Part shown: in pieces, positions 1 to 64,000 of the stretch | Layout: the number at the start of each line of letters is the position of its first letter | Position numbering within the stretch: position 1 is the stretch's first letter | Virus record (IMG/VR): IMGVR_UViG_3300025646_000030 | Span: 1 to 64,000 of that record | DNA: 64,000 nucleotides | Reading direction: 5' to 3' (one strand) | Source of the DNA: a virus | Made by a program: the position numbers and the translations under genes | The notes under the pieces: generated by a model | Told to the model about the DNA's origin: nothing | Seen by the model: only the letters and a program-made list of their open reading frames with translations | Databases searched by the model: none

Positions 1-14
1 GGGGGGGGGGGGGG
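1..14. other. Poly-G run at sequence edge
   Basis: Fourteen consecutive G residues open the window. Nothing else in the window resembles this run. It is most simply a sequencing or assembly artefact at a contig end, though a real homopolymer cannot be excluded from sequence alone. Confidence 0.7.
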
Positions 15-21
15 CCTTCAC

Positions 22-72
22 GCTACGCATTTTACTTTTTAATGGTGCTAACGGGCTACGCCTTTCTTTTTA
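22..72. repeat. Imperfect direct repeat, about 32-bp period
   Basis: GCTACGC followed by a T-rich stretch ending CTTTTTA occurs at 22-41 and again at 55-72. The two copies sit in the AT-richest part of the leader before the primase gene. They could be two copies of a binding site, but only two imperfect copies are visible. Confidence 0.35.
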
Positions 73-119
73 GTGCGAATGGTTGTCCTGATCCGACTGG
101 GGCGGTACGGTGACCAGTA

Positions 120-175
120 CCCGAGAGCGCAGGGCACAAAAAGAGCCCACCCCAGTCAGGGAGCGGGCTCTCGGG
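120..175. promoter_or_regulatory. Nested, mutually exclusive inverted repeats before primase gene
   Basis: CCCGAGAGC (120-128) is the exact reverse complement of GCTCTCGGG (167-175). Inside them GAGCCC (143-148) pairs with GGGCTC (165-170). The two right arms overlap, so both stems cannot form at once. This is the layout of an attenuator or of a switch between two RNA structures. It lies 27 bp upstream of the primase start and uses the CGCTCTCGG-type motif found elsewhere in the window. Confidence 0.45.
138..170 (-). terminator. Rho-independent terminator, leftward
   Basis: Read leftward, the stem GAGCCC/GGGCTC with inner CCC/GGG pairing is followed directly by TTTTTGTG. This fits an intrinsic terminator on the minus strand. 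It would stop leftward transcripts entering from the primase side and seal the rightward operon from the left edge. Confidence 0.55.
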
Positions 176-201
176 TCGTGTCTCATACGTCTTGAAGTTA
201 C

Positions 202-3144
202 ATGACGACCGACAAGAGCGCAAGCGGCGATCCCTTCAGGGGGAAACCCGCCGTTGATCTACTGCGTGAAAACGTCTTTCCTGCTGCCTGGAGCTATGTC
301 CCCGTTGCTGGAAAAGCGACCTATGTCGAACAGTGGGCAACGCAGCCACTCACTAAAGAGCAGTGCCTTGAGGCCTATAAAAGCAAACCGGCTTACAACG
401 GTATCGGTGTGGTCACCGGCCTCGCAAGCGATGGCCTGATCGCCCTCGACATCGACGGGCCTCACGCCGACGAGCGCTACAAGGCCATAGCCGGCGATGA
501 GTACGAGCCCTACGGCCAGGAGCGCACCATGGCCTGGACGTCCGGCAAGCCCGGGCGACGGCAGATCGTCTATCGCCTTCGCTCCGGGGTCGCTGATGAG
601 CTCAAGAACCTTAAGACCCTGATCCTGCAGTACGACGGCGACTGGACCCTGGGTCAAGGCGACAAGAACCGCGCCCCGGGCGAATCCGATCAGATCCCCG
701 AAGGACAGGAGTACGAAGAGGTCGTTCTCCGCTTCAACAACTGCCAGAGCGTCCTGCCGGGCTCGGCTCACCCCGAGGGGATGCGCTACCGCTTCCTCTC
801 CTACAACGGTGGGATGCCTGCAACGGCACCGGGTTGGGTGCTGGATGCGGTGCGCCCCTACCGCAAGCCGGTGGCCTTCCTCACCGGTGAGATGGCTGAG
901 GCCCTCAAGGACTTCGGCGACACGATCATCCCGCCCAAGCAGATCCGCGGCTGGTTCTTCAAAGAGGAGATCCAGTCCAAGCTCATGCCTCGGCTGACCG
1001 AGCTCGTCTTCAACCACCCGGTCTTCGACGAGTACGGCTGGAAGCAGAGCGGCGGGCAGAACCCCCAGATGAAGTGCGGCTGCCCCTGGCATGGCGGTAA
1101 GTCAGGCACCACCTTCCAGTTCTCGCTCAACTCCGGCTGCTGGGACTGCAAGGCCTGTGGCGTCCACGGTGACGTCCTGGACTTCGTCCACAAGATCCGC
1201 AGCAATAACAAGTACGCTCCCAAGCCCGCAGGCGCCGACCTCGAGAGCTACGTGGTCGAGATCACGACCGCCCTCGGGTACAACTACCCGGAAGACGCCA
1301 GAGCCCAGGTCGTCAAGGAGATTCCGCGCATCGTCCTGAGCGAGCGGGAGTTCCATGAGGCACTGATCAAGATCCACGACGAGGAGCTCAACCCGGCGAT
1401 CCGCATCGGGCGCATGGCCGGCCTCGCGGCTGAAACAGGTCGTCGCCTCACCGGGGTCCAGTGCCTCGCTGCGATGGATGAGTACCGCTACTACGAGGAG
1501 GCCCGCAAGCAGAACGAGCAGTCGGCCTGGTGGGAGAACGTCGAAAAGATGGACTTCCTGGTGCCCAACCTGCTGATGAAGCCCACGCAGGTCATGCTCC
1601 ACGCTGCGGGCGGTCTTGGGAAGACCTCGGCGTGCATGGGACTCGCCAAAGCCGTGGGCCGCGGGGAGTCGATGCGCATCCGCGGGATCGATCTACCCAT
1701 CAAGCAGGGTCCCGTCCTCTGGATTCAGAACGACCAGAACCCCGCCAAGCTCCTGCGTGACTGCGAAGACAACGGCATCCACCCGGCCTCGGACAAGTGG
1801 TTCATCGTCAAGCGCGGCTTCCAGATCAACCACACCAACGAGTTCGCCCAGTGGATCAAGGACTACGAGCCGGCGCTGGTGATCGTCGATTCGATCGGCT
1901 CCTGCTCCACAAAGATGCAGGTGGAGGAGAAGGACAAGGCGTTCGCGTCGCCCTTCTACTACTACGCCGAGAAGAACGGGAACCCGGGTGACGGGGGCTT
2001 CCCGGCCACCACGATCATCTGGATCCACCACGACAACGCCCACGGCGATGCCCGGGGTACGCGCTACCTCATCGCGGCAGTCGATGAGCAGTGGCACCTG
2101 CGATCGACCACCGAGGACGAGCGCGAGGCGATCCGTGAGCGGGGCACCAACCCCTCCAACTGCCGCATGATCGCGATCAAGAAGTCTCGCCTCGGGCGCC
2201 AGGGCGACTTGCTGGTGGTGGAGCGCGATGAGAACTTCGCGTACTCGGTGGCGGACTACACCCCGACCGAGCGACGGGAGGACAACGGCCAGGGACCAGC
2301 GGAGCCCCACACGATGGCGCTGCGCATCGTCAAGGACCGCGTCAGGGAGGCCGCGGAGGAGGGTTCCACCCTCAAGGACCGGATGACGGCCAAGGAGGTC
2401 TGGGAGCGGCTCGTGGAGGAGATGAACGGGCAGGTCCGTAAGCCGCCCTCGAGCAAGACCGTGAAGCGTTGGTTGGACCGGTGGGTGGAGGACGGCGTGC
2501 TGGTGATGGGCAAGCCGCTCTCGGTGGAAGGACAGCGCAAACCAGTGCCCTCCTATACCCTTCCCCCCTCACGCGCGCGTGCGTTGCGTAACCATAATCG
2601 TCTTTTCTCCGTTCATCCCCGAGATCGACTGCAGGAGAACGGATCTTTGAAAGGACACGATCAGGCGGAGGGGGCCGATGTCTTTTCATCCGAGAGCGGT
2701 GCTGACGCGGCGCAACCGGTTGAGATCATGAACGGACATCGCCCGCAATCAGACAATTTGTCCGTTCAAGAGATCCCAGTCACCGAGGGCGATCTCGAGG
2801 AAGAGCGGACAAAGGACAAAAAAAAGCACACTAAAGAGGAGCCCCATGGCCAACACACGCCTGTTTCAGCAACGGCGCCGGCGCAAACCGACCTCGTTGA
2901 AGACCCGGGAGAAGGTCGCCTTGTGGGAGGAGAGGTTCCGCCGAGCCCAATCCCCGGAGTCCCGGTACGGGGCGATGAGGCAGATCCAGCGCTGGACCTT
3001 GGATCACCCTCTGATCCAGATGTGGGAGGAGCGGGATCCCCGGTTCAACGACATGACGTGGAACTTTCCAGGATGAGACCCGCCTGGGATATGCGGGAGT
3101 ACCAGGGTCCCGAGGCCGACTACGGCGATGCCTTTGATGATTGA
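202..3144 (+). CDS. Primase-polymerase / RepA-like helicase fusion
   Basis: A two-part replication protein of 980 aa. The N-terminal part resembles a bifunctional primase-polymerase (AEP) domain, with ALDIDG (D83, D85) and a later SAHPEG motif near residue 190. A zinc ribbon follows, with CGCPWH at about 292-297 and CWDCKACGVH at about 313-322. Next is a RecA/RepA-type ATPase with Walker A GGLGKTS (about 470-476), Walker B VIVDS ending near D563, and an IWIHHD sensor strand. A winged-helix-like segment ends near residue 800. The last 180 residues are low complexity, show weak GC preference at third codon positions, and overlap a second gene in another frame. That tail may therefore be disordered or only incidentally open. 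The gene starts the rightward replication operon and no strong Shine-Dalgarno sequence precedes the ATG. Confidence 0.9.
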   Translation: MTTDKSASGDPFRGKPAVDLLRENVFPAAWSYVPVAGKATYVEQWATQPLTKEQCLEAYKSKPAYNGIGVVTGLASDGLIALDIDGPHADERYKAIAGDEYEPYGQERTMAWTSGKPGRRQIVYRLRSGVADELKNLKTLILQYDGDWTLGQGDKNRAPGESDQIPEGQEYEEVVLRFNNCQSVLPGSAHPEGMRYRFLSYNGGMPATAPGWVLDAVRPYRKPVAFLTGEMAEALKDFGDTIIPPKQIRGWFFKEEIQSKLMPRLTELVFNHPVFDEYGWKQSGGQNPQMKCGCPWHGGKSGTTFQFSLNSGCWDCKACGVHGDVLDFVHKIRSNNKYAPKPAGADLESYVVEITTALGYNYPEDARAQVVKEIPRIVLSEREFHEALIKIHDEELNPAIRIGRMAGLAAETGRRLTGVQCLAAMDEYRYYEEARKQNEQSAWWENVEKMDFLVPNLLMKPTQVMLHAAGGLGKTSACMGLAKAVGRGESMRIRGIDLPIKQGPVLWIQNDQNPAKLLRDCEDNGIHPASDKWFIVKRGFQINHTNEFAQWIKDYEPALVIVDSIGSCSTKMQVEEKDKAFASPFYYYAEKNGNPGDGGFPATTIIWIHHDNAHGDARGTRYLIAAVDEQWHLRSTTEDEREAIRERGTNPSNCRMIAIKKSRLGRQGDLLVVERDENFAYSVADYTPTERREDNGQGPAEPHTMALRIVKDRVREAAEEGSTLKDRMTAKEVWERLVEEMNGQVRKPPSSKTVKRWLDRWVEDGVLVMGKPLSVEGQRKPVPSYTLPPSRARALRNHNRLFSVHPRDRLQENGSLKGHDQAEGADVFSSESGADAAQPVEIMNGHRPQSDNLSVQEIPVTEGDLEEERTKDKKKHTKEEPHGQHTPVSATAPAQTDLVEDPGEGRLVGGEVPPSPIPGVPVRGDEADPALDLGSPSDPDVGGAGSPVQRHDVELSRMRPAWDMREYQGPEADYGDAFDD
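2608..2768. repeat. Cluster of GAACGGA inverted repeats
   Basis: Four copies of GAACGGA or its complement lie in 161 bp: TCCGTTC at 2608, GAACGGA at 2637, GAACGGA at 2730 and TCCGTTC at 2761. The last pair is a perfect 10-bp inverted repeat, TGAACGGACA (2729-2738) and TGTCCGTTCA (2759-2768), with a 20-bp spacer. The first pair is a 7-bp inverted repeat with a 22-bp spacer. A small palindrome GACAATTTGTC lies at 2752-2762. This looks like a protein-binding array, either an operator or origin iterons, placed inside the weakly coding tail of the primase gene. Confidence 0.55.
2846..3076 (+). CDS. Small basic protein embedded in primase 3' end
   Basis: A 76-aa protein read in a different frame inside the primase tail. 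AGAGGAG lies four bases before its ATG, the clearest ribosome-binding site in the rightward operon. Most of its codons end in G or C, as in the real genes around it, whereas the overlapping primase frame is close to even there. The product begins with a RRRRK basic patch, has a helical RE/WEE-rich middle and ends in WNFPG. Its TGA overlaps an ATG in the primase frame (ATGA, 3073-3076). Function unknown; a DNA-binding accessory to replication is only a guess. Confidence 0.7.
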   Translation: MANTRLFQQRRRRKPTSLKTREKVALWEERFRRAQSPESRYGAMRQIQRWTLDHPLIQMWEERDPRFNDMTWNFPG

Positions 3145-3311
3145 GTCAGCGCTTCTGCCTGCTGCAGCAACAGGTTGCAGATCAAGGCGCGCGCTTCGAA
3201 ATGACCTCGGACCAGCGAGCGGGTCAACCGCTTGAGCTCTCCGAGGTCGGTGCAGGCATCGATCTGGCGCATCGCTGACTCCTGGGCGAAGCGCACTGAG
3301 ATGGGATCCAT
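3120..3311 (-). CDS. Small helical protein, leftward, between replication genes
   Basis: A 63-aa ORF on the strand opposite its neighbours, filling the gap between primase and polymerase. It starts MDPISVRFAQESAMRQID and continues as one or two amphipathic helices with LKRLTRSL and a Leu/Gln-rich end. The pattern recalls small conserved cyanobacterial or cyanophage proteins, but I cannot name the family. It overlaps the primase 3' end by 25 bp, and no good Shine-Dalgarno sequence is seen. Confidence 0.5.
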   Translation of the reverse strand: MDPISVRFAQESAMRQIDACTDLGELKRLTRSLVRGHFEARALICNLLLQQAEALTQSSKASP

Positions 3312-3334
3312 CTGTTCACAGCCGTTACTTCACA

Positions 3335-5287
3335 ATGCCGTCTGCAGCATCTGAAGGTCTTAGAGCCGTTCTTTCAAATCCAGATTTCACCGTTATTCGC
3401 GGTCCCCATCAGGCTTATCGCCTGCAGGAGTGTGTTGCGGAGATTGACGCAGCTGCTCGCATGATCGGGGTCGATACCGAGACCACCGGTCTTGATCCGC
3501 ATGAGAACCAGGTGCGACTCGTGCAGATCGCTTCAAGGGACAGAGCACTCTTGGTCGACCTCGATGGTTGGCGCACGGAGGTGCAACGCCAGGTGGATTG
3601 GAGTCAGCCGGGCCTTTACGAGCTCGGAGTGCTCCTTCGCGGCGCCAAGCCGAAGGTGCTGCAGAATGCCCCGTTCGATCTGAACTTCCTGCGGGGGGAG
3701 GGCATCGTCCTCGGGGGCGCGATCTTCGACACGATGGTCGCCGCCAAGATCATCAACAACGGCACTGGGGCCAAGAACGACCTCGGGTCGATCGTTGATC
3801 GCCTCTTTCGACAAAAGCTGCCCAAGGAGCTTCAGAAGGCGAAGTGGGACGGTGAGCTCAGCGAAGAGATGCTCGAGTACGCCGCACGCGACGCGCTCTG
3901 TCTGGTTTGGCTGGCGCAGGTCCTGCAGCGCTCCTTGAAGGAGAGCCGGGTCCTGGAGACGAAGTTCCTCTGGGAGGTATTTCAGCTGGAGATGGAAGTG
4001 CTTCGGCCCATCGCGCTGATGCAGTGGTACGGCTTCGCCTTTGATCTGCGTGCAGCGCGCGATCTCCATGAGCAGCTCAACGAGGAGGCGGAAGCGCTCA
4101 AGCTGATCCTGCTCGAGAACCTTGATCAGGAGATCAGGCGACGGCACCCGAACAATCCGCAGATATGGCTGCCGCGTGATGGCGAGGACGGGCCGTTCAA
4201 CACCCGGGAGAAGGACGTCGGCTCGATTCGCCTGGGCACCAAGAAGCTCAAGGGCTTCAACCCGCGCTCGACTGATCAGATGACCGAGCGCCTTACGCAG
4301 GCCGGCATTCGCCTGAGGCCCAATGAGAAGGGCAAGCTCAGCTTGGATCAGAACCTGCTGGCATTTCTGCGTAATGACTATGAGTTGATCGACAAGTATC
4401 TCAACTGGAAAGAGGCGGTTACTAAGGTTTCAAACATTGAGAAGCTGATTGAAAGCAAAGGCTCTGATCAGCGTGTGCACGCCAATTACCGGCAGATGGG
4501 GACCGACACCGGTCGTTTGAGCTGCAGTAGCCCGAACCTTCAGCAGGTCAATCGCGGTGCTGACTTTCGTAGCAAGTTCGTAGCAGCGCCTGGGATGGTG
4601 CTCGTCGTGGCGGACTTCTCGCAGGTGGAGCTGCGCGTGGCGGCTGAGCTCTCGGGTGAGCAACGGATGATCGATGCCTACCTGGCGGGGCGCGACCTAC
4701 ACACCGAGACCGCGGCCAGGCTCAAGGGTGTCGAGCTCGAGGAGGTCACCAAGGCTGACCGGACATCCGCCAAAATCGCCAATTTCGGATTGCTGTACGG
4801 AGCTGGGCCTGTCACGCTGCAGAAACAAGCCGTTTCTCAGTACGGCGTCGATATGTCGCTGGAAGAAGCAAGAGAGATCGTCGAAGGCTTCCGAGAGGCC
4901 TATCCGCAGCTTTACAAGTGGCAGCAGGCAGAGGGGTCTAAGACAGAGGAAGCGATTTTTACTGCGACTGGGCGTCGACGGCTGTTGTATGGATTCAATG
5001 ATAAATACACCACGCGCATCAACACACAAGTCCAAGGCACTGCGGGAGACATCGCTAAAATCGCCATCCGCAATATCTGGCGCCAGCTGCGGGATGTCAG
5101 CGCAGCAGAAGCCAGGCTGATCGCCATGGTGCATGACGAGATCGTTCTCGAGGTAGCAGAGGCTCAGGCAGAAGACTGGGGCAATCGCCTGCAGCAAGCG
5201 ATGGAGTCCGCAGGGGCTGAGGTTTGTCAGAAGGTCCCCATCGTTGCTGAGGTGTCGTGGGGCACGACGTGGGCTGATGCCAAATAG
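3335..5287 (+). CDS. polA: Family A DNA polymerase with 3'-5' exonuclease
   Basis: The replicative phage DNA polymerase, 650 aa, lacking the 5' nuclease domain of cellular Pol I. Exonuclease motifs are GVDTETTG (D47, E49), NAPFDLNF (D115) and YAARD (D186). Polymerase motif A is ADFSQVELR (D427), motif B is RTSAKIANFGLLYG (R476, K480, F484), and motif C is MVHDE (H600, D601, E602). The residue equivalent to E. coli 762 is Phe. In viral Pol I surveys that position varies and has been linked to lifestyle, so Phe is recorded here without a firm conclusion. It follows the primase gene in the same operon and precedes the cyAbrB gene by 59 bp. Confidence 0.95.
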   Translation: MPSAASEGLRAVLSNPDFTVIRGPHQAYRLQECVAEIDAAARMIGVDTETTGLDPHENQVRLVQIASRDRALLVDLDGWRTEVQRQVDWSQPGLYELGVLLRGAKPKVLQNAPFDLNFLRGEGIVLGGAIFDTMVAAKIINNGTGAKNDLGSIVDRLFRQKLPKELQKAKWDGELSEEMLEYAARDALCLVWLAQVLQRSLKESRVLETKFLWEVFQLEMEVLRPIALMQWYGFAFDLRAARDLHEQLNEEAEALKLILLENLDQEIRRRHPNNPQIWLPRDGEDGPFNTREKDVGSIRLGTKKLKGFNPRSTDQMTERLTQAGIRLRPNEKGKLSLDQNLLAFLRNDYELIDKYLNWKEAVTKVSNIEKLIESKGSDQRVHANYRQMGTDTGRLSCSSPNLQQVNRGADFRSKFVAAPGMVLVVADFSQVELRVAAELSGEQRMIDAYLAGRDLHTETAARLKGVELEEVTKADRTSAKIANFGLLYGAGPVTLQKQAVSQYGVDMSLEEAREIVEGFREAYPQLYKWQQAEGSKTEEAIFTATGRRRLLYGFNDKYTTRINTQVQGTAGDIAKIAIRNIWRQLRDVSAAEARLIAMVHDEIVLEVAEAQAEDWGNRLQQAMESAGAEVCQKVPIVAEVSWGTTWADAK

Positions 5288-5346
5288 GTTGACTTTCCCT
5301 TTAGCTACGGCCGCCCTAAACTGGTTGCGTCTTCCAACCTATTCCG

Positions 5347-5724
5347 ATGCTGACCGGAGCAGAACTTATTCAGTTTGTCAAGGAGAGCGACAGCCTCAAC
5401 CAGATGCAGCTCGCTCGGGGTGCTGGCTACGTCCGCACCACCAAGACGGGTCGGGAACAGGTGCTCGTCAAGCAGTTCTACAACTCCCTGCTTGCTGCCC
5501 AAGGTATGCCCATCCCTGTGGGTAAAACCCCCGGTAAAAGTGCGCAGTTCGCGACCTCGGTCCACAAGAGCGGTGTGATCCTGCTGGGCAAGACCTACAG
5601 CGAGAAGTTCGGCCTCCAGCCGGGCGATGAGCTGCAGATCGAGCTCCTGGACGAGTGCATCAAGCTTGTGCCCCTGCCGGTGCAACCCGAGACCGTGACC
5701 ACGGTGCGCAAGATCGCCGCTTGA
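5347..5724 (+). CDS. cyAbrB-like transcription regulator
   Basis: A 125-aa protein of the cyanobacterial AbrB type. It begins MLTGAELIQFVKE, then GAGYVRTTKTG, a FYNSLLAAQG helix, and a C-terminal swapped-hairpin-like DNA-binding half with GKTYSEKFGLQPGDELQIEL. In cyanobacteria these proteins control carbon/nitrogen balance and cell division genes, and binding is by the C-terminal half. A phage copy could reprogram host transcription or control the phage's own genes. A TTGACT at 5289 might be a -35 box, but the -10 box is unconvincing. Strong evidence for a cyanobacterial host. Confidence 0.85.
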   Translation: MLTGAELIQFVKESDSLNQMQLARGAGYVRTTKTGREQVLVKQFYNSLLAAQGMPIPVGKTPGKSAQFATSVHKSGVILLGKTYSEKFGLQPGDELQIELLDECIKLVPLPVQPETVTTVRKIAA

Positions 5725-5725
5725 G

Positions 5726-5944
5726 GTGACACCACAGGAAGCCCGCGCTCGCTACTTACGGAGGTTGGTCCACATCGCAGAGAAGCTGCCGAATGGCTTG
5801 CTTCAACGTCTTGTGGACGACGCTCAGTTCTTCGAGGACTGGAACCTCCGCAAGCGCAGGGCGCGGGCTTCCGCGCGTCTGGCGCAGCACAAGGCTTGGG
5901 GGGTCAAGGCGGAGGAGCGCTACTGGAAGAGCGTCCAGCGCTGA
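5726..5944 (+). CDS. Small basic helical protein
   Basis: A 72-aa protein starting with GTG one base after the cyAbrB stop, so translation is probably coupled. It is highly helical and charged (LRRLVHIAEKLP, FFEDWNLRKRRARAS) with several Trp near the C-terminus. No family recognised. Position suggests a partner of the regulator or of the replication proteins. The 124 bp after it (5945-6068) show no convincing gene. Confidence 0.6.
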   Translation: MTPQEARARYLRRLVHIAEKLPNGLLQRLVDDAQFFEDWNLRKRRARASARLAQHKAWGVKAEERYWKSVQR

Positions 5945-6068
5945 CCCACCAGCGTGCGTTCAAGGGCGTCAATGCGGTTTCTCCCGCAATGACTGCGGTC
6001 TCTGCTTGGCATAAATCCACCAAGGCTTAACTCTGGCATAGCTAGCCTGGTTCATACGCACCTCGCGC

Positions 6069-7214
6069 ATGGCCGCAAAGAAGGCGAAGAGCTACCCCAA
6101 CACCTGGGATGGTGTGGTGCAGGCGGCCAAGGATGCAGGGGCGAAATGGTCCACCCTCGTCGCCGCGCAGTGGGCACTCGAGAGCGGCTTCGGAAAGCAC
6201 GCCCCGGGGCACAACTACTTCGGCCTCAAGGGTCAAGGTGCGTCGCGTGAGACTCGGGAGTTTGTGGATGGGAAGTGGATCACCATCTCTGCGGCCTTCC
6301 TCGAGTTCCCCGATCTCGGGGCCTGCGTCCGCTACCTGGTGACCCGCTGGTACAAGGACTGGGACAAATACGAGGGCATCGATCGGGCGCCGACCCTGGA
6401 AGCGGCGGCCAAGGAGCTGGTCAACCAGGGATACGCCACTGATCCGGCCTATGCAGAGAAGCTGATGCGTCTGGTCGACGAGCACGGCCCGAAGACGGAA
6501 AAACCGGCCACGGTCATCGTCAAAGCAGATCCCAAGCCGATCCTGTACCGGATCGAGGCCGTGCAGGCTACCTGGCTGAAGAAAGAGCGAGTTCAGGCGG
6601 CCGAGCTCGGGGAGAAGGAGAAAGTCTTCTGCGGTCCCGGCAAGGACTATGCAGTTGTTGCATACGAGGAGTGCCCGGCGGATGGGCACGCCCAGGTCGA
6701 GCTCGCTGCCGGAGCCGGGACGTGGTTCCTGTTTGAGCCGCACTGGCGCAAGGTGCTCGGCGGTGCGCCGGGGATGGCCACCGAGGTCGACTGGAGCGAC
6801 TTCAACTGCCTGGTGACGCCTTCGCTGTCCGTGGGTGAAATTTTGCAGTGGGACAAGCGACGGATCCCGGGTCCCTCGGCCTCGATTCGCTCACGCCTTC
6901 TACGCACCGCGGCGGAGTTCCAGCGGGTCCGTGAAGCCTGGGGGCGGCCCCTGGGGGTGACGTCTTTTTACCGTCCTGAACCCGTGAATCAGCAGGTGGG
7001 CGGGGTGCCGGGCTCGCGTCACGTCACCGGTGAAGCCTTCGACATCTACCCAGTGGACCGCAGCCTGGACAGCTTCTACCAGTGGATTCGGCGCCGGTGG
7101 ACTGGCGGCCTGGGAGATGGGAGGCCGCGCGGATTTTTGCACCTTGACTGTCGCGGGGGCGGTGGCTTCGTGCCGGGTGCGGGGGTGCGGCCCGCAGCCG
7201 AGTGGAACTACTGA
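6069..7214 (+). CDS. Two-domain endolysin (glucosaminidase + M15-like peptidase)
   Basis: A 381-aa cell wall hydrolase. Residues about 10-140 match a glucosaminidase domain, with AAQWALESGFGKH containing the likely catalytic E38 and NYFGLKG after it. Residues about 158-228 look like an SH3-type wall-binding module. The C-terminus is an M15/VanY-like peptidase with SRHVTGEAFDIYP (H318, D325) and a late FLHLD (H358, D360). Two catalytic activities would cut both glycan and peptide bonds. It has no signal peptide, so it needs a holin or spanins; small membrane proteins for that role lie just across the convergent junction. It is odd in being transcribed with replication genes. Confidence 0.85.
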   Translation: MAAKKAKSYPNTWDGVVQAAKDAGAKWSTLVAAQWALESGFGKHAPGHNYFGLKGQGASRETREFVDGKWITISAAFLEFPDLGACVRYLVTRWYKDWDKYEGIDRAPTLEAAAKELVNQGYATDPAYAEKLMRLVDEHGPKTEKPATVIVKADPKPILYRIEAVQATWLKKERVQAAELGEKEKVFCGPGKDYAVVAYEECPADGHAQVELAAGAGTWFLFEPHWRKVLGGAPGMATEVDWSDFNCLVTPSLSVGEILQWDKRRIPGPSASIRSRLLRTAAEFQRVREAWGRPLGVTSFYRPEPVNQQVGGVPGSRHVTGEAFDIYPVDRSLDSFYQWIRRRWTGGLGDGRPRGFLHLDCRGGGGFVPGAGVRPAAEWNY

Positions 7215-7354
7215 TGGACGATCGTACTCGGGATAACTGGGCGAAGGTCAAGGCCGCGCTCGAGAAGGCGGGCAAGACCGATTGCGACTTCTACCGGCGC
7301 GCTGTGATGGTAGTGCAGACGGGGCGGGATCCAGGGCCCGCTCTCGGGGATTAA
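7214..7354 (+). CDS. Small conserved protein coupled to endolysin
   Basis: A 46-aa protein whose ATG overlaps the endolysin stop (TGATG at 7212-7216), which indicates coupled translation. The sequence DNWAKVKAALEKAGKTD followed by CDFYRRAV looks like a genuine small helical protein. I have the impression of similar small proteins in cyanophages but cannot name a family. The last codons contain the CGCTCTCGG motif. Confidence 0.6.
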   Translation: MDDRTRDNWAKVKAALEKAGKTDCDFYRRAVMVVQTGRDPGPALGD

Positions 7355-7370
7355 GCGTTCTCGAGAGCGG
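7338..7370. terminator. Hairpin at convergent junction
   Basis: CCGCTCTCG (7338-7346) pairs exactly with CGAGAGCGG (7362-7370) across a 15-base loop. It lies between the end of the rightward operon and the end of the leftward late operon and overlaps the stop codons of both sides. No U-tract follows on either strand, so it is either a weak bidirectional terminator or an RNA end-protecting stem. It is made from two copies of the overrepresented 9-mer core. Confidence 0.5.
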
Positions 7371-7609
7371 CGACTCGTTGTTCAAGCAGCGTGAGGCGAT
7401 CAGTGACTTCCCATCGCCCAGCCGGTGCATTCCAATTCAGGATGTCCTGATCCTGCTTCGTCCCATTTGCCTCGACATCAGGCGGCGGCCGGTGTCAGAG
7501 CGCACCATGATGATTCCGTTGGTGGCCTTGCTGATCACTGCAGCTGCAAGTCGTAGTCGGCTCGCCGCTGCATGTCGGTGATGTTGTACGTGCCGGGTTG
7601 GATGCTCAT
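7351..7609 (-). pseudogene. Frameshifted tail-region gene remnant
   Basis: Leftward from ATG 7609 the frame reads MSIQPGTYNITDMQRRADYD and stops at 7535. A second frame then carries ISKATNGIIMVRSDTG, and a third frame, ending TAA at 7351-7353, carries DILNWNAPAGRWEVTDRL then LLEQRVAALENA. Read together they make one plausible protein of about 85 aa with a coiled-coil end, broken by two frameshifts near 7537 (in a repeated CTGCAG context) and 7495. It could be real decay, two assembly indels, or small overlapping genes. Confidence 0.5.
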
Positions 7610-7611
7610 AA

Positions 7612-7764
7612 TTACGGTATGGGAAGCGGTACTATAAGTTCGTCGCCGGCTTCTGTGGTTAACTGATCATTAGCCTCTGTGTACAGCAGTGCATAGTAAA
7701 TAGTCCTTTGCACACTAGCTGCGGCACTGACAATAGCGCTTAGGCGTGTAGCGGATAGTCGCAT
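7612..7764 (-). CDS. Small hydrophobic-start protein
   Basis: A 50-aa protein beginning MRLSATRLSAIVSAAASV and ending in an acidic then proline-rich tail (VPLPIP). Its ATG overlaps the stop of the upstream gene (TAATG), so it is probably translated by coupling. No family recognised. It ends two bases before the start of the decayed gene. Confidence 0.6.
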   Translation of the reverse strand: MRLSATRLSAIVSAAASVQRTIYYALLYTEANDQLTTEAGDELIVPLPIP

Positions 7765-8087
7765 TAGACTAACTCCGTTATTTCTAGCGTTCCATCAGTA
7801 AGGCCATTGCGGATAATGGCGATATGAGGTGTTTGAGGTAGTGCGATATCGATACGTTCACCTTCTGCTATAAAGTGACTACTGCTTGACGCTGTTTGCG
7901 CAGTACTTCCTACACTGTAGCGAATATCTGCATTTACAGCCCGCATGCTCAAGCGACGACATGTGGCTGTTAGCTCGGTATTTGTGCTACTACTACCTGC
8001 AGCTAATTGACGCGCTACAGCTGGTACACCTAGGGGTTCGACATACACTTCTGTGTAGCGATCTCCTGCGACAATTTTCTGAGTCAT
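7764..8087 (-). CDS. Small virion-like protein
   Basis: A 107-aa beta-rich protein, MTQKIVAGDRYTEVYVEP at the start, with DIRYSVGSTAQTASSSSHF and a final DGTLEITELV. The pattern of short beta strands and Ser/Thr-rich turns resembles small phage fibre or decoration proteins, but I do not recognise the family. It sits near the end of the late operon among fibre and lysis-type genes. Confidence 0.6.
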   Translation of the reverse strand: MTQKIVAGDRYTEVYVEPLGVPAVARQLAAGSSSTNTELTATCRRLSMRAVNADIRYSVGSTAQTASSSSHFIAEGERIDIALPQTPHIAIIRNGLTDGTLEITELV

Positions 8088-8120
8088 AGCTAAGCCTCCG
8101 CAACCCAGTCTACGCCTGCT

Positions 8121-8453
8121 TCACCTCGTGGCGTTGCGGAGTGCAGCCTTGATGGGACTGTAGAGCGCAACTACCTGATCGATCTGGCGCGCCGTGGCCG
8201 GGTTGCCGGTGGCCTGGGCGATGGTCGAGGCGATCTCGGCAGTCATGACCTCGGGGTCAGCCGTGCGCAGCAGCGTCGGCATTTCGTCGTCGAGGCGCTC
8301 GTAGATGTAGGGCAGTGCGCGCTTGAGGGGGCGTTCGATCGCGGCGGTCGCCAGGGGTTTGATCACGGCCTCGGTGATGCCCATCACCAGGAAGGCAATC
8401 AGGCCGTCAATCAGGGTGCGGAGAGACATGAGGTCAGCGGGTAGGTGGATCAT
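8121..8453 (-). CDS. Membrane-segment protein near lysis genes
   Basis: A protein of about 110 aa if it starts at MIHLPADLM (8453), or 102 aa from MSLRTLIDGL (8429), which is five bases after the upstream stop. The N-terminal part has a hydrophobic stretch (LIDGLIAFLVMGITEAVI), followed by an amphipathic helical domain. One membrane helix plus a soluble helical part fits a holin accessory or spanin-like role, but this rests on position and topology only. The longer frame to 8600 is Pro/Ala-rich and unlike a real N-terminus. Confidence 0.6.
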   Translation of the reverse strand: MIHLPADLMSLRTLIDGLIAFLVMGITEAVIKPLATAAIERPLKRALPYIYERLDDEMPTLLRTADPEVMTAEIASTIAQATGNPATARQIDQVVALYSPIKAALRNATR

Positions 8454-8682
8454 TGCGCCGGCGTGTACCCGAGCTCGGGGTGTTGGGGGAGTCGGTGATG
8501 TAGGCCCACATGGTTGAGGCGGCACCGCCGGCGACGGTGAAGGCTTGGGTCCATGAGGAGCCGCACTCGCCGGGTTTGCGGAGCTCGCAGGCAGCGACAC
8601 CTGCGGATGCCATCACGAGCATGTAGCCGTAGCAGCCGACCAGGAGGCGAAGAACCAGGGCTGTTACGGCGGGGTGATTCAT
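8434..8682 (-). CDS. Holin-like small membrane protein
   Basis: An 82-aa protein with two likely membrane helices (ALVLRLLVGCYGYMLVMASA and AFTVAGGAASTMWAYI) and a charged C-terminus with RTRRRND-like residues. Size and topology fit a class II holin, which would release the endolysin to the wall. Its ATG overlaps the upstream stop (ATGA). Identification is by topology and neighbourhood, not by a recognised family. Confidence 0.6.
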   Translation of the reverse strand: MNHPAVTALVLRLLVGCYGYMLVMASAGVAACELRKPGECGSSWTQAFTVAGGAASTMWAYITDSPNTPSSGTRRRNDPPTR

Positions 8683-8921
8683 TGTTTTGCCTCGAGCGTG
8701 GTGACACGTCGATCGAGATCACTGAGCAGGCTGTAGGTTTGCCTTCGGTCTTCCTTGATGTCGACGTGGATTTCTTCGAGACGGGTGGCTACGGCCTCGA
8801 CGGCGGTTGTGAGCCTGATTACGGTGTCACGCCCTTCACGCGAACGACTGAAGGCGCTGCCGATACCCATGGCACCGATGGTGAGGGAGGCGCCTACCGC
8901 GGCAGCAGCGACTTCAATCAC
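8679..8921 (-). CDS. Membrane anchor plus coiled coil protein
   Basis: An 80-aa protein with an N-terminal membrane helix (VAAAAVGASLTIGAMGIGSA) and a C-terminal coiled coil (TAVEAVATRLEEIHVDI to DLDRRVTTLEAKQ). This is the layout of XhlA-type or spanin-like lysis accessories. It is followed by the two-helix holin-like gene with an ATGA overlap. Function inferred from topology. Confidence 0.6.
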   Translation of the reverse strand: MIEVAAAAVGASLTIGAMGIGSAFSRSREGRDTVIRLTTAVEAVATRLEEIHVDIKEDRRQTYSLLSDLDRRVTTLEAKQ

Positions 8922-8972
8922 GGATGGCCGGGTGGGGCTACTTGTTCAGAGTAGCGAGGGGCCGTTCTCGGG

Positions 8973-9104
8973 TTAGTGGCCTTGGCCGCGCAGAAGTTTC
9001 CGGCTCCCACGCGGCCTACTGTGCTGCCCGTTGCCTTGGCGCGTCTTCTTGCGCTTAGGGATTACTTCAACTTTGCTGGTTCCGCTCTTAGCGCGTACTG
9101 CCAT
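8973..9104 (-). CDS. Very small basic protein, cyanophage-type
   Basis: A 43-aa, strongly basic protein beginning MAVRAKSGTSKVEVIPKR and ending with KLLRGQGH. The KTRQGNGQ core followed by an RGQG end matches, from memory, a small protein seen in many marine cyanophages. The ATG lies inside the last codons of the upstream gene (17-bp overlap) with AAAGGA just before it. Its role is unknown; nucleic-acid binding is possible given the charge. Confidence 0.65.
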   Translation of the reverse strand: MAVRAKSGTSKVEVIPKRKKTRQGNGQHSRPRGSRKLLRGQGH

Positions 9105-9348
9105 TTCCTTTGTTCAGTTCTTGTAGAAGATACTGCCTAAGCGCTCGATCGGCTGGTGTCGGATTAGGCTTCAGGTCGATTTCAAGGATGCGCAGTTTGA
9201 GCTGTTTGGCGTAGTACTCCTCTAGCTGCGCCTTCACCTCTGCGCTCTTGGCGTAGCGCGTCTCAATTGCGATAGTGGTGCCCACGATTGCCGTGAGCAC
9301 CGCGAGAACGGCACCGGCTGTAGCCAGGTGCCGCTCCATTAGCTCCAC
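9088..9348 (-). CDS. Single-helix membrane protein with coiled coil
   Basis: An 86-aa protein with one N-terminal membrane helix (AGAVLAVLTAIVGTTIAIE) and a long charged helix behind it (KSAEVKAQLEEYYAKQL). This topology resembles inner-membrane spanins or holin partners. It overlaps the upstream gene by 10 bp. Lysis role is inferred from topology and from the neighbouring membrane proteins. Confidence 0.6.
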   Translation of the reverse strand: MELMERHLATAGAVLAVLTAIVGTTIAIETRYAKSAEVKAQLEEYYAKQLKLRILEIDLKPNPTPADRALRQYLLQELNKGNGSTR

Positions 9349-9677
9349 GGCACGCCTGCGCTATGGGTGGGTGCGAGTTTTTCTGAGATCTGCTGGTCGA
9401 GTGCAGCCTCGATCTCGGCTACCTTCTCATCGCCGAAGTGCGCCGTCACCCAGCCGACCACGGTCTCCTCGGTCAGCTGCGCGTAGGGCGTGCCGGTGTC
9501 AGGTGTTGGTGGCTCCAATCCGATGCTGCCGTAGGCGCCAGCCTGCTCGCCATCCTTGAAGCGGGTGACGGTGTAGTGGACGGTGTAGACAGTGCCGAGA
9601 TCATCGAGCTTGCGCTCCATGTTGGCGACTTTCCACACGGTGAAGGGAAAGTCGATGCCGGGTTTGGGATCAGCCAT
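9339..9677 (-). CDS. Conserved cyanophage-type protein
   Basis: A 112-aa protein with the pattern WKVANMERK, VYTVHYTVTRFKDGEQAG, AYGSIGLEPP and a C-terminal ETVVGWVTAHFG. This combination is familiar from many marine cyanophage genomes, where it is a conserved protein of unknown function. It lies directly after the fibre gene in the late operon. Confidence 0.75.
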   Translation of the reverse strand: MADPKPGIDFPFTVWKVANMERKLDDLGTVYTVHYTVTRFKDGEQAGAYGSIGLEPPTPDTGTPYAQLTEETVVGWVTAHFGDEKVAEIEAALDQQISEKLAPTHSAGVPWS

Positions 9678-9736
9678 TGGCGTTGTGGTGATGGGGTGAG
9701 ATTAGCTGGGGTGAGTAGTGAAGGGGACTTCTCTCG

Positions 9737-10924
9737 TTACCAAGTAGACAGCGCAGAGCGCTTCCATGTGTTGGTGGCAGTACAAACGTAGATGTAGCTT
9801 GTGTCCCAGCAGATCTCACCAGCGGTTCCAGTGTCTGTTGCGGATGCAGGGGTTTTTGCAATTGCAATCCTAATGCGATTGTCATTCACTTGAAGAAGTG
9901 CGCCGCCACTATTGCTGGCTGTGCCGATCAATACTCGCCCAGACGTGTCAATTCTTAATCTCTCCGTGCTATTTGTCCCAATAAACAGCGGAGAGTTGGT
10001 AACTGTAGACAAATAGCCATAATTATTACCAGCGGCCATGTTGATTTGCGTATTTGTCCCACCTCCACCGCCAAGATACTCTCCAACGAATCCACCAATG
10101 CTACTACCTGCGCCTGTGTCATTCGTCCGACTTCTAATCAATTGCGAACCAGTTTTTTGGCAGTCGAGGATATAACCTGGGCTCGTAGTTCCAATCCCCA
10201 CGAGCCCTGCCGATGTGATGCGCAGGCGCTCTTGAGGCGCATCATTAGCCGCTGCGCCGGGGTTGGTTTCAAATGCTAGATAGCCGCCGATTGTATCGTT
10301 AGAGGGTGTACCACTGACTACAGAGTCGATGCGTGCGGTATTGATAAAACGGTCTCCATCGTAGGCAGAGAAAATCAAGGAGCCAACATTGTCGCCAGAA
10401 CTAACAATTGCAGGCTCATCCTGTGTCCCTCTTGCGCGTTGCAGATGTGTTGATGGTGCATTTGTCCCACTTGTGAAACGTGTTATTGCTACACCGCTTA
10501 TCCCTTCACTTTCTATTTGAAGATTTACTGCCGCTTCCGTATTTGCAAATGCCGATTGCCTACTGGTATCGGTGCCAATAAGTACGCGATCATTAGGTAC
10601 AGTCAACGTCGAATCCAGCGTCGTTGCACCAGTCACGTCAAGCGTGCCAGGTACATCAATGTTGCTGGTCCACTCAACGCCAAAACCAGAAGCATCCGTC
10701 TGCAGCAGCTGGCGGGCAGCACCGTCCTGCAGCTTGCTGACCGGCAGCTCGCTGATCGTCGCAGTGCCGTCATCAGCAACATTTACATCACCGCTGATGA
10801 CGCTAACGATTTGACCGGCGGTTGCTTTTTTGGTTGTGTCGTCAGTGACATCAACAACTGGCACCAGGTCGGCACTTGCTGCACTGGCTAGTGCCCCGAG
10901 CTCGGTGATTTTGACGTTGGCCAT
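9737..10924 (-). CDS. Tail fibre-like protein
   Basis: A 395-aa protein starting MANVKITELGALASAASADL, a common start in cyanophage fibre proteins. The body is repetitive beta structure (VDVTDDTTKKATAGQIVS, then GTLDVTGATTLDSTLTV), followed by a variable distal part with glycine-rich stretches. It probably forms part of a trimeric fibre that contacts the host. No intramolecular chaperone peptidase is visible. Its ATG is 42 bp below the next large structural gene. Confidence 0.7.
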   Translation of the reverse strand: MANVKITELGALASAASADLVPVVDVTDDTTKKATAGQIVSVISGDVNVADDGTATISELPVSKLQDGAARQLLQTDASGFGVEWTSNIDVPGTLDVTGATTLDSTLTVPNDRVLIGTDTSRQSAFANTEAAVNLQIESEGISGVAITRFTSGTNAPSTHLQRARGTQDEPAIVSSGDNVGSLIFSAYDGDRFINTARIDSVVSGTPSNDTIGGYLAFETNPGAAANDAPQERLRITSAGLVGIGTTSPGYILDCQKTGSQLIRSRTNDTGAGSSIGGFVGEYLGGGGGTNTQINMAAGNNYGYLSTVTNSPLFIGTNSTERLRIDTSGRVLIGTASNSGGALLQVNDNRIRIAIAKTPASATDTGTAGEICWDTSYIYVCTATNTWKRSALSTW

Positions 10925-10966
10925 GGTCGCGAAGATGTTGAAGGTACTGTAGCTGCGGCGGGATTG

Positions 10967-13900
10967 TCAGATCTTGACGTCTCTCGAGAGCGTCACCGCC
11001 TCGATTACGTCAATGCCCTTTTTGATAGGGAAGAGCTCAATGTTCAATGGATCAAAATCCTCCAAGGCTCCAACCTCGCCGGGGTTGCTGGGGATGCCTA
11101 CCGACACATCAGGAGCGGAAATCGTTCCGGCACGTCGCAGGAAATAGGGTCGTCTCCATACGGTCGCAGTAAATCCCGCCGGGATTCCTGCAGTGCCTCT
11201 TGTGCGGCGAACTGTGCCGTCTAAAAGCGAGACACTGCCAAAGATGCCCGCGACTCCTTGCCAATGATTGTCTGACACGAGGAACCCAGCGTGCCAGAAA
11301 AGGCCGAATTGCCCGAAGCCTGGTGTGCCTGCCAAGAAGCCAAGGAAGCCTGGTCCGATTAGCTTCCAGTTGCTGCCGACAGTTGGATCTTCGTCAAGAT
11401 AGGCAGTTGTGCTCGGGGGAGTTGTGGGGTTCCACCCGTCACGATAGGCAAGCGCGTTGTTGACAACATGTATGTTGTTCCATGTGTAGTTATAGTCTGC
11501 GTCAGCGCCAGTGCCGCCGCTCGTTTCCCTAGTGCCTCCTAGTGAGATGCTCGTAGTGGGTGACGCTTCATTTTTTGAAACGGCAGCAATAAAGCTCTCG
11601 TGATGCCCTGTCAACGTATAGCTTGACTGGCCCTGATAGACAGGGGCTCCCGCTAAGTCCGACGAGATACGCGCGTTTCCGATAATCCATATCCCCCTAA
11701 AGGTCGATTGTTTGTCGCTGATGCCTATAACAGAATCAATCCGAGTAGTATTGTTGAATTGACTTGAAGGCGCTACTGCGTCAAACGCGCAGTTGATAAC
11801 ATCAAGCTCGGCCCTGGCTTCTATGCAGCTCAAACCAAAAAGATAGTCCCACGTAGCACTGGTTTCTGTTTCGAGTTTTTTGTCCATTTCAGCTTTGATG
11901 AAATAGTTCAAAGCGTTATCCGGATCGGACGTTGCAGCGGCCCTAATAGCAGATAGATCCACTCCTGTGTTTACAGAGAAGAATGAATCAGGGACATTTG
12001 CATTGACCAGTGCCTCGACTGCGCTGAGCCAGACAATTCCAATCACAGTAGCCTCCTGCTCAAATATAAAACGTAGAGGCCGGAATTGATAAAATGCCCT
12101 AGAAGGACTGTAGCCGTAAACGACGCTTGGCCGCACCAAGAAAATCGGATGCTTGGTGCCGTCGGTCAGATATGCCCTTGTTTGATTCCACGCTTTTCCG
12201 CGTTCACCACCAGCGTCTTGCTGGTCCATAAACGGTTGCGTGCCGTTATCTTCATCGCCGCACAGATAGGTGCGGGCTGTGTAGTCCCAACTGCGGACAC
12301 GTACTTTACAGGTCAGACTTAAATTGCCAGTCTCTAGGTAGTAGCCGGGACCGAGGCGAAGCTCGACAGTTTCGTTTGCGCTGTAGGTTGCGTTGATGTA
12401 TCCGACCGCCTTAACGAGCGACTTCGCCGGTTGGTTTTTGCTACTGCTCCAGCTTGAACCGTCCCAAGACAGATTGGAGGTGGGAGGTTCTTCTAGCAAT
12501 TGCGCGACATTTGCATCGCGCCCGTTCACTGGATCAACATAAACGTATTGGATGCCTTCGCGGGCACTGATGAACCTATTGTAAGACTTCCAGTATTCAA
12601 GGCCGACGACATTAACCGCATTATTGTTGCCAGGGGCATTCACCTGATTGTTGCTTGTCGCGGCCAGCCCTGCGCGATAATCCGCCAGTTGAGCGTAGTA
12701 AACACCGCCGAGGCTATCAGTCTTTGCAGCCTCAATGTCGGGCAAGCCCTTTTCGATCTTGCCATTGACAACCAGGTTCTCGACAGTCATCGTATCGGTG
12801 ACTTCAAGATTCTCGAAAGACGTTTTTTCTGCAAGCTCGATAGAACTCGTTCCGATCGAGCTAACAGTCAGCGTGGATCCGGTCTCGATGTCTTCAAGGC
12901 CGCGCGGTGTAATGTTGAAGCCATTCTCGTTGCTACCTTGTGGAACAACGCGGCCGCCGTTCTCGCTGGTGAAGTAGTAGGTGAAGGCGTTCTGCGCACC
13001 GAGATCTTGCTGCGCAGCAGGAACCGCCTTGCTGTAGTTCAAGAAACCAGCCCACTCCCACGCATGGCCATACAGTCGCAACATGCTCGGGCGGCGAAAT
13101 TCAATGGCCCAGTTGCCTCGGCCTGTTGCGGCGCCGCCACTTGGGGCATTGGGGAAGTCAACGGGATTTGCTGGATCCAGCAGGCGGCCGTTCTCGGCCT
13201 GCGGCACAAGTGCTGCGTGGGCTTGATTGCTGGTCAAACCCAAGGCAACCAAGAAAGCGTGGACGCCTTTGTAGTCCGTAGAGCTGCGATATTCGTCATC
13301 AGCCCACACGGAGCTCCAGCTGATGCCGAGGCCGGTGCTGTAGGCATCCGTGTCTGTGTCGGTATCAATCGAAATAGTGCGAGCTTCTTCTATGATCGGG
13401 TCTTCAGCGTTGTAGTCGCTAGCTGTATGGACGTAGGTCTCTAGCCACACATCCAAATTTGGAGTGCTTGTGGTGGCGTAGATGTCCTGCGTGGCGACGT
13501 AGTGCTTGAACGCATGGCGGACAACTGCGCCAGAGGGGTAGAAGTTACCTGATGCGTAAACTTCGCTCGGTGCTGCGCGGCGAATCGTAAACTCGGCCGA
13601 GGTGGGAAAACCGGTCTCAGTGCCAGCGCCGCTGTTGCTGACAATGAAAATCTCTGGCCCAGTCGTTGTCAGCTCGCGGCTGATCGCACCATTGGTACGG
13701 TCCGGATTGGTTTGAAGGATGAAGTTCCGCTGAGGCAGCCGGGCAGAAGCTGTGTTGTTGGCAAGCAGCATCACGCGCCGTTCGTCGGGCGTCCGCGTGT
13801 CAACCAGTCGGCGCAGATAGATGCGCTTGCCGATTAGCTGATCAATGTCATCCTGCGTTGTCGGATCCGTACCTGCGAATGCTGCCGTGATTTTGATCTC

Positions 13901-15553
13901 ATTCGCGGATGATGCGTTCCATGCACTGCTGCTGAGTGGCGCGTACCACGGGTCGCCAAACGGGTTCTCGGCCCAGATGTAGGTGCCGCTAGCAAGGCTG
14001 TAGCCGTCTTGCAGAAGGATCGCTGGAACAGTCGCGGACGCTGCATCTGCTGCGAGCTCGCTTGTCAGCGTGATTTTGCTTGCAGTGGCAGACTGGATTG
14101 TGCCGAGATAGATGTAACGGATATTGCCTGTCTTGTATTGCAGGTCCAAAGGCACCTTGATGCCGCTAATGGACCAGTTGCGGTCGCTCGGGAACGCGGT
14201 GGTTTTGTAACCCTTGCTATAGGCAGCGCAGCCGCCAAACGAGGAGTTGCTGTTGGTGACTGTAATCTCGCCACCGAGATCGGTGAAGTGATGAATGCCT
14301 TGGCCGATGGCAAAGACTGAGACCTCCTGAATGAAAGCGTCTCTGATTGCGCTGATGTGTCGCGACAGCCGCGCGGGCTTCATGCGAACACTATCTGGAT
14401 CAGTTGAGATGTATTGCTCGTAAGTTGGAGTGACCCAACTGCCGCCAGAGTAGATCTGCCAGCAGGACATGTCCTTCTGCAGGCTGACGCCAGTGAAGTT
14501 GGCGCAGACCATGGACTTGAGACCTTGGACCTTGGAGCCATCCATGAAGGCTCCGCCCATGCCATAGTCCGAACGGACTGAGCAGTTGAAGATGTAGGGT
14601 GATGCCGAAGCGGTGGTATCCCAGGCCGCCGTGGGCGCCTGCGTGCGGTCGATCGGACCGACGATCTGATACTCCGTGCCGCGCGTGACAGCCAGCGCAG
14701 CAGCGAGGTCAGCACCAGAACCTACGGCGCTGAGCACCTTGGCGTAGAAGTCGTCGAGCTCGGCTTTGCTGGCGAAGTGGAAGCCGTCAAGTAGGTGGTG
14801 GCTTCGAGCTTCCCCGATTTTGTCCATCAGGGTGAAGCCGAAGAAATAACCAGTGCCGGTGATCTTCAGCATCCCGCGCCGGTTGCTGTAGTCCGCTGCT
14901 TCGTCGGACGTTGCAGGAACCCAGTTCGGGCGGATTGTGGTCTTGCGCAGATCCGGCCCACACAGGGAACAACCACGAGGCAGCAGCACACCGCCGACGG
15001 TGGCGGGGTTGAACTTGATCAGTGCTTCGGTGGTCGGATCCTTGGACAGGCCCCAACTTGTGATGCTGGTGCTGGCCTGACCAGGATCGTTATAGAGCGT
15101 GTGGACGCCAGTGCTGAGCACGATGCTCACGCAGTCAACGTGCGCTCTCGGGTCGGTGTAGGTGTACCAGTCCTTGCTGGTGATGATCGCCGCCTCGATC
15201 ACGGCGCGGTTGATCGTCTTGAACGGACGCTGCGGGGTGTAGCCACAAGTGAGACGCTGCTTCTCCAGGCGCTTCAGCTTGCTGGCGATGATCTCTTCGT
15301 CTGTGGCGCCAGCCTCGTATTCGTTGTAGGCCCCACCGACGAACTCATCGCTGCCGGTGTAGGGGTTGACGTAGAGCGTGAAAGGCGCGTTAAGCGGGTC
15401 GGCTTGGCCGTCTGTGCCGGGGAAGACCGCCGCGTTGCCGACGATCTGCTTCATCATGTCGGTCAGGGCCGCGATCTGACCGCGAAACTCGCCCTGACTG
15501 GCGTTGATGTCGCTCAGCGAACCGCTGTCACCTGCAAATTCGAGACTGGTCAC
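10967..15553 (-). CDS. Giant virion protein, cyanomyovirus fibre type
   Basis: A 1528-aa structural protein. The first 300 residues (FTLYVNPYTGSDEFVGG, RLTCGYTPQRPFKTINRA, ILSTGVHTLYNDPG-like strand, LLPRGCSLCGPDLRKTTIR, TGYFFGFTLMDKIG) closely match, from memory, the large fibre or baseplate-associated proteins of T4-like cyanophages. Later parts contain more beta-helix-like segments and a second YVDPVNGRDANV motif that resembles the N-terminal YVNPYTGSDEF, suggesting an internal duplication. It likely forms a beta-helical tail appendage for host recognition. Its presence in a siphovirus-type genome points to exchange of fibre genes among cyanophages. Confidence 0.75.
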   Translation of the reverse strand: MTSLEFAGDSGSLSDINASQGEFRGQIAALTDMMKQIVGNAAVFPGTDGQADPLNAPFTLYVNPYTGSDEFVGGAYNEYEAGATDEEIIASKLKRLEKQRLTCGYTPQRPFKTINRAVIEAAIITSKDWYTYTDPRAHVDCVSIVLSTGVHTLYNDPGQASTSITSWGLSKDPTTEALIKFNPATVGGVLLPRGCSLCGPDLRKTTIRPNWVPATSDEAADYSNRRGMLKITGTGYFFGFTLMDKIGEARSHHLLDGFHFASKAELDDFYAKVLSAVGSGADLAAALAVTRGTEYQIVGPIDRTQAPTAAWDTTASASPYIFNCSVRSDYGMGGAFMDGSKVQGLKSMVCANFTGVSLQKDMSCWQIYSGGSWVTPTYEQYISTDPDSVRMKPARLSRHISAIRDAFIQEVSVFAIGQGIHHFTDLGGEITVTNSNSSFGGCAAYSKGYKTTAFPSDRNWSISGIKVPLDLQYKTGNIRYIYLGTIQSATASKITLTSELAADAASATVPAILLQDGYSLASGTYIWAENPFGDPWYAPLSSSAWNASSANEIKITAAFAGTDPTTQDDIDQLIGKRIYLRRLVDTRTPDERRVMLLANNTASARLPQRNFILQTNPDRTNGAISRELTTTGPEIFIVSNSGAGTETGFPTSAEFTIRRAAPSEVYASGNFYPSGAVVRHAFKHYVATQDIYATTSTPNLDVWLETYVHTASDYNAEDPIIEEARTISIDTDTDTDAYSTGLGISWSSVWADDEYRSSTDYKGVHAFLVALGLTSNQAHAALVPQAENGRLLDPANPVDFPNAPSGGAATGRGNWAIEFRRPSMLRLYGHAWEWAGFLNYSKAVPAAQQDLGAQNAFTYYFTSENGGRVVPQGSNENGFNITPRGLEDIETGSTLTVSSIGTSSIELAEKTSFENLEVTDTMTVENLVVNGKIEKGLPDIEAAKTDSLGGVYYAQLADYRAGLAATSNNQVNAPGNNNAVNVVGLEYWKSYNRFISAREGIQYVYVDPVNGRDANVAQLLEEPPTSNLSWDGSSWSSSKNQPAKSLVKAVGYINATYSANETVELRLGPGYYLETGNLSLTCKVRVRSWDYTARTYLCGDEDNGTQPFMDQQDAGGERGKAWNQTRAYLTDGTKHPIFLVRPSVVYGYSPSRAFYQFRPLRFIFEQEATVIGIVWLSAVEALVNANVPDSFFSVNTGVDLSAIRAAATSDPDNALNYFIKAEMDKKLETETSATWDYLFGLSCIEARAELDVINCAFDAVAPSSQFNNTTRIDSVIGISDKQSTFRGIWIIGNARISSDLAGAPVYQGQSSYTLTGHHESFIAAVSKNEASPTTSISLGGTRETSGGTGADADYNYTWNNIHVVNNALAYRDGWNPTTPPSTTAYLDEDPTVGSNWKLIGPGFLGFLAGTPGFGQFGLFWHAGFLVSDNHWQGVAGIFGSVSLLDGTVRRTRGTAGIPAGFTATVWRRPYFLRRAGTISAPDVSVGIPSNPGEVGALEDFDPLNIELFPIKKGIDVIEAVTLSRDVKI

Positions 15554-15593
15554 ACTGCTGCAACGTCAGATGGCCAGAGTCTAGCAACGGTGC

Positions 15594-16718
15594 TTAGCCA
15601 GCCAATACTTTCAGTTTAATGTCTGAAGTGGCCACGAAATCTGCGGTGCCCGCAATAATGTCAGCCGCCCGTGTGTCGACTCTTGTATTGGTGAGCAAGA
15701 GATCGCACTGATAGTAAGCAGAACCTGCGATTTGCGGTGCTGGCTCGTTGCGATTCTTGTACAGATAGAACTTAGCGTTTGTGTTGCTTTGGTTCTCCGT
15801 CATCAGCACCAGGCGCAGCAGTGTCATGGCATCAGCTTCGTTGGCTTGCTGCCGGTGATCCACCAAGAACTGGAGCGTGCCGGAGCCGCGCACCAGAGCC
15901 TTGACGTTCTCGCCAAAGGTTTCACCGATAGCTGTGATGTCGAGGCTGGTGGCATCGACGTTCAGCGCCCACTCAGTAAGCTCACACTGCATCAGCCACT
16001 GACGATCAGGCGCGAACAGCGGCGAAAGGCCAAAGAGCCCGTCGAGGTTTTGTTCAGAGTTGGAAAGGGTGAGCGGCTCCAGGGATGCAGCAGCCGCATT
16101 TAGCGCCGCCGTGTAGCCGCTGTTGGAGTTGTAGGCGGCAAGTATGAAGTTTGTGCAGTTTACTTTTTTGAGCGCAATGCCAGCGCTTATGTCGTTAGCG
16201 TAAGCTGCCGCTTCGGTTGAAAACAGCGTAATGCGGTCTAGCTCATCGCGGTAGATATAAGCATCAAAGGTGGTTGTCAGTCCGGTAGTTGCACTGGTGT
16301 TGTAGCGATCAATCTCATTTTCTTCGCCTACCGAGAACAGCAACGTGTCACCTGATTGCGTGATAAATGTGTCGCCGCTCTCGGTGAGCAGCGTGTCGTC
16401 GTAAACCTGCTGCTTGTAGAACGGGCTTGCGTCCGTGTCAGCGCCGACGTAAAAAGCGTGCGACGGACCAGACTCCCACTGCGAGCCACGGTACATCGCA
16501 TGGCCGTCGGGGCAGTCAGCGTATCCGTCGGCGTTGCCATCCAGCGGTAAGCCGTCTGCGCTAGCCAACGAAATGCGATCACCAGTCCAATAGCCTTGAT
16601 TGGCCAAGGAAATCGAGACCGGAGTGGCGCCAATATTCAGGCGAGCCACGCTCATCGCCATGGCTTTCGGCGTCGCCCGGCTCAGCTCCAGAATTCCGCC
16701 GTTGCCAAGGATGGCCAT
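15594..16718 (-). CDS. Tail structural protein
   Basis: A 374-aa protein starting MAILGNGGILELSRATPKAM. It has no recognisable enzymatic motif. It contains near-identical short segments LLTESGDTFITQSGDTLLF. Mixed alpha/beta content and position between the tail-tube-like protein and the giant fibre protein suggest a distal tail or tail-tip component. It overlaps the upstream stop by one base (TGATG-type). Confidence 0.6.
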   Translation of the reverse strand: MAILGNGGILELSRATPKAMAMSVARLNIGATPVSISLANQGYWTGDRISLASADGLPLDGNADGYADCPDGHAMYRGSQWESGPSHAFYVGADTDASPFYKQQVYDDTLLTESGDTFITQSGDTLLFSVGEENEIDRYNTSATTGLTTTFDAYIYRDELDRITLFSTEAAAYANDISAGIALKKVNCTNFILAAYNSNSGYTAALNAAAASLEPLTLSNSEQNLDGLFGLSPLFAPDRQWLMQCELTEWALNVDATSLDITAIGETFGENVKALVRGSGTLQFLVDHRQQANEADAMTLLRLVLMTENQSNTNAKFYLYKNRNEPAPQIAGSAYYQCDLLLTNTRVDTRAADIIAGTADFVATSDIKLKVLAG

Positions 16719-17116
16719 CAGAAGGTACCGCTAGGCTTGCCGCTAAAGGTGAACGAAATCGGCACACTGACAAGGTCACCGGCACTGATGCTGGCGCCAG
16801 CCTGTGTAATCAATGCGTCCCCGGTGATGGTCCCAACAGTTGTGCTGGTATCCAGCACCATCGAAAGGGTGTTCAGGGTATCGGAATCGCTCAGCAGTCG
16901 ATTGATGACGTTTGTTGTTGCTACATCGCTCGGGTCATACAGCAGCGTGCCGCTACCTGTTGTCCCACGGATGCCGTAAGCGTATGTCCTATCTGCTTGG
17001 CCGATGCCTGTTGTTTCAAGTGCATCACGCGCGAAAGTGATGCTGACATCACGCACTTTGGCAATAGCGGCGCCCTCGTACCTGAGTTCTGCGGTAGCGC
17101 TAGTCTTAACAGCCAT
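16718..17116 (-). CDS. Tail tube-like protein
   Basis: A 132-aa protein, MAVKTSATAELRYEGAAIA, with alternating beta strands and a TGIGQADRTYAYGIRG loop. Size and pattern fit the tail-tube fold also used by distal tail proteins. As the major tube protein is at 29268-30272, this is more likely a tail-tip or distal component built on the same fold. Confidence 0.6.
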   Translation of the reverse strand: MAVKTSATAELRYEGAAIAKVRDVSITFARDALETTGIGQADRTYAYGIRGTTGSGTLLYDPSDVATTNVINRLLSDSDTLNTLSMVLDTSTTVGTITGDALITQAGASISAGDLVSVPISFTFSGKPSGTF

Positions 17117-17129
17117 CGGCCTTGGTCTT

Positions 17130-17534
17130 TTACGCCAGTCTAAGTTCTCCGACCAGGCCTACCCGAACGCTGGAACGCCCAGGCGCAACGCTCTCGATGC
17201 TGGGTGGCTCTTCAGAAAAAAACCACTTGATGCCTGCACCTGTCGCAGCGGTCGTCAGCCACGGCGCCAGTTCCTCTGAGGCGCCTGCGAATAGGGCATC
17301 GGGCAGCGTGAGATCAGTCGTGGCGCCCTTAGCTTCGTGATATGCAGCAATGATCAAAGCCGCATCGTCATCGGAGGCGTTGTTGAACTGCAGGGAGAGT
17401 TGTGCCTGTGATGGTCGGCTGCCCCACAATCGGCGGGAGGTGACGCCTGATTGCGCGGTGATGCCGCTTGTTGGCCACCGAGGCGCTGTGAAGCTGCGAC
17501 TGGTTGGCTCAAGGTCGGGGAAGGTTACAGCCAT
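17130..17534 (-). CDS. Minor tail protein, lambda M-like
   Basis: A protein of 134 aa from the ATG at 17534, which overlaps the upstream stop as TGATG; a GTG one codon earlier is the alternative start. The pattern FPDLEPTSRSFTAP, then QAQLSLQFNNASDDDAALII and AAYHEAKGATTDL resembles small minor tail proteins of the lambda M type. It follows the tip protein gene rather than the tape measure, so the usual order is altered. Confidence 0.65.
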   Translation of the reverse strand: MAVTFPDLEPTSRSFTAPRWPTSGITAQSGVTSRRLWGSRPSQAQLSLQFNNASDDDAALIIAAYHEAKGATTDLTLPDALFAGASEELAPWLTTAATGAGIKWFFSEEPPSIESVAPGRSSVRVGLVGELRLA

Positions 17535-20500
17535 CACTCGATCACCCAGTTGCCAGCAGTATCGAAGCCATCGGCCAGCTCCAGGATGCCCGAAGCGTTG
17601 GTTGGCATGTGAACTGCCTCAATCGTAAAGGTGCCCTCTTCATCGGGCGTCACGCGCTCGATCTGATAGGTGCGCACCTGCGTGCTGGGCAGCTTCAGGG
17701 TGAACACCACGCCGGTCGGTGTCGCGGTAGTGCCGCTGCCACCAACGGTCAGCGTTGCATCGGCCGGCGGGGTGCCCTCGGTGCCGTCCCATGCAATCAC
17801 GGCATAGGTGCCATCGGTCAGGGGCTTGGTGCTGACCAGGGCGCCGGCGGCGGTGACCACGCCATTGTTGAACTCGTCGTACTGGGTTGCATCCATCGCC
17901 ACACGGATGTAGTCGCTCGGACCGAACTTTGCCAAGGCACCTTCGTGGGTGGTGCGGAAGCTGATCACATGCGTGGGGATGCGGCGCATCCTGATGATGT
18001 ACTTGGCTGCGTCGATCGCGTGCTCGCGGCTGGTGCAGTAATCGCTGAGGTCGAGCGACTCGACGGGGGCTCCAGAGTCCACGCCGTCCTCGGCTACCAG
18101 GACCTCGCGCACAGTGGGGAAAATGCCTGGGTTGGTGAGGTCGGTGGACGCGCGCTCCTCGCGGTAGCGAACGGAAACGCGAATCGGATCGCGGTCCTCC
18201 GGGTCCAGGTACTGCAGTTGGAAAGAGCCCTCGACGATATTGCCGGCGGTGAAGAGACCCTTGATCGAGACCGCGGTTGCCTGCAGGGCAGGCCGCAGGA
18301 AGAACTTGCCGTCGCTCTCGCCGAAGATCAGCAGATGTGTGGCCGCGGTGTCGGCGGCCCACTGGCGCAGGTTGACGCGATCGGCCACAACGCCATCAAA
18401 GAAGTAGTTGCGGTCTTGACACCACTGAGCAGCTGTCTGGAAAGATGTCAGATCGATCATCTGATCTGTGACCAGATCTCCGGCTCCGTAAGACATGTTG
18501 GTCAGTAGATCCAGCAGGATGTCGGGGAACAAGTGCGTGGCTCCGGTGCTGAGGCTGTTCAGTAGGCGCCGGCAGGTTTTACCGTCGGTGACATAGGCCG
18601 AGAGCTGGGAGAACTGGCTCCACTCCGCGGAGGAACGGATGTTCATGCCCACCAGGGCGAGGTTGTCGTACTGCGGGACCGGCAGGTTGGGCACGATCTC
18701 GTTGACGTAAACGACCCGGTGCTCCGGTGCGGTCTCAGCGGTGCTTCTGACCTCGGAGTAGACGAACATCTCGGCGAGCTTGCCGAAGTCATCGAGGTGG
18801 CTCTCGTTGTCGGTCGTGGGCAGGCCGTAGTAGGTGCGGAAGGTGCTTGGCTCGTCGCCGTTGGTCTTCTCCTCGTACTGGTAGCTGCCGCTGAGGCCCG
18901 GATTAGCCTTGCCGTAGTTGATCCCGAAGGTGGCGGTGTTGAGCGGGACGGACTCGCCGTTGATCACCACCGTGGTGCCGTTCTCGGGGATGGTCAGGCG
19001 GGACTTCTTGGCATCGAGGACGTAGAGCTGGCCGCCGGCCATGCCGTTGCGCACCTCGAAACCGGTGAGGGGCTCCAGCATGAATTCGCGGTGCCGGATG
19101 CTGCCGTACTCCAGGCGGATGTAGTTGAACAGCGCCTGGCGGGTTTCGCTGCGCACCCCGTAGGCGTTGCTCAGGGTTGTCCAGTTGCTGCTGCCCGACT
19201 CGCGCCAGCGCAGCTTGAAGAAGCTGTAGCGCTGCGCTGGGCCGTTGACCGTGCTGCTCTGGTAGAAGACGTTGATGATGTCCTCCGCTTCTTCGTTCTC
19301 GAAGCACCTGCAGTAGGCGTTGTCGGCGTAGTTGTGGGTCTTGGCGTCACGGAAGTTGCACAGGCCGTTGATGCTGATTCCGAGGGTGGAGCTCAGCCCG
19401 AGCTCGACGGCCTGGCAGGGGCGGTTGGTGGTGATGTGGGCACTGGCGTAGCGCAGGATGTGGCCGCCGGTGGTGGCGACCTCGCGGCGGCCGGCGTCGC
19501 CGCCCGTGTCCTTGAGATAGCTCTCGGTGAAGCCCTTGATCGTGCCGCCGCGCACCACGGTGAAGGTGGCGGTGATGGTGGTGCCGCCGGTGCCCTCGAG
19601 GTCGGCCTGGCTGACGAAGACCTCATTGCTGCGGCTGGTGAGGACCGCCAGGGCGCTGCCGACCTTGTAGAGCTCACCGACCACCAGGTTGTCGTCCCAG
19701 TTGTGCTGCTGGCTGGCGACCGCGCTGGCAACGTCCTTGCACTCAGCCTCGCCGTCTGCGGGCTCGGTGTAGACGTTGAACTGGGTGGCCCAGTCGCTCT
19801 CGTGGAACAGGCGGTAGGTGATGGTCTGGCCCACCGAGACGTTGGCGGTGCCGTTGCCGATGATCCCGCTGAAGGTGCTGAAGTGCGCGCGGAACTTGTC
19901 GCGCTCATTCATCTGCTGGCTATCGACCGGGCACTGGACGTTCACTTTGTCGTCGGCCTTGGGTTTCAACCGAGAGCGCACACCCGGGCGGATCACCGGG
20001 TTGACCTTGAACATCAAGTCATTCCCGATCGGGGCATAGACCCCGAAAGTGGCCTGCGACGTCGGATTGTGGCTGGAGCAAAAGTCAGGTTTGGGCCCAC
20101 CCTGCCAGTAGACCTGGAACACGTCGGCGCTGGAGGAGCTCCCGTCGTCGTTGGCATTGCTGCGGCCCAGGATGCGGTCGGCGCCGGTGATGCGGCCGCC
20201 GCCGGGGCGGAAGTAAATCGTGGTGCGGCCGGCCTGCTGGGTGGCGGCGTTGTCCTCGAACAGGTAGCCGCGGAGCGTGTTGGAGCCGATCGCGAAGTTG
20301 TTCGGATCGATCGAGGCGATCGGGCCCTCGCCCAGCAGGAAGACACCGCGCAGCATCTGCCCGCCTCCCAGCGACAGGATCTGGTTCCACAGCATGGGGG
20401 TGTTGACCCGCACGCCGCCGTAGGTGACGCCGCCGATGGTTTCGCGCAGGGCATAGACGATCGGGATCACCGAGCCCAGGGTGGAGATGTCCTGGTTGGA

Positions 20501-20833
20501 GTCGAAGCCGTAGCGGGGCGCGAAGCGCTCGTTCTCAGTGCGAGCCTGATCAAGCTCGTTGCGGCTCTTGGGCTGGCCCGGTGCCTTGGGTTTATCGAGC
20601 TTGGGCTTGAAGAAGCTGGCGGCGATGGTCAGACCGACCGACAAAGTCGTCAGCACCAGGGAGATGATCGACAGCGTGACGGGGTCAATGCCGGCCACCA
20701 CAGACGGCTGTGGACCCTCGGCGGCGCGGCGGCGGACCTCCGCCTTGTAGCGCGCAAAGTCCTCATCGCTGATCCCCAGTAACGAAGCCAGGTAGCGATC
20801 GGCGGGCAGAATCGGTGGCAGGTTGGGATCCAT
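17534..20833 (-). CDS. Tail tip attachment protein (lambda J-like)
   Basis: A 1099-aa central tail-tip protein. Near the N-terminus is a hydrophobic pair of segments (IDPVTLSIISLVLTTLSVGL), then SRNELDQARTENERFAPRYG, VIPIVYALRETIGGV and many beta modules typical of tip attachment proteins, ending in a domain with RVSVRYREERASTDL. It should cap the tail, contact the host receptor and trigger DNA release. It follows the NlpC/P60-like gene directly (shared boundary at 20833), as K is followed by I and J in lambda. Confidence 0.8.
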   Translation of the reverse strand: MDPNLPPILPADRYLASLLGISDEDFARYKAEVRRRAAEGPQPSVVAGIDPVTLSIISLVLTTLSVGLTIAASFFKPKLDKPKAPGQPKSRNELDQARTENERFAPRYGFDSNQDISTLGSVIPIVYALRETIGGVTYGGVRVNTPMLWNQILSLGGGQMLRGVFLLGEGPIASIDPNNFAIGSNTLRGYLFEDNAATQQAGRTTIYFRPGGGRITGADRILGRSNANDDGSSSSADVFQVYWQGGPKPDFCSSHNPTSQATFGVYAPIGNDLMFKVNPVIRPGVRSRLKPKADDKVNVQCPVDSQQMNERDKFRAHFSTFSGIIGNGTANVSVGQTITYRLFHESDWATQFNVYTEPADGEAECKDVASAVASQQHNWDDNLVVGELYKVGSALAVLTSRSNEVFVSQADLEGTGGTTITATFTVVRGGTIKGFTESYLKDTGGDAGRREVATTGGHILRYASAHITTNRPCQAVELGLSSTLGISINGLCNFRDAKTHNYADNAYCRCFENEEAEDIINVFYQSSTVNGPAQRYSFFKLRWRESGSSNWTTLSNAYGVRSETRQALFNYIRLEYGSIRHREFMLEPLTGFEVRNGMAGGQLYVLDAKKSRLTIPENGTTVVINGESVPLNTATFGINYGKANPGLSGSYQYEEKTNGDEPSTFRTYYGLPTTDNESHLDDFGKLAEMFVYSEVRSTAETAPEHRVVYVNEIVPNLPVPQYDNLALVGMNIRSSAEWSQFSQLSAYVTDGKTCRRLLNSLSTGATHLFPDILLDLLTNMSYGAGDLVTDQMIDLTSFQTAAQWCQDRNYFFDGVVADRVNLRQWAADTAATHLLIFGESDGKFFLRPALQATAVSIKGLFTAGNIVEGSFQLQYLDPEDRDPIRVSVRYREERASTDLTNPGIFPTVREVLVAEDGVDSGAPVESLDLSDYCTSREHAIDAAKYIIRMRRIPTHVISFRTTHEGALAKFGPSDYIRVAMDATQYDEFNNGVVTAAGALVSTKPLTDGTYAVIAWDGTEGTPPADATLTVGGSGTTATPTGVVFTLKLPSTQVRTYQIERVTPDEEGTFTIEAVHMPTNASGILELADGFDTAGNWVIE

Positions 20834-21210
20834 CAGCGGAACGTGCAGAAGGTGAGCCGGCGGAGCGCAGTCAGGGGGACCCAGGCCACGCCACGGCGGT
20901 GGTGAACCAAGAGCAGGCCGTTATCCACCACAACGCCGACACCGAGGCCGGCGGGGCCGTTGTGGAACAGGCAGATCGCGTGCTGCTCAGGCCCGGGCAG
21001 CGGCCGGGTGGCGGCATCCCACAGCTGCTGCAGCTGCAGCCACTCGCCGGCCTCGGCCAGAGCCAGCCAGCGCAGGTCGAAGGGTGGGTGTGAGACACCA
21101 GCGTCATCGAGCACGGCCCAGACCATCACCAAGCAGTCGCAGCCCTGGCCATCCTCGGGATTGGCCCCGAACACGTGAGGAAGGCCGATCCAGCGGTGCC
21201 AGCACGCCAT
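20833..21210 (-). CDS. NlpC/P60-like tail assembly peptidase
   Basis: A 125-aa protein of NlpC/P60 type. WIGLPHVFGANPEDGQGCDC has the expected approach to the catalytic cysteine (C in GCDCLVMVW), and a later GLLLVHHRRGVAW supplies the likely histidine. In lambda-like phages such proteins act in tail-tip assembly or as tail-borne wall hydrolases. Its start overlaps the end of the upstream tail gene and its stop overlaps the start of the tip gene. Confidence 0.75.
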   Translation of the reverse strand: MACWHRWIGLPHVFGANPEDGQGCDCLVMVWAVLDDAGVSHPPFDLRWLALAEAGEWLQLQQLWDAATRPLPGPEQHAICLFHNGPAGLGVGVVVDNGLLLVHHRRGVAWVPLTALRRLTFCTFR

Positions 21211-21689
21211 CAGCTCACCACCAGCGTCGCCGAACTCGGAAGTGCGCCGACGAGCTTGGTGCTCAGGTAGCGGCGGGGCACCTGGCTACGTACGGCGTCA
21301 AGGGGCGAGGTGAGCGTGAGCAGAATCTTTTCGGTGTCCATCTCGTAGCGCGCCACACGCCAGACTTCGCTGCGGATCAGGGTCACGTCGGCGAAGGTCT
21401 CGGGATCCAGCGAGACAGTCTTGAGCTCGAGTAGCCACCGACTGGTGACAGCCTCGGTGAAGATGTTCACCGTCAGGGCATCGAGGCCGGCACCCAAGGT
21501 GGTCTCCGAGCGGTCGCCGCCCTTGGCGCCGGCGCCGGATGACACGGCGAACGGGGCGAACTGGTATGTCACCCCGCCGTAGATCCGAGGCTGATTCACT
21601 GAGAAGTTCTGGTAGGCGTACACCGGTGAGGTGGCCGTGCCGTCCTTCTGCAGGAAGCGGGCGTAGTTGACGAAGGCGAAGGTGCTCAT
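21210..21689 (-). CDS. Minor tail protein L-like
   Basis: A 159-aa protein, MSTFAFVNYARFLQKDGTAT, with NFSVNQPRIYGGVTYQFAPF and a strand-rich C-terminus ending VVS. Position directly before the NlpC/P60 gene fits a lambda L-type or DUF1833-type minor tail protein. It is divergent from the endonuclease gene at 21738 and separated from the tape measure by it. Confidence 0.65.
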   Translation of the reverse strand: MSTFAFVNYARFLQKDGTATSPVYAYQNFSVNQPRIYGGVTYQFAPFAVSSGAGAKGGDRSETTLGAGLDALTVNIFTEAVTSRWLLELKTVSLDPETFADVTLIRSEVWRVARYEMDTEKILLTLTSPLDAVRSQVPRRYLSTKLVGALPSSATLVVS

Positions 21690-21737
21690 CAGGCCAGGGA
21701 AAGCGATGTAACATTAGAAAAGTCAAACATCACTTAG

Positions 21738-22352
21738 ATGCCCCAGTCTTACGAAGGGTCTCGCTATGGTTCTATCGTAATCATGCACAAAGAACCAGGC
21801 AAGTATTACTGGCACTATAGATGTGATTGCGGAGTGGTCGGGCGGGTCTATTCTGGGCAGATTGGCAAGCTAAAGAGATGCAAAAAGTGCTACCTAAAAA
21901 ACATTGGCAATAGCAGAAGAACCCACGGAAAGTGCAAAACACGTATTTATCGAATTTGGCAGAACATGAAAAAGCGCTGTTTGGCTAAAGAGCACTCAGA
22001 CTATGCCTACTACGGGGGTAGAGGTATTACTGTGTGCGATAAATGGATGCGCTTTGAAGGATTTTACGCAGATGTTGGTGAGCCCCCATCAAGTAGGCAT
22101 CAATTAGACCGAGTAGATAATGACGGCAACTACGAGCCGTGCAATGTGAGATGGGTTTCACGTAGTCAGAACTGTAGAAACCGTAGATCCAACAGGCTTA
22201 TAGAGTGGAACGGCGAAGTAAAAACAGTTGCCGAATGGAGTGAAGTCTTGGGCATTAGTCAGGGGGCTTTGCGCCAACGTCTTCATAGGGGATGGTCTAT
22301 ACAGCGAGCTTTTACGAAAGGTGTTAAATCCCAACCTGCTTACGAGTCTTAA
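21738..22352 (+). CDS. HNH-type homing endonuclease
   Basis: A 204-aa free-standing endonuclease on the strand opposite the tail operon. It has two CxxC zinc knuckles (CDC and CKKC), the conserved block YRIWQNMKKRC, YYGGRGITVCDKW, and the nuclease core LDRVDNDGNYEPCNVRWV. A C-terminal helix-turn-helix (VAEWSEVLGISQGALRQRL) probably reads DNA. Base composition is visibly more AT-rich than its neighbours, as expected for a mobile gene. Its 3' end overlaps the last codons of the tape measure gene by 29 bp, so it inserted right at that gene's end. Confidence 0.85.
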   Translation: MPQSYEGSRYGSIVIMHKEPGKYYWHYRCDCGVVGRVYSGQIGKLKRCKKCYLKNIGNSRRTHGKCKTRIYRIWQNMKKRCLAKEHSDYAYYGGRGITVCDKWMRFEGFYADVGEPPSSRHQLDRVDNDGNYEPCNVRWVSRSQNCRNRRSNRLIEWNGEVKTVAEWSEVLGISQGALRQRLHRGWSIQRAFTKGVKSQPAYES

Positions 22353-25300
22353 CGCTGTTTTGAAGAGCACTTAGAGCCAAAGCCCTTCCACGCTCTGCTG
22401 CTTCAGCCATTCCTTTGCGGTGCTGTTCGGCACTTACGTACTCGACACCGTTGATCACCTGCGACTCGAAGCGCACATCGAGGGGCTTCGGATTGTTGAT
22501 TGCAGCGACGGTTTCGCGCTCGGAGCGTTCTGCCACCAGGCGCTCGGTCGACTTGGTGAAGGGGATCGCCGTGTTGTTGATCGTGGAGAAGGCGTTCGAG
22601 ACCGAGGAGCCGCCCTGTTGGAAGGGCACGGTCATGCCGGAGCTGCCGGCCTCGGTGCTGATTCCGCTTCCGCCGGTGAAGGCGATTTTGTCGTTGGGGA
22701 TGACGGTGCCGCTGGCGCCCGGGATGATCAGCTCGGGGCCGAGTTCACCCACGACGTAGGGGCGGTTGGCGCTGACCGGGCCGCCAGCGGCGCGTTTCCC
22801 GAGGGCGGCGAAGCCACCGACGATGCTGCCGAGGCCGCCGAGGATGCCGGCGATGCTCATCAAGGTGCCGTAGGTGCCGCTCTCGGCGTCCTGCATGGCT
22901 TGGATGGCACCGGTGATGGCCAGGGCGCCGGTGGCAACGCCGGTCATGGCGCCGAGGAACTTGCCGAAGCCTTGCTTGCCGGTGTCGGCGGCATCCTCGG
23001 TCTGCTTTCCGGTGGTTTCGGCTACGGTGCCTAGATGAGTCAGCGACTCTCCAATCCCCTTGAAGGACTGCTCAAGGGAGGCTTCAAGGGAAGCCTGACC
23101 TTCTGTGGCGAGCAGCTGCTCAAGGGACAAAGTGCTGATCGGTGCAGGGGCTACGACAGGTAGGGAGCGAGGCGCTGGGTTATCGCCAACACGATCGCCG
23201 ATGCGGATGCCGTAAGGGATGCCTGAGGTATTGGCACCGAGGTCGGGACCACCGATGCCTGCACTAAGACTAGAGCTGAAGTTGTTGACTGCTGCGTCAA
23301 AGTTTGTGACTGCAGTATCGAACTTGATTCCTGTGTTTGCAAATTCCCGATTGACCCTGTCTTGGGCGGATTCCACTCCGAAGAGCTTGCGCATGCGCTC
23401 GAACACTTGCTCTTGCATTGGTGCCATTGCGATGTCAAGGAATTGCTGCAAGAATCCTTGGCTTATTGTTTGTGTGAAGTTGCTCATTGCTTCACGGAAA
23501 TCAGTGGTACCACTGAACAAGCTCTCCAGCAAACCCCGGCTAGCAGTTGCGTAAGCTTCAGTGGCAGCGACCGCCATGCCCAGTCTTTGCTCGAAATTCT
23601 CCATTGCTCGGTTCAATGGATCGAGCTGCTCATTAGTGCGACGATAGCTTTCAGCTAACTGCGCGGCTTTTTCTTGCAGCTCGGGAACTAAGTTCGGATT
23701 AGCTAGACGCTGCTCAGGCGTGAGTCGATTAAGTTGCGAGGCCAGATACCCTTGCGCTGCCAAATCGGAACGCCGGTTTGCGTTCTCAAGGGAGTAACCA
23801 GGCCGGATCAGGGCCTGCTGAGCCTGGTTGAAACGCTCGAGCAGACCCTGAATCCCGGGCCGGATATCGGTAGCTTGCTGAATGAGCTTCGTAAAGTCAT
23901 TCTTCAGCGTCTCAAGAAGAAGCTGAGATTGGCGCTGAGTTAGGTCAGCAGCATTACGTAGAGCTCCGATGATGCCGGTGTTTTTGGCTGGATCACCGAG
24001 GATCGACTTAATTGCTTTGGCAAGAATCGAGCCATTAAGCAGCCGATCAATCTCTTTTCGAGCACTTTGTAGGTCAATCGTGCCAACTGCCGCACCTTTT
24101 AGGATGTCAGCTATGCCCTGCTTGTTAGACGCAATGACATCGGGTGATACACCTTTAAGTAGCGAGCTTTTCGCTAGTTGGTCGTACACCTGGGTCAGGA
24201 AGACATCAACCGCTGTCTTGATAGGAATCAGGCTTTGCAGCGCTGAAGGATCTGTTAAACCTTGAGCAATGGACTTACTAAGCGCTTCTGTGTCGTTCTG
24301 CAGCTGCAGGATTTCTTTGTCGAGACGGCCGACCTCGGAGGCAGCGACTCCCCAGTTCGCGGGATCGCCTAAGCGCTCGAGGAACTGAGCAAGGTTCTGG
24401 TTGTCACGAATCGCGCTTGTTCGTTCAACGAGCTCTCGCGCCATGGCGAAGTTGCTCTCCAGGCTGGCGCGCATGCGCGCTGTATTTCCACCGATGTCAA
24501 CAAAGGAACTGAGCTCCTCCATCTTCGGAGGTGCTACAGGCGCGGTTCGCTTGAATCGCCCGGTGCCGAGCTCTTGTGCAGCCAGTTGGAGAGCGAAACT
24601 GCCTCCTTGGGACTGGCCCATGAAAGCCTTTGCTCTCAGATTCAGCGCGTTCTCAAATTCACCTGCAGGCATTGTGAAGGCGCCCGCGTAGTTCTCTTTT
24701 AGAGCAGCGATTACCTGTTGCGCAGGTGTAGCACTGCTCAGACCGAGGTTCCGTCCAGCTCCTGTCTTAAGAAGGGCAAGAGCACGCTCGGCGCTGACTC
24801 CTTGCTGCGCTGCTGCGTTGAGGAAATTCCTGCGATCCTCGTCGGTTACAACAAAGTCCTCGCCCTGGATGGCGGCGGCCTGAAGGGCGTAGCGCAGGGC
24901 TTCTTTTGAAGCACGGATACGCTGTGCTGCTTCGTAATCGACGATCTTCTTATTCATCTGCCCCATCTTTTCACGGAGCTTCAGAGTCTGCTCTTCTAAG
25001 CGATACTTATAGTCACTGAGCTGCTTTTCGATCTCGTTGCGCTTGAGTACTAGATCTGTTTGCTGACGTTGACTTTCGACCTGGGCATCGAATAGAGCTG
25101 TCTCGTACTCGTCGAAGATCTGCTTGAGGTTGGCGCCAACATCACTGAGACCTCGATTTTCGATCCTCTGACGCTCTTCGAGCTGAGCGCGCTGCTCTTG
25201 AGCCATGGCATCGCGCATCTGCTGCTCGAGTTGCAGAGCTTTCTGCCTCTCACCCCACTCGAAGTCGGTAATTTCTTTGGTGAGTTGTTTGCGGATATCT

Positions 25301-27978
25301 TTCAGTTCTTTCTCAAGTGCGCGACGTTCTTTGGCTAGGATTTGAACTTCGTCTTTCGCCTTATCGTTTGCATTGAGCTGCTCTTGGAAGCGCGCAAGCC
25401 GATTTAACTCTTCCCTTGTCTTCGCGATTTGTTCTCTGCGAGTACGCAGTAAAGCTTCTATGAATGTTTCTTGTCTGCCACTCTCCAGCATCTGTGGCGT
25501 TATATCCATATTCTTCATTAAGTTCATTGATGCAGCGATTGCCCGCAGCGCGCCTTGCCAGCCTTGAGCCTGTTTAATGTCAAAAGCTGCATTGATAGCG
25601 CTATCAAGTTCGCCTATCTTTTTGGTGAGTTGATCAACTCTGCTATTTAATATCTGCTGTTCAAAAGCCTTGGCGGCTTTTGTGGCTGCTGTTGCATTCT
25701 CTCCGACCTCGGCGTAAACCGTGCTCAGGCGCTTAACCGCTAGTTCAGCGCGGGTTTGATCCGCGATTTCTTGCTGAGCTCGTTGGAATCTCTGGAAGAG
25801 GTCAAAAGCAACTGTAATAGCTACTTGAAGAGCTACTAGCTGCAACGAGAAGCTTACAAAGCTTTTGATCATATCTTTAATCTTTGCTCCTACAGTTGCT
25901 CCCGCTTGTCCAAGGTTGTCTCTCACGCTTGTATTGAAATCTGCGATGCTTTGACGTACCTGTTGCGTTTTAAGCTGCAGCTTGTCAAGAGCATCAGCAG
26001 TTTTCAGGCCAAATTCAGCGACGCGGAGCTGTGCCTTCTGGAAAGCGGCATCTACGCCAAGCAATGCTTGACCGATCTGGCTGATGAAAACAGCGACCTG
26101 GCCGAACTTTGGCCCTGCTTGCTGCACGAGCTCGGCGACTTGGATGAGGAAAACACCCAGCTGCACTACCGCTGCACGTAAACCAACGATCAGCGCGGTT
26201 ATACCTGTAGTGACAGCTATAACAAGAGTTCTCCCTAAATTCGCGACTAGAGTCGATACACTAGCGATGGCAGTTGAAAAGCCAGTTAAGATAATGTCAA
26301 TTACGCCCGCCAGCTGTACTTTGAGCCAGTTAAAGCCCTGACCCAACTTTTGCACTGTGTCAAAAACGCTTGGGATTACGTTGCGCAGAACAAACAGTGT
26401 CTTCGCGAGAGGAAGAACACCCACGCGATTAAGAACATCAAACTGTGCACCAAGCTGATTCAAGTACTGTGCTATCGGGTTCTTTAGGATTTCGCCGTAG
26501 ATATTGAGGAGAGTGGTAAACGCTGGTATGACAGTCTTGTTTAATACTTCACCGATACCTATCAATGCACTTAGGTAAATCTTGAACTGTGCAAACTTAA
26601 ACGCAGCAAAGCCCTTGGCGAGATTTGCCAATCCACTTGCGATTTGCGCAACGGCTTTGACCGCTTGGTCCGCAAGCATGGCGATCTGAGGTCGGAGCCG
26701 GTCGACCGCGCTCTGGATCTGCAAGAACATCTGGATGGCGACCTGCTCGCCCTGCTGACCCATCCCGATCTGACGCCGCTGGTTGAAGCCAGCCAGCGTG
26801 GGCGCAGCAGCGGCAGCTCCCACAACGCCCCGCGCGACAGCGCCAAATGCTTTACCGAGAGCGTCTGCAATGCCAAAAGAACTCTTGAATATCAGTTGCA
26901 GTCGCTCATACAAGATGGTTAAGCCATCCAGAAGAGGATCAAGCAGTCCTTTACCGAATGCACGCTTGAGCTCGTCCTGGAATTCAACGATGTTGCTCGT
27001 AATGCCAGCGAAGCCCTTTGCGGCCATCGCCTGGCCCGCCGTGAAGGCAGCCAAACGACGCTGGAGGAAGGCCACCAGACCCTCAGCTGAGTTCTTGGCC
27101 TTGGTCACCTCCTCATTGGTGAGGCCTAGCGAGCGGGCCAGAATCGAGTTCTGGTCAATCGTCCCTGTGAGGATCGATCGGATCTCTTGGGTGGCGTACA
27201 TCGGGTCAGACAACCCGAGCGTCCCGAGAGCGGCACTGAAAGTGATTGCGAGGTCTTCCGCATCTTTGAGGCCGCCCCCGATGTTGCCAATCTGCGAAGC
27301 AACGACACCGAAGACTTGAACGATCGCTTCAGAAGTCGTACCTGCGATCTCGAGGGAGCGCTGTCTGATGCTGTCGATCGTGTCGTTAATTGGCTTGTTG
27401 AGCTTTAAGATCGCTTCGTAGGGCTCCGTGATGCGCTTGCCATTAACGGCAACATCTGCGGTTGATACAAGGGTGGTCTTGGTACGAAGCAGTGCTTCTT
27501 GTAACTGGATCTCCCTACCGATGGTGTCGGTAAAGAATGCGCCGAATGCACTTTTTAGAATGTTTACGGACTGTGTTACGCCAAATACGGTATAGCCTAG
27601 ATTCGCAGTGGCTTTTGCGAGGTTGTCGACGCCGCTGACAGAAGCACTGATCGATGTGCCTAGTAGATTGCCGGGAGTAGCACCCGCAATCAACTTGTAA
27701 GCTTTGACAACCTTTTCGCCTGTTTTAGAAGCAATATCTCCTAGGTCTTCAATGTCCTGAATTCGCCCGCCAATGACGGGCATCTGACGAGCGATTTTGT
27801 AGGTAGTATTAAGGGCTGTACCTAATTGCTTAACGCCAGCGATAGTTTCATTGATACTAGGTATGCTTATATTGATCTTTCTGTCTTGGCTTACACTGCT
27901 AAGACGTCTATCTAGTTTATTGACCTTGTCGTCCGCTTCTTTAGTTTCAGCAACAATGCGGATCGTATAGTCGGCCAC
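22324..27978 (-). CDS. Tape measure protein
   Basis: A 1884-aa protein that sets tail length and is ejected with the DNA. It starts MADYTIRIVAETKEADDKV, has long alpha-helical stretches, several membrane-like segments in the 400-700 region (FAAFKFAQFKIYLSALIGIG; VSLQLVALQVAITVAF-like), a coiled-coil core around residues 900-1050 (ELKDIRKQLTKEITDFEW), and hydrophobic Gly/Ala-rich segments near the C-terminus. By the rule of about 0.15 nm per residue, the tail would be near 280 nm; this is an estimate only. Two small chaperone products lie just upstream. Confidence 0.9.
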   Translation of the reverse strand: MADYTIRIVAETKEADDKVNKLDRRLSSVSQDRKINISIPSINETIAGVKQLGTALNTTYKIARQMPVIGGRIQDIEDLGDIASKTGEKVVKAYKLIAGATPGNLLGTSISASVSGVDNLAKATANLGYTVFGVTQSVNILKSAFGAFFTDTIGREIQLQEALLRTKTTLVSTADVAVNGKRITEPYEAILKLNKPINDTIDSIRQRSLEIAGTTSEAIVQVFGVVASQIGNIGGGLKDAEDLAITFSAALGTLGLSDPMYATQEIRSILTGTIDQNSILARSLGLTNEEVTKAKNSAEGLVAFLQRRLAAFTAGQAMAAKGFAGITSNIVEFQDELKRAFGKGLLDPLLDGLTILYERLQLIFKSSFGIADALGKAFGAVARGVVGAAAAAPTLAGFNQRRQIGMGQQGEQVAIQMFLQIQSAVDRLRPQIAMLADQAVKAVAQIASGLANLAKGFAAFKFAQFKIYLSALIGIGEVLNKTVIPAFTTLLNIYGEILKNPIAQYLNQLGAQFDVLNRVGVLPLAKTLFVLRNVIPSVFDTVQKLGQGFNWLKVQLAGVIDIILTGFSTAIASVSTLVANLGRTLVIAVTTGITALIVGLRAAVVQLGVFLIQVAELVQQAGPKFGQVAVFISQIGQALLGVDAAFQKAQLRVAEFGLKTADALDKLQLKTQQVRQSIADFNTSVRDNLGQAGATVGAKIKDMIKSFVSFSLQLVALQVAITVAFDLFQRFQRAQQEIADQTRAELAVKRLSTVYAEVGENATAATKAAKAFEQQILNSRVDQLTKKIGELDSAINAAFDIKQAQGWQGALRAIAASMNLMKNMDITPQMLESGRQETFIEALLRTRREQIAKTREELNRLARFQEQLNANDKAKDEVQILAKERRALEKELKDIRKQLTKEITDFEWGERQKALQLEQQMRDAMAQEQRAQLEERQRIENRGLSDVGANLKQIFDEYETALFDAQVESQRQQTDLVLKRNEIEKQLSDYKYRLEEQTLKLREKMGQMNKKIVDYEAAQRIRASKEALRYALQAAAIQGEDFVVTDEDRRNFLNAAAQQGVSAERALALLKTGAGRNLGLSSATPAQQVIAALKENYAGAFTMPAGEFENALNLRAKAFMGQSQGGSFALQLAAQELGTGRFKRTAPVAPPKMEELSSFVDIGGNTARMRASLESNFAMARELVERTSAIRDNQNLAQFLERLGDPANWGVAASEVGRLDKEILQLQNDTEALSKSIAQGLTDPSALQSLIPIKTAVDVFLTQVYDQLAKSSLLKGVSPDVIASNKQGIADILKGAAVGTIDLQSARKEIDRLLNGSILAKAIKSILGDPAKNTGIIGALRNAADLTQRQSQLLLETLKNDFTKLIQQATDIRPGIQGLLERFNQAQQALIRPGYSLENANRRSDLAAQGYLASQLNRLTPEQRLANPNLVPELQEKAAQLAESYRRTNEQLDPLNRAMENFEQRLGMAVAATEAYATASRGLLESLFSGTTDFREAMSNFTQTISQGFLQQFLDIAMAPMQEQVFERMRKLFGVESAQDRVNREFANTGIKFDTAVTNFDAAVNNFSSSLSAGIGGPDLGANTSGIPYGIRIGDRVGDNPAPRSLPVVAPAPISTLSLEQLLATEGQASLEASLEQSFKGIGESLTHLGTVAETTGKQTEDAADTGKQGFGKFLGAMTGVATGALAITGAIQAMQDAESGTYGTLMSIAGILGGLGSIVGGFAALGKRAAGGPVSANRPYVVGELGPELIIPGASGTVIPNDKIAFTGGSGISTEAGSSGMTVPFQQGGSSVSNAFSTINNTAIPFTKSTERLVAERSERETVAAINNPKPLDVRFESQVINGVEYVSAEQHRKGMAEAAERGRALALSALQNSVKTRKQVGI

Positions 27979-28008
27979 CTTGCCCTGCGCTCATGCGGTA
28001 TCCGTATG

Positions 28009-28985
28009 TTAAGACCGGCGCTCCGCGGGAGTCATCAGAGCTGTGAACACATGGATAGGAATTCGCTGAGACTTCACCAAGTTACGTAGTACGTACTTGG
28101 TAACTTCATCTGGACCCTCTGCAGCCTCTGAATCTGGCTTCCAATCAGGGAAGGGTAAAAAGTCCTTGACTTGTAGTTTAGGTGCCGGACCTTTTGACCC
28201 AGAAAAGCCGTGAGCTATCTGTATTAACGTTGTCGTTAATCTTGCTGTGGCGAGCGCTTGAAGATTAGCCTGCTCTTGTTCGTGGTCAAGAGCACGCTTT
28301 ATTGCCCAGCGCACGACAGCTACAGGCGTGCGGACAAACCGCTCTCGGGGGAAGTCGTCCTTGAGCGGCGATGCCCGCAGCTTGAAATAGATATCGTCCC
28401 AATCAGTTAGAGGAGTTGTTAGGACTTTTTCGCATTCACTCAGGATTTCTTCCGGGGAGGGCTGAACACTTGCTCCTCCTCGTCCTCGTTTTTTGCTTCA
28501 TTCTCCTTCGGCCAACCATCCCGCTCCCATAGCACGAGCTCGAAAATCTGATCCATCAGCTTCGTGGGCATGTTCTCAGTGTCTCCTTGCTCCCAGTCCT
28601 TGAGTTGAATCCACTTGTCGCCATCAAGCTTCGATTCGCCTCGGTACTGCATAAACAGTGTCACGAATTCAACCCGTTGCTGGACAGCACTGATGCTATC
28701 AACTTGAAGGTCGTCCAATTCTGCTGCGTATTCGTACACGAGGTCTGTCTCCTCGCTGCCTACCTTGCCTAGCAGGTCAACAGCTTCTTTGGTGCTAATG
28801 CCTTTGTCTTTAGCGATACGTTGTGCAAGCTTGATTGACTTAAAGGTAGAGCGGGACTGTTTCTTGGAGAACTCCTCGATTCCCTTGGCTTCACCCGGAA
28901 CTAGGTCATGGTAAACAGGGAAGCGGAACGGTCCAATTTCGCAATAGGTGGTCGGCTTAAAAAGCAGTGCGCTGTACTTGCTCAT
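28009..28985 (-). CDS. Tail assembly chaperone long form (-1 frameshift)
   Basis: The G-T type fusion. The upstream frame (28985 to 28440) contains A AAA AAC at 28494-28488 in the correct register. The -1 frame is open from there to 28009 with no start codon near the junction, reading PSPEEILSECEKVLTTPLTD, then DDIYFKLRASPLKDD and on. Slippage would give a product of about 325 aa, 166 from the first frame and 159 from the second. In lambda, gpGT recruits the tape measure and gpG coats it, and both are absent from mature tails. The spacing to the tape measure start is 30 bp. Confidence 0.8.
28440..28985 (-). CDS. Tail assembly chaperone short form (G-like)
   Basis: A 181-aa protein, MSKYSALLFKPTTYCEIGPF, ending in an acidic then basic tail (NEDEEEQVF, PPRKKS). 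It is the zero-frame product of the chaperone gene and would be made in excess over the frameshifted form. It lies between the tail tube and tape measure genes, the usual place for this pair. Its start overlaps the preceding small ORF by 29 bp. Confidence 0.75.
   Translation of the reverse strand: MSKYSALLFKPTTYCEIGPFRFPVYHDLVPGEAKGIEEFSKKQSRSTFKSIKLAQRIAKDKGISTKEAVDLLGKVGSEETDLVYEYAAELDDLQVDSISAVQQRVEFVTLFMQYRGESKLDGDKWIQLKDWEQGDTENMPTKLMDQIFELVLWERDGWPKENEAKNEDEEEQVFSPPRKKS
28488..28494 (-). promoter_or_regulatory. -1 ribosomal slippery site AAAAAAC
   Basis: On the minus strand the heptamer reads A AAA AAC across codons GCA AAA AAC of the chaperone gene. This is a canonical X XXY YYZ -1 slippery heptamer. 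A possible stimulatory stem, GGAGG with CCTCC, follows within 30 bases. The -1 frame stays open to 28009. Confidence 0.75.
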
Positions 28986-29211
28986 TGCGGATTGGGAGAG
29001 TCACCTGCCACGCGCGATGAGGCGTTGGCTGGTTGACGAGCTCGGTGGGAATTTCAACCTCCAGACTAGCGTCGCCATACGCCAAGCGTATAAGATGGCT
29101 TTGGACGAGGGGTTCCAGATACAGGGCGCCGCAGTGAATTGTGGTGCCCTCTATCCGGCAATTCACCGCAAAAACAGTGTTAATTGGATCAATCAAAATG
29201 TCGTGTTGCAT
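28957..29211 (-). CDS. Small protein between tail tube and chaperone
   Basis: An 84-aa ORF, MQHDILIDPINTVFAVN at the start, ending RTAF. It has beta-strand character and two cysteines (NCRIEG, IHCGAL). It begins only six bases after the U-tract of a terminator and overlaps the chaperone start by 29 bp. No family recognised, and no clear Shine-Dalgarno sequence. The opposite strand has a rival ORF at 28948-29220 that looks less protein-like. Confidence 0.5.
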   Translation of the reverse strand: MQHDILIDPINTVFAVNCRIEGTTIHCGALYLEPLVQSHLIRLAYGDASLEVEIPTELVNQPTPHRAWQVTLPIRNEQVQRTAF

Positions 29212-29216
29212 TGCTA

Positions 29217-29242
29217 CTAAAAAAGCCCCTCGAAAGGGGCTT
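29217..29242 (-). terminator. Rho-independent terminator after tail tube gene
   Basis: On the minus strand, an 8-bp stem AAGCCCCT/AGGGGCTT with a four-base loop is followed by a run of six T. It lies 25 bp after the tail tube stop. A terminator here would lower expression of the chaperone and tape measure relative to the abundant tube and capsid genes. Confidence 0.85.
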
Positions 29243-29267
29243 GGATTGCTGAACCGCTCTCGGTAGC

Positions 29268-30272
29268 TTAGGCGGTCTTGAAGGTGGTGCTCAGACCCTG
29301 GATCGGGCGCTTCAGGCCGCTGGCCGATGCAGTGCCGTTGGCGTCCACCGACTGGGTCAGGGCGCCGTCGGCCACCACCAGGCGGTAGATGGTGCCGGCA
29401 GCGAGGTTCGCATCGGGGTTGATGGTCACCACGTTGCTGGCCAGGCTCACCGTCGCGGGCACCAGAGCACCGGAGGACGCGACCTCGAGGCGGAAGCCGG
29501 AGCCGTCGGTTTGACCCAGAGCAAGTTGGGTCAGAGCTGTGGTGCCGTTGCTGGTGTAGGTGACGGTGATGTTGGCGCCCACGGCATGGCTGTCGGCATT
29601 GTCCACCGGGCTCACAGCAGCCTGACGGGTACCAGCCACAAGGAAGAGCAGCGAAGACTGAACGCCACCAGTGCTGATGGCGGTTGCGCCAGCGTCGTAG
29701 CGGCCGAACACAGGACGTGCTCGGGACATCAGGTCGAACGAGATCTCGGTCAGACCCTCAGCAGTGAGGTTCTCCGAGTAGTTCTGGATCACCGCGTTGA
29801 AACCGGTGAAGTCGTAGATGTAGTTGCCGCTGGTGCCGTCAGCCTGGCCCAGCTCCTTCAGGAACTCGATGTAGATCTCGTAGTTCTTGTTGTAACGGGC
29901 TTTCTGGATCAGCTCGAAGCCTTCGTTGTAGCCGCCGCGGAACACAGGGCAGTCCTGGCCGGCGGGGACTTCGGTGTCCTTCAGGAAGTAGGCGGTCACC
30001 GAGGCCTGCACAGAGGATCCGGTGATCACGCTGTCCATCCAACCGTCATCACCCAGGAGACGGAACTCCTGGTTGTTGTCGTTGATCTGGAAGCTGGTGT
30101 TGGTGATGCCTTGCAGCTCGACGTAGCTCGAGCCGGCGTCCAGGGTCGGCAGGGTGATCAGACCGGCGCTGGAGCGCGTAGCGAAATAGCGGCAGGGAGG
30201 GGTCAGATCCACGGCGCGGACGATGGTCCGGTGAGCCTTGTGGAACGACAACCCGATGGCGTAGTCGGCCAT
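29268..30272 (-). CDS. Major tail tube protein with Ig-like C-terminus
   Basis: A 334-aa protein, MADYAIGLSFHKAHRTIVRA. Residues about 1-200 have the tail-tube pattern (VELQGITNTSFQINDNN, SVQASVTAYFLKDTE, TAEGLTEISFDLMSRARP). The C-terminal 110 residues look like a bacterial Ig-like (Big_5 type) domain with AVSPVDNADSHAVGANITV and GTIYRLVVADG. Such domains decorate phage tails. AAGGAG lies nine bases before the ATG, a strong ribosome-binding site. It is followed by a terminator, which supports high-level expression. Confidence 0.8.
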   Translation of the reverse strand: MADYAIGLSFHKAHRTIVRAVDLTPPCRYFATRSSAGLITLPTLDAGSSYVELQGITNTSFQINDNNQEFRLLGDDGWMDSVITGSSVQASVTAYFLKDTEVPAGQDCPVFRGGYNEGFELIQKARYNKNYEIYIEFLKELGQADGTSGNYIYDFTGFNAVIQNYSENLTAEGLTEISFDLMSRARPVFGRYDAGATAISTGGVQSSLLFLVAGTRQAAVSPVDNADSHAVGANITVTYTSNGTTALTQLALGQTDGSGFRLEVASSGALVPATVSLASNVVTINPDANLAAGTIYRLVVADGALTQSVDANGTASASGLKRPIQGLSTTFKTA

Positions 30273-30284
30273 GGTGGTGACTCC

Positions 30285-30758
30285 TTAGGGGATCGGGGGG
30301 TTCAGAACGGCTCCGCGGATGCGGGCCGTGAGGGCCTCGAAGGTGACCTCGGTCCGGGCCATGTACGTGACTTGGTCCCGTGGGAAGGTGCGGGCCAGGC
30401 GGCGGCTGATGTCCAGCAGCGAGACCGGCATGCGCGTGCCTTCCTTGGTGCCGTAGTTCGTGAAGCGCACGTTCCAGGTCTCGAAGGACAGGACGGTGCC
30501 CACAGAACCGGGGCTGGTGATCTCAGGAACGTCCTCGATGACGCACTCGATGCCGGTGATCGTCCAGTTGGACGGCACCATCGAGGCGCCAGTGACGTAG
30601 ACCGCAGGAACGCGGCTGCCATCGGGGAGGCCGTAGTACCCAGGCCAGGCGGTGTAGGCCTTGAGTGTTGTTCCGTCGCTCTCGTAGAGATCGAGGATGT
30701 GGAGCTCAAGGCTGCGCCGGAGCGCCGTAACCGGTGGGCAGTGGGTCGAGATCGTCAT
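30285..30758 (-). CDS. Tail completion or terminator-like protein
   Basis: A 157-aa protein, MTISTHCPPVTALRRSLELH, with AYTAWPGYYGLPDGSRVPAV and SVGTVLSFETWNVRFTNYG. Position directly before the major tail tube gene fits a tail terminator, the protein that stops tube growth at the head-proximal end. The fold cannot be confirmed by eye. It overlaps the upstream gene by four bases. Confidence 0.55.
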   Translation of the reverse strand: MTISTHCPPVTALRRSLELHILDLYESDGTTLKAYTAWPGYYGLPDGSRVPAVYVTGASMVPSNWTITGIECVIEDVPEITSPGSVGTVLSFETWNVRFTNYGTKEGTRMPVSLLDISRRLARTFPRDQVTYMARTEVTFEALTARIRGAVLNPPIP

Positions 30759-31129
30759 TGCTGGGCCTCCAGTGCGGAGCGCAGCAGCTGGCCGAACTTG
30801 GCCGGGGCCTCCTCAAGAGGGGCCTTGGTCCAAGGGCGACCGGGGAAGCGGAGGCCGGTGGTGGCGACTCCGCCCTCGTGGACTTGCCCGGCGTATTCGA
30901 CCGGCCAGGTGAACGTGATCGAGCCGTCGGCATTGACGACCCGGGTCTGGCTGGCGCGAAGACGTCCGGTGTCCACGATGTCCCGCACCTGGGGTGGTGT
31001 GGGATAAGGCCACTTCACAGACGAGATTTCCTCGGTGAAGCGGGCATCAAGCCAGGTTCCGAGTTGCCGCATGGCCTGGGCCTTGGCGGTCTCGAGTGCT
31101 TGATTCAGTTGGCGCTCAGGGCGGGCCAT
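30755..31129 (-). CDS. HK97 gp10-like neck protein
   Basis: A 124-aa protein with a helical N-terminus (LNQALETAKAQAMRQLGTWL), then DTGRLRASQTRVVNADGSIT, TWPVEYAGQVHEG and a closing helix. The order helix, DTGxLRxS, YAxxVHEG is typical of HK97 gp10-like head-tail joining proteins. It overlaps its neighbours by one and four bases, as in a connector operon. Confidence 0.75.
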   Translation of the reverse strand: MARPERQLNQALETAKAQAMRQLGTWLDARFTEEISSVKWPYPTPPQVRDIVDTGRLRASQTRVVNADGSITFTWPVEYAGQVHEGGVATTGLRFPGRPWTKAPLEEAPAKFGQLLRSALEAQQ

Positions 31130-31527
31130 TACGACGCACCTCCGATCACGCGGAATGTGCCCTCGATCGTCTGGCGCAGATCACCGCGGTGATAAGCGTC
31201 CATCCCCAGATCGAAGACCAGCTCGAAGCGACCTCGGTAACCGTTGATCACCGCTTCGGCCTGAGAGCCGTTGGTGATCCGCGGATCGAGCGTCGCCGGG
31301 CTAAGCAGGCGGCCCCGGCAGATGTACGTGGTGTTGTCGGTGCCGGCCTCAGCTTTCCAGGTCGGGGCCTGGAGCGAGAGAGCGGCGAGATACTCCACCA
31401 CCTCAGTGGCCTGGATCGCGTTGCCTGTGGCGGGATCTGTGGTGGCAAACCCCGTTCCGAGTTCGAACGCCAGTTCGGCGTTGCCCCAGGGGGCGTAGGA
31501 CGCGATGGTGGTTGCCGAGATCGCCAT
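31129..31527 (-). CDS. Head-tail connector protein
   Basis: A 132-aa beta-rich protein, MAISATTIASYAPWGNAELA, with AEAVINGYRGRFELVFDLGM. It lies between the head-tail adaptor and the gp10-like protein, so it is likely a head closure or connector component. I do not recognise the family from sequence alone. Confidence 0.55.
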   Translation of the reverse strand: MAISATTIASYAPWGNAELAFELGTGFATTDPATGNAIQATEVVEYLAALSLQAPTWKAEAGTDNTTYICRGRLLSPATLDPRITNGSQAEAVINGYRGRFELVFDLGMDAYHRGDLRQTIEGTFRVIGGAS

Positions 31528-31529
31528 GG

Positions 31530-31838
31530 CTACAAGGCGAAACCGCTGAGGGACAGGCTGTCGAGCAGCCGCTTGTACTCCTGGCCGTAGAGCGTGGCCT
31601 CGAGGCCGGATCCAGCAGGAGCGCCGGATTTGGCCTCGATTTGCATGCCGATCTGCATGGTCCGAATGGCCAGCAGATGGGCGGCGAGGGTGCTGACGGC
31701 ATCGGTGTGAACCGCGCCGAACACCGTCTCGCTGGCAGATCGCCCGGCTTCAGCCAGCGCTCCTTGGACCACCGAGGACGATTGCTCGCCGAACTCGGGG
31801 AAGCGGAGGAGAAATGCGCTGGCCGAGGGGACCGCCAT
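31530..31838 (-). CDS. Head-tail adaptor, DUF4054-like
   Basis: A 102-aa all-helical protein starting MAVPSASAFLLRFPEFGE, with VVQGALAEAGRSASETVFG and TDAVSTLAAHLLAIRTMQIG. The FPEF start, a middle amphipathic helix and an AxxLLAxH helix match small head-tail adaptors of the DUF4054/gp6 type that dock on the portal. It shares its start with the stop of the upstream gene. Confidence 0.7.
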   Translation of the reverse strand: MAVPSASAFLLRFPEFGEQSSSVVQGALAEAGRSASETVFGAVHTDAVSTLAAHLLAIRTMQIGMQIEAKSGAPAGSGLEATLYGQEYKRLLDSLSLSGFAL

Positions 31839-32254
31839 CAGCCGTTACCCTCTGTGATGGCCTGGGTCCGCTTGGCGATGGCGTTGCGGACCTTGATCCG
31901 CTGCTCCTTGGCTGACCACTTGTTGAGCTGCTCGAGATCGAAGGAGGCTTCGACGAGCTCGAGGGCTTGGCTGATGGGCAGATCGGCGATGGTGTTGGCC
32001 ACCACCTTTGCTGCCACTTCTTCACTGGTGCTTTCCTCTTCGGCATCGATGCGCAGGGCACCGAGCTTGAGGAGGTTCTTCACCACGTCGTAGTCCTTGA
32101 TCTTGTCCCACACGGCCTCGGGGAAGTTCCGTGTGACGCCGGAGTTGACTTGGATGTGGTCGGTAAGACCGCCGCCGTCAACGAACGAGAAACCGATGGT
32201 GCACTCCTTATCCATCGGGGGGTTTTCAAGTTCAGGGCGATAAACGAGGATCAT
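31838..32254 (-). CDS. Hypothetical protein in head-tail block
   Basis: A 138-aa protein, MILVYRPELENPPMDKECTI, with an N-terminal beta part (IGFSFVDGGG, IQVNSGVTRNFPEAVWDKI) and a C-terminal helical part with EQRIKVRNAIAKRTQAI. It follows the capsid gene. No family recognised; a head-vertex or connector accessory is plausible by position. Confidence 0.55.
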   Translation of the reverse strand: MILVYRPELENPPMDKECTIGFSFVDGGGLTDHIQVNSGVTRNFPEAVWDKIKDYDVVKNLLKLGALRIDAEEESTSEEVAAKVVANTIADLPISQALELVEASFDLEQLNKWSAKEQRIKVRNAIAKRTQAITEGNG

Positions 32255-32293
32255 GATGAAGACGTGGTGAAGGTTTGACCAGTTCTGAATAGG

Positions 32294-33211
32294 TCAGGCT
32301 TTCTCAAGAACGAGAGCGCTCTTGGGGTAGTACAGCGAGAGGCCGCCGATGCGAGCGTGAGCCGCAACGGTGAACTCCAGCGCCTGACGCAGCGGAGGCA
32401 GAAACTCCAGGGGCTGCGGGATGTGCAGTTGCAGCTTGTCGGGGCTGCGGTCGTACACCACGATCCGGTCCTTGGACAGGGAACCACCCGACTTACCGGC
32501 CTCGAGCTCGTTGATCGGCTCGATCGCTTGGATCATCGGGTTGGTGCGCAGGAAGAACTCCATCACCGTGGTGTCGGAGGTGGTGCTGCGCGGGGTGGTG
32601 GAGATGATGCGGTACACGTTGTAGGGCACCAGCATCGTGTTGGGCATCTCCTTCATGTTGCTGTTCTGCACGAGGCGGGTGGGTGCCTCGTTGAGCAGGG
32701 CCAGCATCTCGTCGGTGGTCACACCGGCGGTGTCGAACCACTTGTCGGGGACAAGCTTGTCGACCTGGTCGTTGTTGAAGAAGCCCTTCATGCCGGAGGG
32801 GGTATCGCCGAAGTAGGCGATCTCCTGCACTTTCTCCTCGTAGGCGCGGCGCACAGCATTGGCGCGGCGCTGCTCCAGGTTCATGCCGGGCACCATGGCG
32901 GCGGCACGGGTCTCCTGGATGGTGTAGGCGAACGAGGCGCCGAGGGAGCGGACCGGGTGGGTCACTTCCTTGCGGAGCACGTCAGCGCGGGGCAGATCCT
33001 GCGCTTTGTCGCCGATCACCTTCATCGAGCCTTGCTTGTCGAAGACTCGGTAGGTGTAGGAATCGGCGCCGTTGCCCACTTCAGAAGAAATGGGGATGAG
33101 GGAGGAGTACTTGATGTCGGCGTACTCAACCTCGAAGGTGCGAGCCAGGATTGTCTCCAGCTCGCGAGCGAGAAAGACGCCGACCTCGTCGTTACGGATT
33201 TCGGTGGTCAT
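32294..33211 (-). CDS. Major capsid protein (DUF2184-like)
   Basis: A 305-aa HK97-fold capsid subunit. The signatures are MTTEIRNDEVGVFLARELE, TYRVFDKQGSMKVIGDKAQD, LPRADVLRKEVTHPVRSLGA, SFAYTIQETRAAAM and PGMNLEQRRANAVRRAYEEK. They match the DUF2184 type of major capsid protein. No long N-terminal scaffold segment is present, and a separate scaffold-like coiled coil is fused to the protease upstream. A GGAG lies about ten bases before the ATG. Confidence 0.85.
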   Translation of the reverse strand: MTTEIRNDEVGVFLARELETILARTFEVEYADIKYSSLIPISSEVGNGADSYTYRVFDKQGSMKVIGDKAQDLPRADVLRKEVTHPVRSLGASFAYTIQETRAAAMVPGMNLEQRRANAVRRAYEEKVQEIAYFGDTPSGMKGFFNNDQVDKLVPDKWFDTAGVTTDEMLALLNEAPTRLVQNSNMKEMPNTMLVPYNVYRIISTTPRSTTSDTTVMEFFLRTNPMIQAIEPINELEAGKSGGSLSKDRIVVYDRSPDKLQLHIPQPLEFLPPLRQALEFTVAAHARIGGLSLYYPKSALVLEKA

Positions 33212-33228
33212 GGGAGGAAGCTCCGTGA

Positions 33229-33840
33229 TCAGGTGTCGGCGGAGTAGGTCATGCCGGGGATGTCAATCTCCAGCAGGGCCAGGCCGGCGGCCGAGGTTTC
33301 GGACAGCCAACGGGCGCCGGTGACGGCGATGGTGTTGGATGCCACTGCGGTCTTGCCGAAGCGACCGAGGAATGCACCGGCGGTGGTGCCGGAGTAATCC
33401 GCCTTGTAGAAGCGGACGGCATCACCGAGGGCGATGGCTTCGACGCTGTACACCCAGATGACGCCCTTGGAGACCACGTTGATGGTCTCTTTGTCGGGGT
33501 AGCCCACGCGGCCGTCGGAGTAGACGGGGGTGGGGTTGGGGGTGTAGCTGGAGCCGCCGCTCACGCCCTCGAGCACCAGGGAGCTGACGGCCATGCCCTG
33601 GATGTTGGTCACGCCAGTGGCGATCTCAACGGCAAGAGCGTCGTTGCTGGTGGGGCTGTTGTCGGTGGCGACCAGGACGCCATAAGGGATGGCGGCGCCG
33701 GATTGGTTGCGGTACGAACGGCAGACATAGGCCTGCAGGTCGGCCAGCATGCCCTCGTGGCCGGCAACCTCGCGCAGCGGGTAGCTGCCCTGGGCACCGG
33801 TCGGGTTGGCGACGGTGGTAGCGGTGAAAGTGACTGCCAT
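33229..33840 (-). CDS. Capsid decoration-like protein
   Basis: A 203-aa beta-rich protein, MAVTFTATTVANPTGAQGSY. It has AYVCRSYRNQSGAAIPYGVL and a middle strand region with GYPDKETINVVSKGVIWVY. Proteins of this pattern (DUF2190-like) lie next to the capsid gene and are cement or decoration proteins. AAGGAG precedes the ATG. Confidence 0.65.
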   Translation of the reverse strand: MAVTFTATTVANPTGAQGSYPLREVAGHEGMLADLQAYVCRSYRNQSGAAIPYGVLVATDNSPTSNDALAVEIATGVTNIQGMAVSSLVLEGVSGGSSYTPNPTPVYSDGRVGYPDKETINVVSKGVIWVYSVEAIALGDAVRFYKADYSGTTAGAFLGRFGKTAVASNTIAVTGARWLSETSAAGLALLEIDIPGMTYSADT

Positions 33841-33852
33841 GGAAGGAACTCC

Positions 33853-35115
33853 TTACTTGGTGGCGGTGAGGGGACGCTTCCAGGCTTCCGCCTGCTTGCT
33901 CCGGTAGGTCTCCGCCGGGGAAGCAGTACCGCGACCAGCACCTTTCAGTGCGTCGCGGAGGGAAGTGGTGCTGTCGGCGCGGTCCTCCTTGGTTTCGGGC
34001 TCATCGCCCTCCTCCTCCTCCTCGGATTCGTCCTCGTCCTCCTCGGTGTCAGCGCGGGCGGCCAGGATGCCGTCCACCACGCCTTGGATGTAGGAGGGCT
34101 CAGCGTCCTCGCGAGGGGCAGAACCGGTCAGGTTTTCGAAGGCCTGGACATAGAGGTCTTCGTTGTCCACGCCGTCGAACTTGAAGTCCTCGGCGAAGGC
34201 AGGTGCCAGCTTCTGCAGCGTGGCGAGACGAGCGGCGACGAGCTGGTCGAGCTCGGCGGTGTCAATGCGGTCGGAAGAGGAGCCGTTCTCGAGCTCGGTG
34301 ACACGCTCTTCGAGGGCGTCAGCACGACCTTCGGCTGCTTCCTTTTCGTAGGCCAGGTTGTCGATCTCTTCCTGCTGAGCGTCAAGCTTGGTGGCAAGCT
34401 CGTCGCGCTCAGCAGTTACAGACTTGAGCTGGCGCTCCACGTCCCGTGCGAAGGACTGGACCGCGCTAGCTGCTTCTGCGGGCAGATCGATCTCCAGGCC
34501 GTCGAGTTTGACGGTAGCCATTACGGGAGATGCAGGTGTACAGGGCTGGAGCGCCGGATCAAAGGAGACGGCATCAGCCGCATCCATGCGATCCATGAGC
34601 AGGCGAACCTCCGGGCCAGCCCGGCCGCGGGGGACGATCGCGATGTGATTCACCCGGATGTTGCGCTGAACGCCCTCGTAGGACTCGCCCTCGGGGGTGA
34701 TACCAGGAGTGGGGTCGAAATCGACCTTGTACCCGGCAGAGACTTCAGTGGCGTCTTTGCGTTTGATCTTCTCGATGGCGTCTTGGTCAGTAACGACCAG
34801 GGCGACTTCAACAAAACCGTCGTTGTACCGGACCTGGCTACCGGAGTAGCCGACCTGGAACTGCTTGGTGTTGGCTGAATCGAGAAGAACAGGTGGGTGA
34901 CCCCACGTTGCGGGCTTCATGCCGAACGTGGATAGCGATTCCGGGGAGCTCACCTCTTCAGGTGGACGATATTCCCGGACCTGGGAGCCATCCGCACGCT
35001 TGTAGAGCTGTGTGCCCGTGCGCGCCGCACGACACCAGACGCGGAGATAACCCTCGTCGGTGGTTTCGCTGCCCGTAATGGGCGCGAAATCGTAGCGAGA
35101 AACGGATGTTTCCAT
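33853..35115 (-). CDS. Prohead protease-scaffold fusion (DUF2213-type)
   Basis: A 420-aa protein. The N-terminal half fits the DUF2213 family: RYDFAPITGSETTDEGYLRV, GMKPATWGHPPVLLDSANTK, GYSGSQVRYNDGFVEVALVV, DATEVSAGYKVDFDPTPG and RVNHIAIVPRGRAGPEVRLL. In related phages this half acts as the capsid maturation protease. The C-terminal half has a coiled coil (ERDELATKLDAQQEEIDNLA) and an extreme acidic run (EEDEDESEEEEEGDEPETKE), which fits a fused scaffold. It is therefore also a candidate processor of the motif-bearing proteins encoded upstream. Confidence 0.8.
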   Translation of the reverse strand: METSVSRYDFAPITGSETTDEGYLRVWCRAARTGTQLYKRADGSQVREYRPPEEVSSPESLSTFGMKPATWGHPPVLLDSANTKQFQVGYSGSQVRYNDGFVEVALVVTDQDAIEKIKRKDATEVSAGYKVDFDPTPGITPEGESYEGVQRNIRVNHIAIVPRGRAGPEVRLLMDRMDAADAVSFDPALQPCTPASPVMATVKLDGLEIDLPAEAASAVQSFARDVERQLKSVTAERDELATKLDAQQEEIDNLAYEKEAAEGRADALEERVTELENGSSSDRIDTAELDQLVAARLATLQKLAPAFAEDFKFDGVDNEDLYVQAFENLTGSAPREDAEPSYIQGVVDGILAARADTEEDEDESEEEEEGDEPETKEDRADSTTSLRDALKGAGRGTASPAETYRSKQAEAWKRPLTATK

Positions 35116-35177
35116 GCCGACAGCTTAAGGCGTTTGGTTGCAAGCGATAGGCTGATTCGGATAGCGTATGGCCGAAC

Positions 35178-35393
35178 GTGGCGATCTATCGGCAGCTTGC
35201 ACTTTGCGAGCGTATTAGGCAACTAAGAATAAAGACTGGATACACTCAGTCTCAGGTAGCTGAAAAGCTTGCTATCAGTCAAGCGGCCTACTGTAGGCTT
35301 GAAAAAGGAGAGATTGAGTTCGCAGTATCAAAGCTGTTTGAGTTGGCAGATTTGTATGGGTTTCCGGCCTCGTTGTTGATCGAGGGGCTCTAG
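35178..35393 (+). CDS. XRE-family HTH regulator
   Basis: A 71-aa Cro/CI-type helix-turn-helix protein, starting with GTG and reading LRIKTGYTQSQVAEKLAIS then QAAYCRLEKGE. It is a single DNA-binding domain with no effector part. It is transcribed against the late operon, divergent from the protease gene with a 62-bp gap, and is more AT-rich than its neighbours. Its stop overlaps the stop of a leftward small gene by three bases. Such a small regulator could time late expression or be a horizontally gained moron. Confidence 0.8.
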   Translation: MAIYRQLALCERIRQLRIKTGYTQSQVAEKLAISQAAYCRLEKGEIEFAVSKLFELADLYGFPASLLIEGL

Positions 35394-35554
35394 GCGTTCA
35401 AGACCTCGGTGTGCCAAACGACGGCGCCTTCGGAAATGAGGCGTTTTCGGATGGCTTGGGTTTCGTGGACGGGGCAAAACAGCGTTTGCGCCCCGGCGTT
35501 GTTCCAGAACCAGATGCGGGTGTAGGCGTGCTCAGGGGTGCGGGCGGGCTTCAT
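35390..35554 (-). CDS. Small protein convergent with HTH gene
   Basis: A 54-aa protein, MKPARTPEHAYTRIWFWNNA, with AQTLFCPVHETQAIRKRLIS and ending VLNA. The start lies five bases after the upstream stop and the end overlaps the HTH gene tail. Codon use looks coding (third-position GC). No family recognised. Confidence 0.6.
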   Translation of the reverse strand: MKPARTPEHAYTRIWFWNNAGAQTLFCPVHETQAIRKRLISEGAVVWHTEVLNA

Positions 35555-35559
35555 GCGAC

Positions 35560-35847
35560 CTACGGGGCGAAGCCTTCAGCCCAGATCGAGTCGCGCTTCA
35601 GACGGGGTTGCTCGCCATGGCCGTTGCGAGCGCGGTTGGTGGAGGGATCTTCGAGGACGGTTTTTCCGGCCTCGGTGTGGGAAACGTCAGGGCCGCCTTT
35701 GCCGTCGATGCCACGTCTGCGGCGCTCGCGGTTGAGTTCAGCGCGGCGCTTGCGTTCCGAGGGGCGTCGGTTGATCTCCGCTTGGGCGCGTTGGCGCTTG
35801 GCCCGGGCCTCGGGATGGGAGCGGTAGTAGGCGGCGGTGGAGGTCAT
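35560..35847 (-). CDS. Basic conserved phage protein
   Basis: A 95-aa basic protein: AYYRSHPEARAKRQRAQAE, INRRPSERKRRAELNRERRR and DVSHTEAGKTVLEDPSTNRA. Similar small proteins occur in large phages of aquatic bacteria, with no known function that I can name. The end DSIWAEGFAP resembles the terminal tags DSVYADGF and DGMYAKGF of two larger proteins nearby, which suggests a shared sorting signal. Confidence 0.65.
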   Translation of the reverse strand: MTSTAAYYRSHPEARAKRQRAQAEINRRPSERKRRAELNRERRRRGIDGKGGPDVSHTEAGKTVLEDPSTNRARNGHGEQPRLKRDSIWAEGFAP

Positions 35848-35850
35848 GGG

Positions 35851-37353
35851 TCAGTCTTCCCACTCGTTGACAGTGAATGGGCGCTGTCCACGTCGGGTCG
35901 TGAGCGGGCGAGGCAGTGCAGTACCGAAGGGCTGTTGACGTTCGCGAGCAAGACGCGCATCGCGCTCGGGTTTGAGGGCGAGGAAGAGACGTGCGGGTTT
36001 GACACCTAGGCGGCGGGCTTCGCTCTTAATTGCAGTGGGGCGAAACTTGAGATCACGTTCAAACGCTGCACGGTCTGTTGAGCCTCGTTGAGCGGTCAAA
36101 ATCCGCCGCGTAAGCCCTGGAATTCGAGGTTGATCCAGACTGCGAACAAACCGTGAACGGGGCATGCGCCCCTCAGTCCAGAGCAGGTCGGCCTCGAGCG
36201 CGTCGTGGTACCGGTTGACCGCTACCTCGAATTTTTCCCAAGAACGACTGTAGTCACGAGCTTGTGTTTCGATATTATCAAGCACACCTTTGAAGCGGTT
36301 ATCTGTGAAGTCTCTTGCGTCTGCCTCGCTATACCCGACCATTGAAGGCAATCTACGTAGATCACTTAGTAAGTTTTCGACACCATCTCGGGAATGCACT
36401 GGGTGCCTGTAATCATCGATATCAGTAGAGTAACCAAAGTCAATAATGGCAACTTTGCGGCTACGCGGCTGCACCATGATGTTGCCGCTATGAATATCGC
36501 CATGTGCGAGACCCTCGGTGTGTAGTTTGCGGAACTCGCGGAGCATTTTGACTTTGACAATCGAAGGGGCGCTAGCTGCAGTGCCATAGGCGTCTGGGTG
36601 CACAGAGTCCAGGGTCTTGTAGCCCCTCATGTGAGAAAGGATCAGCGTCTGCGACCGCACGTCACCGTATTCGTCTGTGACAGCGTTCATGCCTAATGGT
36701 TGTGGGACGTTGACCCCTTTGCCGTGTGCTTTATCCAGGCGGTCATATTCCCAGCTGACGTCGTCATCGTCTCCGTTGCGGAATAGCTTGACGCCGTACT
36801 TCTCAGATGGATGGACGAAGTAGGTGCCGAATGCACCTTCCCCGGCTTGGCAACGCGGGTTGGGGATCGCCGCGTCAAACTTCGCCGGGGCTGTCAGCTT
36901 TCCCAGGCCATTGCCGCACTCCATGGCGCGACGACGCGCGTTGATCTTTTCCTGTACGTCCCACTTCTGCCCACCGGCGACGGCCTCATCGGCGATTTTC
37001 CGAGCCTGCTCAGGTGTGAGCTTTTGATTATTTCGGGCGCTATCAGGTCGTGCGCGCCGTTCTCCAACGGTTAGAGGGCGTTGCTTGTTGCGTATGTGTT
37101 TAGCCAAATAGGCACCTCCTGTTAGTACGCCTGCGGCAAGAGCCACTTTAGCTGCGGTTTGGAGGTTTGAGTTGGTAGAGGAACCCGCTTTTTTACTGCA
37201 TTTATGGTTCTTGGGAATAAACGACTCACCGCACGGCTTTCCCTTCCCGCCCTCGGGGGCGTCGATCCTTACCAGGCCGAGGACTTTCCCGGCGTCAGTC
37301 CGTCGCGGCGGCTCGTTTTGCCCGAGCACTTCCACTTCGCCCTGGAGAGGCAA
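35851..37353 (-). CDS. Membrane-anchored kinase-fold protein
   Basis: A 500-aa protein with a kinase fold. The N-terminus has the cysteine motif CGESFIPKNHKC (C41, C52) and a membrane-like helix (TAAKVALAAGVLTGGAYL, about 66-83). Kinase signatures follow: glycine loop GEGAFGTYFV (171-180), VKLF with K189, catalytic loop HGDIHSGNIMV (D286, N291) and metal-binding IDFG (D305). HGD rather than HRD places it near atypical or aminoglycoside-type kinases. All catalytic residues look present. Located between portal and protease with a shared family motif, it is a candidate virion-delivered kinase acting on host proteins. The ATG overlaps the upstream gene by 85 bp and is not certain. Confidence 0.75.
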   Translation of the reverse strand: MPLQGEVEVLGQNEPPRRTDAGKVLGLVRIDAPEGGKGKPCGESFIPKNHKCSKKAGSSTNSNLQTAAKVALAAGVLTGGAYLAKHIRNKQRPLTVGERRARPDSARNNQKLTPEQARKIADEAVAGGQKWDVQEKINARRRAMECGNGLGKLTAPAKFDAAIPNPRCQAGEGAFGTYFVHPSEKYGVKLFRNGDDDDVSWEYDRLDKAHGKGVNVPQPLGMNAVTDEYGDVRSQTLILSHMRGYKTLDSVHPDAYGTAASAPSIVKVKMLREFRKLHTEGLAHGDIHSGNIMVQPRSRKVAIIDFGYSTDIDDYRHPVHSRDGVENLLSDLRRLPSMVGYSEADARDFTDNRFKGVLDNIETQARDYSRSWEKFEVAVNRYHDALEADLLWTEGRMPRSRFVRSLDQPRIPGLTRRILTAQRGSTDRAAFERDLKFRPTAIKSEARRLGVKPARLFLALKPERDARLARERQQPFGTALPRPLTTRRGQRPFTVNEWED

Positions 37354-38252
37354 AGCGGAGTGTTGCGGTCCTTACCACCGCAGTCCTTGCCGTGGGACTT
37401 CATGTCACCGAAGCTACGAGCGCAGTACCGGTCGCCTTTGTCGGTGCCGGGTGCGATCTTGTAGCCCTTGGCGCCGTAGCGCACCTTGTTCTTGCGGCCG
37501 GTCTTGGGGTTGGTGACGGTCTTGCTGTACTTCTTGCCGTCCTCGGTGTCGCGGCGGGTGGGGGGTTGGAGCTGGACCGGGGCGTAGTGCTGGATGAAGT
37601 TGTCGGTGCGGCCGAAGCCGCGGGCCTTGCGGCGGCGCGGTTGACCGGTTCGGGGATCGATCGGGATGGCCTCGCGCTGCGGGGTGAGATCGCCAGCGGT
37701 CAGCTTGGGCTGGGTTCCCTGGGGTAGGCGGCGTTGATCAGGGGCGCGGTAACCGGGCTCGAACCGACGGCGGGCGGCCTCGGTGCGGAGGCGCAGCTCG
37801 CGCAGGGTCGTTTTCGCAGCCATGCCGGTGGCTTCACCGGCGGCGGCCATCGTGTTACCGATTTGCCCAAGGCGCCGAACTTCTTCCCGGGCGGTCTGGG
37901 CGATACGGCCCTCGGCGTTTTTCACAGCAGCTGCGGTGTTGGCCCGCATGCGCTGCGTTTTGGACTGACGCGGAGGTGCTGCCTTGAGCAGGGCGCGAGG
38001 TGACGATCCGGGAAGACGCGGTGCAGGCGAAGGACCCCGGAAGCCAGGCACCGAGCTCGAGGGGCGAGCGGTTCCTGAGCGACCCCGCTTGCTCAGCGCA
38101 GCGGCACCGAGAGCGAGGGCACCGGCGGTCAAACCAATACCAGTAGCGATGGCGACTTTGGTGGCAGGGCCTTTTGTACATTTTTCGCCCTCGGAGATAG
38201 CTCCTTTGCCGCACTTGAGGTCGAGGCGTAACGCACTCGGGGTCAGTGTCAT
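37269..38252 (-). CDS. Motif-bearing basic protein, DUF6321-like end
   Basis: A 327-aa protein starting MTLTPSALRLDLKCGKGAIS, with the paired cysteines C14 and C25 and a membrane-like helix (VAIATGIGLTAGALALGAA). The middle is Arg-rich. The C-terminus (YSKTVTNPKTGRKNKVRYG, KGYKIAPGTDKGDRYCARSF, then NTPLCLSRAKWKCSGK) matches, from memory, the DUF6321-type end found in many aquatic phages. Likely head-associated and nucleic-acid binding; the enzymatic role, if any, is unknown. The start overlaps the upstream gene by four bases. Confidence 0.7.
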   Translation of the reverse strand: MTLTPSALRLDLKCGKGAISEGEKCTKGPATKVAIATGIGLTAGALALGAAALSKRGRSGTARPSSSVPGFRGPSPAPRLPGSSPRALLKAAPPRQSKTQRMRANTAAAVKNAEGRIAQTAREEVRRLGQIGNTMAAAGEATGMAAKTTLRELRLRTEAARRRFEPGYRAPDQRRLPQGTQPKLTAGDLTPQREAIPIDPRTGQPRRRKARGFGRTDNFIQHYAPVQLQPPTRRDTEDGKKYSKTVTNPKTGRKNKVRYGAKGYKIAPGTDKGDRYCARSFGDMKSHGKDCGGKDRNTPLCLSRAKWKCSGKTSRRDGLTPGKSSAW

Positions 38253-39601
38253 AGCCCTAGTGCCTCCCAGTCGATGTCGAAACCATCGGCGTAGACGGAG
38301 TCGAGCTTGCCGCGTCGGCGCATAATCTCCTGGTATGCGGCGTTGATCTGCTGAGCCTTGCGAGGATCGCCGCCAGCGTCAGGGTGATTCTGGCGCATCA
38401 GCTGGAGCCACTTCTTCTTGATGTCGGCATCTGAGGCGGTCTCGGGTATATCGAGGTCTTTGAAAGGATTCTCGACGGCCTTGTTAGCCCCAACGTTGCG
38501 GCTGCCCTGACTGCCAGAAGCTGCGTTCTGCTTTGCACGTTGCTGTGCCTGCTCACGAGCTGCGTTCCACTGGCGTTTGTAGTTCTCGGCACCCATGACC
38601 CACTCAGCCTCTTTGGAGACCAGTTGGGTACGAGCACGGCGAGCTCCAATGAAGTTCCCCGCACCTAAATACATCAAAGTGCCGCCAGCCATAATGGCTC
38701 CGGCCTGCCTTTTCTTGGGTTCTTTGGCGTACTCGTTGGCTATTACACCGGCGCCTGCGATACCTAAGCCGGCGCCGGCAATTTCACCTGCGCGTGCGAT
38801 ACCACTGAGCTCCTGAAATACCTTCTTTCCCTGTGCAATTCCTTCATCTGGAGTCGCGCCTTTGCCCAGAGGTCTTGAAGCAATACGCTTTGCTGAACTA
38901 TATTTTGCAACGCCCAGCGCAAGTCCCCCGAGGGCGGCGGCACCGCCGACACCAAGAGCTACATTGCGAATGGTGTTGTTTTCTTTTGACTTGGCTTTAG
39001 TGGCAGGACCTTTGGTACATTTTTCGCCCTGGGAGATGGCGCCTTTGCCGCATTTGAGGTCTTGCCTTACTGCTTTAGGGGATAACGCTGAATCTGTGCG
39101 TCTCATAAATTTGTCAAAAGCATCTGGATCTTTAGCTAGCTCTCCTAACTCCTCGAAGGTCATAGCTCTACTTTTAAATGCGTCTTGAAACTTTTTGCTT
39201 TTGACTACGTCTCGTATGGCTGCGCGCTTTGCCTTGTCGGCTTGCATTGCATGAGCTACTTCTTGCGGATTTTCTCGTACCCGGCGCTGGGCAGATTCCA
39301 CGGCACGTTTACCTAAAGATTCAGCCTTGGCTCGGCGTGCTGCGATGGCAGCTGGATCGCGCGGGGGTGGCTTAGGAGGGGTCTTGGGGATATTCGGCAC
39401 AGTGCGCTCATCCCCACCTCGAGGCTTTCTCCCTCGGCGGCGCAGCGCAATAGCCCCTGCGGCTAAACCCAAGCCAAGAGCGATAGGTGCAACTTTCTCA
39501 ACAACCTCTTGAGCAGCGCCCTTAGTGCACTTTTCGCCCTTAGAAATTGCGCCTTTGCCGCATTTCAAGTCGTTCCTGACCGTACTCGGAGTAAGGGCCA
39601 T
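38249..39601 (-). CDS. Motif-bearing membrane protein with J domain
   Basis: A 450-aa protein with two copies of the cysteine motif, at residues 11-27 and 181-197 (DLKCGKGAISKGEKCTKG and DLKCGKGAISQGEKCTKG), each followed by a hydrophobic helix. A third hydrophobic region lies near 270-320. The C-terminus (about 377-430) is a J domain with NPFKDLDIPETASDADI and the HPD signature at 406-408 (MRQNHPDAGG). J domains recruit and stimulate Hsp70. The last residues DSVYADGFDIDWEALGL resemble the end of the next protein. A phage protein that would dock host DnaK at a membrane or in the virion is unusual. Confidence 0.75.
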   Translation of the reverse strand: MALTPSTVRNDLKCGKGAISKGEKCTKGAAQEVVEKVAPIALGLGLAAGAIALRRRGRKPRGGDERTVPNIPKTPPKPPPRDPAAIAARRAKAESLGKRAVESAQRRVRENPQEVAHAMQADKAKRAAIRDVVKSKKFQDAFKSRAMTFEELGELAKDPDAFDKFMRRTDSALSPKAVRQDLKCGKGAISQGEKCTKGPATKAKSKENNTIRNVALGVGGAAALGGLALGVAKYSSAKRIASRPLGKGATPDEGIAQGKKVFQELSGIARAGEIAGAGLGIAGAGVIANEYAKEPKKRQAGAIMAGGTLMYLGAGNFIGARRARTQLVSKEAEWVMGAENYKRQWNAAREQAQQRAKQNAASGSQGSRNVGANKAVENPFKDLDIPETASDADIKKKWLQLMRQNHPDAGGDPRKAQQINAAYQEIMRRRGKLDSVYADGFDIDWEALGL

Positions 39602-39604
39602 CGC

Positions 39605-40564
39605 TCACATCCCCAGTTGGGCGTAGTCGACTTTGAAGCCTTTTGCGTACATGCCGTCTTTGTAGCCGACGCTCTTGCGCCATTTCTTCTCTTTCTTCTC
39701 GTTAATCGCGTGTTGTTGAAGATCTGTGTTGCCAAAGGCGCCTACACGACGAGCGGCACCAAAGCCAGCTTGCGGACCGAACACCAGTGTAGAAGCAGCT
39801 ACAGATGCGACTTTACCTGCGGTACTACCTTTTTCGTTTTTACCGCCTGTCATCCCTGTTGCCAGAGTTTTGCCGATGTTGTAGCCAGAGGTCCACTTAA
39901 CCGTCTCTAGTGCGCCACGGCCAATACCTTTAGCGACTTGGCCTGCTTGAACAAGTGCGCTTGGACCTTGGGCTTTTTGTGATTTAACAGGGTCTAATTT
40001 ACCTGTTTTTTGATTAAACGATGAATACTCCATCAGCTTACCCGACTTGGACGTGCGAGCAGCTATTTGTTGAGCGGCACGAATTTTAGGGTCTACCTTT
40101 TGCGCTGGACCCTTCGTGCATTTCTCGCCTTGAGAAATGGCGCCCTTGCCACATTTAAGGTCAAGGCGCTCTGCAGCGTCCAGTCGGGCTCGGATGTAAG
40201 AGCGGCTACGTCCCTGGATGCCGAGATCGCAGGCAGCGAGGTATTCCTGCGGGGTCAAGGCGTCGTTGCGGTCCATCTTCTTGCCGCAGTTCCCATCGCA
40301 CTTGCCTTTGCCCTTGCGGCCGCCGCATCCGCAGCCTTCGCCGTCCATGGGCTTCTTGCCGTACATCCCGCCGTCCATCGGCTTCTTGCCGTACATGCCG
40401 CCGTCCATGGGGGCCTTGGTCTGCTTGGCCCCCTTTGCGGAGCGCTTGCGGTTGGTCTTGCCTTTTGGCATAGGCATTTCCTGATCGTCCTCGCCCTCGC
40501 GGATCTCGTCCGGGCCAGCCTCCATCTCCATTGGCGGGCGCTTTTTCATGGAAGAGGCAGGCAT
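39605..40564 (-). CDS. Motif-bearing Met/Lys-rich head-region protein
   Basis: A 319-aa protein with a low-complexity N-terminus containing the tandem unit KPMDGGMYGK and cysteine-rich CGCGGRKGKGKCDGNC. Then comes DLKCGKGAISQGEKCTKG (C138, C149). Unlike its relatives no strong helix follows immediately, but hydrophobic segments appear near 250-270. It ends DGMYAKGFKVDYAQLGM, similar to the end of the J-domain protein. No catalytic domain recognised. It follows the Mu-F-like head gene with a 38-bp gap. Confidence 0.65.
   Translation of the reverse strand: MPASSMKKRPPMEMEAGPDEIREGEDDQEMPMPKGKTNRKRSAKGAKQTKAPMDGGMYGKKPMDGGMYGKKPMDGEGCGCGGRKGKGKCDGNCGKKMDRNDALTPQEYLAACDLGIQGRSRSYIRARLDAAERLDLKCGKGAISQGEKCTKGPAQKVDPKIRAAQQIAARTSKSGKLMEYSSFNQKTGKLDPVKSQKAQGPSALVQAGQVAKGIGRGALETVKWTSGYNIGKTLATGMTGGKNEKGSTAGKVASVAASTLVFGPQAGFGAARRVGAFGNTDLQQHAINEKKEKKWRKSVGYKDGMYAKGFKVDYAQLGM
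40346..40415. repeat. Tandem repeat in motif-bearing protein gene
   Basis: A unit of about 30 bp (CTTCTTGCCGTACAT then CCGCCGTCCAT) is repeated twice with a partial third copy, encoding repeated PMDGGMYGKK. Copies differ at a few third positions, so the repeat is not a recent perfect duplication. Confidence 0.7.
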
Positions 40565-40602
40565 GACTACAAGGCGGGACGCCTACAAGCGATGTGCTCA
40601 GG

Positions 40603-41484
40603 TTACCGCTGTTGTGATACGGGAGTCGGGGCGATCTGCTCAAAAACCGCTGCGCGGTTTAGGGATACACCCGATGCACTCACACGAGCCTGCGCATCTC
40701 GGACTTCGTCGCGGTGCCGTTCTCGGGAGGCGGCGTAATCCGGGTCCATATTGGCGACTTCGGCATCCCACGGCGCGAGGTAACAGCGACAGCGCGGGTG
40801 CAGAGGAACACGAATATCTTGCCTACGATAAATGTGCCCTGCGCGAGGTACGCATAAAGGGCATGCTCTATCGTCAGCAGTGGCGTAATACATCACAAGC
40901 TCAATGCCCTGCGCTGCGTAGTACGTATTGGATGCATCGTTGTACGCACGAAGCGATTCGGTGCGCACGATCGCTTCAGCACGGGATTTCACCACGCTGA
41001 GGCGAGAGCGCAGGTCCTGGACCATGGCGTCAGTGGGTCGGCCTTCGGCAACACCTTGGGCGACGGTGAAGGCAGCGGTCTGGGCGAACTTCTCACCGTG
41101 TCTGCGTAGGTAGCCCTTGGCTTGGGCAGCAGCGGCGTAGGTCGCTTCGAGAGGGATGGAGACGTCAACGCGAGGCCCTGTCTTCACCTGACTGGTGAGC
41201 TCATCAGCGACGGTCAGGCCGTAGCGAGATGACGTGCCCGCGAGGTTGCGCAGGATGCGGTCATAGGCGTCCACCGCGTTGGGGTTGAACACTGGGATCA
41301 ACATGCGGAACTCCTGGAGCAGGACCAGGTTTCGGCTCACGGGGTCGGCGTAGCCGATCCGCATATGCACCCGAGCGCGGCGAACCAGGCGGTTGAAACT
41401 CGCGTCCAGTACGCGATTCAACATAGTGATGGTGCCGTTCTCAGAGGTGCGCAGCAGTGCGTTGTAGCGCTCAAGTAGGTTCAT
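40603..41484 (-). CDS. Mu F-like minor head protein
   Basis: A 293-aa protein of the Mu gpF / SPP1 gp7 type. The C-terminal half has AEAIVRTESLRAYNDASNTY, then DDRACPLCVPRAGHIYRRQD and VPLHPRCRCYLAPW, giving the conserved C..C, H..C pattern. Such proteins sit on the portal, enter the head in low copy and may be ejected. It follows the 1495-aa protein with a four-base overlap rather than the portal directly. Confidence 0.8.
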   Translation of the reverse strand: MNLLERYNALLRTSENGTITMLNRVLDASFNRLVRRARVHMRIGYADPVSRNLVLLQEFRMLIPVFNPNAVDAYDRILRNLAGTSSRYGLTVADELTSQVKTGPRVDVSIPLEATYAAAAQAKGYLRRHGEKFAQTAAFTVAQGVAEGRPTDAMVQDLRSRLSVVKSRAEAIVRTESLRAYNDASNTYYAAQGIELVMYYATADDRACPLCVPRAGHIYRRQDIRVPLHPRCRCYLAPWDAEVANMDPDYAASRERHRDEVRDAQARVSASGVSLNRAAVFEQIAPTPVSQQR

Positions 41485-44400
41485 GCGGCTAGTAAACGAG
41501 CGCGCTGAAACTGATAGGCAATAGTATATGCATCCCCGCGGTCACTCTTATTAGTTGCTTTAGCTGATGGACTTACTTGCTTTTCTAGGTCTTTACGAAT
41601 CTGCTTTTGAGCGTTCTTAACACGATTGGCGTTGTAACCACCATACCAAGTTTCAATCATTCTGTCTTCAATCTCAGAGCGGATGCGTGCTTTGGTCGCT
41701 TCGCGTTGTGTCGGTGATTTAAGTGCAGCTGTGTATTCTTTCATTTTACTGGCAGCGTTATCCCCGAATAAAGTGTTTAGATCACCTTCCATGGGTTTGT
41801 TTTCACTAACTCGCCATACGAGTTCATTGAGAAGCTCGCCGGAGCGCTTCCTATCGACGTTCAGGTAGGACCAGGCTTCTCGCTGTAACTGCTTGTCGTA
41901 CAGGTAGCTATTGCCCTCAGCTAAGTTTTGCTTCCAATTAGCTCCGTACTCTCGGTTATTTTTATCTATCTTTTCTGTGAGGCCATGCGGGATATTGTCA
42001 TTGTTAAGTATACGGGTGTTTCCACCGGTGAAAGCCGCTCCTCCTGAAATCTTGTAGAAATCGTCGCCTTTGCTCACCCAAGTGCGCATGTTGTCGTCGC
42101 TATGACTGAACATCCCGAATGTGGGGCCTGCTACATTGACTACTTTCACATCGCGATAACCCATATCGTGCAGAATAGCTAGTGTTTCACTTGCTACATT
42201 GCCTCCATTACTGTAGGACAAAATGTCTACGGGTTTACCAGTTAAACGGCGTTGAGCTACTACAAAAGCAGCGGCGCGGACAGCGTCAGGATTAAAACCT
42301 CGCTCGTCCACGTTTTTCCGTAAGTACTTAAAGCGGTCTTGTATGTCTTTAATACTATGCATAGCTTTAGCTGCTCCTTTGGCTTGCTCCCCTAGCCCTA
42401 TAGCTGAGCCTAGTTTCTCCGCACTGCGAACAAAGGCTTCACGTTCTCGGACAACTAGATCATCAGGCACAGACGTAGTGGGCTGTGAAATGTTGTTGGC
42501 GTAAGGGAGTATGTCTCTGTCTCCCCAAATTTGACTGAATGCCTTGGCTTTAGCCAGCATGTGGCTACCTTGACCACGGTGCGTGAACTTATTGTCGTCT
42601 GCGTAGGACAGCATTACGACAGCACCTTTACTATTAGGTGTCTGTCCATACCAAGCTGGTTCAGTATCGTTTGAACTAAATCCACGGTCTTGACCTTTGT
42701 CCTTAAAGTTGTAGACAGACGCTTCGAAATCACTGACTTCGTTCGGCTTTTTATTAAGACGTCTAGCAGCTCGCTCGCGGAATTGACGTTCCATCTCCAC
42801 GGCTAGTTTTTCAGCTTCGATCGCTGACTTGGCAACATTTTTGCGATATGCGGAGATCTTGGCTCGCTTTGTGCCTAATACGGCTATTGCAGCAGCTCCC
42901 CCTGTAACGGTCAGCGCTCCTGCGACAACCTTTGCTGTACTTAAATTGGACTTCTGCTCGGGTGCAGTTGCATTTGTATTAGGCTTTGCACTGGTTGTCT
43001 TAGTGCACTTATAGTTATCGGGAATCGCAGACTGACCACACCGCTTGTCAACGCGAAATTCATGCAAATCTACAGCGTCGTTACGAATTAAGTCCGCAAT
43101 TTGCTCAATATGATTATCCCCCATTCTTGTGAACTTCCCTTTTGTTTTCATAGCAAACAGACGCTCATCGGAAGACAACGCTTGCCGAAAACCATATTTC
43201 TCGTAGATCGAGCGGCGTTTCTTCCCTTTATTATCGTTAGCATAAGGAATGGCGGTTATGATTGAGTTGTCAGGGATCTGTTCCATCTGAGATTGGAACA
43301 TTTTCTTCACTGTAGATGCTACACCTCTTGCATTACGTGACGCTGCAGGCGACTTGGCGTCAAATTCACCATCCACCCGAAATTGAGTGGAGTATGCGCG
43401 AGCTCCACCAATGCTATCTTGAGGTTTCGTGTTATAGATAATCAAAGTTTCACCAACAGATCCTGTACTCAGTAGAGTTCCGTCCTCCATCTGCCAGTTA
43501 CTAAAGTTGTCTTTATTGTTAACGGATGTAATCCGCCCACCTTTTGCCTTAAGAGCCAAGTGCGCTGCGCTAACCTTGGCATCTCCTACTAAGCGGCGCA
43601 CAGGCTCTTGGAAGTTCTTGGGAAGACGACTTATTCCGGTATCTACTTCTGCAGTAGATAGTGTTTTAATAGTACGTTTGCTTAATTCAGCAACTGTCTG
43701 CTGAGTCTGAGTGCGCACTACATTGTTCGCTACACGACGACCAGCGCGAGCTCGTACAGCAGTACGACGGTAAAGCTCCCGATTATTCGTGCGCAGAGAT
43801 CGCCGCGCCTGTAGTGTCCCCTGTCGGGCTGTCCGTGCGATTGTCTTACGATTGCGTACTGCTCCTACAACAGAAGCAACACCCCCTGCAACAGCTGCAA
43901 TTTTAGCTGCTTTATCTAAAGCCCCACCGCCTGACTTTAGATGGCAAGTTGATGTCGGCGGAATACATAAGTTTCCGCATTTCTGATTGGGAGGAAAGCA
44001 TGTGAGACCGGGCTGTGCTGCTCCTTTTACACGGTTAGCAGCTTCCTCAGATTGAGGAGGTGTGTTCTTAGTGCATTTTGCTTTTTCGGGAATACCAGAC
44101 TTGCCGCAACGCTTATCTAGTCGAGCAACTGTCTCTAAGTAAGCTGCAACTCGAGGTGTGAAATGTTGTTCTTCGTCGTCGCGATTGCCATACTGAGCGC
44201 GGCGGCGCTCGTACTCGGCTTGAGCTGCTTCTCGGGTGGCGTAACGCGGTGTGCCGTCAGGGTTCTTCTGACGCATCATCGATGCGATGACTTGGGCAGG
44301 GGTGCGCCGACGCGCGGGGCGGCCGCCCGCGGGGGCGGGTGTTTGCGGTTGGGGCTTACGTCGTCGAGGACCCGGGCGGATCTCGATCTCCGCAGAAGTG

Positions 44401-45968
44401 AAACCGTACTCGGTCTTGAGTAGCTGGATCGCTTGTGCGGGGGTCAGTTGTTGCTTACCTGAAAGCTCCCTGGCTGCTTGTACCGCAAGCCGATCGGTAA
44501 TGGTATAGGGGGACTTGCCTGTGCCTGCTACTTTTGTATGGTAGTAATCAAGAAGAAAAAGTGCGTCATGTTCTGCACCTTTGCTCACGGTGTTTGGCTT
44601 AGTGCTTGTTTGCATTAAGTAATCTATACGCCTACGTTCTGCCGCTTTGCGTAGCTCTAATAGTCCGGGTTGTTCCGCTATTACATTTTTTTCAAACTGT
44701 TCACGCTCAGCACGCGGACGGTCAAAGGCAGGTGCATCTGCTGCTTGGATGAGGCTTTTGCTCTGCTCTTTGTAGTATTTATCGAAAAATTCGACATGGC
44801 CATTATAGATCTCTCGTGCGGCGGAGCTAGGCGCGAGATTACGTATAACTGTGTCTACATACTTGGCATGCGCGGCACGTTGTCTTTCGTTAGTGATCGC
44901 TCTTGTGGATCGACTAACGAAGGCGTCGCGCTGGTTGCTATCGATGTACTGCGCACCTGGACGTCCGAGCACCTTGAACCCTTGCTGCTTGGCTAGCTGC
45001 AGAAATGCATCCCGATCGGATTCGATTCTATCCGTGATAGCATTGACATAGTCTGCTCCTATTGTTGTTGGCGATAAGTTTAAATTCCATTCTGTATTCA
45101 TAAAAGCGTGAGCAGTCGGGACTGCAAATACACTTGTCCCGTCTTTGTGGGTAGCTCCCCAGAATGCTGTGCGGTGCTTTGTATTCCATTCGTAAAACGT
45201 ATTAGAACTACCTTGATTATCAACAACTTTTAGGGCTGCGTTTAAACTACTGCTCCCGGCTACCCAGCTACGTGGGATCGTAGTGGCGGGAATGCCGGAC
45301 TCGGGATTCGCGGCGTAGCTCCTGTTGCGCTGAGTGCGCCCAGCAATGCGAGAAAGATTTCTAGCTTCTGCACTGGCTGCTCGGCTGCGCGTATAGGCGC
45401 GCGCTTGTCCTATGAATGGAGTTCGGTCCAGGATCGCTCCGATTCCCTGCGCCACTGCGTAATCGATTTTGGCGCCAGCACCCTTGCGATAACCAAAAAC
45501 GTCTCCAGCTTTAAGGCCGCTATGAAGAGCAAGCCCTCCAGCTACGACTGAGACAGGTATTACTACCTTGGACCAGTTGTTTTCTACCCATTCTTTGAAT
45601 TCACCTTTTTCTTTTAATGTACCAGGCTTAAGCTTGACAGCCCCGCGTACAAATGAGCGCTTGCTCGATTCCAGCTCAGAAAAACTGCCGGTACGAGCAA
45701 AACGACCTAAACGCTTAATTCCCCGTTCTATGTTTGCAATGCCACTTACTGGATCTGTTCTCTTTGCTGCAAGATGAGGATCATTGCCTTGACCCTTTAA
45801 GCGACAGTTCCATTCAGGTGGGATACACCTGTTACCGCACTTAACGTTGGGTGGATTGCACTGTACTAAAGTGCGCGTTTTGCCTGTGCGGAAGTCCAAT
45901 CGCTGCTTAGTCGCAAGATAAGCGGCGGCGCGGGCCTGCGCTGCATCAATCGGGGTCTTCTCGTCCAT
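41481..45968 (-). CDS. Multidomain motif-bearing head-region protein
   Basis: A 1495-aa mosaic starting one base into the portal stop (TGATG). It has four cysteine modules in series: CNPPNVKCGNRCIPPEWNC (37-55), CGKSGIPEKAKC (621-632), CFPPNQKCGNLCIPPTSTC (657-675) and CGQSAIPDNYKC (977-988). Hydrophobic helices follow near 134-152, 687-704 and 1012-1031. Residues about 780-945 look GNAT-like, ending SIYEKYGFR. Residues about 1110-1330 look like a serine hydrolase with DILSYSNGGNVA (S1253 in a nucleophile-elbow context) and a later NIPHGL histidine. Two modules may be separate effectors joined in one chain. Base composition is lower in GC than the structural genes around it, which suggests acquisition. 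Cleavage by the head protease is possible but unproven. Confidence 0.65.
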   Translation of the reverse strand: MDEKTPIDAAQARAAAYLATKQRLDFRTGKTRTLVQCNPPNVKCGNRCIPPEWNCRLKGQGNDPHLAAKRTDPVSGIANIERGIKRLGRFARTGSFSELESSKRSFVRGAVKLKPGTLKEKGEFKEWVENNWSKVVIPVSVVAGGLALHSGLKAGDVFGYRKGAGAKIDYAVAQGIGAILDRTPFIGQARAYTRSRAASAEARNLSRIAGRTQRNRSYAANPESGIPATTIPRSWVAGSSSLNAALKVVDNQGSSNTFYEWNTKHRTAFWGATHKDGTSVFAVPTAHAFMNTEWNLNLSPTTIGADYVNAITDRIESDRDAFLQLAKQQGFKVLGRPGAQYIDSNQRDAFVSRSTRAITNERQRAAHAKYVDTVIRNLAPSSAAREIYNGHVEFFDKYYKEQSKSLIQAADAPAFDRPRAEREQFEKNVIAEQPGLLELRKAAERRRIDYLMQTSTKPNTVSKGAEHDALFLLDYYHTKVAGTGKSPYTITDRLAVQAARELSGKQQLTPAQAIQLLKTEYGFTSAEIEIRPGPRRRKPQPQTPAPAGGRPARRRTPAQVIASMMRQKNPDGTPRYATREAAQAEYERRRAQYGNRDDEEQHFTPRVAAYLETVARLDKRCGKSGIPEKAKCTKNTPPQSEEAANRVKGAAQPGLTCFPPNQKCGNLCIPPTSTCHLKSGGGALDKAAKIAAVAGGVASVVGAVRNRKTIARTARQGTLQARRSLRTNNRELYRRTAVRARAGRRVANNVVRTQTQQTVAELSKRTIKTLSTAEVDTGISRLPKNFQEPVRRLVGDAKVSAAHLALKAKGGRITSVNNKDNFSNWQMEDGTLLSTGSVGETLIIYNTKPQDSIGGARAYSTQFRVDGEFDAKSPAASRNARGVASTVKKMFQSQMEQIPDNSIITAIPYANDNKGKKRRSIYEKYGFRQALSSDERLFAMKTKGKFTRMGDNHIEQIADLIRNDAVDLHEFRVDKRCGQSAIPDNYKCTKTTSAKPNTNATAPEQKSNLSTAKVVAGALTVTGGAAAIAVLGTKRAKISAYRKNVAKSAIEAEKLAVEMERQFRERAARRLNKKPNEVSDFEASVYNFKDKGQDRGFSSNDTEPAWYGQTPNSKGAVVMLSYADDNKFTHRGQGSHMLAKAKAFSQIWGDRDILPYANNISQPTTSVPDDLVVREREAFVRSAEKLGSAIGLGEQAKGAAKAMHSIKDIQDRFKYLRKNVDERGFNPDAVRAAAFVVAQRRLTGKPVDILSYSNGGNVASETLAILHDMGYRDVKVVNVAGPTFGMFSHSDDNMRTWVSKGDDFYKISGGAAFTGGNTRILNNDNIPHGLTEKIDKNNREYGANWKQNLAEGNSYLYDKQLQREAWSYLNVDRKRSGELLNELVWRVSENKPMEGDLNTLFGDNAASKMKEYTAALKSPTQREATKARIRSEIEDRMIETWYGGYNANRVKNAQKQIRKDLEKQVSPSAKATNKSDRGDAYTIAYQFQRARLLAA

Positions 45969-47839
45969 CAGTACTGCTCCCAGCCGACGCGGAGGGCTTC
46001 AGCTTCGCCCTCGGAAACAGGGGAGAGCCCAGCTACATTCTGCCGTGGGTAGAAAGAAGCGACAGCCCGCTTGGCCGCCTGCGGCGTACGGAAGCCGATG
46101 GTGTACGGACCTTCGACGAGCTCGCCTTGATGATCGAACCGGGCTCGGTGAAGTTTGCGCCCGTGAGCGCGCTGGGGGCCAATGATGAACATCGGTGCAT
46201 GACCCTGAGCGTCGATCCGTTGCCCATCAGGAGAAACAAGAGCGCCAATGCGGCTTCCATCTTTCTGAGCAGCAACACGGATCCGGTAACCATGCGCCTG
46301 ATGGAACTCGAGGGAGTCGAAGGCGAAGCGGGGATCTTCTTGTGGCGCTTCTTGCGCCGCCGCTGGATCAACTTCCACTTCGTCGGGTGGCGCACCCTGA
46401 GGATTCTCACCGGGCGCTCCCCCTGCCCCCATGAGCTGAGGGTTTTGTAGCGCTTGTGCTTGAGCTTCCATATTCATCATCTGCATTTGGAAGTCCGCTT
46501 CAGCCTTCACCTGCATCTGTTCGCTGAACTGTTCGTCCAACGTGGTTTCGATGCTGTACTCCGTCCCTCCGAAGCGGGCCTCGCGGATCTCGAGTGGGTT
46601 CAGCACGCCCATGTTCACGTATTGCGAGTCCACCTGAGCCATCTGCAGGCGCAGCTCAGCCTTCTCCTTGTCGGTTTCAGTGAAGACGCTCGGGAAGTGG
46701 ACGCTCCACTTCTGCGGGGGCCGTCCTCGGGTTGGTCCTTCGCGCGAGGCGAGGATGTAGGTGAAGACCTCAGTGACCGCGGTACGGCAGTAGAGCTCCT
46801 GCCACTGCTCCACCAGCGAGGCCCAGACTCGCTCCTCGAAGCGGCCTTCCTTGCCCAGGCCGCCCGGGGAGTCGCCCATCAGGATCGAAGCGGGCCAGCC
46901 GGTGGCCGCTTGGAGATCCTTCACGAAGGGATCGGTCGCCGAGGCGATGTTGCTCAGGGCTCGGTTGAGGAACTGCAGCTCCTCCTCCACGTCGACCACC
47001 ATGCCGCCGTAGACGCTGCGGCTGAGGTTGTTGGCCTCCAGGCGCTTGCGTAGATCGGCCTCGTTGCCGGATGCGATCCGGTTGAACAGGCCAGGGATCT
47101 TGTGGACGAACAGGTCCGAGTCGGTGGTCATCGACTCGAGGCCAGACAGGGCGCTCTCGTAGCGCTTATAGGCCTCCCACACGAGCTGGAGAACCGGCAG
47201 GCCCCATCCGGTGTTCCGTGCTCGGACGTTCCAGGGGAGGTAGAGCCCGTCGAAACGTGCCACGCGGGATGCGTGGATGCGCACATTGACATAGCCGCTG
47301 GTCTGCTCGGGCGACACCCGCTGGGATGTCGTGATCCGGTAGTGCGACGGCTTGCTGTAGTCGATGATCGAGAAGTCCTCGGGGATCAGCTCGTGCCGAG
47401 ACAGGGGGATGTACCCCCGCACGGAGCGGATCCGGGCGAGATCGGCAGGTTCCTCAGGTGGGAGGCCGTCATCGATGAGCAGGACCAGGCCGGCGCCGCC
47501 GTAGAGGCGCTGCAGCTTGACGACCTCGGCGAAGGCGTGGTGGAACTGCGTGGCCTTGAGGTACTCCTCGAAGATGGAGATCAGATCGTTGGCGTCGTCC
47601 TGCTCATCGCCACCGAGCTTGATCGTGACCAGGTGGCGCAGGATCTCATCTGAGATGGTGTCGACGTAGCGCCGTGGGATGCCGTGAATGTAGAGGGCTT
47701 CGAGCTCGGCCTCGGAGAGGATGGGCTTGGCACCGACGGAAGTAGCAACCGTTTTGTCCTTGGTTGCTACTCCCATCCCGGACAGTACATTTACTAACGC
47801 ACCATCGTTCCGGTAAGTATCAGCATTCGTCGTATCCAC
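45968..47839 (-). CDS. Portal protein (DUF1073-like)
   Basis: A 623-aa portal subunit starting at GTG. Signatures include YIHGIPRRYVDTISDEILRH, KLQRLYGGAGLVLLIDDGLP, GLPVLQLVWEAYKRYESALS and a long C-terminal helix rich in Met/Gln (FQMQMMNMEAQAQALQ). The ring forms the DNA channel at one head vertex. The last 130 residues (after PDEVEVDPAAAQEAP) form an extra basic domain beyond the usual portal length. The stop overlaps the start of the 1495-aa protein. Confidence 0.8.
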   Translation of the reverse strand: MDTTNADTYRNDGALVNVLSGMGVATKDKTVATSVGAKPILSEAELEALYIHGIPRRYVDTISDEILRHLVTIKLGGDEQDDANDLISIFEEYLKATQFHHAFAEVVKLQRLYGGAGLVLLIDDGLPPEEPADLARIRSVRGYIPLSRHELIPEDFSIIDYSKPSHYRITTSQRVSPEQTSGYVNVRIHASRVARFDGLYLPWNVRARNTGWGLPVLQLVWEAYKRYESALSGLESMTTDSDLFVHKIPGLFNRIASGNEADLRKRLEANNLSRSVYGGMVVDVEEELQFLNRALSNIASATDPFVKDLQAATGWPASILMGDSPGGLGKEGRFEERVWASLVEQWQELYCRTAVTEVFTYILASREGPTRGRPPQKWSVHFPSVFTETDKEKAELRLQMAQVDSQYVNMGVLNPLEIREARFGGTEYSIETTLDEQFSEQMQVKAEADFQMQMMNMEAQAQALQNPQLMGAGGAPGENPQGAPPDEVEVDPAAAQEAPQEDPRFAFDSLEFHQAHGYRIRVAAQKDGSRIGALVSPDGQRIDAQGHAPMFIIGPQRAHGRKLHRARFDHQGELVEGPYTIGFRTPQAAKRAVASFYPRQNVAGLSPVSEGEAEALRVGWEQY

Positions 47840-48019
47840 GGCCGTCGGGCTGATTGATTTACAAAGATTATCGCTCAGCCATAAAAAGGCGGACCGGACT
47901 TAACTGTGAGCCTTAAACGATAGAGTAAGTTTATACATTAAGAGCGCAACGGTAAGGCAACCTTTTCAATCCCCCGGCGGATCGCCCTCGGTAGCCTGGA
48001 GTAGCGGCGCAATGCGCGG

Positions 48020-48340
48020 ATGCTGGACCACCACATCGATGGGTCCCATCTCTGCTCAAAACGCTTTGCCAAGCTGCGATTTCGCCAGGACATCCTGAGC
48101 TCGTGGGGTGAGTGCTGCGCCTACTGCGGCGCACCGGCCGGCACTCTTGACCACGTCCGTGCGCGTAGACGCGGTGGGCCGACGACCCGCCGCAACCTCG
48201 TTGCCGCCTGCGCTCCGTGCAACCAGGCGAAAGGCTCTGAGGATTGGCGGGCCTGGTTCAGGGCGCAGTGCTTCTGGGATGCGCAACGAGAGGACGCGAT
48301 CTACGAGTGGATGGGGGCTGCGAGGATCGAACTCGCCTGA
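48020..48340 (+). CDS. HNH endonuclease beside terminase
   Basis: A 106-aa HNH nuclease: CAYCGAPAGTLDHVRARRRG followed by RRNLVAACAPCNQAKGS with two CxxC zinc pairs. It has the size of packaging-associated HNH proteins that work with terminase in some cos phages. However it is rightward, opposite to the terminase genes, and its 3' 29 bp overlap a tRNA gene on the other strand. A mobile origin is therefore equally likely. Confidence 0.8.
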   Translation: MLDHHIDGSHLCSKRFAKLRFRQDILSSWGECCAYCGAPAGTLDHVRARRRGGPTTRRNLVAACAPCNQAKGSEDWRAWFRAQCFWDAQREDAIYEWMGAARIELA

Positions 48341-48384
48341 TGCCGATTATGAGTCGGCTGCTCTCACCAGATAGCTAAGCCCCC
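48312..48384 (-). tRNA. tRNA with CAT anticodon (Met or Ile2)
   Basis: A complete 73-nt cloverleaf on the minus strand. Acceptor GGGGGCT pairs with AGCCCCC, the D arm has a 3-bp GCT/AGC stem with GG in the loop, the anticodon stem GCCGA/TCGGC holds loop CTCATAA, and the T arm is GCGAG-TTCGATC-CTCGC. No CCA is encoded and the discriminator is A. The CAT anticodon with flanking GACTCATAATC fits either elongator Met or lysidine-modified Ile2, which cannot be told apart by eye. It lies between terminase and portal. Confidence 0.9.
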
Positions 48385-48441
48385 GGCGATATACAAATAA
48401 AAGTAGGCGGTCACACTCACGGCCGACGCGCGCACCGCTGC

Positions 48442-49923
48442 CTAGATGTGAGCGAAGAATCCTGCTGTGTTTGGTGTCTCTGGAATAGCGTGACAAGCGA
48501 ACGCCAAAGCCATCACTGCGTCGTCGTGCGCTCCTGATGCAGCTTCACGTTGGCCGTTTTCCTTCTGCTGGAAGGCGCGCAGCTCATTAGGAATGACGCC
48601 CTCGGGGAAGATCAGCTCATCGCGCTCCATCAGGAACAGGATCCGATCTGTCGCTACCACCTTGCTTGGTCGACTCGTATTAAAAGTTTCGATAGCATAT
48701 TTGGGCAACGCAGTGGAGAGCGCTTCTGCGATCACAGCTCCCATTGCTTGCTTCTCCACGATTACCCGCTCTGGAAGGTAATCCTCAATGAGGCTTTTCA
48801 CATGGCGCAAGCTGTAATCGCTGCTCTTGCCGTTCTCGTGGTACAGGCCGACAACCTCGTAGGGCGTCTCCGTAATGTCCAGGACAATGGCTGTGAAGTA
48901 GTCGTTGCCGCCGGCGTTCGGGTCGACTCCGATCACATAGGTGCGGCCGATCGTGCCGCATTCCCGCAGGTGGCCCCGGGTGGCACGGCGCACCAGATCC
49001 GATGGGTAGATCTGGGTGTCGGTGGCACCAAAGGCAAGCTCGTACTCGGAATCCCAGGCCGCCTGTGTCATGCGGCGCGACTCGCGGGTACGCTGCGCCC
49101 ACTCCGGGTCACACCCGTAGATGGGGTGCTGCGAGTAGTGGATCGCCACCCGATTCCAGGAGTCCTGCACCTGGGCGAGACGCGCGTTCAGGCCGGCAAC
49201 GTCTCGCCGGCGCACGTAGTCGTACCAGTCCTCGGGGGTGCCTTGATGCCAGAGCTGGCCAAACCAGTCGAGCTCGGTGTCGGGGGTCGAGGTGACGATC
49301 ACCTTGGCCTTCTCGCCCACCATCGAGAGCGTGGGCATGGCGCCGCGGTAGATCTCGGCAGCACCGTCGAGGAACGCGCCCTCGTCCATGAAGAGCACTG
49401 AGCAGCTCGGGATGCCACGAGCAGCGCGGGGTGACGCCGGGAGGAAGTACAAGGTGCCTCGCCCCTCGATGGCGATCTGCGTGTTGCTGTCCGTCAGGTA
49501 GCGGATCGACTCGCCCTCGATGCTGTTGGCCATGGCACGCACGCGGCGACCAAGCTCAGAAGCGTCCTGCTGTGTCTTGGAGAAGACCACTGCCGCGAAG
49601 CCGCGCTCGGTCAGCGCACGGCAGAGGAGGTAGGAGCACACCGTCTCCGAGGCGCCCATCTGGCGCGACTTGTTGATGATCGTGTTGGGGTGCTCGTTGA
49701 TCGAGCGCACAAGATCGATCTGATACGGATACGGGTCGAACGGGGCGACGGTGCCCGCCGTGCGGATCCAGGTGCGTCTGGCGAAGTCCGGCCATTCCTC
49801 CACGCCTGGGAGCTTGGTGATGCGCTGCTCTGGGGCGTAGTTGGCCGAGCGGGCCTTGCGCTTCGCAAGCTCGAGGCGCAGTTTGTCCGCGCGGCGTTGG
49901 AGCTGGGCGAGGGAGGCGGTCAT
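48442..49923 (-). CDS. terL: Terminase large subunit
   Basis: A 493-aa packaging motor. The ATPase has a deviant Walker A (NKSRQMGASE, about 84-93) and Walker B VLFMDEGAF (D180, E181). The C-terminal nuclease has VIGVDPNAGG (D334), VIVEKQ (E390) and GAHDDAVMA (Asp near 466). It cuts concatemeric DNA and drives it through the portal. Its start overlaps the small subunit stop by four bases. The packaging mode (cos, pac or other) cannot be told from this sequence alone. Confidence 0.9.
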   Translation of the reverse strand: MTASLAQLQRRADKLRLELAKRKARSANYAPEQRITKLPGVEEWPDFARRTWIRTAGTVAPFDPYPYQIDLVRSINEHPNTIINKSRQMGASETVCSYLLCRALTERGFAAVVFSKTQQDASELGRRVRAMANSIEGESIRYLTDSNTQIAIEGRGTLYFLPASPRAARGIPSCSVLFMDEGAFLDGAAEIYRGAMPTLSMVGEKAKVIVTSTPDTELDWFGQLWHQGTPEDWYDYVRRRDVAGLNARLAQVQDSWNRVAIHYSQHPIYGCDPEWAQRTRESRRMTQAAWDSEYELAFGATDTQIYPSDLVRRATRGHLRECGTIGRTYVIGVDPNAGGNDYFTAIVLDITETPYEVVGLYHENGKSSDYSLRHVKSLIEDYLPERVIVEKQAMGAVIAEALSTALPKYAIETFNTSRPSKVVATDRILFLMERDELIFPEGVIPNELRAFQQKENGQREAASGAHDDAVMALAFACHAIPETPNTAGFFAHI

Positions 49924-50396
49924 TCGTCCTCGGGATCAGCGCTCTTCAGCAGATCCATCTCGCTGATGGGCTCTGGCTCCTTGACCGTGTCGGCCTTCAG
50001 CTCGAGCACGCCGTAGATCTGTGATTCGAGGTCGGACACCGTGCGTTCGAGCAGCTTGCGCTCCTGGTAGGCGGCAGCGCCATTGAGCAAGGCGCGGGAG
50101 GCGGCGATGCGGTCCGACGCCCTCGCGGCCGGGTCGTTCATGATGTCCGTGAGCGTTTTGATCGCGTCTGGCATCAAAGCGACGTGTTTTGACTCAGAGC
50201 TGTCGATCAGCTCCTGCTGCATGTTGTAGATCGCTCTTTGTACAGCAGGACGCTTGCGCCAGTTGTAGAGAGTCTTCTCGGAGATGCCCAGGGCGCGGGC
50301 CACCTCGCGACAGGTTTTGCCTCTCGCGAGGAGGTCGGCAGCAAGGCGCTCCTGCTCGCGAAGGCCGTCGATGATGTTCGGTAGGCGCGCGACCAT
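49920..50396 (-). CDS. terS: Terminase small subunit
   Basis: A 158-aa protein with an N-terminal helix-turn-helix (CREVARALGISEKTLYNWRK) and a helical oligomerisation region, followed by an acidic tail (PEPISEMDLLKSADPEDE). It recognises the packaging site and loads the large subunit. It is the first gene of the leftward head operon. Upstream, 50397-50450 holds a short stem GACGG/CCGTC with a T-rich loop. Confidence 0.85.
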   Translation of the reverse strand: MVARLPNIIDGLREQERLAADLLARGKTCREVARALGISEKTLYNWRKRPAVQRAIYNMQQELIDSSESKHVALMPDAIKTLTDIMNDPAARASDRIAASRALLNGAAAYQERKLLERTVSDLESQIYGVLELKADTVKEPEPISEMDLLKSADPEDE

Positions 50397-50450
50397 AGCC
50401 AGATAGTTACTGGAGTGGACGGGTTTTTACCGTCTGTTTTCGTAGCCTAC

Positions 50451-50687
50451 TCATTCCTGAACCGGTGAGCGTGTAACGCGATCGAGCGCGGCGCAGAACT
50501 CATAGAGCGAGCGATGGTCGTAGCGCTGTAGGTCGCGCGCAGCGGCAAGGCGAGCAGCGTCGGTGACATCGCGAAGAACAGCGCGAAGACCGGAGGCAAT
50601 CACTTCGCCGTCCTCGGGAGCTACGGCGGCTGCGCGTTTGAATGTTGCTACTAATTGGGGCAGAGAATAGTGCTCATTGAGTTGCAT
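50451..50687 (-). CDS. Small helical protein before terminase
   Basis: A 78-aa helical protein, MQLNEHYSLPQLVATFKRAA, with AARLAAARDLQRYDHRSLYE. The start lies inside the end of the upstream CopG-like gene (14-bp overlap). No family recognised. It is the last gene before the small terminase. Confidence 0.6.
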   Translation of the reverse strand: MQLNEHYSLPQLVATFKRAAAVAPEDGEVIASGLRAVLRDVTDAARLAAARDLQRYDHRSLYEFCAALDRVTRSPVQE

Positions 50688-50946
50688 GGGTCTTCGCCAG
50701 TGTCGTCACCACTGAAGCAACAATCGCTTCGAGGTGAGGGCGCGGGACTCCCGAAACCACACGCGCGGCGTTCTCCACCGCCTGGGCGTAGGTGTGAGGC
50801 GTGGGGCGTGCTGTTGGTGCCGTGCCAAGGGCACGCTCTCGGATCAGTTGGCCACGAGAAACGCGCAGTGCGGCGGCCTCGGTGTCGAGGCGGTCGCGCT
50901 CCTCTGGGGTGAGGAAGACTTTGGCTTCGAAGCGCTTTGACGGCAT
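50674..50946 (-). CDS. CopG-like ribbon-helix-helix protein
   Basis: A 90-aa protein whose start at 50946 (MPSKRFEAKVFLTPEERDRL) is chosen over an upstream ATG with an unlikely N-terminus. The strand KRFEAKVFL followed by two helices (TPEERDRLDTEAAALRVS, RGQLIRERAL) fits a ribbon-helix-helix DNA-binding fold. Probably a repressor of early genes or a small plasmid-style regulator. Confidence 0.65.
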   Translation of the reverse strand: MPSKRFEAKVFLTPEERDRLDTEAAALRVSRGQLIRERALGTAPTARPTPHTYAQAVENAARVVSGVPRPHLEAIVASVVTTLAKTHATQ

Positions 50947-51047
50947 CGTTATGACGTTGTGCGAGGTGGGTTGCTTAAGCGGGGCTAAGTAGCCGAGATC
51001 GCCTGTGGTGCAAGGGATCTGAGGTATTGGCGTTGGCAATCGCCTTG

Positions 51048-51230
51048 CTAATACGACGGGAGGATCACCTGCACGGAGACGCTGTAAGAAGGCGGGCAGC
51101 CGATGCCCTGCGTGTAGATCACGTCCACGTCGGTTACCTGGAGGCCAGTCTCGGTGTTGAAGCGATCGAGAGCCTCGGTGAGGGTGCGCTCGAGGAGGGC
51201 CTTGTGGGCTTTGGCGTCGTCGATGGTCAT
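51048..51230 (-). CDS. Small phage protein
   Basis: A 60-aa protein from MTIDDAKAHKALLERTLTEA (start 51230). One helix is followed by beta strands (VTDVDVIYTQ, YSVSVQVILPSY). No family recognised. A longer frame reaches 51284 but gives an implausible N-terminus. Confidence 0.55.
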   Translation of the reverse strand: MTIDDAKAHKALLERTLTEALDRFNTETGLQVTDVDVIYTQGIGCPPSYSVSVQVILPSY

Positions 51231-51309
51231 GGGAAGTTCAAATTTGGCGTGGATTTGACGTTGGGTAGACTCGCAACGACCCATTTCTGGGCCATCGCGT
51301 AACTGTCGC

Positions 51310-51356
51310 GCCCGGCGGCAGTGAGGCCACCACCTCGGGAGGAGTGGCTGCCGGGC
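51310..51356. other. Structured stem-loop between small genes
   Basis: GCCCGGC (51310-51316) pairs with GCCGGGC (51350-51356), and inside it GCCAC (51326-51330) pairs with GTGGC (51344-51348), with CCT/AGG pairing in the loop. There is no U-tract in either direction, so it is not a standard terminator. It lies between the 60-aa and 26-aa genes. Confidence 0.5.
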
Positions 51357-51362
51357 ACCTTA

Positions 51363-51443
51363 CTAGCGCTTGCGGCCGAGCTTGTAGCCGATAGCAACGC
51401 CGAATAAGTAGCCGACCATAAGGCCGACGAGATAAATGGTCAT
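51363..51443 (-). CDS. Single-helix membrane micropeptide
   Basis: A 26-aa peptide, MTIYLVGLMVGYLFGVAIGY then KLGRKR. It is one membrane helix with a basic end. No Shine-Dalgarno sequence is seen. The clean topology supports a real gene, possibly a host membrane modulator. Confidence 0.5.
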   Translation of the reverse strand: MTIYLVGLMVGYLFGVAIGYKLGRKR

Positions 51444-51461
51444 GGCGAGTAACTGATCGGA

Positions 51462-51692
51462 CTACTCAGCGTGTCGCCAGTCAGTTTCTGGCTGATGCTC
51501 GCGCAGGAACTCCACCAGTAGGCGGTGAGCTTCTCCAGCATCTTCGATGAACTGTCCTCGATAATGAAAACCTTTGCCGTCAATACGGATGACGCAATCA
51601 AAGTCGTTACGGAAGATAATGCTGGACTGCGCCATTGCATCGCTGGCGGAAAAGACGTTCTCGTCACTGTTAGGCATAGTGAGATCAGACAT
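51462..51692 (-). CDS. Small hypothetical protein
   Basis: A 76-aa protein, MSDLTMPNSDENVFSASDAM, with DFDCVIRIDGKGFHYRGQF and FLREHQPETDWRHAE. The compact beta-hairpin then helix pattern recurs in phage early proteins, but no function is known to me. Leader CCAAACACCTC before the ATG has no ribosome-binding site. Confidence 0.6.
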   Translation of the reverse strand: MSDLTMPNSDENVFSASDAMAQSSIIFRNDFDCVIRIDGKGFHYRGQFIEDAGEAHRLLVEFLREHQPETDWRHAE

Positions 51693-51712
51693 GAGGTGTT
51701 TGGTAAGACGTG

Positions 51713-52069
51713 TTATTGGGCTTCAAGCTCGGTGGCAATGGCGAGCAGCTCGTTCGCATCGCACTGCCATATGTCTTGGCCAGGATTCACTTTTGTGTAG
51801 GTCACGGCAGCACGCAGGGCGGCAGCGAGGCACTTCACGTCTTGTTTGAGGTGCTCGTCCTTCCAGTCGGCGCGGAACGCATTGAGCACCGCCTGAGCTG
51901 CGGGAGAGAGTTCAGCACTGGGCGTCTGCCCCTCCGGCACGGGCTCGGCCAGGGCGGCGCGGGCCTGCTCAATCAGAGGGTCACCGTCAGGCCCTCCAAG
52001 CCAGTGAGCGTGGCCCTCGTTCTCAAGGGCTGAAAGAAGTTCGATGCACAGTTGTTTATAGTTGGTCAT
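51713..52069 (-). CDS. Phage early protein, helical
   Basis: A 118-aa helical protein starting MTNYKQLCIELLSALENEGH, with PLIEQARAALAEPVPEGQTP. The ARAALAEP segment is a recurrent linker in small proteins of phages of cyanobacteria and proteobacteria. Function unknown. The leader ACCACCACCATG lacks a Shine-Dalgarno sequence. Confidence 0.65.
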   Translation of the reverse strand: MTNYKQLCIELLSALENEGHAHWLGGPDGDPLIEQARAALAEPVPEGQTPSAELSPAAQAVLNAFRADWKDEHLKQDVKCLAAALRAAVTYTKVNPGQDIWQCDANELLAIATELEAQ

Positions 52070-52089
52070 GGTGGTGGTAGTGGGATGGA

Positions 52090-52266
52090 CTACTTGATTT
52101 CAGTGTCAACAAGAGGCAAGGACGGACCAAGGCTTTCAAGCCAGCACAACATGCACCAATTACCCTCGTAACCTTCAATGTCACTACTGATGTGATGCTT
52201 ATGCGTGCCGTGTTTAGGGCACACAATTTGTTTTTGTGAAATCTTGAGATTAAAGAAGTCTTCCAT
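52090..52266 (-). CDS. Small zinc-knuckle-like protein
   Basis: A 58-aa protein, MEDFFNLKISQKQIVCPKHG then THKHHISSDIEGYEGNWCML and CWLESLG. The pairs CPKHGTHKHH and WCMLCW look like a small zinc site. It is too short for confident family assignment. Codon use is more AT-rich than average here. Confidence 0.6.
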   Translation of the reverse strand: MEDFFNLKISQKQIVCPKHGTHKHHISSDIEGYEGNWCMLCWLESLGPSLPLVDTEIK

Positions 52267-52284
52267 GGTGTTTAGGGATGTTGA

Positions 52285-52629
52285 CTAATCGGGCAGGGAT
52301 TCAAGAGCGCGGCGGATGATGTCGCAGTCTGCTGGAACAGGTCGCCAACCCTCTTGCGCGTGCTTGAGTGCTTCAAGCGCCTGCTCCTTCAATCTCTGCG
52401 GCTTGGGGCGGCGAGCGGCGCGGAGGTCGTCGGCCCATTGAAGCGACTGCCCTTTGTGGCGCAACTCGTATGCCAGCCACTTACAGCACGCTTCAAGCTC
52501 CTGATCAGCGCCGGCTCGGAAGACCTCCAAAAAGACTGCATCGACATCGGCACCCATAGCCATTACCTGTTTGCACCAAGCATCGACTTGCCATTGCGGC
52601 GGAGTGATCAAATGGTTGCTGTCAGTCAT
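52285..52629 (-). CDS. Paralogous early protein (long member)
   Basis: A 114-aa protein starting MTDSNHLITPPQWQVDAWCK. It contains GADQELEACCKWLAYE and ends CDIIRRALESLPD. It shares both features with the 74-aa protein directly upstream (DQELEACC, TIRRALEQLDD), so the two are paralogues. The N-terminus also resembles the protein at 53003. The ATG overlaps the upstream stop in an 8-bp ATGACTGA junction. Confidence 0.65.
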   Translation of the reverse strand: MTDSNHLITPPQWQVDAWCKQVMAMGADVDAVFLEVFRAGADQELEACCKWLAYELRHKGQSLQWADDLRAARRPKPQRLKEQALEALKHAQEGWRPVPADCDIIRRALESLPD

Positions 52630-52846
52630 CGAGTTGCTCCAAAGCGCGGCGAATAGTATTTTCGTGGACGGCATCAAGTCGGTCAGAAACATAGTCCAGT
52701 AAAGCCAGAGCTTGTTCTTTCAAGCTCTCGATGCGTCGTGTAGAACGAAGCCATCTGCCTACGCCATAAAGCTTCTGCACCTCGCGGCAGCACGCCTCCA
52801 GCTCCTGATCAGCGATCTGTTGGGCAAGTTCGGTTGCAGTTTTCAT
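52622..52846 (-). CDS. Paralogous early protein (short member)
   Basis: A 74-aa protein, MKTATELAQQIADQELEACC, with SLKEQALALLDYVSDRLD and a final TIRRALEQLDD. It is a shorter relative of the gene that follows. The start overlaps the upstream stop by four bases. Function unknown. Confidence 0.65.
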   Translation of the reverse strand: MKTATELAQQIADQELEACCREVQKLYGVGRWLRSTRRIESLKEQALALLDYVSDRLDAVHENTIRRALEQLDD

Positions 52847-53010
52847 TGGACAATCCAGTGGTTTTCAAGGCGGTGCGCTAAGGCTTGGCAGTGTGCTTGA
52901 TATGCGTTGTCGTAAGTGCCAACGTGAATTTTCTGTCTGGTAACAGGATGGACGTACTGAGCCTTCAGCTGAAGATACTCGCGCAGGTGATTTAATTCAG
53001 TGTCAGTCAT
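52843..53010 (-). CDS. Small early protein
   Basis: A 55-aa protein starting MTDTELNHLREYLQLKAQYV with YQAHCQALAHRLENHWIVQ. The start at 53010 is chosen because it forms the same 8-bp ATGACTGA stop/start overlap as its neighbours. No family recognised. Confidence 0.6.
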   Translation of the reverse strand: MTDTELNHLREYLQLKAQYVHPVTRQKIHVGTYDNAYQAHCQALAHRLENHWIVQ

Positions 53011-53194
53011 TTGCTTTCTCCAGAAACGCTTCAAGTTCTTTGATGGCTTGTTCGTAGCCCCATCGGGCGGCTTGGGTGGCGATGTGCAAGTCGCTGGCAG
53101 CTACCCGAACAGGCGTGCCTTCGTGCCAGATTTCAGCCATCCACTTTTCCACCAGCTCAGGCGGCGGGGCGATCGGGTGGTTGTTGTTAGTCAT
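53003..53194 (-). CDS. Small early protein, PP-motif paralogue
   Basis: A 63-aa protein starting MTNNNHPIAPPPELVEKWMA. It resembles the start of the 52285 gene (MTDSNHLITPPQWQVDAW) and ends with a KELEAFLEKAND helix. The 8-bp junction with the upstream gene is ATGACTAA. Function unknown. Confidence 0.6.
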   Translation of the reverse strand: MTNNNHPIAPPPELVEKWMAEIWHEGTPVRVAASDLHIATQAARWGYEQAIKELEAFLEKAND

Positions 53195-53369
53195 CTTCAG
53201 TCGGCAAACGGTCAAGAAGGCTCTCAATGCAATGGCCGGTGACGTTCTCGGCGCCAAGGCAATACCGTTCTGCTTCACGCAGCGCCATGCGCAACCGTTC
53301 AACAACCGGCCACGGATCTTTAAGTTCGGTTGAGAAGTCACCAAATGGTGCAGGGTGAAATTCAGTCAT
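53187..53369 (-). CDS. Small early protein
   Basis: A 60-aa protein, MTEFHPAPFGDFSTELKDPW, with VVERLRMALREAERYCLG and an acidic end LPTEDD. The start overlaps the upstream stop as ATGACTGA. No family recognised. Confidence 0.6.
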   Translation of the reverse strand: MTEFHPAPFGDFSTELKDPWPVVERLRMALREAERYCLGAENVTGHCIESLLDRLPTEDD

Positions 53370-53556
53370 AGATGGTTTGCTCGTAACCTTCAGCCATAAG
53401 CGCTGCTGCTAACGCCATAGCCAGTTGTTTGGTGTAGCGCTTGGTGCCTCCAGCCACCATGTCAGTGACGGTCCAGCGATTGTGATCGGTCCAGATAACG
53501 ATCTTATCGCCATCTTTTTCAAAGAAAACGGAACGTGGTTTGCTTGAGTCAGTCAT
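53362..53556 (-). CDS. Small early protein
   Basis: A 64-aa protein, MTDSSKPRSVFFEKDGDKIV, with WTDHNRWTVTDMVAGGTKRY. It has beta-strand content and a C-terminal helix. It is the first gene of the six-gene coupled cassette and its leader CACCCTC carries no Shine-Dalgarno sequence. Confidence 0.6.
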   Translation of the reverse strand: MTDSSKPRSVFFEKDGDKIVIWTDHNRWTVTDMVAGGTKRYTKQLAMALAAALMAEGYEQTIYD

Positions 53557-53577
53557 GAGGGTGATCAGTGTGTAGAT

Positions 53578-54159
53578 CTAAACTCGCGCCAAGGTGACGC
53601 TCTCGGGTTGGTTTTGATACTTCCCAGCGCGGTGCTCATAGGACACGGCGCAGGCTTCGCCTTCAAAGAACAACGCCTGCACAATACCTTCGTTGGCGTA
53701 GATCCGACAATCAGCGCTCGAGGAATTGCTGAACTCCAACGTGAGGTGACCGTTCCAGCCTGCTTCCCCTGGAGTGGTATTAGCGATCACGCCCATCCTT
53801 GCATAAGTCGACTTGCCAATGAATAAGCAAGTGATGTTCGCTGGAATCGCCAGATGCTCCAGTGCCACGCCCAGGCCGTAGCTATGTCCGGGAAGGATGA
53901 AGTACTGGCCGCGCTCGTCCTCGTGGAGCGCGACGCTCTCGAGGTTCGCCGGGTTGAAGTCCTTCGGGTCCATCACCGTGCCCGGCACATGCCGGAACAC
54001 CAGGAACTCCCGCGGTGAAAGCCGCAGATCGTAGCCGTAGGAGCTGCATCCGTAGCTCAACACCTTGCGCTCGTCCGCCTGGCGGATCAGCTCAGGCTCG
54101 AAGGGCGTGATCATGCCCGCCGCAGCGCGCACGCGGATCCAGATGTCGTTCTTCAGCAT
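53578..54159 (-). CDS. dcd: dCTP deaminase
   Basis: A 193-aa dCTP deaminase, which converts dCTP to dUTP as the first step toward dTTP. Key blocks are YGCSSYGYDLRLSPREFLVF, VALEHLAIPANITCLFIGKS, TYARMGVIANTTPGEAGWNG and HLTLEFSNSS, where the Glu in GEAGW context is the usual catalytic residue. In phages it supplies thymidine nucleotides for replication. Its start overlaps the zinc-ribbon gene stop as ATGCTGA. Confidence 0.9.
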   Translation of the reverse strand: MLKNDIWIRVRAAAGMITPFEPELIRQADERKVLSYGCSSYGYDLRLSPREFLVFRHVPGTVMDPKDFNPANLESVALHEDERGQYFILPGHSYGLGVALEHLAIPANITCLFIGKSTYARMGVIANTTPGEAGWNGHLTLEFSNSSSADCRIYANEGIVQALFFEGEACAVSYEHRAGKYQNQPESVTLARV

Positions 54160-54407
54160 GAGGCGACGAGCTTGGCGAAGTAGGAACGCAGCAGTCTCCA
54201 GTTGATGGAGACTGCGCGAGTGTGGCCGTGGAAGCTGCCCGGTGGGGCAACGATCTCGCTGTGTTGAAGGGTGCTGAACCGGTGCCCGCAGCTCGGGCAG
54301 ATCCGCTTGCGCAGGAAGTGACCTTCGCTGCTGCGAAGCGTGCGCTCCACGTCAGTCGTCAGCGAGCCGCACTCAGGGCAAGGCGGGCCGATCCGGTTCA
54401 GCGCCAT
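54153..54407 (-). CDS. NrdR-like zinc ribbon protein
   Basis: An 84-aa protein with CPECGSLTTDVERTLRSSEG and RKRICPSCGHRFSTLQHSE. The two CxxC pairs and the RFSTLQ end match the zinc ribbon of NrdR, the repressor of ribonucleotide reductase. The ATP-cone domain of NrdR is missing, so this is a stand-alone ribbon. Its coupling to dCTP deaminase suggests a role in nucleotide control. Confidence 0.7.
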   Translation of the reverse strand: MALNRIGPPCPECGSLTTDVERTLRSSEGHFLRKRICPSCGHRFSTLQHSEIVAPPGSFHGHTRAVSINWRLLRSYFAKLVASC

Positions 54408-54523
54408 CAGAACAGCTCCTCCTCCTGGAGCGAAGGCGCCGGGCGCCAGGGTGAGGTGGCCCAGCGGGCGCCAGCGCCGAGGGCAAGGCCCAGGGCGATG
54501 GCGAGGATCGCGTAGCGCTTCAT
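54407..54523 (-). CDS. Small signal/membrane peptide
   Basis: A 38-aa peptide, MKRYAILAIALGLALGAGA then RWATSPWRPAPSLQEEELF. It has a basic start, a hydrophobic core and an exported-looking end, so it is a signal peptide or one membrane helix. The start overlaps the upstream gene by four bases. Function unknown. Confidence 0.5.
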   Translation of the reverse strand: MKRYAILAIALGLALGAGARWATSPWRPAPSLQEEELF

Positions 54524-54696
54524 GGTGTCGGTGTGGGTGTCGTAGGGGCGTAGGCGCGAAGCAGCTGCGTCTTGCGTTCTTCGATCAGATGCGCCGAGGA
54601 GACGATCGAGCACGGGCCGCCCTCGGGGAGGCAGACGCGGTAGCAGTCGTTGCCGGTGGCGTCGACGTAGTAGTCGACGGTGCAGAGGTCACTCAT
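54520..54696 (-). CDS. Small early protein
   Basis: A 58-aa protein from MSDLCTVDYYVDATGNDCYR (start 54696), with CLPEGGPCSIVSSAHLIEE and a Thr/Pro-rich end. The start overlaps the previous stop by four bases. Two cysteine pairs may bind metal. No family recognised. Confidence 0.55.
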   Translation of the reverse strand: MSDLCTVDYYVDATGNDCYRVCLPEGGPCSIVSSAHLIEERKTQLLRAYAPTTPTPTP

Positions 54697-54875
54697 GCCA
54701 CCTCGCAAGGGGCGCCGACGTACTGCTCCCAGAGCCCGGTATAGACGGCGTGCCACGGGTGCTTCGGGTCGTGGCGGCCGTCGTAGGCGTAGAGCGTGTC
54801 GAGGAGCTCAACGCGGGCGGCCTGCACGATGGGGTTGCACCCCGGCATGAATGTGGAGGGAGAGGACTCAGGCAT
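54693..54875 (-). CDS. Small early protein
   Basis: A 60-aa protein, MPESSPSTFMPGCNPIVQAA, with YDGRHDPKHPWHAVYTGLWE. Similar small proteins with a HPxHxxYTxL pattern occur in phages, but the family is not known to me. No clear ribosome-binding site. Confidence 0.55.
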   Translation of the reverse strand: MPESSPSTFMPGCNPIVQAARVELLDTLYAYDGRHDPKHPWHAVYTGLWEQYVGAPCEVA

Positions 54876-54908
54876 GAACGGGGTGCAATGGGGCAGGGTG
54901 CGAGGCGC

Positions 54909-55097
54909 TTAGAAGTCGTCCTCGGTAGCCATCAGATCGGCGCGTACCGTGCGGGAAGAGGCGCGCAGCGATGAGGACTGGCGGCCGGCACGATCCACGG
55001 CGTCAGCCGTGTCGCCTACAGCGCTGAGCAGGGGACCGGCCACCGGGGCGAGTTCCTGGCAGTAGGTCGCAAGCGATGTCCAGAAGTTGGAAGACAT
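54909..55097 (-). CDS. Small early protein
   Basis: A 62-aa protein starting MSSNFWTSLATYCQELAPVA (55097). It has one hydrophobic helix followed by a basic Ser/Arg-rich segment and an acidic end EDDF. The start was moved in from a longer frame with an Arg/Ser-rich implausible N-terminus. The leader has CTCTCTC upstream of the ATG. Confidence 0.55.
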   Translation of the reverse strand: MSSNFWTSLATYCQELAPVAGPLLSAVGDTADAVDRAGRQSSSLRASSRTVRADLMATEDDF

Positions 55098-55137
55098 GGT
55101 CGTGAGAGAGCGAGGTGGATGAGCGAGACGCGAGGCG

Positions 55138-55413
55138 CTACGTGAGAGGCACCCGCAGGGCGACGATGCGCAGGTCGTGCCAGCCGAGCTTGCTGAGGAG
55201 CCGTGCTCGGTAGGCGGCCGCGTCGATGTCGGCGAAGCGCACCGCGGCGCCGGGATCGGAGACCTCCTGCACCGGGACGCCACCGATCCCGGTGCAGGCA
55301 GCGAGGAAGCCGCCCGCCGTGCGGATGGCGTACCTAGTTGTGGAGGGAGGGCATTGAGTAAGTGCCAGCGGGAACGAAGCGGGATGCGAGTCCTCGGTTG
55401 CGTAGGTTTGCAT
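55138..55413 (-). CDS. Conserved small phage protein
   Basis: A 91-aa protein from MQTYATEDSHPASFPLALTQ, with RYAIRTAGGFLAACTGIGG, EVSDPGAAVRFADIDAAAYR and LGWHDLRIVALRVPLT. The block from RYAIRT to LRVP looks like a conserved cyanophage protein. The first 30 residues overlap another gene in a different frame, so the true start may be further in. Confidence 0.55.
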   Translation of the reverse strand: MQTYATEDSHPASFPLALTQCPPSTTRYAIRTAGGFLAACTGIGGVPVQEVSDPGAAVRFADIDAAAYRARLLSKLGWHDLRIVALRVPLT

Positions 55414-55507
55414 TAGCTCGGAGAATTTCAGTAGCAGTAGCAAAAGTGGTGTAAAGAGCAACACCGGTATCAATTTGCATGAGTTCGTACGCAGCAAAAC
55501 CTGTCAT
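55334..55507 (-). CDS. Small early protein
   Basis: A 57-aa protein starting MTGFAAYELMQIDTGVALYT and ending VPAGTYSMPSLHN. GGAG lies six bases before this ATG inside a palindrome (CATGGA..TCCATG), which is why the upstream ATG at 55519 is not used. It overlaps the following gene by 80 bp. No family recognised. Confidence 0.6.
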   Translation of the reverse strand: MTGFAAYELMQIDTGVALYTTFATATEILRANANLRNRGLASRFVPAGTYSMPSLHN

Positions 55508-55697
55508 GGATGGCTCCATGTTGCTGAGAGATAGGGGACGATCTCGGGAGACAAGCCGCGCTCGGGGCAGCCGGGGCTCCGCTCAACCATTCTGCCGCGC
55601 TTGGAGATGGGAGAATGTGGCGGCATGGTCTGGCGGAACTCACAGCGCCGGCCGTGTGGATGAGCGCCGCGGGGGGTGAGAGCCTCGCGGCTTTTCC

Positions 55698-55988
55698 TCA
55701 GGCGCGGCGGATGCGGTAGGTCACGATCTCGGCGCCGGCTGCATCCATCTCCTGCACCGTCAGCTCGCCGCGGTTGAAGCGGTCGCGCTCGGTGCGATCC
55801 AGCTTCGGGAGTGTGATCTCGGAGACGCAGTCGGCGTAGGACGCCAGCCAGTAGGGCAGATGACCGTAGACGTGCCGGTGAAGGATGTCTTCAGGGCGGA
55901 CGTATTCAGCGCAGTTGCCGCGGACGCCTTTTTCCTTGAGCCAGGCAAGGATGGAATCGTTGGTAAAGGTGATAACCGGATCAGACAT
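55698..55988 (-). CDS. Conserved early phage protein
   Basis: A 96-aa protein starting MSDPVITFTNDSILAWLKEK, with VYGHLPYWLASYADCVSEIT, FNRGELTVQEMDAAGAEIV and TYRIRRA. I recognise the GHLPYWLA and EMDAAGA elements from phage early proteins, without a function. Upstream, 55508-55697 holds no gene I can support. Confidence 0.65.
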   Translation of the reverse strand: MSDPVITFTNDSILAWLKEKGVRGNCAEYVRPEDILHRHVYGHLPYWLASYADCVSEITLPKLDRTERDRFNRGELTVQEMDAAGAEIVTYRIRRA

Positions 55989-56046
55989 AGCGATTGAGAG
56001 ATGCAAGAGGACTTACACCACGCGGGATGCCTCGTGGACGGGCGGA

Positions 56047-57123
56047 TCAGACCAGGGCGAGGCAGGCCTCACGGGCGCGGTCGATGCGCTTGGCACCGTT
56101 GCCGCCCCAGAGGCTCTCCAGGCGGGTGCGGGCGCGCTCGGTTTCGTTCTTCGCACGACCCACGTCATGCGTTTCGCATTGTGTGATCGCGTTGAACAGG
56201 CCGTAGAGCGTGCCAGCTACGCCGGGGATGTCGCGGATGCCCAGGCCGGTCTCGCCGGCGTAATGACTACGCACCGTGGCCACCTCCGGGATGTCGCCCA
56301 GCGTCCGGGGGCGGGTGGCGCCGGACTTGTCCTTGTAGGGCGTGGCCAGCTTGTCGGCGTAGGTGGCCTCAAGCACGCGGCGGGCGATCTCGGTGGTGAG
56401 CTGCACGTTGGTCAGATCACGCAGCTCGTCGATCGATTGGGCAAAGCTGCGGCGCTCCAGGCTGATCAGGTGTGGCAGCTGCTCGGCAAACTGCGTCACT
56501 GATGCGGTGTGCTTCCGGCGGATGCCGGTGCCCTTGGCCACTGCGCGCCCTGCCGCCTTGCCGGTCAGGTAGGCGAGCTGGTTGGCGCAGGCCAGGCGCA
56601 CGTCGCTGAAGAAGACGCCGAAGCCGCTGCTCCCGTCATGGGAGTTGAACAGGTGCAGGTAGCGGCGCACCTTGTCTCCGGGGACCACCTCGTCCTCGGT
56701 TCGGATCGACGCAGTGGCAAAGATCTTGCGGCCGTTGCGGATCGAGAGGACGTTCTCGATCGTCACGTCCTCGTGGAGGTAGTCGAGGATGCGCACCAGG
56801 GCGTCGTTCTGCACCGGGGTGTAGGCCGAGCCGTGGATGCCAAGCAGGGCATCGGTGTCGCTGCGGACGATGGCGACGTGCTCGGGGGATTCCAGCGGGC
56901 CGTCTTGGCCCATGAAGGTGACGGGGCGGCGCTCAGCGCTCCAGTTCAGGCCGGCGATCTCGAAGGCGTCGCGGGCGGTGACGTTCTCCGGGATGGCGGT
57001 GCCGACGCGGTCGATCAGCGGGTTGACCGCATAGCCACGGTCCCGGTAGCGGCCATAAACCATGGGGCCTTTGCCATCTGCGGCGTAGGCGGTGGTGACT
57101 CGATTAGGTGCAGTGAAAGTCAT
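56047..57123 (-). CDS. DUF932 phage/plasmid protein
   Basis: A 358-aa protein of the DUF932 type found on phages and plasmids. Signature blocks are GIHGSAYTPVQNDALVRIL, VEIVPGDKVRRYLHLFNSH-like (here DEVVPGDKVRRYLHLFNS), HDGSSGFGVFFSDVRLACAN and QLAYLTGKAAGRAVAK. The biochemical role is unknown; some relatives have been linked to recombination or host takeover without firm evidence. It is the largest product of the early block. Its leader has inverted repeat CATTT/AAATG and a small CAGCC/GGCTG hairpin at 57144-57157. Confidence 0.8.
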   Translation of the reverse strand: MTFTAPNRVTTAYAADGKGPMVYGRYRDRGYAVNPLIDRVGTAIPENVTARDAFEIAGLNWSAERRPVTFMGQDGPLESPEHVAIVRSDTDALLGIHGSAYTPVQNDALVRILDYLHEDVTIENVLSIRNGRKIFATASIRTEDEVVPGDKVRRYLHLFNSHDGSSGFGVFFSDVRLACANQLAYLTGKAAGRAVAKGTGIRRKHTASVTQFAEQLPHLISLERRSFAQSIDELRDLTNVQLTTEIARRVLEATYADKLATPYKDKSGATRPRTLGDIPEVATVRSHYAGETGLGIRDIPGVAGTLYGLFNAITQCETHDVGRAKNETERARTRLESLWGGNGAKRIDRAREACLALV

Positions 57124-57268
57124 TTGAATACTTAAATGAATGTCAGCCCGAAGGCTGTTGTTAATAGCTGCGCGTTGTACCGAGACGCACCCCTCGGGAG
57201 GACTTGGCTTCGGATCCCGAGCGCAGCGTAGCCGGTCTCGGGCAAAAGGGCGACCTGTTCAGGACGGG

Positions 57269-57544
57269 TTACCGGTGGTCCAAGGCTTCGTAGTGGTAGA
57301 AGGCGGAGGCCCAAGCAGGGAACTCGGGATCCTCCGGCAGGGGATAGCCCTCGACGTGCTCCCAGTCCGAGGCGGAGATGCCCTCGGGGGAATACCAACC
57401 GCCCTCATCGGCGGTCCATCCGGCTTGCCAGCGGATGCGGTTGATGCGGTCCTCCTCGGCCATGGCGGCCTCGACCGCGCCGAGGTGGTCGTACCAGTTG
57501 GGGCGTCGCTCGAGCTGAGCGAGGTTGAAAGCGGGGTCAGTCAT
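57269..57544 (-). CDS. Small acidic early protein
   Basis: A 91-aa acidic protein, MTDPAFNLAQLERRPNWYDH, with GWTADEGGWYSPEGISASDW and a Trp/Tyr-rich end. Its start overlaps the upstream stop as ATGACTGA. No family recognised. Between it and the DUF932 start, 57124-57268 holds no gene. Confidence 0.6.
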   Translation of the reverse strand: MTDPAFNLAQLERRPNWYDHLGAVEAAMAEEDRINRIRWQAGWTADEGGWYSPEGISASDWEHVEGYPLPEDPEFPAWASAFYHYEALDHR

Positions 57545-57698
57545 TGTCTTTTGTTAGGAGGAGTGCAAGGGTGTCAATCTGCTCGTAAATGGGGGAGTAA
57601 TCGAGTCTGTTGTATATCTCGGGCGTGATGCGAGCGATGACCTCATCAGGTAGATCAGTGTTGTCACCTAGGTAGTGGAGAATGTCTTCGTCAGTCAT
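57537..57698 (-). CDS. Small early protein
   Basis: A 53-aa protein starting MTDEDILHYLGDNTDLPDEV and ending LLLTKDND. It is acidic and helical. Both ends use the ATGACTGA junction. A longer frame to 57770 is rejected because it would overlap the upstream gene in a second frame. Confidence 0.6.
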   Translation of the reverse strand: MTDEDILHYLGDNTDLPDEVIARITPEIYNRLDYSPIYEQIDTLALLLTKDND

Positions 57699-57852
57699 GG
57701 TGATAAGGAACGGATCTAAGTGAGTTGAGCAGAGCTGCCATCTCCGACTGGTAAGGAATGCCTCCTTCAATCGGACTAGGCTCTTTGTTGCGTAGGTAAT
57801 AATCGAGGGCAGTAATCAATAAAAACCTGTCGAATCTGTGTAACTTGGTCAT
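57691..57852 (-). CDS. Small early protein
   Basis: A 53-aa protein starting MTKLHRFDRFLLITALDYYL and ending SVPYHHD. The start overlaps the upstream stop (ATGA) and the end overlaps the next start (ATGACTGA). It is basic at the N-terminus with a hydrophobic centre. No family recognised. Confidence 0.6.
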   Translation of the reverse strand: MTKLHRFDRFLLITALDYYLRNKEPSPIEGGIPYQSEMAALLNSLRSVPYHHD

Positions 57853-58109
57853 TCGCCTAGCTCCAGAAGGTGGGCTTCGAGGTAGGTCATGAGATCAGCA
57901 ATCCGCTGACGCTGTACGTCGCGCTGGTGACACGCCTTGCGCCAGGCGTCAGGGCCTTGCACGTAGTAGTCGCGAGCGTTATGTTCGATGCGACTAAAAG
58001 CGTCGCGAAACTCAATCAGCTTGCGGTAGGCGTTCTGATAGCCCTCGGTGAGCATCTTGCGAGAGGTGCCGTTCAGGTGAACGGTGGGAAGGGTGAGATC
58101 AGTGGACAT
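57849..58109 (-). CDS. Small helical early protein
   Basis: An 86-aa helical protein, MSTDLTLPTVHLNGTSRKML, with NAYRKLIEFRDAFSRIEHNA and a final YLEAHLLELGE. The ATG lies three bases after the RlpA-like gene stop, so the two are probably translated together. No family recognised. Confidence 0.65.
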   Translation of the reverse strand: MSTDLTLPTVHLNGTSRKMLTEGYQNAYRKLIEFRDAFSRIEHNARDYYVQGPDAWRKACHQRDVQRQRIADLMTYLEAHLLELGE

Positions 58110-58112
58110 AAC

Positions 58113-58430
58113 TCAGTGGCTGATGTGGACAGTTGCGATCCCGTCGAGCGGGACGCCGAGGCGATAGGCAGCGCCTGCGCTGAGGTCGATTGAGTTGCAA
58201 TCGCAGCGGTCGGTGACGGGCACCGTGATGGACCGCCCGCGGTGAGTCACCCGCACTCGGGTGCCGCAGGGCAACCAGGGGTGAGCGGCGCTCACACCCC
58301 AATGGCGATAGGTCTGGCCGCAATACGTTGTGCGACCTTCGTACCACGAGTGGTATGTGGTTGCGGTGACGTAGCGCGCTTGTGCAGGGGCGCAGAGCGC
58401 AAGCGCGGCGAACAGGGCGAGGCGCTTCAT
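58113..58430 (-). CDS. RlpA-like secreted double-psi barrel protein
   Basis: A 105-aa exported protein with a clear signal peptide (MKRLALFAALALCAPAQA) and a double-psi beta-barrel fold: ATTYHSWYEGRTTYCGQTYR, PCGTRVRVTHRGRSITVPV and TDRCDCNSIDLSAGAA. The Asp in TDRCDC corresponds to the catalytic or binding site of RlpA/expansin-type proteins, which act on peptidoglycan or loosen wall glycans. An early, secreted wall protein is unusual for a phage and may alter the host envelope. Its ATG overlaps the upstream stop (TGATG). Confidence 0.75.
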   Translation of the reverse strand: MKRLALFAALALCAPAQARYVTATTYHSWYEGRTTYCGQTYRHWGVSAAHPWLPCGTRVRVTHRGRSITVPVTDRCDCNSIDLSAGAAYRLGVPLDGIATVHISH

Positions 58431-58630
58431 CAGACCACCACGTCGCTGTAGTAACGGGAGCCGGGACCGAAGTCCTCGATCAGGTGAGGGAAAGCGCCCT
58501 CGATGCGGCGCTTGTTTGGACCGTCGGCCTTGAACCACGCCTGTGCCAGGGCGGCGCAGAAGCCACCGCCGTGGCGTTGCATGGCGGCAAAAGTGCGGAA
58601 GGTCTCGGTGTAGGTAAGTGTGGAATTCAT
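58430..58630 (-). CDS. Conserved small phage/plasmid protein
   Basis: A 66-aa protein starting MNSTLTYTETFRTFAAMQRH, with GGGFCAALAQAWFKAD, RRIEGAFPHLIEDFGPGSRY and ending DVVV. The RxEGAFPHLI and GPGS elements recur in small phage and plasmid proteins with no known role. Its 30-bp leader is a copy of the 3' end of the gene at 58872. Confidence 0.65.
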   Translation of the reverse strand: MNSTLTYTETFRTFAAMQRHGGGFCAALAQAWFKADGPNKRRIEGAFPHLIEDFGPGSRYYSDVVV

Positions 58631-58660
58631 TTTGCTTGAATGAATGAATGACAGGCGGAT
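58631..58660. repeat. Duplicated gene-end relic
   Basis: The sequence TTTGCTTGAATGAATGAAT with AGGCGGAT after it closely matches 58876-58901. On the minus strand it encodes TIRLSFIHSSK, a relic of the IIRLSFIQAK end of the 51-aa gene. It fills the leader of the 66-aa gene, so a gene end was duplicated and then eroded. Confidence 0.6.
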
Positions 58661-58662
58661 GG

Positions 58663-58875
58663 TCAGTGCCACAGAACGGGTTGGGGATCGCCAAGGGCGG
58701 TGAAGATGCGGCGCTCGGTCTGGCGCAGGTAGGCCCAGAGCTCTTCGCCCTCGGGGAGCACATCGGCTCCCTCATGGGTGTTGAGCTCCGCCAGTTCAGC
58801 GGGCCAGTCGATCCTGTTAAGAGCATCGGCGCAGAGGTAGCGCAGATGCTGCTTTTGGGCGTTTGTCAGTGTCAT
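58663..58875 (-). CDS. Small early protein
   Basis: A 70-aa protein starting MTLTNAQKQHLRYLCADALN, with DWPAELAELNTHEGADVLPE and a final PQPVLWH. The start overlaps the upstream stop (ATGA). No family recognised. It is followed by a repeat relic. Confidence 0.6.
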   Translation of the reverse strand: MTLTNAQKQHLRYLCADALNRIDWPAELAELNTHEGADVLPEGEELWAYLRQTERRIFTALGDPQPVLWH

Positions 58876-59027
58876 TTGGCTTGAATGAATGAAAGGCGGA
58901 TGATGAGTTCCTCAACACAGTCGGCCTGAGATTTGTATTCCCAGGTGACTGGTGAGATGACGTAGTCATTGATGAAGTGTTCCTCCCACCATGCATTGAT
59001 GGCGGAACGGATTTGATCTTTGTTCAT
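58872..59027 (-). CDS. Small early protein
   Basis: A 51-aa protein, MNKDQIRSAINAWWEEHFIN, with VTWEYKSQADCVEELIIRL and ending FIQAK. It overlaps the previous stop and the next start, both by ATGA. Its 3' end is the source copy of the repeat at 58631-58660. No family recognised. Confidence 0.6.
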   Translation of the reverse strand: MNKDQIRSAINAWWEEHFINDYVISPVTWEYKSQADCVEELIIRLSFIQAK

Positions 59028-59392
59028 TTCGCTTCCGCGATAGAGACGTAGAACGACGGCTCATTGCTGGCGATTCCTCGCGATTGCTCCCACTTTTGTG
59101 TTATCTGGAGAGCTTCCATCTCACGCTGGGTTTCGATGGAGTAGATCCAGCGGTTGCGCTGTTTGAGCACGCACTTCACCTCGCCTAGAGCGACGTTGGT
59201 GAGCGCCTTGGCCTGCATGTGGTGCAGGAGCCATGTGCGTTCTGCGTCGTAGAGCGCAGTCAGCTCCTGGATTTGCAGCTGCAGTTGCCGTGCTCGGGCT
59301 AGGTGTTGGCCCACTTCACCCGTCGGCGCATAGGAGCGGGCACGTTTGGCGGGTTTGGCTGGCGCTTTGACAAAAGAAATGGTCATAGTCAT
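59024..59392 (-). CDS. Helical early protein
   Basis: A 122-aa protein, MTMTISFVKAPAKPAKRARS, with a coiled-coil segment (RARQLQLQIQELTALYDAER) and then VALGEVKCVLKQRNRWIYSI. It is basic at the N-terminus. No family recognised. The leader has TCTCACTC and no Shine-Dalgarno sequence. Confidence 0.65.
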   Translation of the reverse strand: MTMTISFVKAPAKPAKRARSYAPTGEVGQHLARARQLQLQIQELTALYDAERTWLLHHMQAKALTNVALGEVKCVLKQRNRWIYSIETQREMEALQITQKWEQSRGIASNEPSFYVSIAEAK

Positions 59393-59428
59393 TCACAACT
59401 GAAATGATGAGTGAGAAAAACCGATTCG

Positions 59429-59632
59429 TTAATCGGTCACGATCAGCTGACGAAAGGTGAACGGTTCGCCGCGTTTGGCGTACTCGCTCAGGAGCATGTC
59501 CACAGCGGTGGGATCCTCCACCCAGTGCTCGTGCTCCCAGTCGTCTGACAGGAAGTGCCAGACGGGATGAAGCTCGGGGCCGGGCTCGGGATCAGGCGGC
59601 GAGAGAGGCCGGGGGTCAGGGCAGTAGGTCAT
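59429..59632 (-). CDS. Small acidic early protein
   Basis: A 67-aa protein starting MTYCPDPRPLSPPDPEPGPE (start 59632), with HFLSDDWEHEHWVEDPT and FTFRQLIVTD. The longer frame to 59815 is rejected because it reads through the next gene in another frame. It overlaps the upstream stop by four bases. No family recognised. Confidence 0.6.
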   Translation of the reverse strand: MTYCPDPRPLSPPDPEPGPELHPVWHFLSDDWEHEHWVEDPTAVDMLLSEYAKRGEPFTFRQLIVTD

Positions 59633-59802
59633 GGGCCGGGATACACCGTGGGCGTGGGCGGAAGTGTGTTCGTGGGGTGGCGCATGCCGTGGTCGATCGC
59701 CATGGCGGCGATGGCCAGGCCGAGCAGAACACCGGCAACGTGCTCGGCTGTCACCCAGGGAGCGGGGCGCCGGCGACGACGGTCTGAGCGTAGAGGCGTC
59801 AT
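59629..59802 (-). CDS. Small single-helix membrane protein
   Basis: A 57-aa protein starting MTPLRSDRRRRRPAPWVTAE, with hydrophobic VAGVLLGLAIAAMAIDHG and a Pro/Thr-rich end. One membrane helix with a strongly basic start suggests an inner membrane protein. It ends in an ATGA overlap with the next gene. No family recognised. Confidence 0.55.
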   Translation of the reverse strand: MTPLRSDRRRRRPAPWVTAEHVAGVLLGLAIAAMAIDHGMRHPTNTLPPTPTVYPGP

Positions 59803-59820
59803 GGGAAAAGGTCAACCAAA

Positions 59821-60504
59821 TCAGGAACAGGATGCCGCAGCACGCGCGGAACGCACGCCGTGTGCGGGAAACGTGATCACGAAGTCGCGGTCACCACGGG
59901 CGCAAAGCGGAGTGCCACCGCCGCAGGTGACGCATTGCGTCGGGGAACCATCGAACGTGGCCGGGCACTGGCGGAACTGCACGCCGCGATAGGTGAAGTG
60001 GGCCGGTGCGTCCTCGGGGACCACGCACACCACCGGATAGCCACGTTTGGCGTAGCGGGCAGCTTCCGCCCGCACCTCGGTGGACAGGTTCACCACGAAG
60101 CCACGGCGCAAGGCGCTGCGGATTGCAGCGAGATTTGCCGTGGTGCGCAGGTGGTGGGTATAGGTCCACGCGGCGCTCAGATGGCGCGTGGCATCGGCGA
60201 GCTTGCGCAGCAGATCGGCGCGGATGCGGCCGGCCTCGTGCCATAGGTCGCCCGCGACGTTGTGGCGAAACAGATTGCCAACCCGGATACGGCCTACGGC
60301 CGCGATGAACTCGAGTTCAGACAGGCCACGGGTGCCGGCCGTTACGGCATCCCAATGAAGCCGGGTGAAATAACCAGCCTCGGCATAACAGCCATCATCG
60401 CCAGCAAGTGGGCACGTTGGCGGGCAAGACGGGCGGGCCGTGGTGGACACGGCAATGGGTCCGGTCTTGTCATTAGAAGACCGGACGGTAAGGGCGGTGT
60501 TCAT
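59821..60504 (-). CDS. Conserved phage/plasmid Cys/His protein
   Basis: A 227-aa protein starting MNTALTVRSSNDKTGPIAVS. The blocks RPSCPPTCPLAGDDGCYAE, FRHNVAGDLWHE, AWTYTHHL, VVCVVPEDAP and QCPATFDGSPTQCVTCGGG, then the FPAHG end, recur in phage and plasmid proteins that I recall under a DUF7227-like name. The spaced Cys/His pattern suggests a metal-binding enzyme, but the activity is unknown. The start lies directly after a 16-bp leader sequence shared with the gene at 61850. Confidence 0.7.
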   Translation of the reverse strand: MNTALTVRSSNDKTGPIAVSTTARPSCPPTCPLAGDDGCYAEAGYFTRLHWDAVTAGTRGLSELEFIAAVGRIRVGNLFRHNVAGDLWHEAGRIRADLLRKLADATRHLSAAWTYTHHLRTTANLAAIRSALRRGFVVNLSTEVRAEAARYAKRGYPVVCVVPEDAPAHFTYRGVQFRQCPATFDGSPTQCVTCGGGTPLCARGDRDFVITFPAHGVRSARAAASCS

Positions 60505-60529
60505 GCTTAACTCACAGCGAGAGGATGAA

Positions 60530-60597
60530 GGCGGCAAAGCCGCAGGCGCGATGCGCCCAGAGAGCCAACCCGTAGAAGGGAATGGCTCTGGGGGCGA
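60530..60597. other. Two GC-rich hairpins
   Basis: GCGGC-AAA-GCCGC near 60531-60544 and AGAGCC (60561-60566) with GGCTCT (60584-60589), extended by CGCCC/GGGCG. They lie between the 71-aa gene stop and the 227-aa gene start. No U-tract follows either one, so a processing or stability role is as likely as termination. Confidence 0.5.
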
Positions 60598-60598
60598 G

Positions 60599-60814
60599 TC
60601 AGTAGCAGTCGCGGTCGTACTGATTCATGGCGTCAATGCCGCGCTTCCAGATAGCCAAAGCGCGGCCGTTCATTGCCATGTAAGTTTCATGCTCGCGCCA
60701 ACGGCGGCTGTGGAAGGGTTCCCACCCGTGGTTGGCGGCGCAGGCTTCCTCCCATAGCAGGTCCATGCGACGTTCTGCGCAGATGGCGATGTTGGAGAAG
60801 TCGGTGCTCAGCAT
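60599..60814 (-). CDS. Small early protein
   Basis: A 71-aa protein, MLSTDFSNIAICAERRMDLL, with AANHGWEPFHSRRWREHETY and ending YDRDCY. The start overlaps the upstream stop as ATGCTGA. No family recognised. Confidence 0.6.
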   Translation of the reverse strand: MLSTDFSNIAICAERRMDLLWEEACAANHGWEPFHSRRWREHETYMAMNGRALAIWKRGIDAMNQYDRDCY

Positions 60815-60969
60815 GGTTTGACCTCGTCGATGGTGGCATCCGCAGGTATTTCAATACCCCGGACGTGATCAGAAAAGTGGTTCAGCGCATCGTCTAGATC
60901 GACGCACTCGGTGATTTCGGTCCAGCCAAAGCGGCCAGACGGTGTGCTCCAAGAGATTCGGAAGGTCAT
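60808..60969 (-). CDS. Small early protein
   Basis: A 53-aa protein starting MTFRISWSTPSGRFGWTEIT with DDALNHFSDHVRGIEIPADA. Start overlaps the upstream stop by ATGA and the end uses an ATGCTGA junction. The GRFGWTEI strand and acidic helix look like a real small fold. Function unknown. Confidence 0.6.
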   Translation of the reverse strand: MTFRISWSTPSGRFGWTEITECVDLDDALNHFSDHVRGIEIPADATIDEVKPC

Positions 60970-61145
60970 TGTTCGGATTCAAGACGGGTTTGGAGTACTG
61001 AAACGATGTCCAGCACGTTGGACAGATGTGGTGCGGCTGCGCGGTAGTCCGCGTCTCCGGTGATGAGCTGCTCGGCTTCAAACAGCAGACGCCAGACCTC
61101 GAGGACCTTGGCGTAGCGGGCGTCGCTTGTAGTTGGTCGTTGCAT
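60966..61145 (-). CDS. Small helical early protein
   Basis: A 59-aa protein starting MQRPTTSDARYAKVLEVWRL with LFEAEQLITGDADYRAAAPH and ending LESEQ. Entirely helical. The start at 61145 is chosen over an Arg-rich upstream extension. No family recognised. Confidence 0.6.
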   Translation of the reverse strand: MQRPTTSDARYAKVLEVWRLLFEAEQLITGDADYRAAAPHLSNVLDIVSVLQTRLESEQ

Positions 61146-61150
61146 AGGAA

Positions 61151-61333
61151 TCAGAAAGCGTTGAAAGCGTCCTCGGGCCACACCTCCTCGATGTGGAAGG
61201 TGGCGTCTGGGTGGCGGCGGGTGAGGCCGGCAAGTTCCAGCACGACATCGGCGCGGCTGTAGCCCCAGATGCCTGTGGGGTTGGTGCGTGTGCCGAGGTC
61301 GTCGGTGATGGTGGCGTAGATCTCGTAGGTCAT
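61151..61333 (-). CDS. WGYSR-motif early protein
   Basis: A 60-aa protein, MTYEIYATITDDLGTRTNPT, with GIWGYSRADVVLELAG and an acidic end PEDAFNAF. A second protein at 62449 has VWGYSREAVERDRAQL, so the two are paralogues in the same operon. Function unknown. Confidence 0.6.
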   Translation of the reverse strand: MTYEIYATITDDLGTRTNPTGIWGYSRADVVLELAGLTRRHPDATFHIEEVWPEDAFNAF

Positions 61334-61620
61334 CAGCGCATCAGGTAAAGGATCTCATCACCGTTCTCGGCTACATCGTTTGCCCAAATCCACAGCAAGC
61401 GCCGTAGATTCTGCTGGTGATCACATAGTTGGGCGCGATCCCACGCGCCGTAGCCGGATAGGTGCTCGCGTATCAGCCACGCAGGGCCGTCAAATGACAG
61501 GCGATTAACCCAGTGCTCTACCGCTTCATCGGACGGACCGGGCCGGGCGATATCAGAAACGCACTCGGTAGGGAGAGTACGGATGGCCATGCGGCCATCA
61601 AACCAATCGTTCTTGAACAT
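61333..61620 (-). CDS. Early phage protein
   Basis: A 95-aa protein starting MFKNDWFDGRMAIRTLPTEC, with PSDEAVEHWVNRLSFDGPAW and ILYLMR. The start is set at 61620. It meets the next gene at one shared base. No family recognised. Confidence 0.55.
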   Translation of the reverse strand: MFKNDWFDGRMAIRTLPTECVSDIARPGPSDEAVEHWVNRLSFDGPAWLIREHLSGYGAWDRAQLCDHQQNLRRLLWIWANDVAENGDEILYLMR

Positions 61621-61643
61621 GGATAGAACAGTTTGTGAATGGG

Positions 61644-61850
61644 TTAAAGAGCACGGCGGCGAGCACGTTCCTGCGAATAGGTACACATCTGGTCGATGTA
61701 ATACCCTTCCCGGATCGGATTCCAGCCGCGCATAGCGTCGGCAGCTTTTTTGCAATCTAGGATGATGTAATTCAGGCTGACCGCATCACACGATGCAGCA
61801 TGATCGCGCCATTTGGCGAAGTCTTCAGCAGTTGCATGGTTGGCAATCAT
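61644..61850 (-). CDS. Early phage protein
   Basis: A 68-aa protein starting MIANHATAEDFAKWRDHAAS, with VSLNYIILDCKKAADAMRGW and ending RARRRAL. The DAMRGWNPIREGYYIDQM segment seems conserved in phages and plasmids. The start overlaps the previous stop by one base. Confidence 0.6.
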   Translation of the reverse strand: MIANHATAEDFAKWRDHAASCDAVSLNYIILDCKKAADAMRGWNPIREGYYIDQMCTYSQERARRRAL

Positions 61851-62134
61851 TACACTTCCTCCCAAGAATAGGTTTCAGGAAACTCAAACAGATCGCCATC
61901 TTGCGACAAATAATGGTTCACACCATCGACATTGTGACAATAGGTGTTGAGAATTGATTCCCAAGCTTCCCAATAACATTCACATTCCGGCCCCATGGCC
62001 AGATCTTCTACATCACTGGCATTAACGCCAGCAGATGCCACAGCTTGCAAGCCGTAGCGTTCGGCCCACACTTGTGGCACATAAATGCCGTGGTGACCGT
62101 CAATAATGCACACGGGTTCAGTCAAAGCAGTCAT
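61850..62134 (-). CDS. Early phage protein
   Basis: A 94-aa protein starting MTALTEPVCIIDGHHGIYVP, with WAERYGLQAVASAG and EAWESILNTYCHNVDGVNHY. It is acidic and small. The start at 62134 is picked because it lies after the same 16-bp leader as the 59821 gene. Acidic, compact early proteins can be inhibitors of host defences, but nothing specific supports that here. Confidence 0.6.
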   Translation of the reverse strand: MTALTEPVCIIDGHHGIYVPQVWAERYGLQAVASAGVNASDVEDLAMGPECECYWEAWESILNTYCHNVDGVNHYLSQDGDLFEFPETYSWEEV

Positions 62135-62174
62135 AGCTGATAACTCACAGCGAGAGAACATGCCACATAGTTGT

Positions 62175-62223
62175 GGCAATAACTGGGCAGGGGATTGCAC
62201 CCTGCCTCCCGCTTAGACGGATC
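62175..62223. repeat. 49-bp intergenic repeat, copy 1
   Basis: The sequence GGCAATAACTGGGCAGGGG, then ATTGCACCCTGCCTCCCGCTT and CGGATC, is found here and at 62397-62445 with 46 of 49 matches. Read on the minus strand it has a GGCAGGG-TGCAATC-CCCTGCC stem with a seven-base loop like a tRNA T arm. It fills the gap after the 45-aa gene stop. Confidence 0.75.
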
Positions 62224-62359
62224 AGTTAGACCTGAAATTAATCAGGGCTTCCTGGATAGCACGCTCTACCCAAGCTTTAGGCACTGGGTAAAGTTGCCAT
62301 TGCTTCCAGGTTTTAAACACAACCTGACGCTCGGCAACAGGAAGATGTTTGTAGCTCAT
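62222..62359 (-). CDS. Small early protein
   Basis: A 45-aa basic protein starting MSYKHLPVAERQVVFKTWKQ and ending EALINFRSN. GGAG lies before this ATG inside a CATGGATATCTCCATG palindrome, so this start is preferred over upstream ATGs. The gap on its 5' side holds the second copy of the 49-bp repeat. No family recognised. Confidence 0.6.
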   Translation of the reverse strand: MSYKHLPVAERQVVFKTWKQWQLYPVPKAWVERAIQEALINFRSN

Positions 62360-62396
62360 GGATATCTCCATGTGTGCAGTGCCCATCTCTGCTGGG

Positions 62397-62445
62397 GGCA
62401 ATAACTGGGCAGGGGATTGCACCCTGCCTCCCGCTTTTACGGATC
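62397..62445. repeat. 49-bp intergenic repeat, copy 2
   Basis: Near-identical to 62175-62223 (46 of 49 matches). It lies between the stop of the 64-aa gene and the start of the 45-aa gene. Both copies therefore occupy successive intergenic gaps and precede a new start codon in the direction of transcription. Confidence 0.75.
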
Positions 62446-62448
62446 GGC

Positions 62449-62643
62449 TCAGATGGACACTTGGTGCCAATCCTCCTCTACTTCCTCTAGTGGCACTTCT
62501 GCCACATACGTGACAGCTTCCGCTGGAGAATGCTGGAAGTCCCAGCCGTGAATCAGCTGGGCGCGATCACGCTCAACCGCTTCACGGCTGTATCCCCACA
62601 CCATTTCGGTGTGGTAGCTATAAGCAAAAACAGTGAGGGTCAT
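62449..62643 (-). CDS. WGYSR-motif early protein (paralogue)
   Basis: A 64-aa protein starting MTLTVFAYSYHTEMVWGYSR, with EAVERDRAQLIHGWDFQHS and ending EEDWHQVSI. Paralogue of the 61151 protein. It is the first gene after the control region and its leader holds a terminator-like hairpin. Function unknown. Confidence 0.6.
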   Translation of the reverse strand: MTLTVFAYSYHTEMVWGYSREAVERDRAQLIHGWDFQHSPAEAVTYVAEVPLEEVEEDWHQVSI

Positions 62644-62660
62644 TGAACTAAAGCTAAAGA

Positions 62661-62715
62661 CAAAAGGTGCAAAGCACCTCAGCCAAGCAACCCCCGGACG
62701 CAATACGTCAGGGGG
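62661..62715 (-). promoter_or_regulatory. Leader hairpins, attenuator-like
   Basis: Read leftward, a GC hairpin comes first: CCCCC (62691-62695) with GGGGG (62711-62715) plus GACG/CGTC inside. Then AGGTGC (62665-62670) pairs with GCACCT (62674-62679) and is followed by TTTTG. The second hairpin looks like an intrinsic terminator and ends about 20 bases before the first early gene. This is the order of a leader with attenuated read-through. Confidence 0.5.
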
Positions 62716-63629
62716 AATGCCTGGGGGAGATGGATTGTGCGTGCTGAGCAGAGCCGAATGCTCGGTGCCACCGTGGGCACGCCGGCCACGGTTGTGGGGT
62801 GTCACCCCACTCCAGTTCGCATTATTAGTGCGGTGTCTGGACTTATTCCCATAGGTACAACAAAACAGTCGCGCCCCGGTTCGCCAGGGTTGCGCTGTCA
62901 GCTTCACTGCCTGCCCACCAGGTAGCCACTAGCTTCGAAGGACTGAGAGTCCGCGCCTGCTAGCACTTACCTAGACCCGATGGCTCGGGCTTGGCTCGGC
63001 ATCATGCCGCTGCACCTATTCCCCCATACCATCCGGGTCGGTTAGGGCCACAGCGCTCCCGCGCCATACGTGGCTTGTCCCTCCGGCGAGGCCAGGATTC
63101 AGACGATACGTAGGTGCAACCGAAGGCAATCGCCGCCCGTGGTGTACACCCCGGCCAGGCCAGAGCAGGAAGCTGCTTCCATGGCGAGGCTCATTGTCCG
63201 ATACGTCTTCCCTCCAAGCTGGGCAGGCTCACCCGATAACGGGCTCGACACTGCGCTCGGCACGGTTGTTGTAAGTAGCTGACACGGTGGCTGTCACCCA
63301 CCGATCCATGGCGTAAGCCTTGCACAGCTGCCGCCGATTGTCAACCCCTGCCGATTGGCTTAGGTTGGCGCAACGGGTCCGGCGGGAGCAGAGCCCCTTA
63401 GGGGTTGCTCGCAAGGCCGGATCCGTTCCGATGCACCAAGCATTGCACCGATGCCTGCAGCCGTCAAGCACTGCTAGCGAGTCTCTTGGATCTCGGTCTG
63501 AGACGACTGCGCAGCCTCTATAGAGATAGAGTCGCACTGAGTCTTATGCGACACAGAGCGGGATGGTATGTAGTACTAACGAAGCCATATTAACTACTAC
63601 TAAATAAATGTATATGTATGCCTTGCTTA
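62716..63629. other. Gene-poor, palindrome-rich region
   Basis: About 0.9 kb without a supported gene. It contains many short inverted repeats: GTGGGGTG-T-CACCCCAC (62794-62810), CTAGC/GCTAG around GGACTGAGAGTCC (62929-62963), CCCGA/TCGGG (62976-62989), CGGCAT-C-ATGCCG (62997-63009), GGTGTACACC (63141-63150), GGAAGC-T-GCTTCC (63168-63180), GAGCA/TGCTC around CCCCTTAGGGG (63386-63410). The ORFs here show no protein-like composition. It lies between the cut gene and the early operon and may hold promoters, an origin or a structured RNA. Confidence 0.5.
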
Positions 63630-64000
63630 TTACTGCTCGCTCGCCCTAGTCAAAAGTCCGTTGATAATGTCAGCTGGCCGGCACTGGCGAGCAACGCACT
63701 CAGTGTCGAGCCATCTACGGTTGTTGGGTGTCAATGTAATCGATATTTTCAAACGCTCGTTTTCTTTGCGTAGTTGCTCGTTACTCTTGGACTGAGCGAT
63801 ACGGGCCGAGGTAGAGCGCCAGCGATCCAGCGTCCCCGGTGCCAAGTCGCCGCGCTCGGTGGCTTTCTGGAGGCGCTGCAGGATGCTCTGGCGCGACACC
63901 CCGAAGATCTCGCCGACGTCAGCCCATTTCACGAAGCCGTGCGCTTCGTAAAGCCTTTCGCACGTCTGCGTGATGTCTTCGAGGGGTGTGTATTTGGGCG
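63630..64000 (-). CDS. HTH/coiled-coil regulator-like protein (partial)
   Basis: The 5' part runs off the right edge: the frame is open to the last base with YTPLEDITQTCERLYEAHG before KWADVGEIFGVSRQSILQRL, a helix-turn-helix. A coiled coil (NEQLRKENERLKI) and a C-terminal RRWLDTECVARQCRPADIIN follow, which resembles a ribbon-helix-helix tail. It may be a DNA-binding regulator. The start lies outside the window. More than 120 residues are visible. Confidence 0.6.
   Translation of the reverse strand, partial: PKYTPLEDITQTCERLYEAHGFVKWADVGEIFGVSRQSILQRLQKATERGDLAPGTLDRWRSTSARIAQSKSNEQLRKENERLKISITLTPNNRRWLDTECVARQCRPADIINGLLTRASEQ

Follow-up and report, generated by a model that had tools for sequence, protein, structure and literature searches.

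A probable replication origin within a phage primase gene, with repeated sites that covary with the wing of the encoded protein

An array of alternating ten-base sites in the 3′ part of a cyanophage primase gene changes its sequence together with a few residues in the wing of the winged helix that the same gene encodes. The array probably comprises the double-stranded DNA sites of this C-terminal winged helix, which belongs to an initiator with Prim-Pol and AAA domains, and forms the replication origin of the phage within its own initiator gene. The initial annotation of this DNA had suggested that a dimeric phage protein, perhaps a neighbouring basic protein of 76 aa, binds here to an operator or a replication origin. 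The general proposal fits the evidence, with an origin favoured, whereas the small protein gives way as the binder to the winged helix of the primase itself, a protein that the annotation had also put forward for binding tests. That the protein binds the array directly, that replication starts there, how initiators are loaded and what selection drives the change are what we infer.

The replication gene and its surroundings

The stretch of DNA analysed, here called the window, runs from base 1 to base 64000 of a virus record 70,707 bases long. The record opens with a run of 14 G's (positions 1-14) that may be an artefact of sequencing or assembly. An open reading frame at 202..3144 on the plus strand encodes a 980-aa replication protein composed of a Prim-Pol primase/polymerase domain (Pfam PF09250, E 1.9e-15), a CHC2-like zinc ribbon (PF01807, weak and below the cut-off), an AAA_25 ATPase (PF13481, E 1.9e-9) and a C-terminal winged helix. 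The Pfam search yields neither an SF3 helicase, AAA_25 being the only match of this kind, nor a RepA_N domain, and the primase is of the Prim-Pol and not the Toprim type. No sequence relative of the whole protein is found in the PDB at E 0.01. A family A DNA polymerase gene and an AbrB-like gene lie downstream.

Deposited phages match at the DNA level only in pieces of the lysozyme and polymerase genes, and at the protein level there is one weak primase match alone. Six virus records contain no ParA-type partition gene. Weak tyrosine-recombinase matches occur in four of the six (G001, G003, G004 and G005, which carry the loci L001, L007, L017 and L064) and not in the window's record, so some members of the family may be temperate. 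Elsewhere in the window, the minus strand, which carries the portal and terminase genes, also encodes at 35851-39601 a protein resembling kinases (APH/Kdo/Pkinase profiles) and one with a DnaJ domain.

An alternating array of six sites

The initial annotation described four copies of GAACGGA in 161 bp. All four are present, at 2608(-), 2637(+), 2730(+) and 2761(-), with the spacers of 22 and 20 bp that it gave, and in the second pair the match extends to a perfect inverted repeat of 10 bp (2729-2738 / 2759-2768). Its estimate of about 0.02 copies expected by chance in 161 bp agrees with shuffled sequences, which average 7.96 copies per 64 kb (the window has 11). The array does not stand beside the primase gene but within the primase reading frame 202-3144. 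Its extent also changes: alignment with relatives defines a conserved array of six sites at 2606-2811, to which three of the four GAACGGA copies belong. The copy at 2637..2643 (+) falls outside the six conserved elements and out of register, and is specific to one lineage (the window, L003 and L021).

The six sites strictly alternate in orientation. Element E1 (TGAACGGAGA) is at 2606..2615 (-), E2 (TGAAAGGACA) at 2648..2657 (+), the decayed E3 (TGAAAAGACA) at 2679..2688 (-), E4 and E5, both TGAACGGACA, at 2729..2738 (+) and 2759..2768 (-), and E6 (AGAGCGGACA) at 2802..2811 (+). Half-copies lie 7 bp beyond both ends, AGAAAAGACG at 2599..2608 (-) outside E1 and ACAAAGGACA at 2809..2818 (+) past E6. 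The array of the window is partly decayed, with E1, E2, E3 and E6 imperfect. As the elements alternate in orientation they do not qualify as the direct-repeat iterons of an iteron plasmid origin.

A run of alternating C and G occupies 2572..2580, directly before the array. Such runs, at least eight bases long, occur on one or both sides of the array in many phages of the window-like group and of group B, over a background of 0.057 per kb; in L016-L019 and L048-L058 they lie about 360-380 bp past the TVxRW motif. A role in Z-DNA formation or as a boundary is possible.

Conservation among relatives

The comparison uses 23 loci from viral contigs, 78 from a second, profile-based search that includes most of the first contigs, and eight from one genome scan; a third viral scan of 39 loci was left out because it gave contig names already present in the earlier scans. 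At the matching place, directly past the helix-turn-helix motif TVKRW, relatives have decamers that alternate in orientation, and throughout the window-like group the six sites occupy identical alignment columns. No motif was preset for scoring the array. In each of 56 members that are distinct in the helix-turn-helix and wing and have 500 bases downstream, and in 330 control windows from the same loci, the score is that of the best decamer family with copies in each orientation. The score exceeds the 99% control quantile (1.70) in 49 of the 56 members and the highest control in 47, and the window itself reaches 2.05. The array is therefore conserved, as the initial reading demanded. The seven members below the threshold are L108 and six window-like phages (L001, L003, L006, L018, L021 and L022) in which the six sites are partly decayed.

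The exact pair TGAACGGACA-N14-40-TGTCCGTTCA occurs in four contigs of the whole viral collection, all from this family. No second array of the phage's own motif is seen in the window's record or in four further records. The array lies past the primase stop codon in L057 and L107, indicating that it is the DNA that is kept and not the peptide. In L103, a MAG contig, the primase frame shifts near the wing (about 1900-2005) and stops early, and the downstream array is still recognisable.

Concerted change of the motif

The motif is uniform within one phage and differs among phages, which carry TGAACGGACA, GCAATGGACA, ACGATGGACA, GTTTTGGACA and others. With corrected element letters, 20 phages have eight distinct consensus motifs, and other groups contribute GGTTCGGACA, AGTGCGGACA, GTTTTGGACA, TTTACGGACA, GTTTTGGTCA, ACGAGGGACA, ACGAGCGACA, GATTCGATCA and more. 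Over bases N1-N5 of all six elements, identity among a phage's own elements is 0.783 compared with 0.528 when elements are shuffled among phages, and none of 5000 shuffles is as high; for elements 2-5 the values are 0.814 and 0.542. This test covers 19 phages, L038 being omitted as a near-copy, and in four of these phages the reading of element 2 was off by one base.

The winged helix and its covariation with the array

An AlphaFold2 model of aa 688-799, built from a 48-sequence alignment, has three helices and a beta wing at a moderate pLDDT of 70.5. The Foldseek list for this model contains many winged-helix DNA binders, for example RTP with DNA (second) and Orc1/Cdc6 on origin DNA (fourth); the best E is 2.9e-3 and none falls below 1e-3. 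The Pfam profile HTH_23 matches weakly in 39 of the 48 members. The C-terminal domain of the primase is accordingly modelled as a winged helix. Its predicted recognition helix, placed by the model (helix 64-77 of the 112-aa fragment) and by wHTH matches, spans aa 751-764 (SKTVKRWLDRWVED; 2452..2493, +). The predicted beta wing spans aa 767-786 (2500..2559, +), and its residues Q778-R779-K780 and P783 covary with the array motif.

This association emerges from a scan of 18 window-like phages, near-duplicates and L018 being left out, in classes called by eye: seven TGAA, eight GCAA-like and three ACGA. Among the assignments L001 is mixed, and L017, mostly GGAA, and L056, with a C/G tie at N2, are both filed under GCAA. 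Residue 779 is the best of 632 variable columns and sorts with the motif class without exception, being R or N with TGAA, D with GCAA and K with ACGA. Columns 778, 780 and 772 come next; the others of high rank belong to residues whose codons lie in the array elements, so that outside the array the leading columns are wing positions. At N5, the base that follows (mixed in L019), residue 783 is best and sorts perfectly, with proline where N5 is not T and another residue where it is T. Taken in blocks, the association reaches z 9.5 for the wing and 0.33 for the bridge between wing and array (aa 787-801, 14 variable residues). The other blocks give 2.2 (aa 1-700), 2.1 (701-748), 2.9 (the helix block, 749-765) and at most 2.8 (spacers between elements). 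Simple linkage is an unlikely cause of this pattern, since linkage would not skip the bridge.

A tree of 23 rows, made from the part of the protein that precedes the helix-turn-helix, requires 11 switches of motif class, close to the number for shuffled labels. L038 and L056 belong to different classes despite identical upstream sequence. Independent pairs, chosen without L018, agree in 7/7 cases for GCAA with D779, 8/8 for TGAA with R or N779 and 7/7 for N5 with P783 (sign tests 0.016, 0.008 and 0.016).

Sister phages and the recognition helix

Closely related phages localise the change. L038 and L064 are 96-100% identical along the gene and beyond, and 96% in the bridge, whereas identity falls to 48% for the wing codons and to 48-85% for the array. 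The same drop in wing and array is found in L029/L064, L023/L013, L006/L007, L003/L002 and L018/L019; it is weaker in L018/L019 (wing 77%), and the other four pairs are lower in some flanking bins. Bridge DNA is 90-96% identical in these six main pairs, and the sequences on both sides of it differ. Two pairs from other groups, L084/L085 and L050/L054, also drop in wing and array; there the bridge is not conserved (64% and 61% in the 117-150 bin), and the helix bin of L050/L054 is 86% identical. Sister pairs are otherwise mostly 90-100% identical, and more distant pairs show differences throughout.

In a few cases the other half of the site varies with the recognition helix. Most members in which K or R precedes TV or SV share a GGACA core. 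Leu precedes TV in L018 and L109, which belong to different groups, and both combine it with an ATCA core, and GGTCA is shared by L057 (RTVD) and L063 (RTAE). An acidic residue alone does not set the base, since L105 (RTVE) has CGACA. L104 and L105 are related phages from one assembly, Vulcanococcus limneticus LL. Their arrays, ACGAGGGACA and ACGAGCGACA (GGGACA/GCGACA), differ by one base in nearly every copy, half-copies included. Their helices read KKSVRRWLDRW and RRTVERWLRRW, the wings are similar and much of the remainder is shared.

Proposed mechanism

Each site would consist of two halves, the variable N1-N5 read mainly by the wing tip (residues 778-783) and the more constant half with its GGACA core read mainly by the recognition helix. 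The six alternating sites may take up several copies of the initiator, which would then open the DNA and prime synthesis through their primase and ATPase domains. Joint change of wing and array would create distinct, probably mutually exclusive origin specificities. The case for an origin draws on the type of protein, which joins primase, ATPase and winged helix, on the occurrence of one array per genome and on precedents. An AT-rich unwinding element is not apparent, in that the most AT-rich 40-mer does not fall consistently at the array in 39 loci. GC skew does not place the origin either, as it shows no switch of sign and keeps nearly one sign round the records. On the strand that codes for the primase the skew is positive nearly throughout (whole records G000-G003 and G005), though most large open reading frames of the window lie on the other strand.

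Alternative interpretations

The covariation indicates recognition and not its purpose, and the same winged helix could bind the array as an autoregulatory operator, controlling transcription of the primase-(p76)-polymerase operon instead of the start of replication. The array lies just upstream of the genes for the 76-aa protein (p76) and the polymerase in the window, and past the primase stop codon in L057 and L107. Six to ten sites within the 3′ coding part of an initiator would be unusual for an operator, however, and the array keeps its position relative to the winged helix with or without p76. An operator is thus an unlikely reading.

The nested inverted repeats might instead act as hairpins in the primase mRNA, in processing, translation of p76 or termination. 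The predicted folds are very stable, with a mean z of -6.2 in 19 loci versus -0.6 in upstream controls (the array of L003 has no fold signal, z 0.19), and both sides have changed in 26 of 37 predicted pairs. Strong folding is expected, however, because alternating repeats must fold. Pairing would keep partners matched but would not equalise all six elements, and mismatches between opposite elements (19 G-U, 17 A-C and 83 transversions) show no excess of G-U. Rfam has no match above its cut-off, and the motif tracks residues of a protein wing. An RNA hairpin as the main selected form is accordingly disfavoured and very unlikely.

Just as slight is the chance that wing and array merely hitch-hike as parts of a small set of old recombination cassettes and do not interact functionally. 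They lie within about 350 bp of each other, and entire array stretches, spacers included, differ between sister phages; being such close neighbours, they must owe part of the pattern to cassette exchange. Against linkage as the whole explanation stand the lack of association in the bridge and between-element residues, the conserved bridge DNA of the six main sister pairs, and L104/L105, where nearly all copies differ by the same one base and much else is shared.

The last of these readings to merit discussion assigns the array to another DNA-binding factor (p76, an AbrB-like protein or a host protein) or to a packaging or partition site. The p76 reading frame (2846-3076, +) overlaps that of the primase. 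Third codon positions of the p76 frame vary most in four of five comparisons, the exception being L002, so that this frame and not the primase tail seems constrained and p76 looks like a real gene. Both p76 and the AbrB-like protein are encoded near the array. Nevertheless, tblastn does not find p76 in the whole records G002 (L003) and G003 (L007), and AbrB is not found in G003, although both records have arrays. As p76 is missing from array-bearing relatives it cannot be the general reader, and both proteins are rejected as the binder. Moreover, the motif class tracks no primase columns beyond the wing and the array itself, and another factor of any kind is the most improbable of the four. 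A mobile palindromic element inserted in the reading frame is not favoured, as the motif follows the wing.

Comparison with known systems

Phage P4 alpha is a Toprim-type primase, in which it differs from the Prim-Pol protein of the window. It resembles the latter, from the account in PMC4234260, as a primase-helicase whose winged helix binds origin repeats. The same source describes ORF904 of pRN1, an archaeo-eukaryotic primase with a helicase and a C-terminal winged helix, and an origin next to the gene, in a large stretch that forms a hairpin and varies in sequence between conserved flanks. The window's protein likewise joins an archaeo-eukaryotic primase domain (PF09250) to a C-terminal winged helix predicted from AlphaFold2, Foldseek and weak HTH profiles. 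The pRN1 protein has an SF3 helicase in place of AAA_25, and the pRN1 stem-loop, as described there, lies downstream of the gene without iterons, unlike the repeated sites here, which are inside the reading frame in most members.

The lambda origin lies inside gene O and contains the iterons of the O protein (PMC7466680, PMC3349717), four in lambda and six in the related phages treated in PMC7466680. Both cases place repeated initiator sites inside the initiator's own reading frame, here six elements at 2606-2811 in 202-3144. Going by these accounts, lambda O is not a primase-helicase, and the lambda iterons adjoin an AT-rich region, whereas none is seen at the array. The sites here also alternate as one large palindrome and differ strongly between near-identical phages.

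For such covariation the precedent is PLE RepA, an otherwise shared protein in which the DNA-binding domain varies in step with the origin and swaps show cognate specificity (PMC8263062). The initiator described there is a RepA_N protein acting at an intergenic origin with three semi-palindromic iterons, and the domains of the window's protein are unrelated. PMC7157519 is cited alongside these origin precedents. A literature search found no published report of such an array, which does not prove its absence from print.

Significance

The analysis identifies a probable origin, and the protein likely to read it, in a phage family that has hardly any match in deposited phage genomes. The evidence is evenly poised on a broader proposal, in which wing tip and helix set the two halves of the site and are repeatedly re-paired with an array of six to ten sites, giving a modular, fast-switching code of origin recognition driven by replicon incompatibility, origin-targeting defences or initiator-stealing parasites. 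If so, near-identical phages would fall into replication specificity types, two of which occur side by side in one cyanobacterial assembly, and the code would be readable from sequence and usable to predict origin sites. With about twenty matched pairs of protein and DNA specificities, and single wing residues that track single bases, the family offers a rare chance at a recognition code. The same natural series allows one to ask whether phage origins become diverse as a way of avoiding incompatibility or defences aimed at the origin.

Follow-up and report, generated by a model that had tools for sequence, protein, structure and literature searches.

A kinase-fold protein in the head gene block of a virus related to Synechococcus phage S-CBS4, probably joined to its upstream gene by -1 frameshifting

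The tailed-phage frameshifts cited here produce tail chaperones or coat-protein extensions. In lambda G/GT the shift occurs at a slippery heptamer just ahead of the zero-frame stop and yields a chaperone for tail assembly that mature virions lack (PMC5009743). In gene 10 of T3 and T7 and the coat protein genes of phage A2 and Listeria phage PSA, frameshifting in a structural gene adds a C-terminal domain, Ig-like or short, to a fraction of the product (PMC5009743). Among the heptamers, G_GGA_AAG is named as highly shift-prone in the -1 direction and as the g-t site of archaeal virus HCTV-5 (PMC5009743). Retroviral gag-pol also uses a -1 frameshift, which sets a minor fraction of enzyme fusion and aids its packaging (PMC5009743). 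In MuF polymorphic toxins (PMC5576092) and in polyvalent proteins (PMC5512222), enzyme domains (kinase, ART) believed to be injected are linked to head genes, and the kinases of the latter have lost the C-lobe and carry an insert between the catalytic His and Asp.

The locus described here lies in a stretch of 64,000 nt (positions 1 to 64,000 of IMG/VR record IMGVR_UViG_3300025646_000030), hereafter the window, and shares features with each of these systems. Its heptamer class and stop position are those of lambda G/GT, but an enzyme, apparently an effector, would be appended to a head-block leader protein rather than a chaperone being made. As in the coat proteins, a structural-gene frameshift would extend a fraction of the product, whereas the extensions in the window's relatives are whole enzymes of exchangeable identity. 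The likeness to gag-pol, as to lambda G/GT, is one of design only, with no homology to the kinase fusion. In contrast to the MuF toxins, the enzyme is not fused to MuF, which is a separate ORF of 293 aa; it has a leader of cysteine motif and helix and appears to be attached by frameshift. It also differs from the polyvalent-protein kinases, as the C-lobe helices (174-244) are present in the structural model and H-G-D has no insert. We regard it as probable that the intact kinase is the C-terminal half of an 800-aa fusion made by programmed -1 frameshifting, and that it represents an exchangeable effector. No frameshifted phage kinase was found in the papers searched.

Kinase reading frame and its junction with the upstream gene

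The kinase ORF was correctly placed at 35851-37353 by the original prediction, but it is read from the minus strand (37353-35851, 500 codons counted from TTG), and the same frame of the plus strand contains 13 stops. All the key kinase motifs that had been called intact were found in the 500-aa translation, as were the cysteine motif and the membrane-like helix ahead of them. The features of the junction and of the kinase part are as follows (residues in 500-aa numbering).

37269..38252, minus strand: zero-frame ORF of 327 aa, with cysteine motif, hydrophobic helix, linker and a C-terminal CARSFGDMKS/CLSRAKWKCSGK module; the upstream partner of the putative frameshift
37284..37290, minus strand: G_GGA_AAG, the slippery heptamer, which is in the phase of the 327-aa ORF and lies four codons (SSAW) ahead of its TAA
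35851..37284, minus strand: -1 frame ORF of 477 codons and a stop, with cysteine motif, hydrophobic helix, linker, kinase and C-terminal tail
37198..37233, minus strand: cysteine motif CGESFIPKNHKC of the kinase part, from residue 41
37102..37158, minus strand: Gly/Ala-rich hydrophobic helix TAAKVALAAGVLTGGAYLA
36826..36843, minus strand: glycine-rich loop GEGAFG, residue 171
36787..36789, minus strand: invariant lysine in VKLF (VKLF at 188, K189)
36481..36504, minus strand: catalytic loop HGDIHSGN, residue 284 (D286)
36433..36441, minus strand: metal-binding motif DFG (IDFG at 304)
36169..36903, minus strand: kinase domain as modelled (AF2 pLDDT 89, pTM 0.85)

The helix starts 13 residues past the cysteine motif and has a KD value of 1.29 in the window and up to 1.77 in relatives. 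At the junction the zero frame reads CCG GGA AAG TCC TCG GCC TGG TAA, while the -1 frame continues straight into the kinase. A -1 slip on G_GGA_AAG would yield LTPGK|VLGLVRIDAPEGGKGKPCGESFIPKNHKC followed by the kinase, and the predicted fusion is 323 + 477 = 800 aa long. The in-phase GGGAAAG is rare: 21 genes of the window have 11,333 codon pairs, of which four, this site included, carry it. GGA accounts for just 120 of 937 Gly codons. A second slip site, A_AAA_AAC at 28494-28488, was seen in the tail-chaperone-like gene of the window (28985-28009, minus strand); it opens a -1 frame of 161 codons and is an ordinary G/GT-type site.

Upstream of the kinase its frame contains a TTG and GTGs in the window, and the first ATG comes about 120 codons in. 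The TTG at 37353, from which the ORF had been started, was rejected as an artefact. From this TTG to the end of the 327-aa ORF there are 84 nt, which are the conserved module of that ORF read out of frame, and in several relatives the frame is closed by stops, being open for just 4-10 codons.

Relatives, kinase fold and gene order

With the upstream module as query, 80 IMG/VR loci were fetched, and clustering of all module loci left 56 non-redundant ones (designated L with a number). The comparison establishes the slip site as conserved. GGGAAAG, in phase and within five codons of the zero-frame stop, is present in all 22 of the 56 loci that have the cysteine motif in the -1 ORF, and no cysteine-motif -1 ORF without the heptamer was found among the 56. 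A -1 ORF at least 100 codons long is associated with the heptamer at a Fisher p of 2e-9, with counts that take related phages as independent. Three loci have a -1 ORF of this length but no heptamer; they encode phrog_6437-like proteins, have no cysteine motif, and carry their own start codon at or near the stop. CCG GGA AAG is identical at 23 of 23 sites, and third-base entropy is 0 over four codons versus 0.8-1.9 bits immediately upstream. The pattern is that of lambda G/GT: an in-phase X_XXY_YYZ just ahead of the zero-frame stop, opening a long -1 ORF, and kept across relatives. In about nine distinct contigs (L004, L101, L007, L031, L103/L114, L112, L117, L118, and L120) there is no ATG, GTG, or TTG ahead of the cysteine motif in the kinase frame. 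From these sequences, a -1 frameshift at the kinase junction is strongly supported.

The fusion architecture is also borne out by comparison, as it is encoded in a single frame, with no need of a shift, by three contigs: L097, with one extra G in the run; L099, from which the module has been lost, so that ...EDGK runs straight into VVGLVRIDAPEGG; and L115. In a distant clade (L121, L125, and L126) the ORF has its own ATG start and a phrog_6437-like leader. The zero-frame ORF of L100/L005 is merely an 18-codon leader. In the distant relative L012, GGGAAAG was also seen at a tail-chaperone-like site (position 18114). The cysteine-rich module before the slip site resembles stand-alone small hypothetical proteins of unrelated marine phages, namely S-TIM5, CRP-212, and Vibrio phages.

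Downstream of the slip site, third-base conservation extends for about 12 codons, which could be a cis signal or a recombination seam. Single RNA folds of this region were not more stable than those of shuffled sequences, and RNAalifold revealed no compensatory pair. A hairpin CGCCC/GGGCG was rejected as stimulator: 93% of cells are paired, with no covariation, and it folds no better than shuffles.

The kinase ORF matches Pfam families APH (4e-10) and Kdo (2e-7), and ABC1 and RIO1 likewise pass the cut-off. In 31 aligned kinase domain sequences the Gly, Lys, helix-C Glu, HxDxHxxN, and DxG residues are invariant or nearly so; the glycine, lysine, glutamate, H/D/H/N, and D-G residues are also kept in 15 full-length relatives. 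The kinase is under purifying selection, as dN/dS in ten pairs is 0.05-0.23. Given the Pfam matches, the invariant residues, the low dN/dS, and the AlphaFold2 fold, the motifs are not a chance pattern. The domain model (pLDDT 89, pTM 0.85) has a bilobal protein-kinase fold, and the closest solved folds are PKR (Z 15.0, rmsd 3.8 over 191 residues), Pim1 (14.6), and PRPK (14.0), which are tied in Z, so that the structure gives no subfamily. The complete kinase fold that had been predicted, with structure prediction as the check, is borne out by this model and its matches to protein kinases at Z of about 14-15. The best match in a PDB sequence search is annotated as a protein kinase. The eukaryotic-type Ser/Thr kinase family PF00069 does not include the protein, as it has HGD for HRD and scores 25.6 bits versus a cut-off of 31.7. 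With Bud32/PRPK, RIO, ABC1, Kdo, and APH kinases it shares the minimal core and the HGD/HxD loop, and past DFG no APE motif was seen, as in these; unlike them, the window kinase has an additional leader and helix, and its NCBIfam scores for Bud32, UbiB, Kdo kinase, and Rio1 fall far short of the cut-offs (28.7 versus 142 for Kdo kinase). The T7 gp0.7 kinase family phrog_15752 was matched with E 0.042 over 28 residues, which is almost no sequence support. PADLOC gave matches to PD-T4-6 and MkoA, kinase-containing defence proteins (E about 1e-6); these are confined to the region of the kinase core and were not counted as membership.

Eight cysteine motifs were found in the window, all of them in one block (45.8-37.2 kb, five ORFs), and seven are followed by a hydrophobic helix. 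The further ORFs of this region are as follows.

41481..45968, minus strand: ORF of 1495 aa with three cysteine motifs, a hydrophobic helix after each, and GNAT-like and hydrolase-like stretches recognized by eye only
40603..41484, minus strand: MuF-like head protein (PF04233), the separate 293-aa ORF, a syntenic neighbour
39605..40564, minus strand: ORF of 319 aa with one cysteine motif and no helix above threshold
38249..39601, minus strand: ORF of 450 aa whose leader is of the same type, with cysteine motif and hydrophobic helix each present twice and a J domain at the C-terminus (Pfam DnaJ 4e-7)
35560..35847, minus strand: phrog_6437, a small basic protein; the distantly related L121, L125, and L126 have it as an in-frame fusion with the kinase

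The order portal, 1495-aa ORF, MuF, 319-aa ORF, (450-aa ORF), 327-aa ORF, kinase, (phrog_6437), protease, and capsid was found in most of 22 contigs checked, those that are short or from distant relatives being seen in part only. The position of the kinase in the head operon, as originally predicted, is supported by this comparison, and since it lies inside a conserved head gene block, late and head-linked expression is a fair inference.

The slot after the slip site is exchangeable between the phages, as read from their sequences. In L075 it contains a second kinase type (RIO1, 4e-14), in L140 (2835-3671, minus strand) an ADP-ribosyltransferase (PF03496, 26.7 bits versus a cut-off of 23.4), and in L061 (2062-3495) a zincin-like HExxH protein whose matches to Peptidase_M3 and ATLF are weak and below the cut-off. 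L041 and L086 have GNAT-like proteins there, recognized by eye, and the slots of L007 and L008 hold double-enzyme fusions. In L036, L045, and L065 (near 4260) a phrog_6437-like small protein without its own ATG is in the -1 slot. L004 (217-2262), L100 (near 2967), and L123 (near 2365) have a second kinase-like core, in an ORF farther upstream within this block.

The nearest named phage is Synechococcus phage S-CBS4, with a 55% identical capsid and a 39% identical portal protein, and the host is likely a cyanobacterium. S-CBS4 has a different cassette between portal and protease. In tblastn the kinase had no match in 50,697 phage records, nor did the 1495-aa and 450-aa ORFs in named phages, and no homologue of the kinase was found in sequenced prokaryotes (one genome per species).

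Proposed expression of the fusion and alternative readings

The majority of ribosomes would terminate at the end of the 327-aa ORF, and a minority would slip back one base on G_GGA_AAG into the kinase frame. The 800-aa product would then consist of a cysteine motif, a membrane-like helix, the module, a second cysteine motif and helix, and the kinase, held by the frameshift at a minor, fixed fraction of the shorter product, much as gag-pol limits its enzymes and lambda G/GT its tail chaperones. The fusion would most likely be in or on the virion by its cysteine/helix leader, as a low-copy, membrane-anchored enzyme, and at infection the delivered kinase would phosphorylate host targets. We infer slippage in cells and its efficiency, together with incorporation into virions, delivery, and substrate; for packaging, delivery, and substrate the reasoning draws on position, leader sharing, and precedents of injected phage enzymes (PMC5512222). 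Delivery of the kinase with the DNA is plausible from its position and the shared leader of cysteine motif and helix, and virion delivery of the fusion, taken by itself, is close to evenly balanced. The original prediction stands for an intact, head-linked kinase, but it missed that the kinase appears to be the C-terminal half of a -1 fusion rather than a stand-alone gene, and that its slot is polymorphic.

It is very unlikely that the kinase is a separate late protein, started in its own frame from a TTG or GTG upstream or from the ATG past the helix, with an incidental heptamer. Such codons are present in the window, and the distant L121, L125, and L126 do use their own ATG with the phrog_6437-like leader; however, the nine or so contigs without a possible start still have a nearly invariant cysteine motif, the upstream frame of several relatives is too soon closed, and the 22 of 22 heptamers and the invariant CCG GGA AAG would be left unexplained. 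An indel of sequencing or assembly, or a decaying gene, is hardly credible. It could be suggested by L097, which differs by one G and is fused in frame, but the same -1 junction is found again in over 20 distinct contigs, which come from different metagenomes, and by this recurrence sequencing error was rejected for the family; the kinase, moreover, is under purifying selection. That the junction is mainly a recombination seam for cassette swaps, with slippage incidental, is improbable as a whole explanation. The 12 codons conserved beyond the site without a supported RNA structure speak for it, as do the cassettes, which are clearly exchanged, and L099, which resembles a recombination product at the same short sequence; but a seam needs neither a perfect in-phase heptamer with a stop 0-4 codons on nor the loss of start codons. 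The two roles can coexist, and part of the nucleotide conservation at the junction could come from recombination. Programmed frameshifting is itself faced with L097, L099, and L115, which manage without a shift, and with L100/L005, whose short leader is hard to square with a ratio of two large products and is left unexplained by that model.

If the frameshifted fusion is real, it might still work inside the producing cell, in take-over of the host membrane or in head assembly, and not be delivered. This is the less probable course but a serious one, as the helix could sit in the host membrane and late position by itself is no proof of packaging. It is opposed by the conserved placement between MuF/portal and protease genes, by the leader common to several neighbouring ORFs, and by known cases of enzymes, either fused to head proteins or packaged alongside them, that are believed to be injected (PMC5512222). 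Somewhat unlikely, too, is a small molecule or lipid as substrate in place of proteins, as for aminoglycoside- or LPS-like kinases. The top Pfam matches (APH and Kdo/WaaP) and HGD rather than HRD in the catalytic loop point to it, while the nearest folds (PKR, Pim1, and PRPK) and the top PDB sequence match point to protein kinases; the substrate is not decided by Pfam families, fold matches, or the PDB match.

Turning back to the frameshifted fusion, the comparison suggests a family of kinases and ADP-ribosyltransferases that are probably host-directed. The frameshift appears to control an effector enzyme and to provide a constant attachment point at which effectors are exchanged by recombination. 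We tentatively suggest, at somewhat less than even chances, that in S-CBS4-related phages the frameshift serves as a gag-pol-like slot by which interchangeable low-copy enzymes are placed on virion-borne membrane-leader proteins at a frameshift-set dose, as a polymorphic delivery system. Gene callers will miss or mis-start proteins attached by such a frameshift, as did the first reading of the kinase. If true, this arrangement would offer a testable explanation of how delivered enzymes are dosed by a phage.
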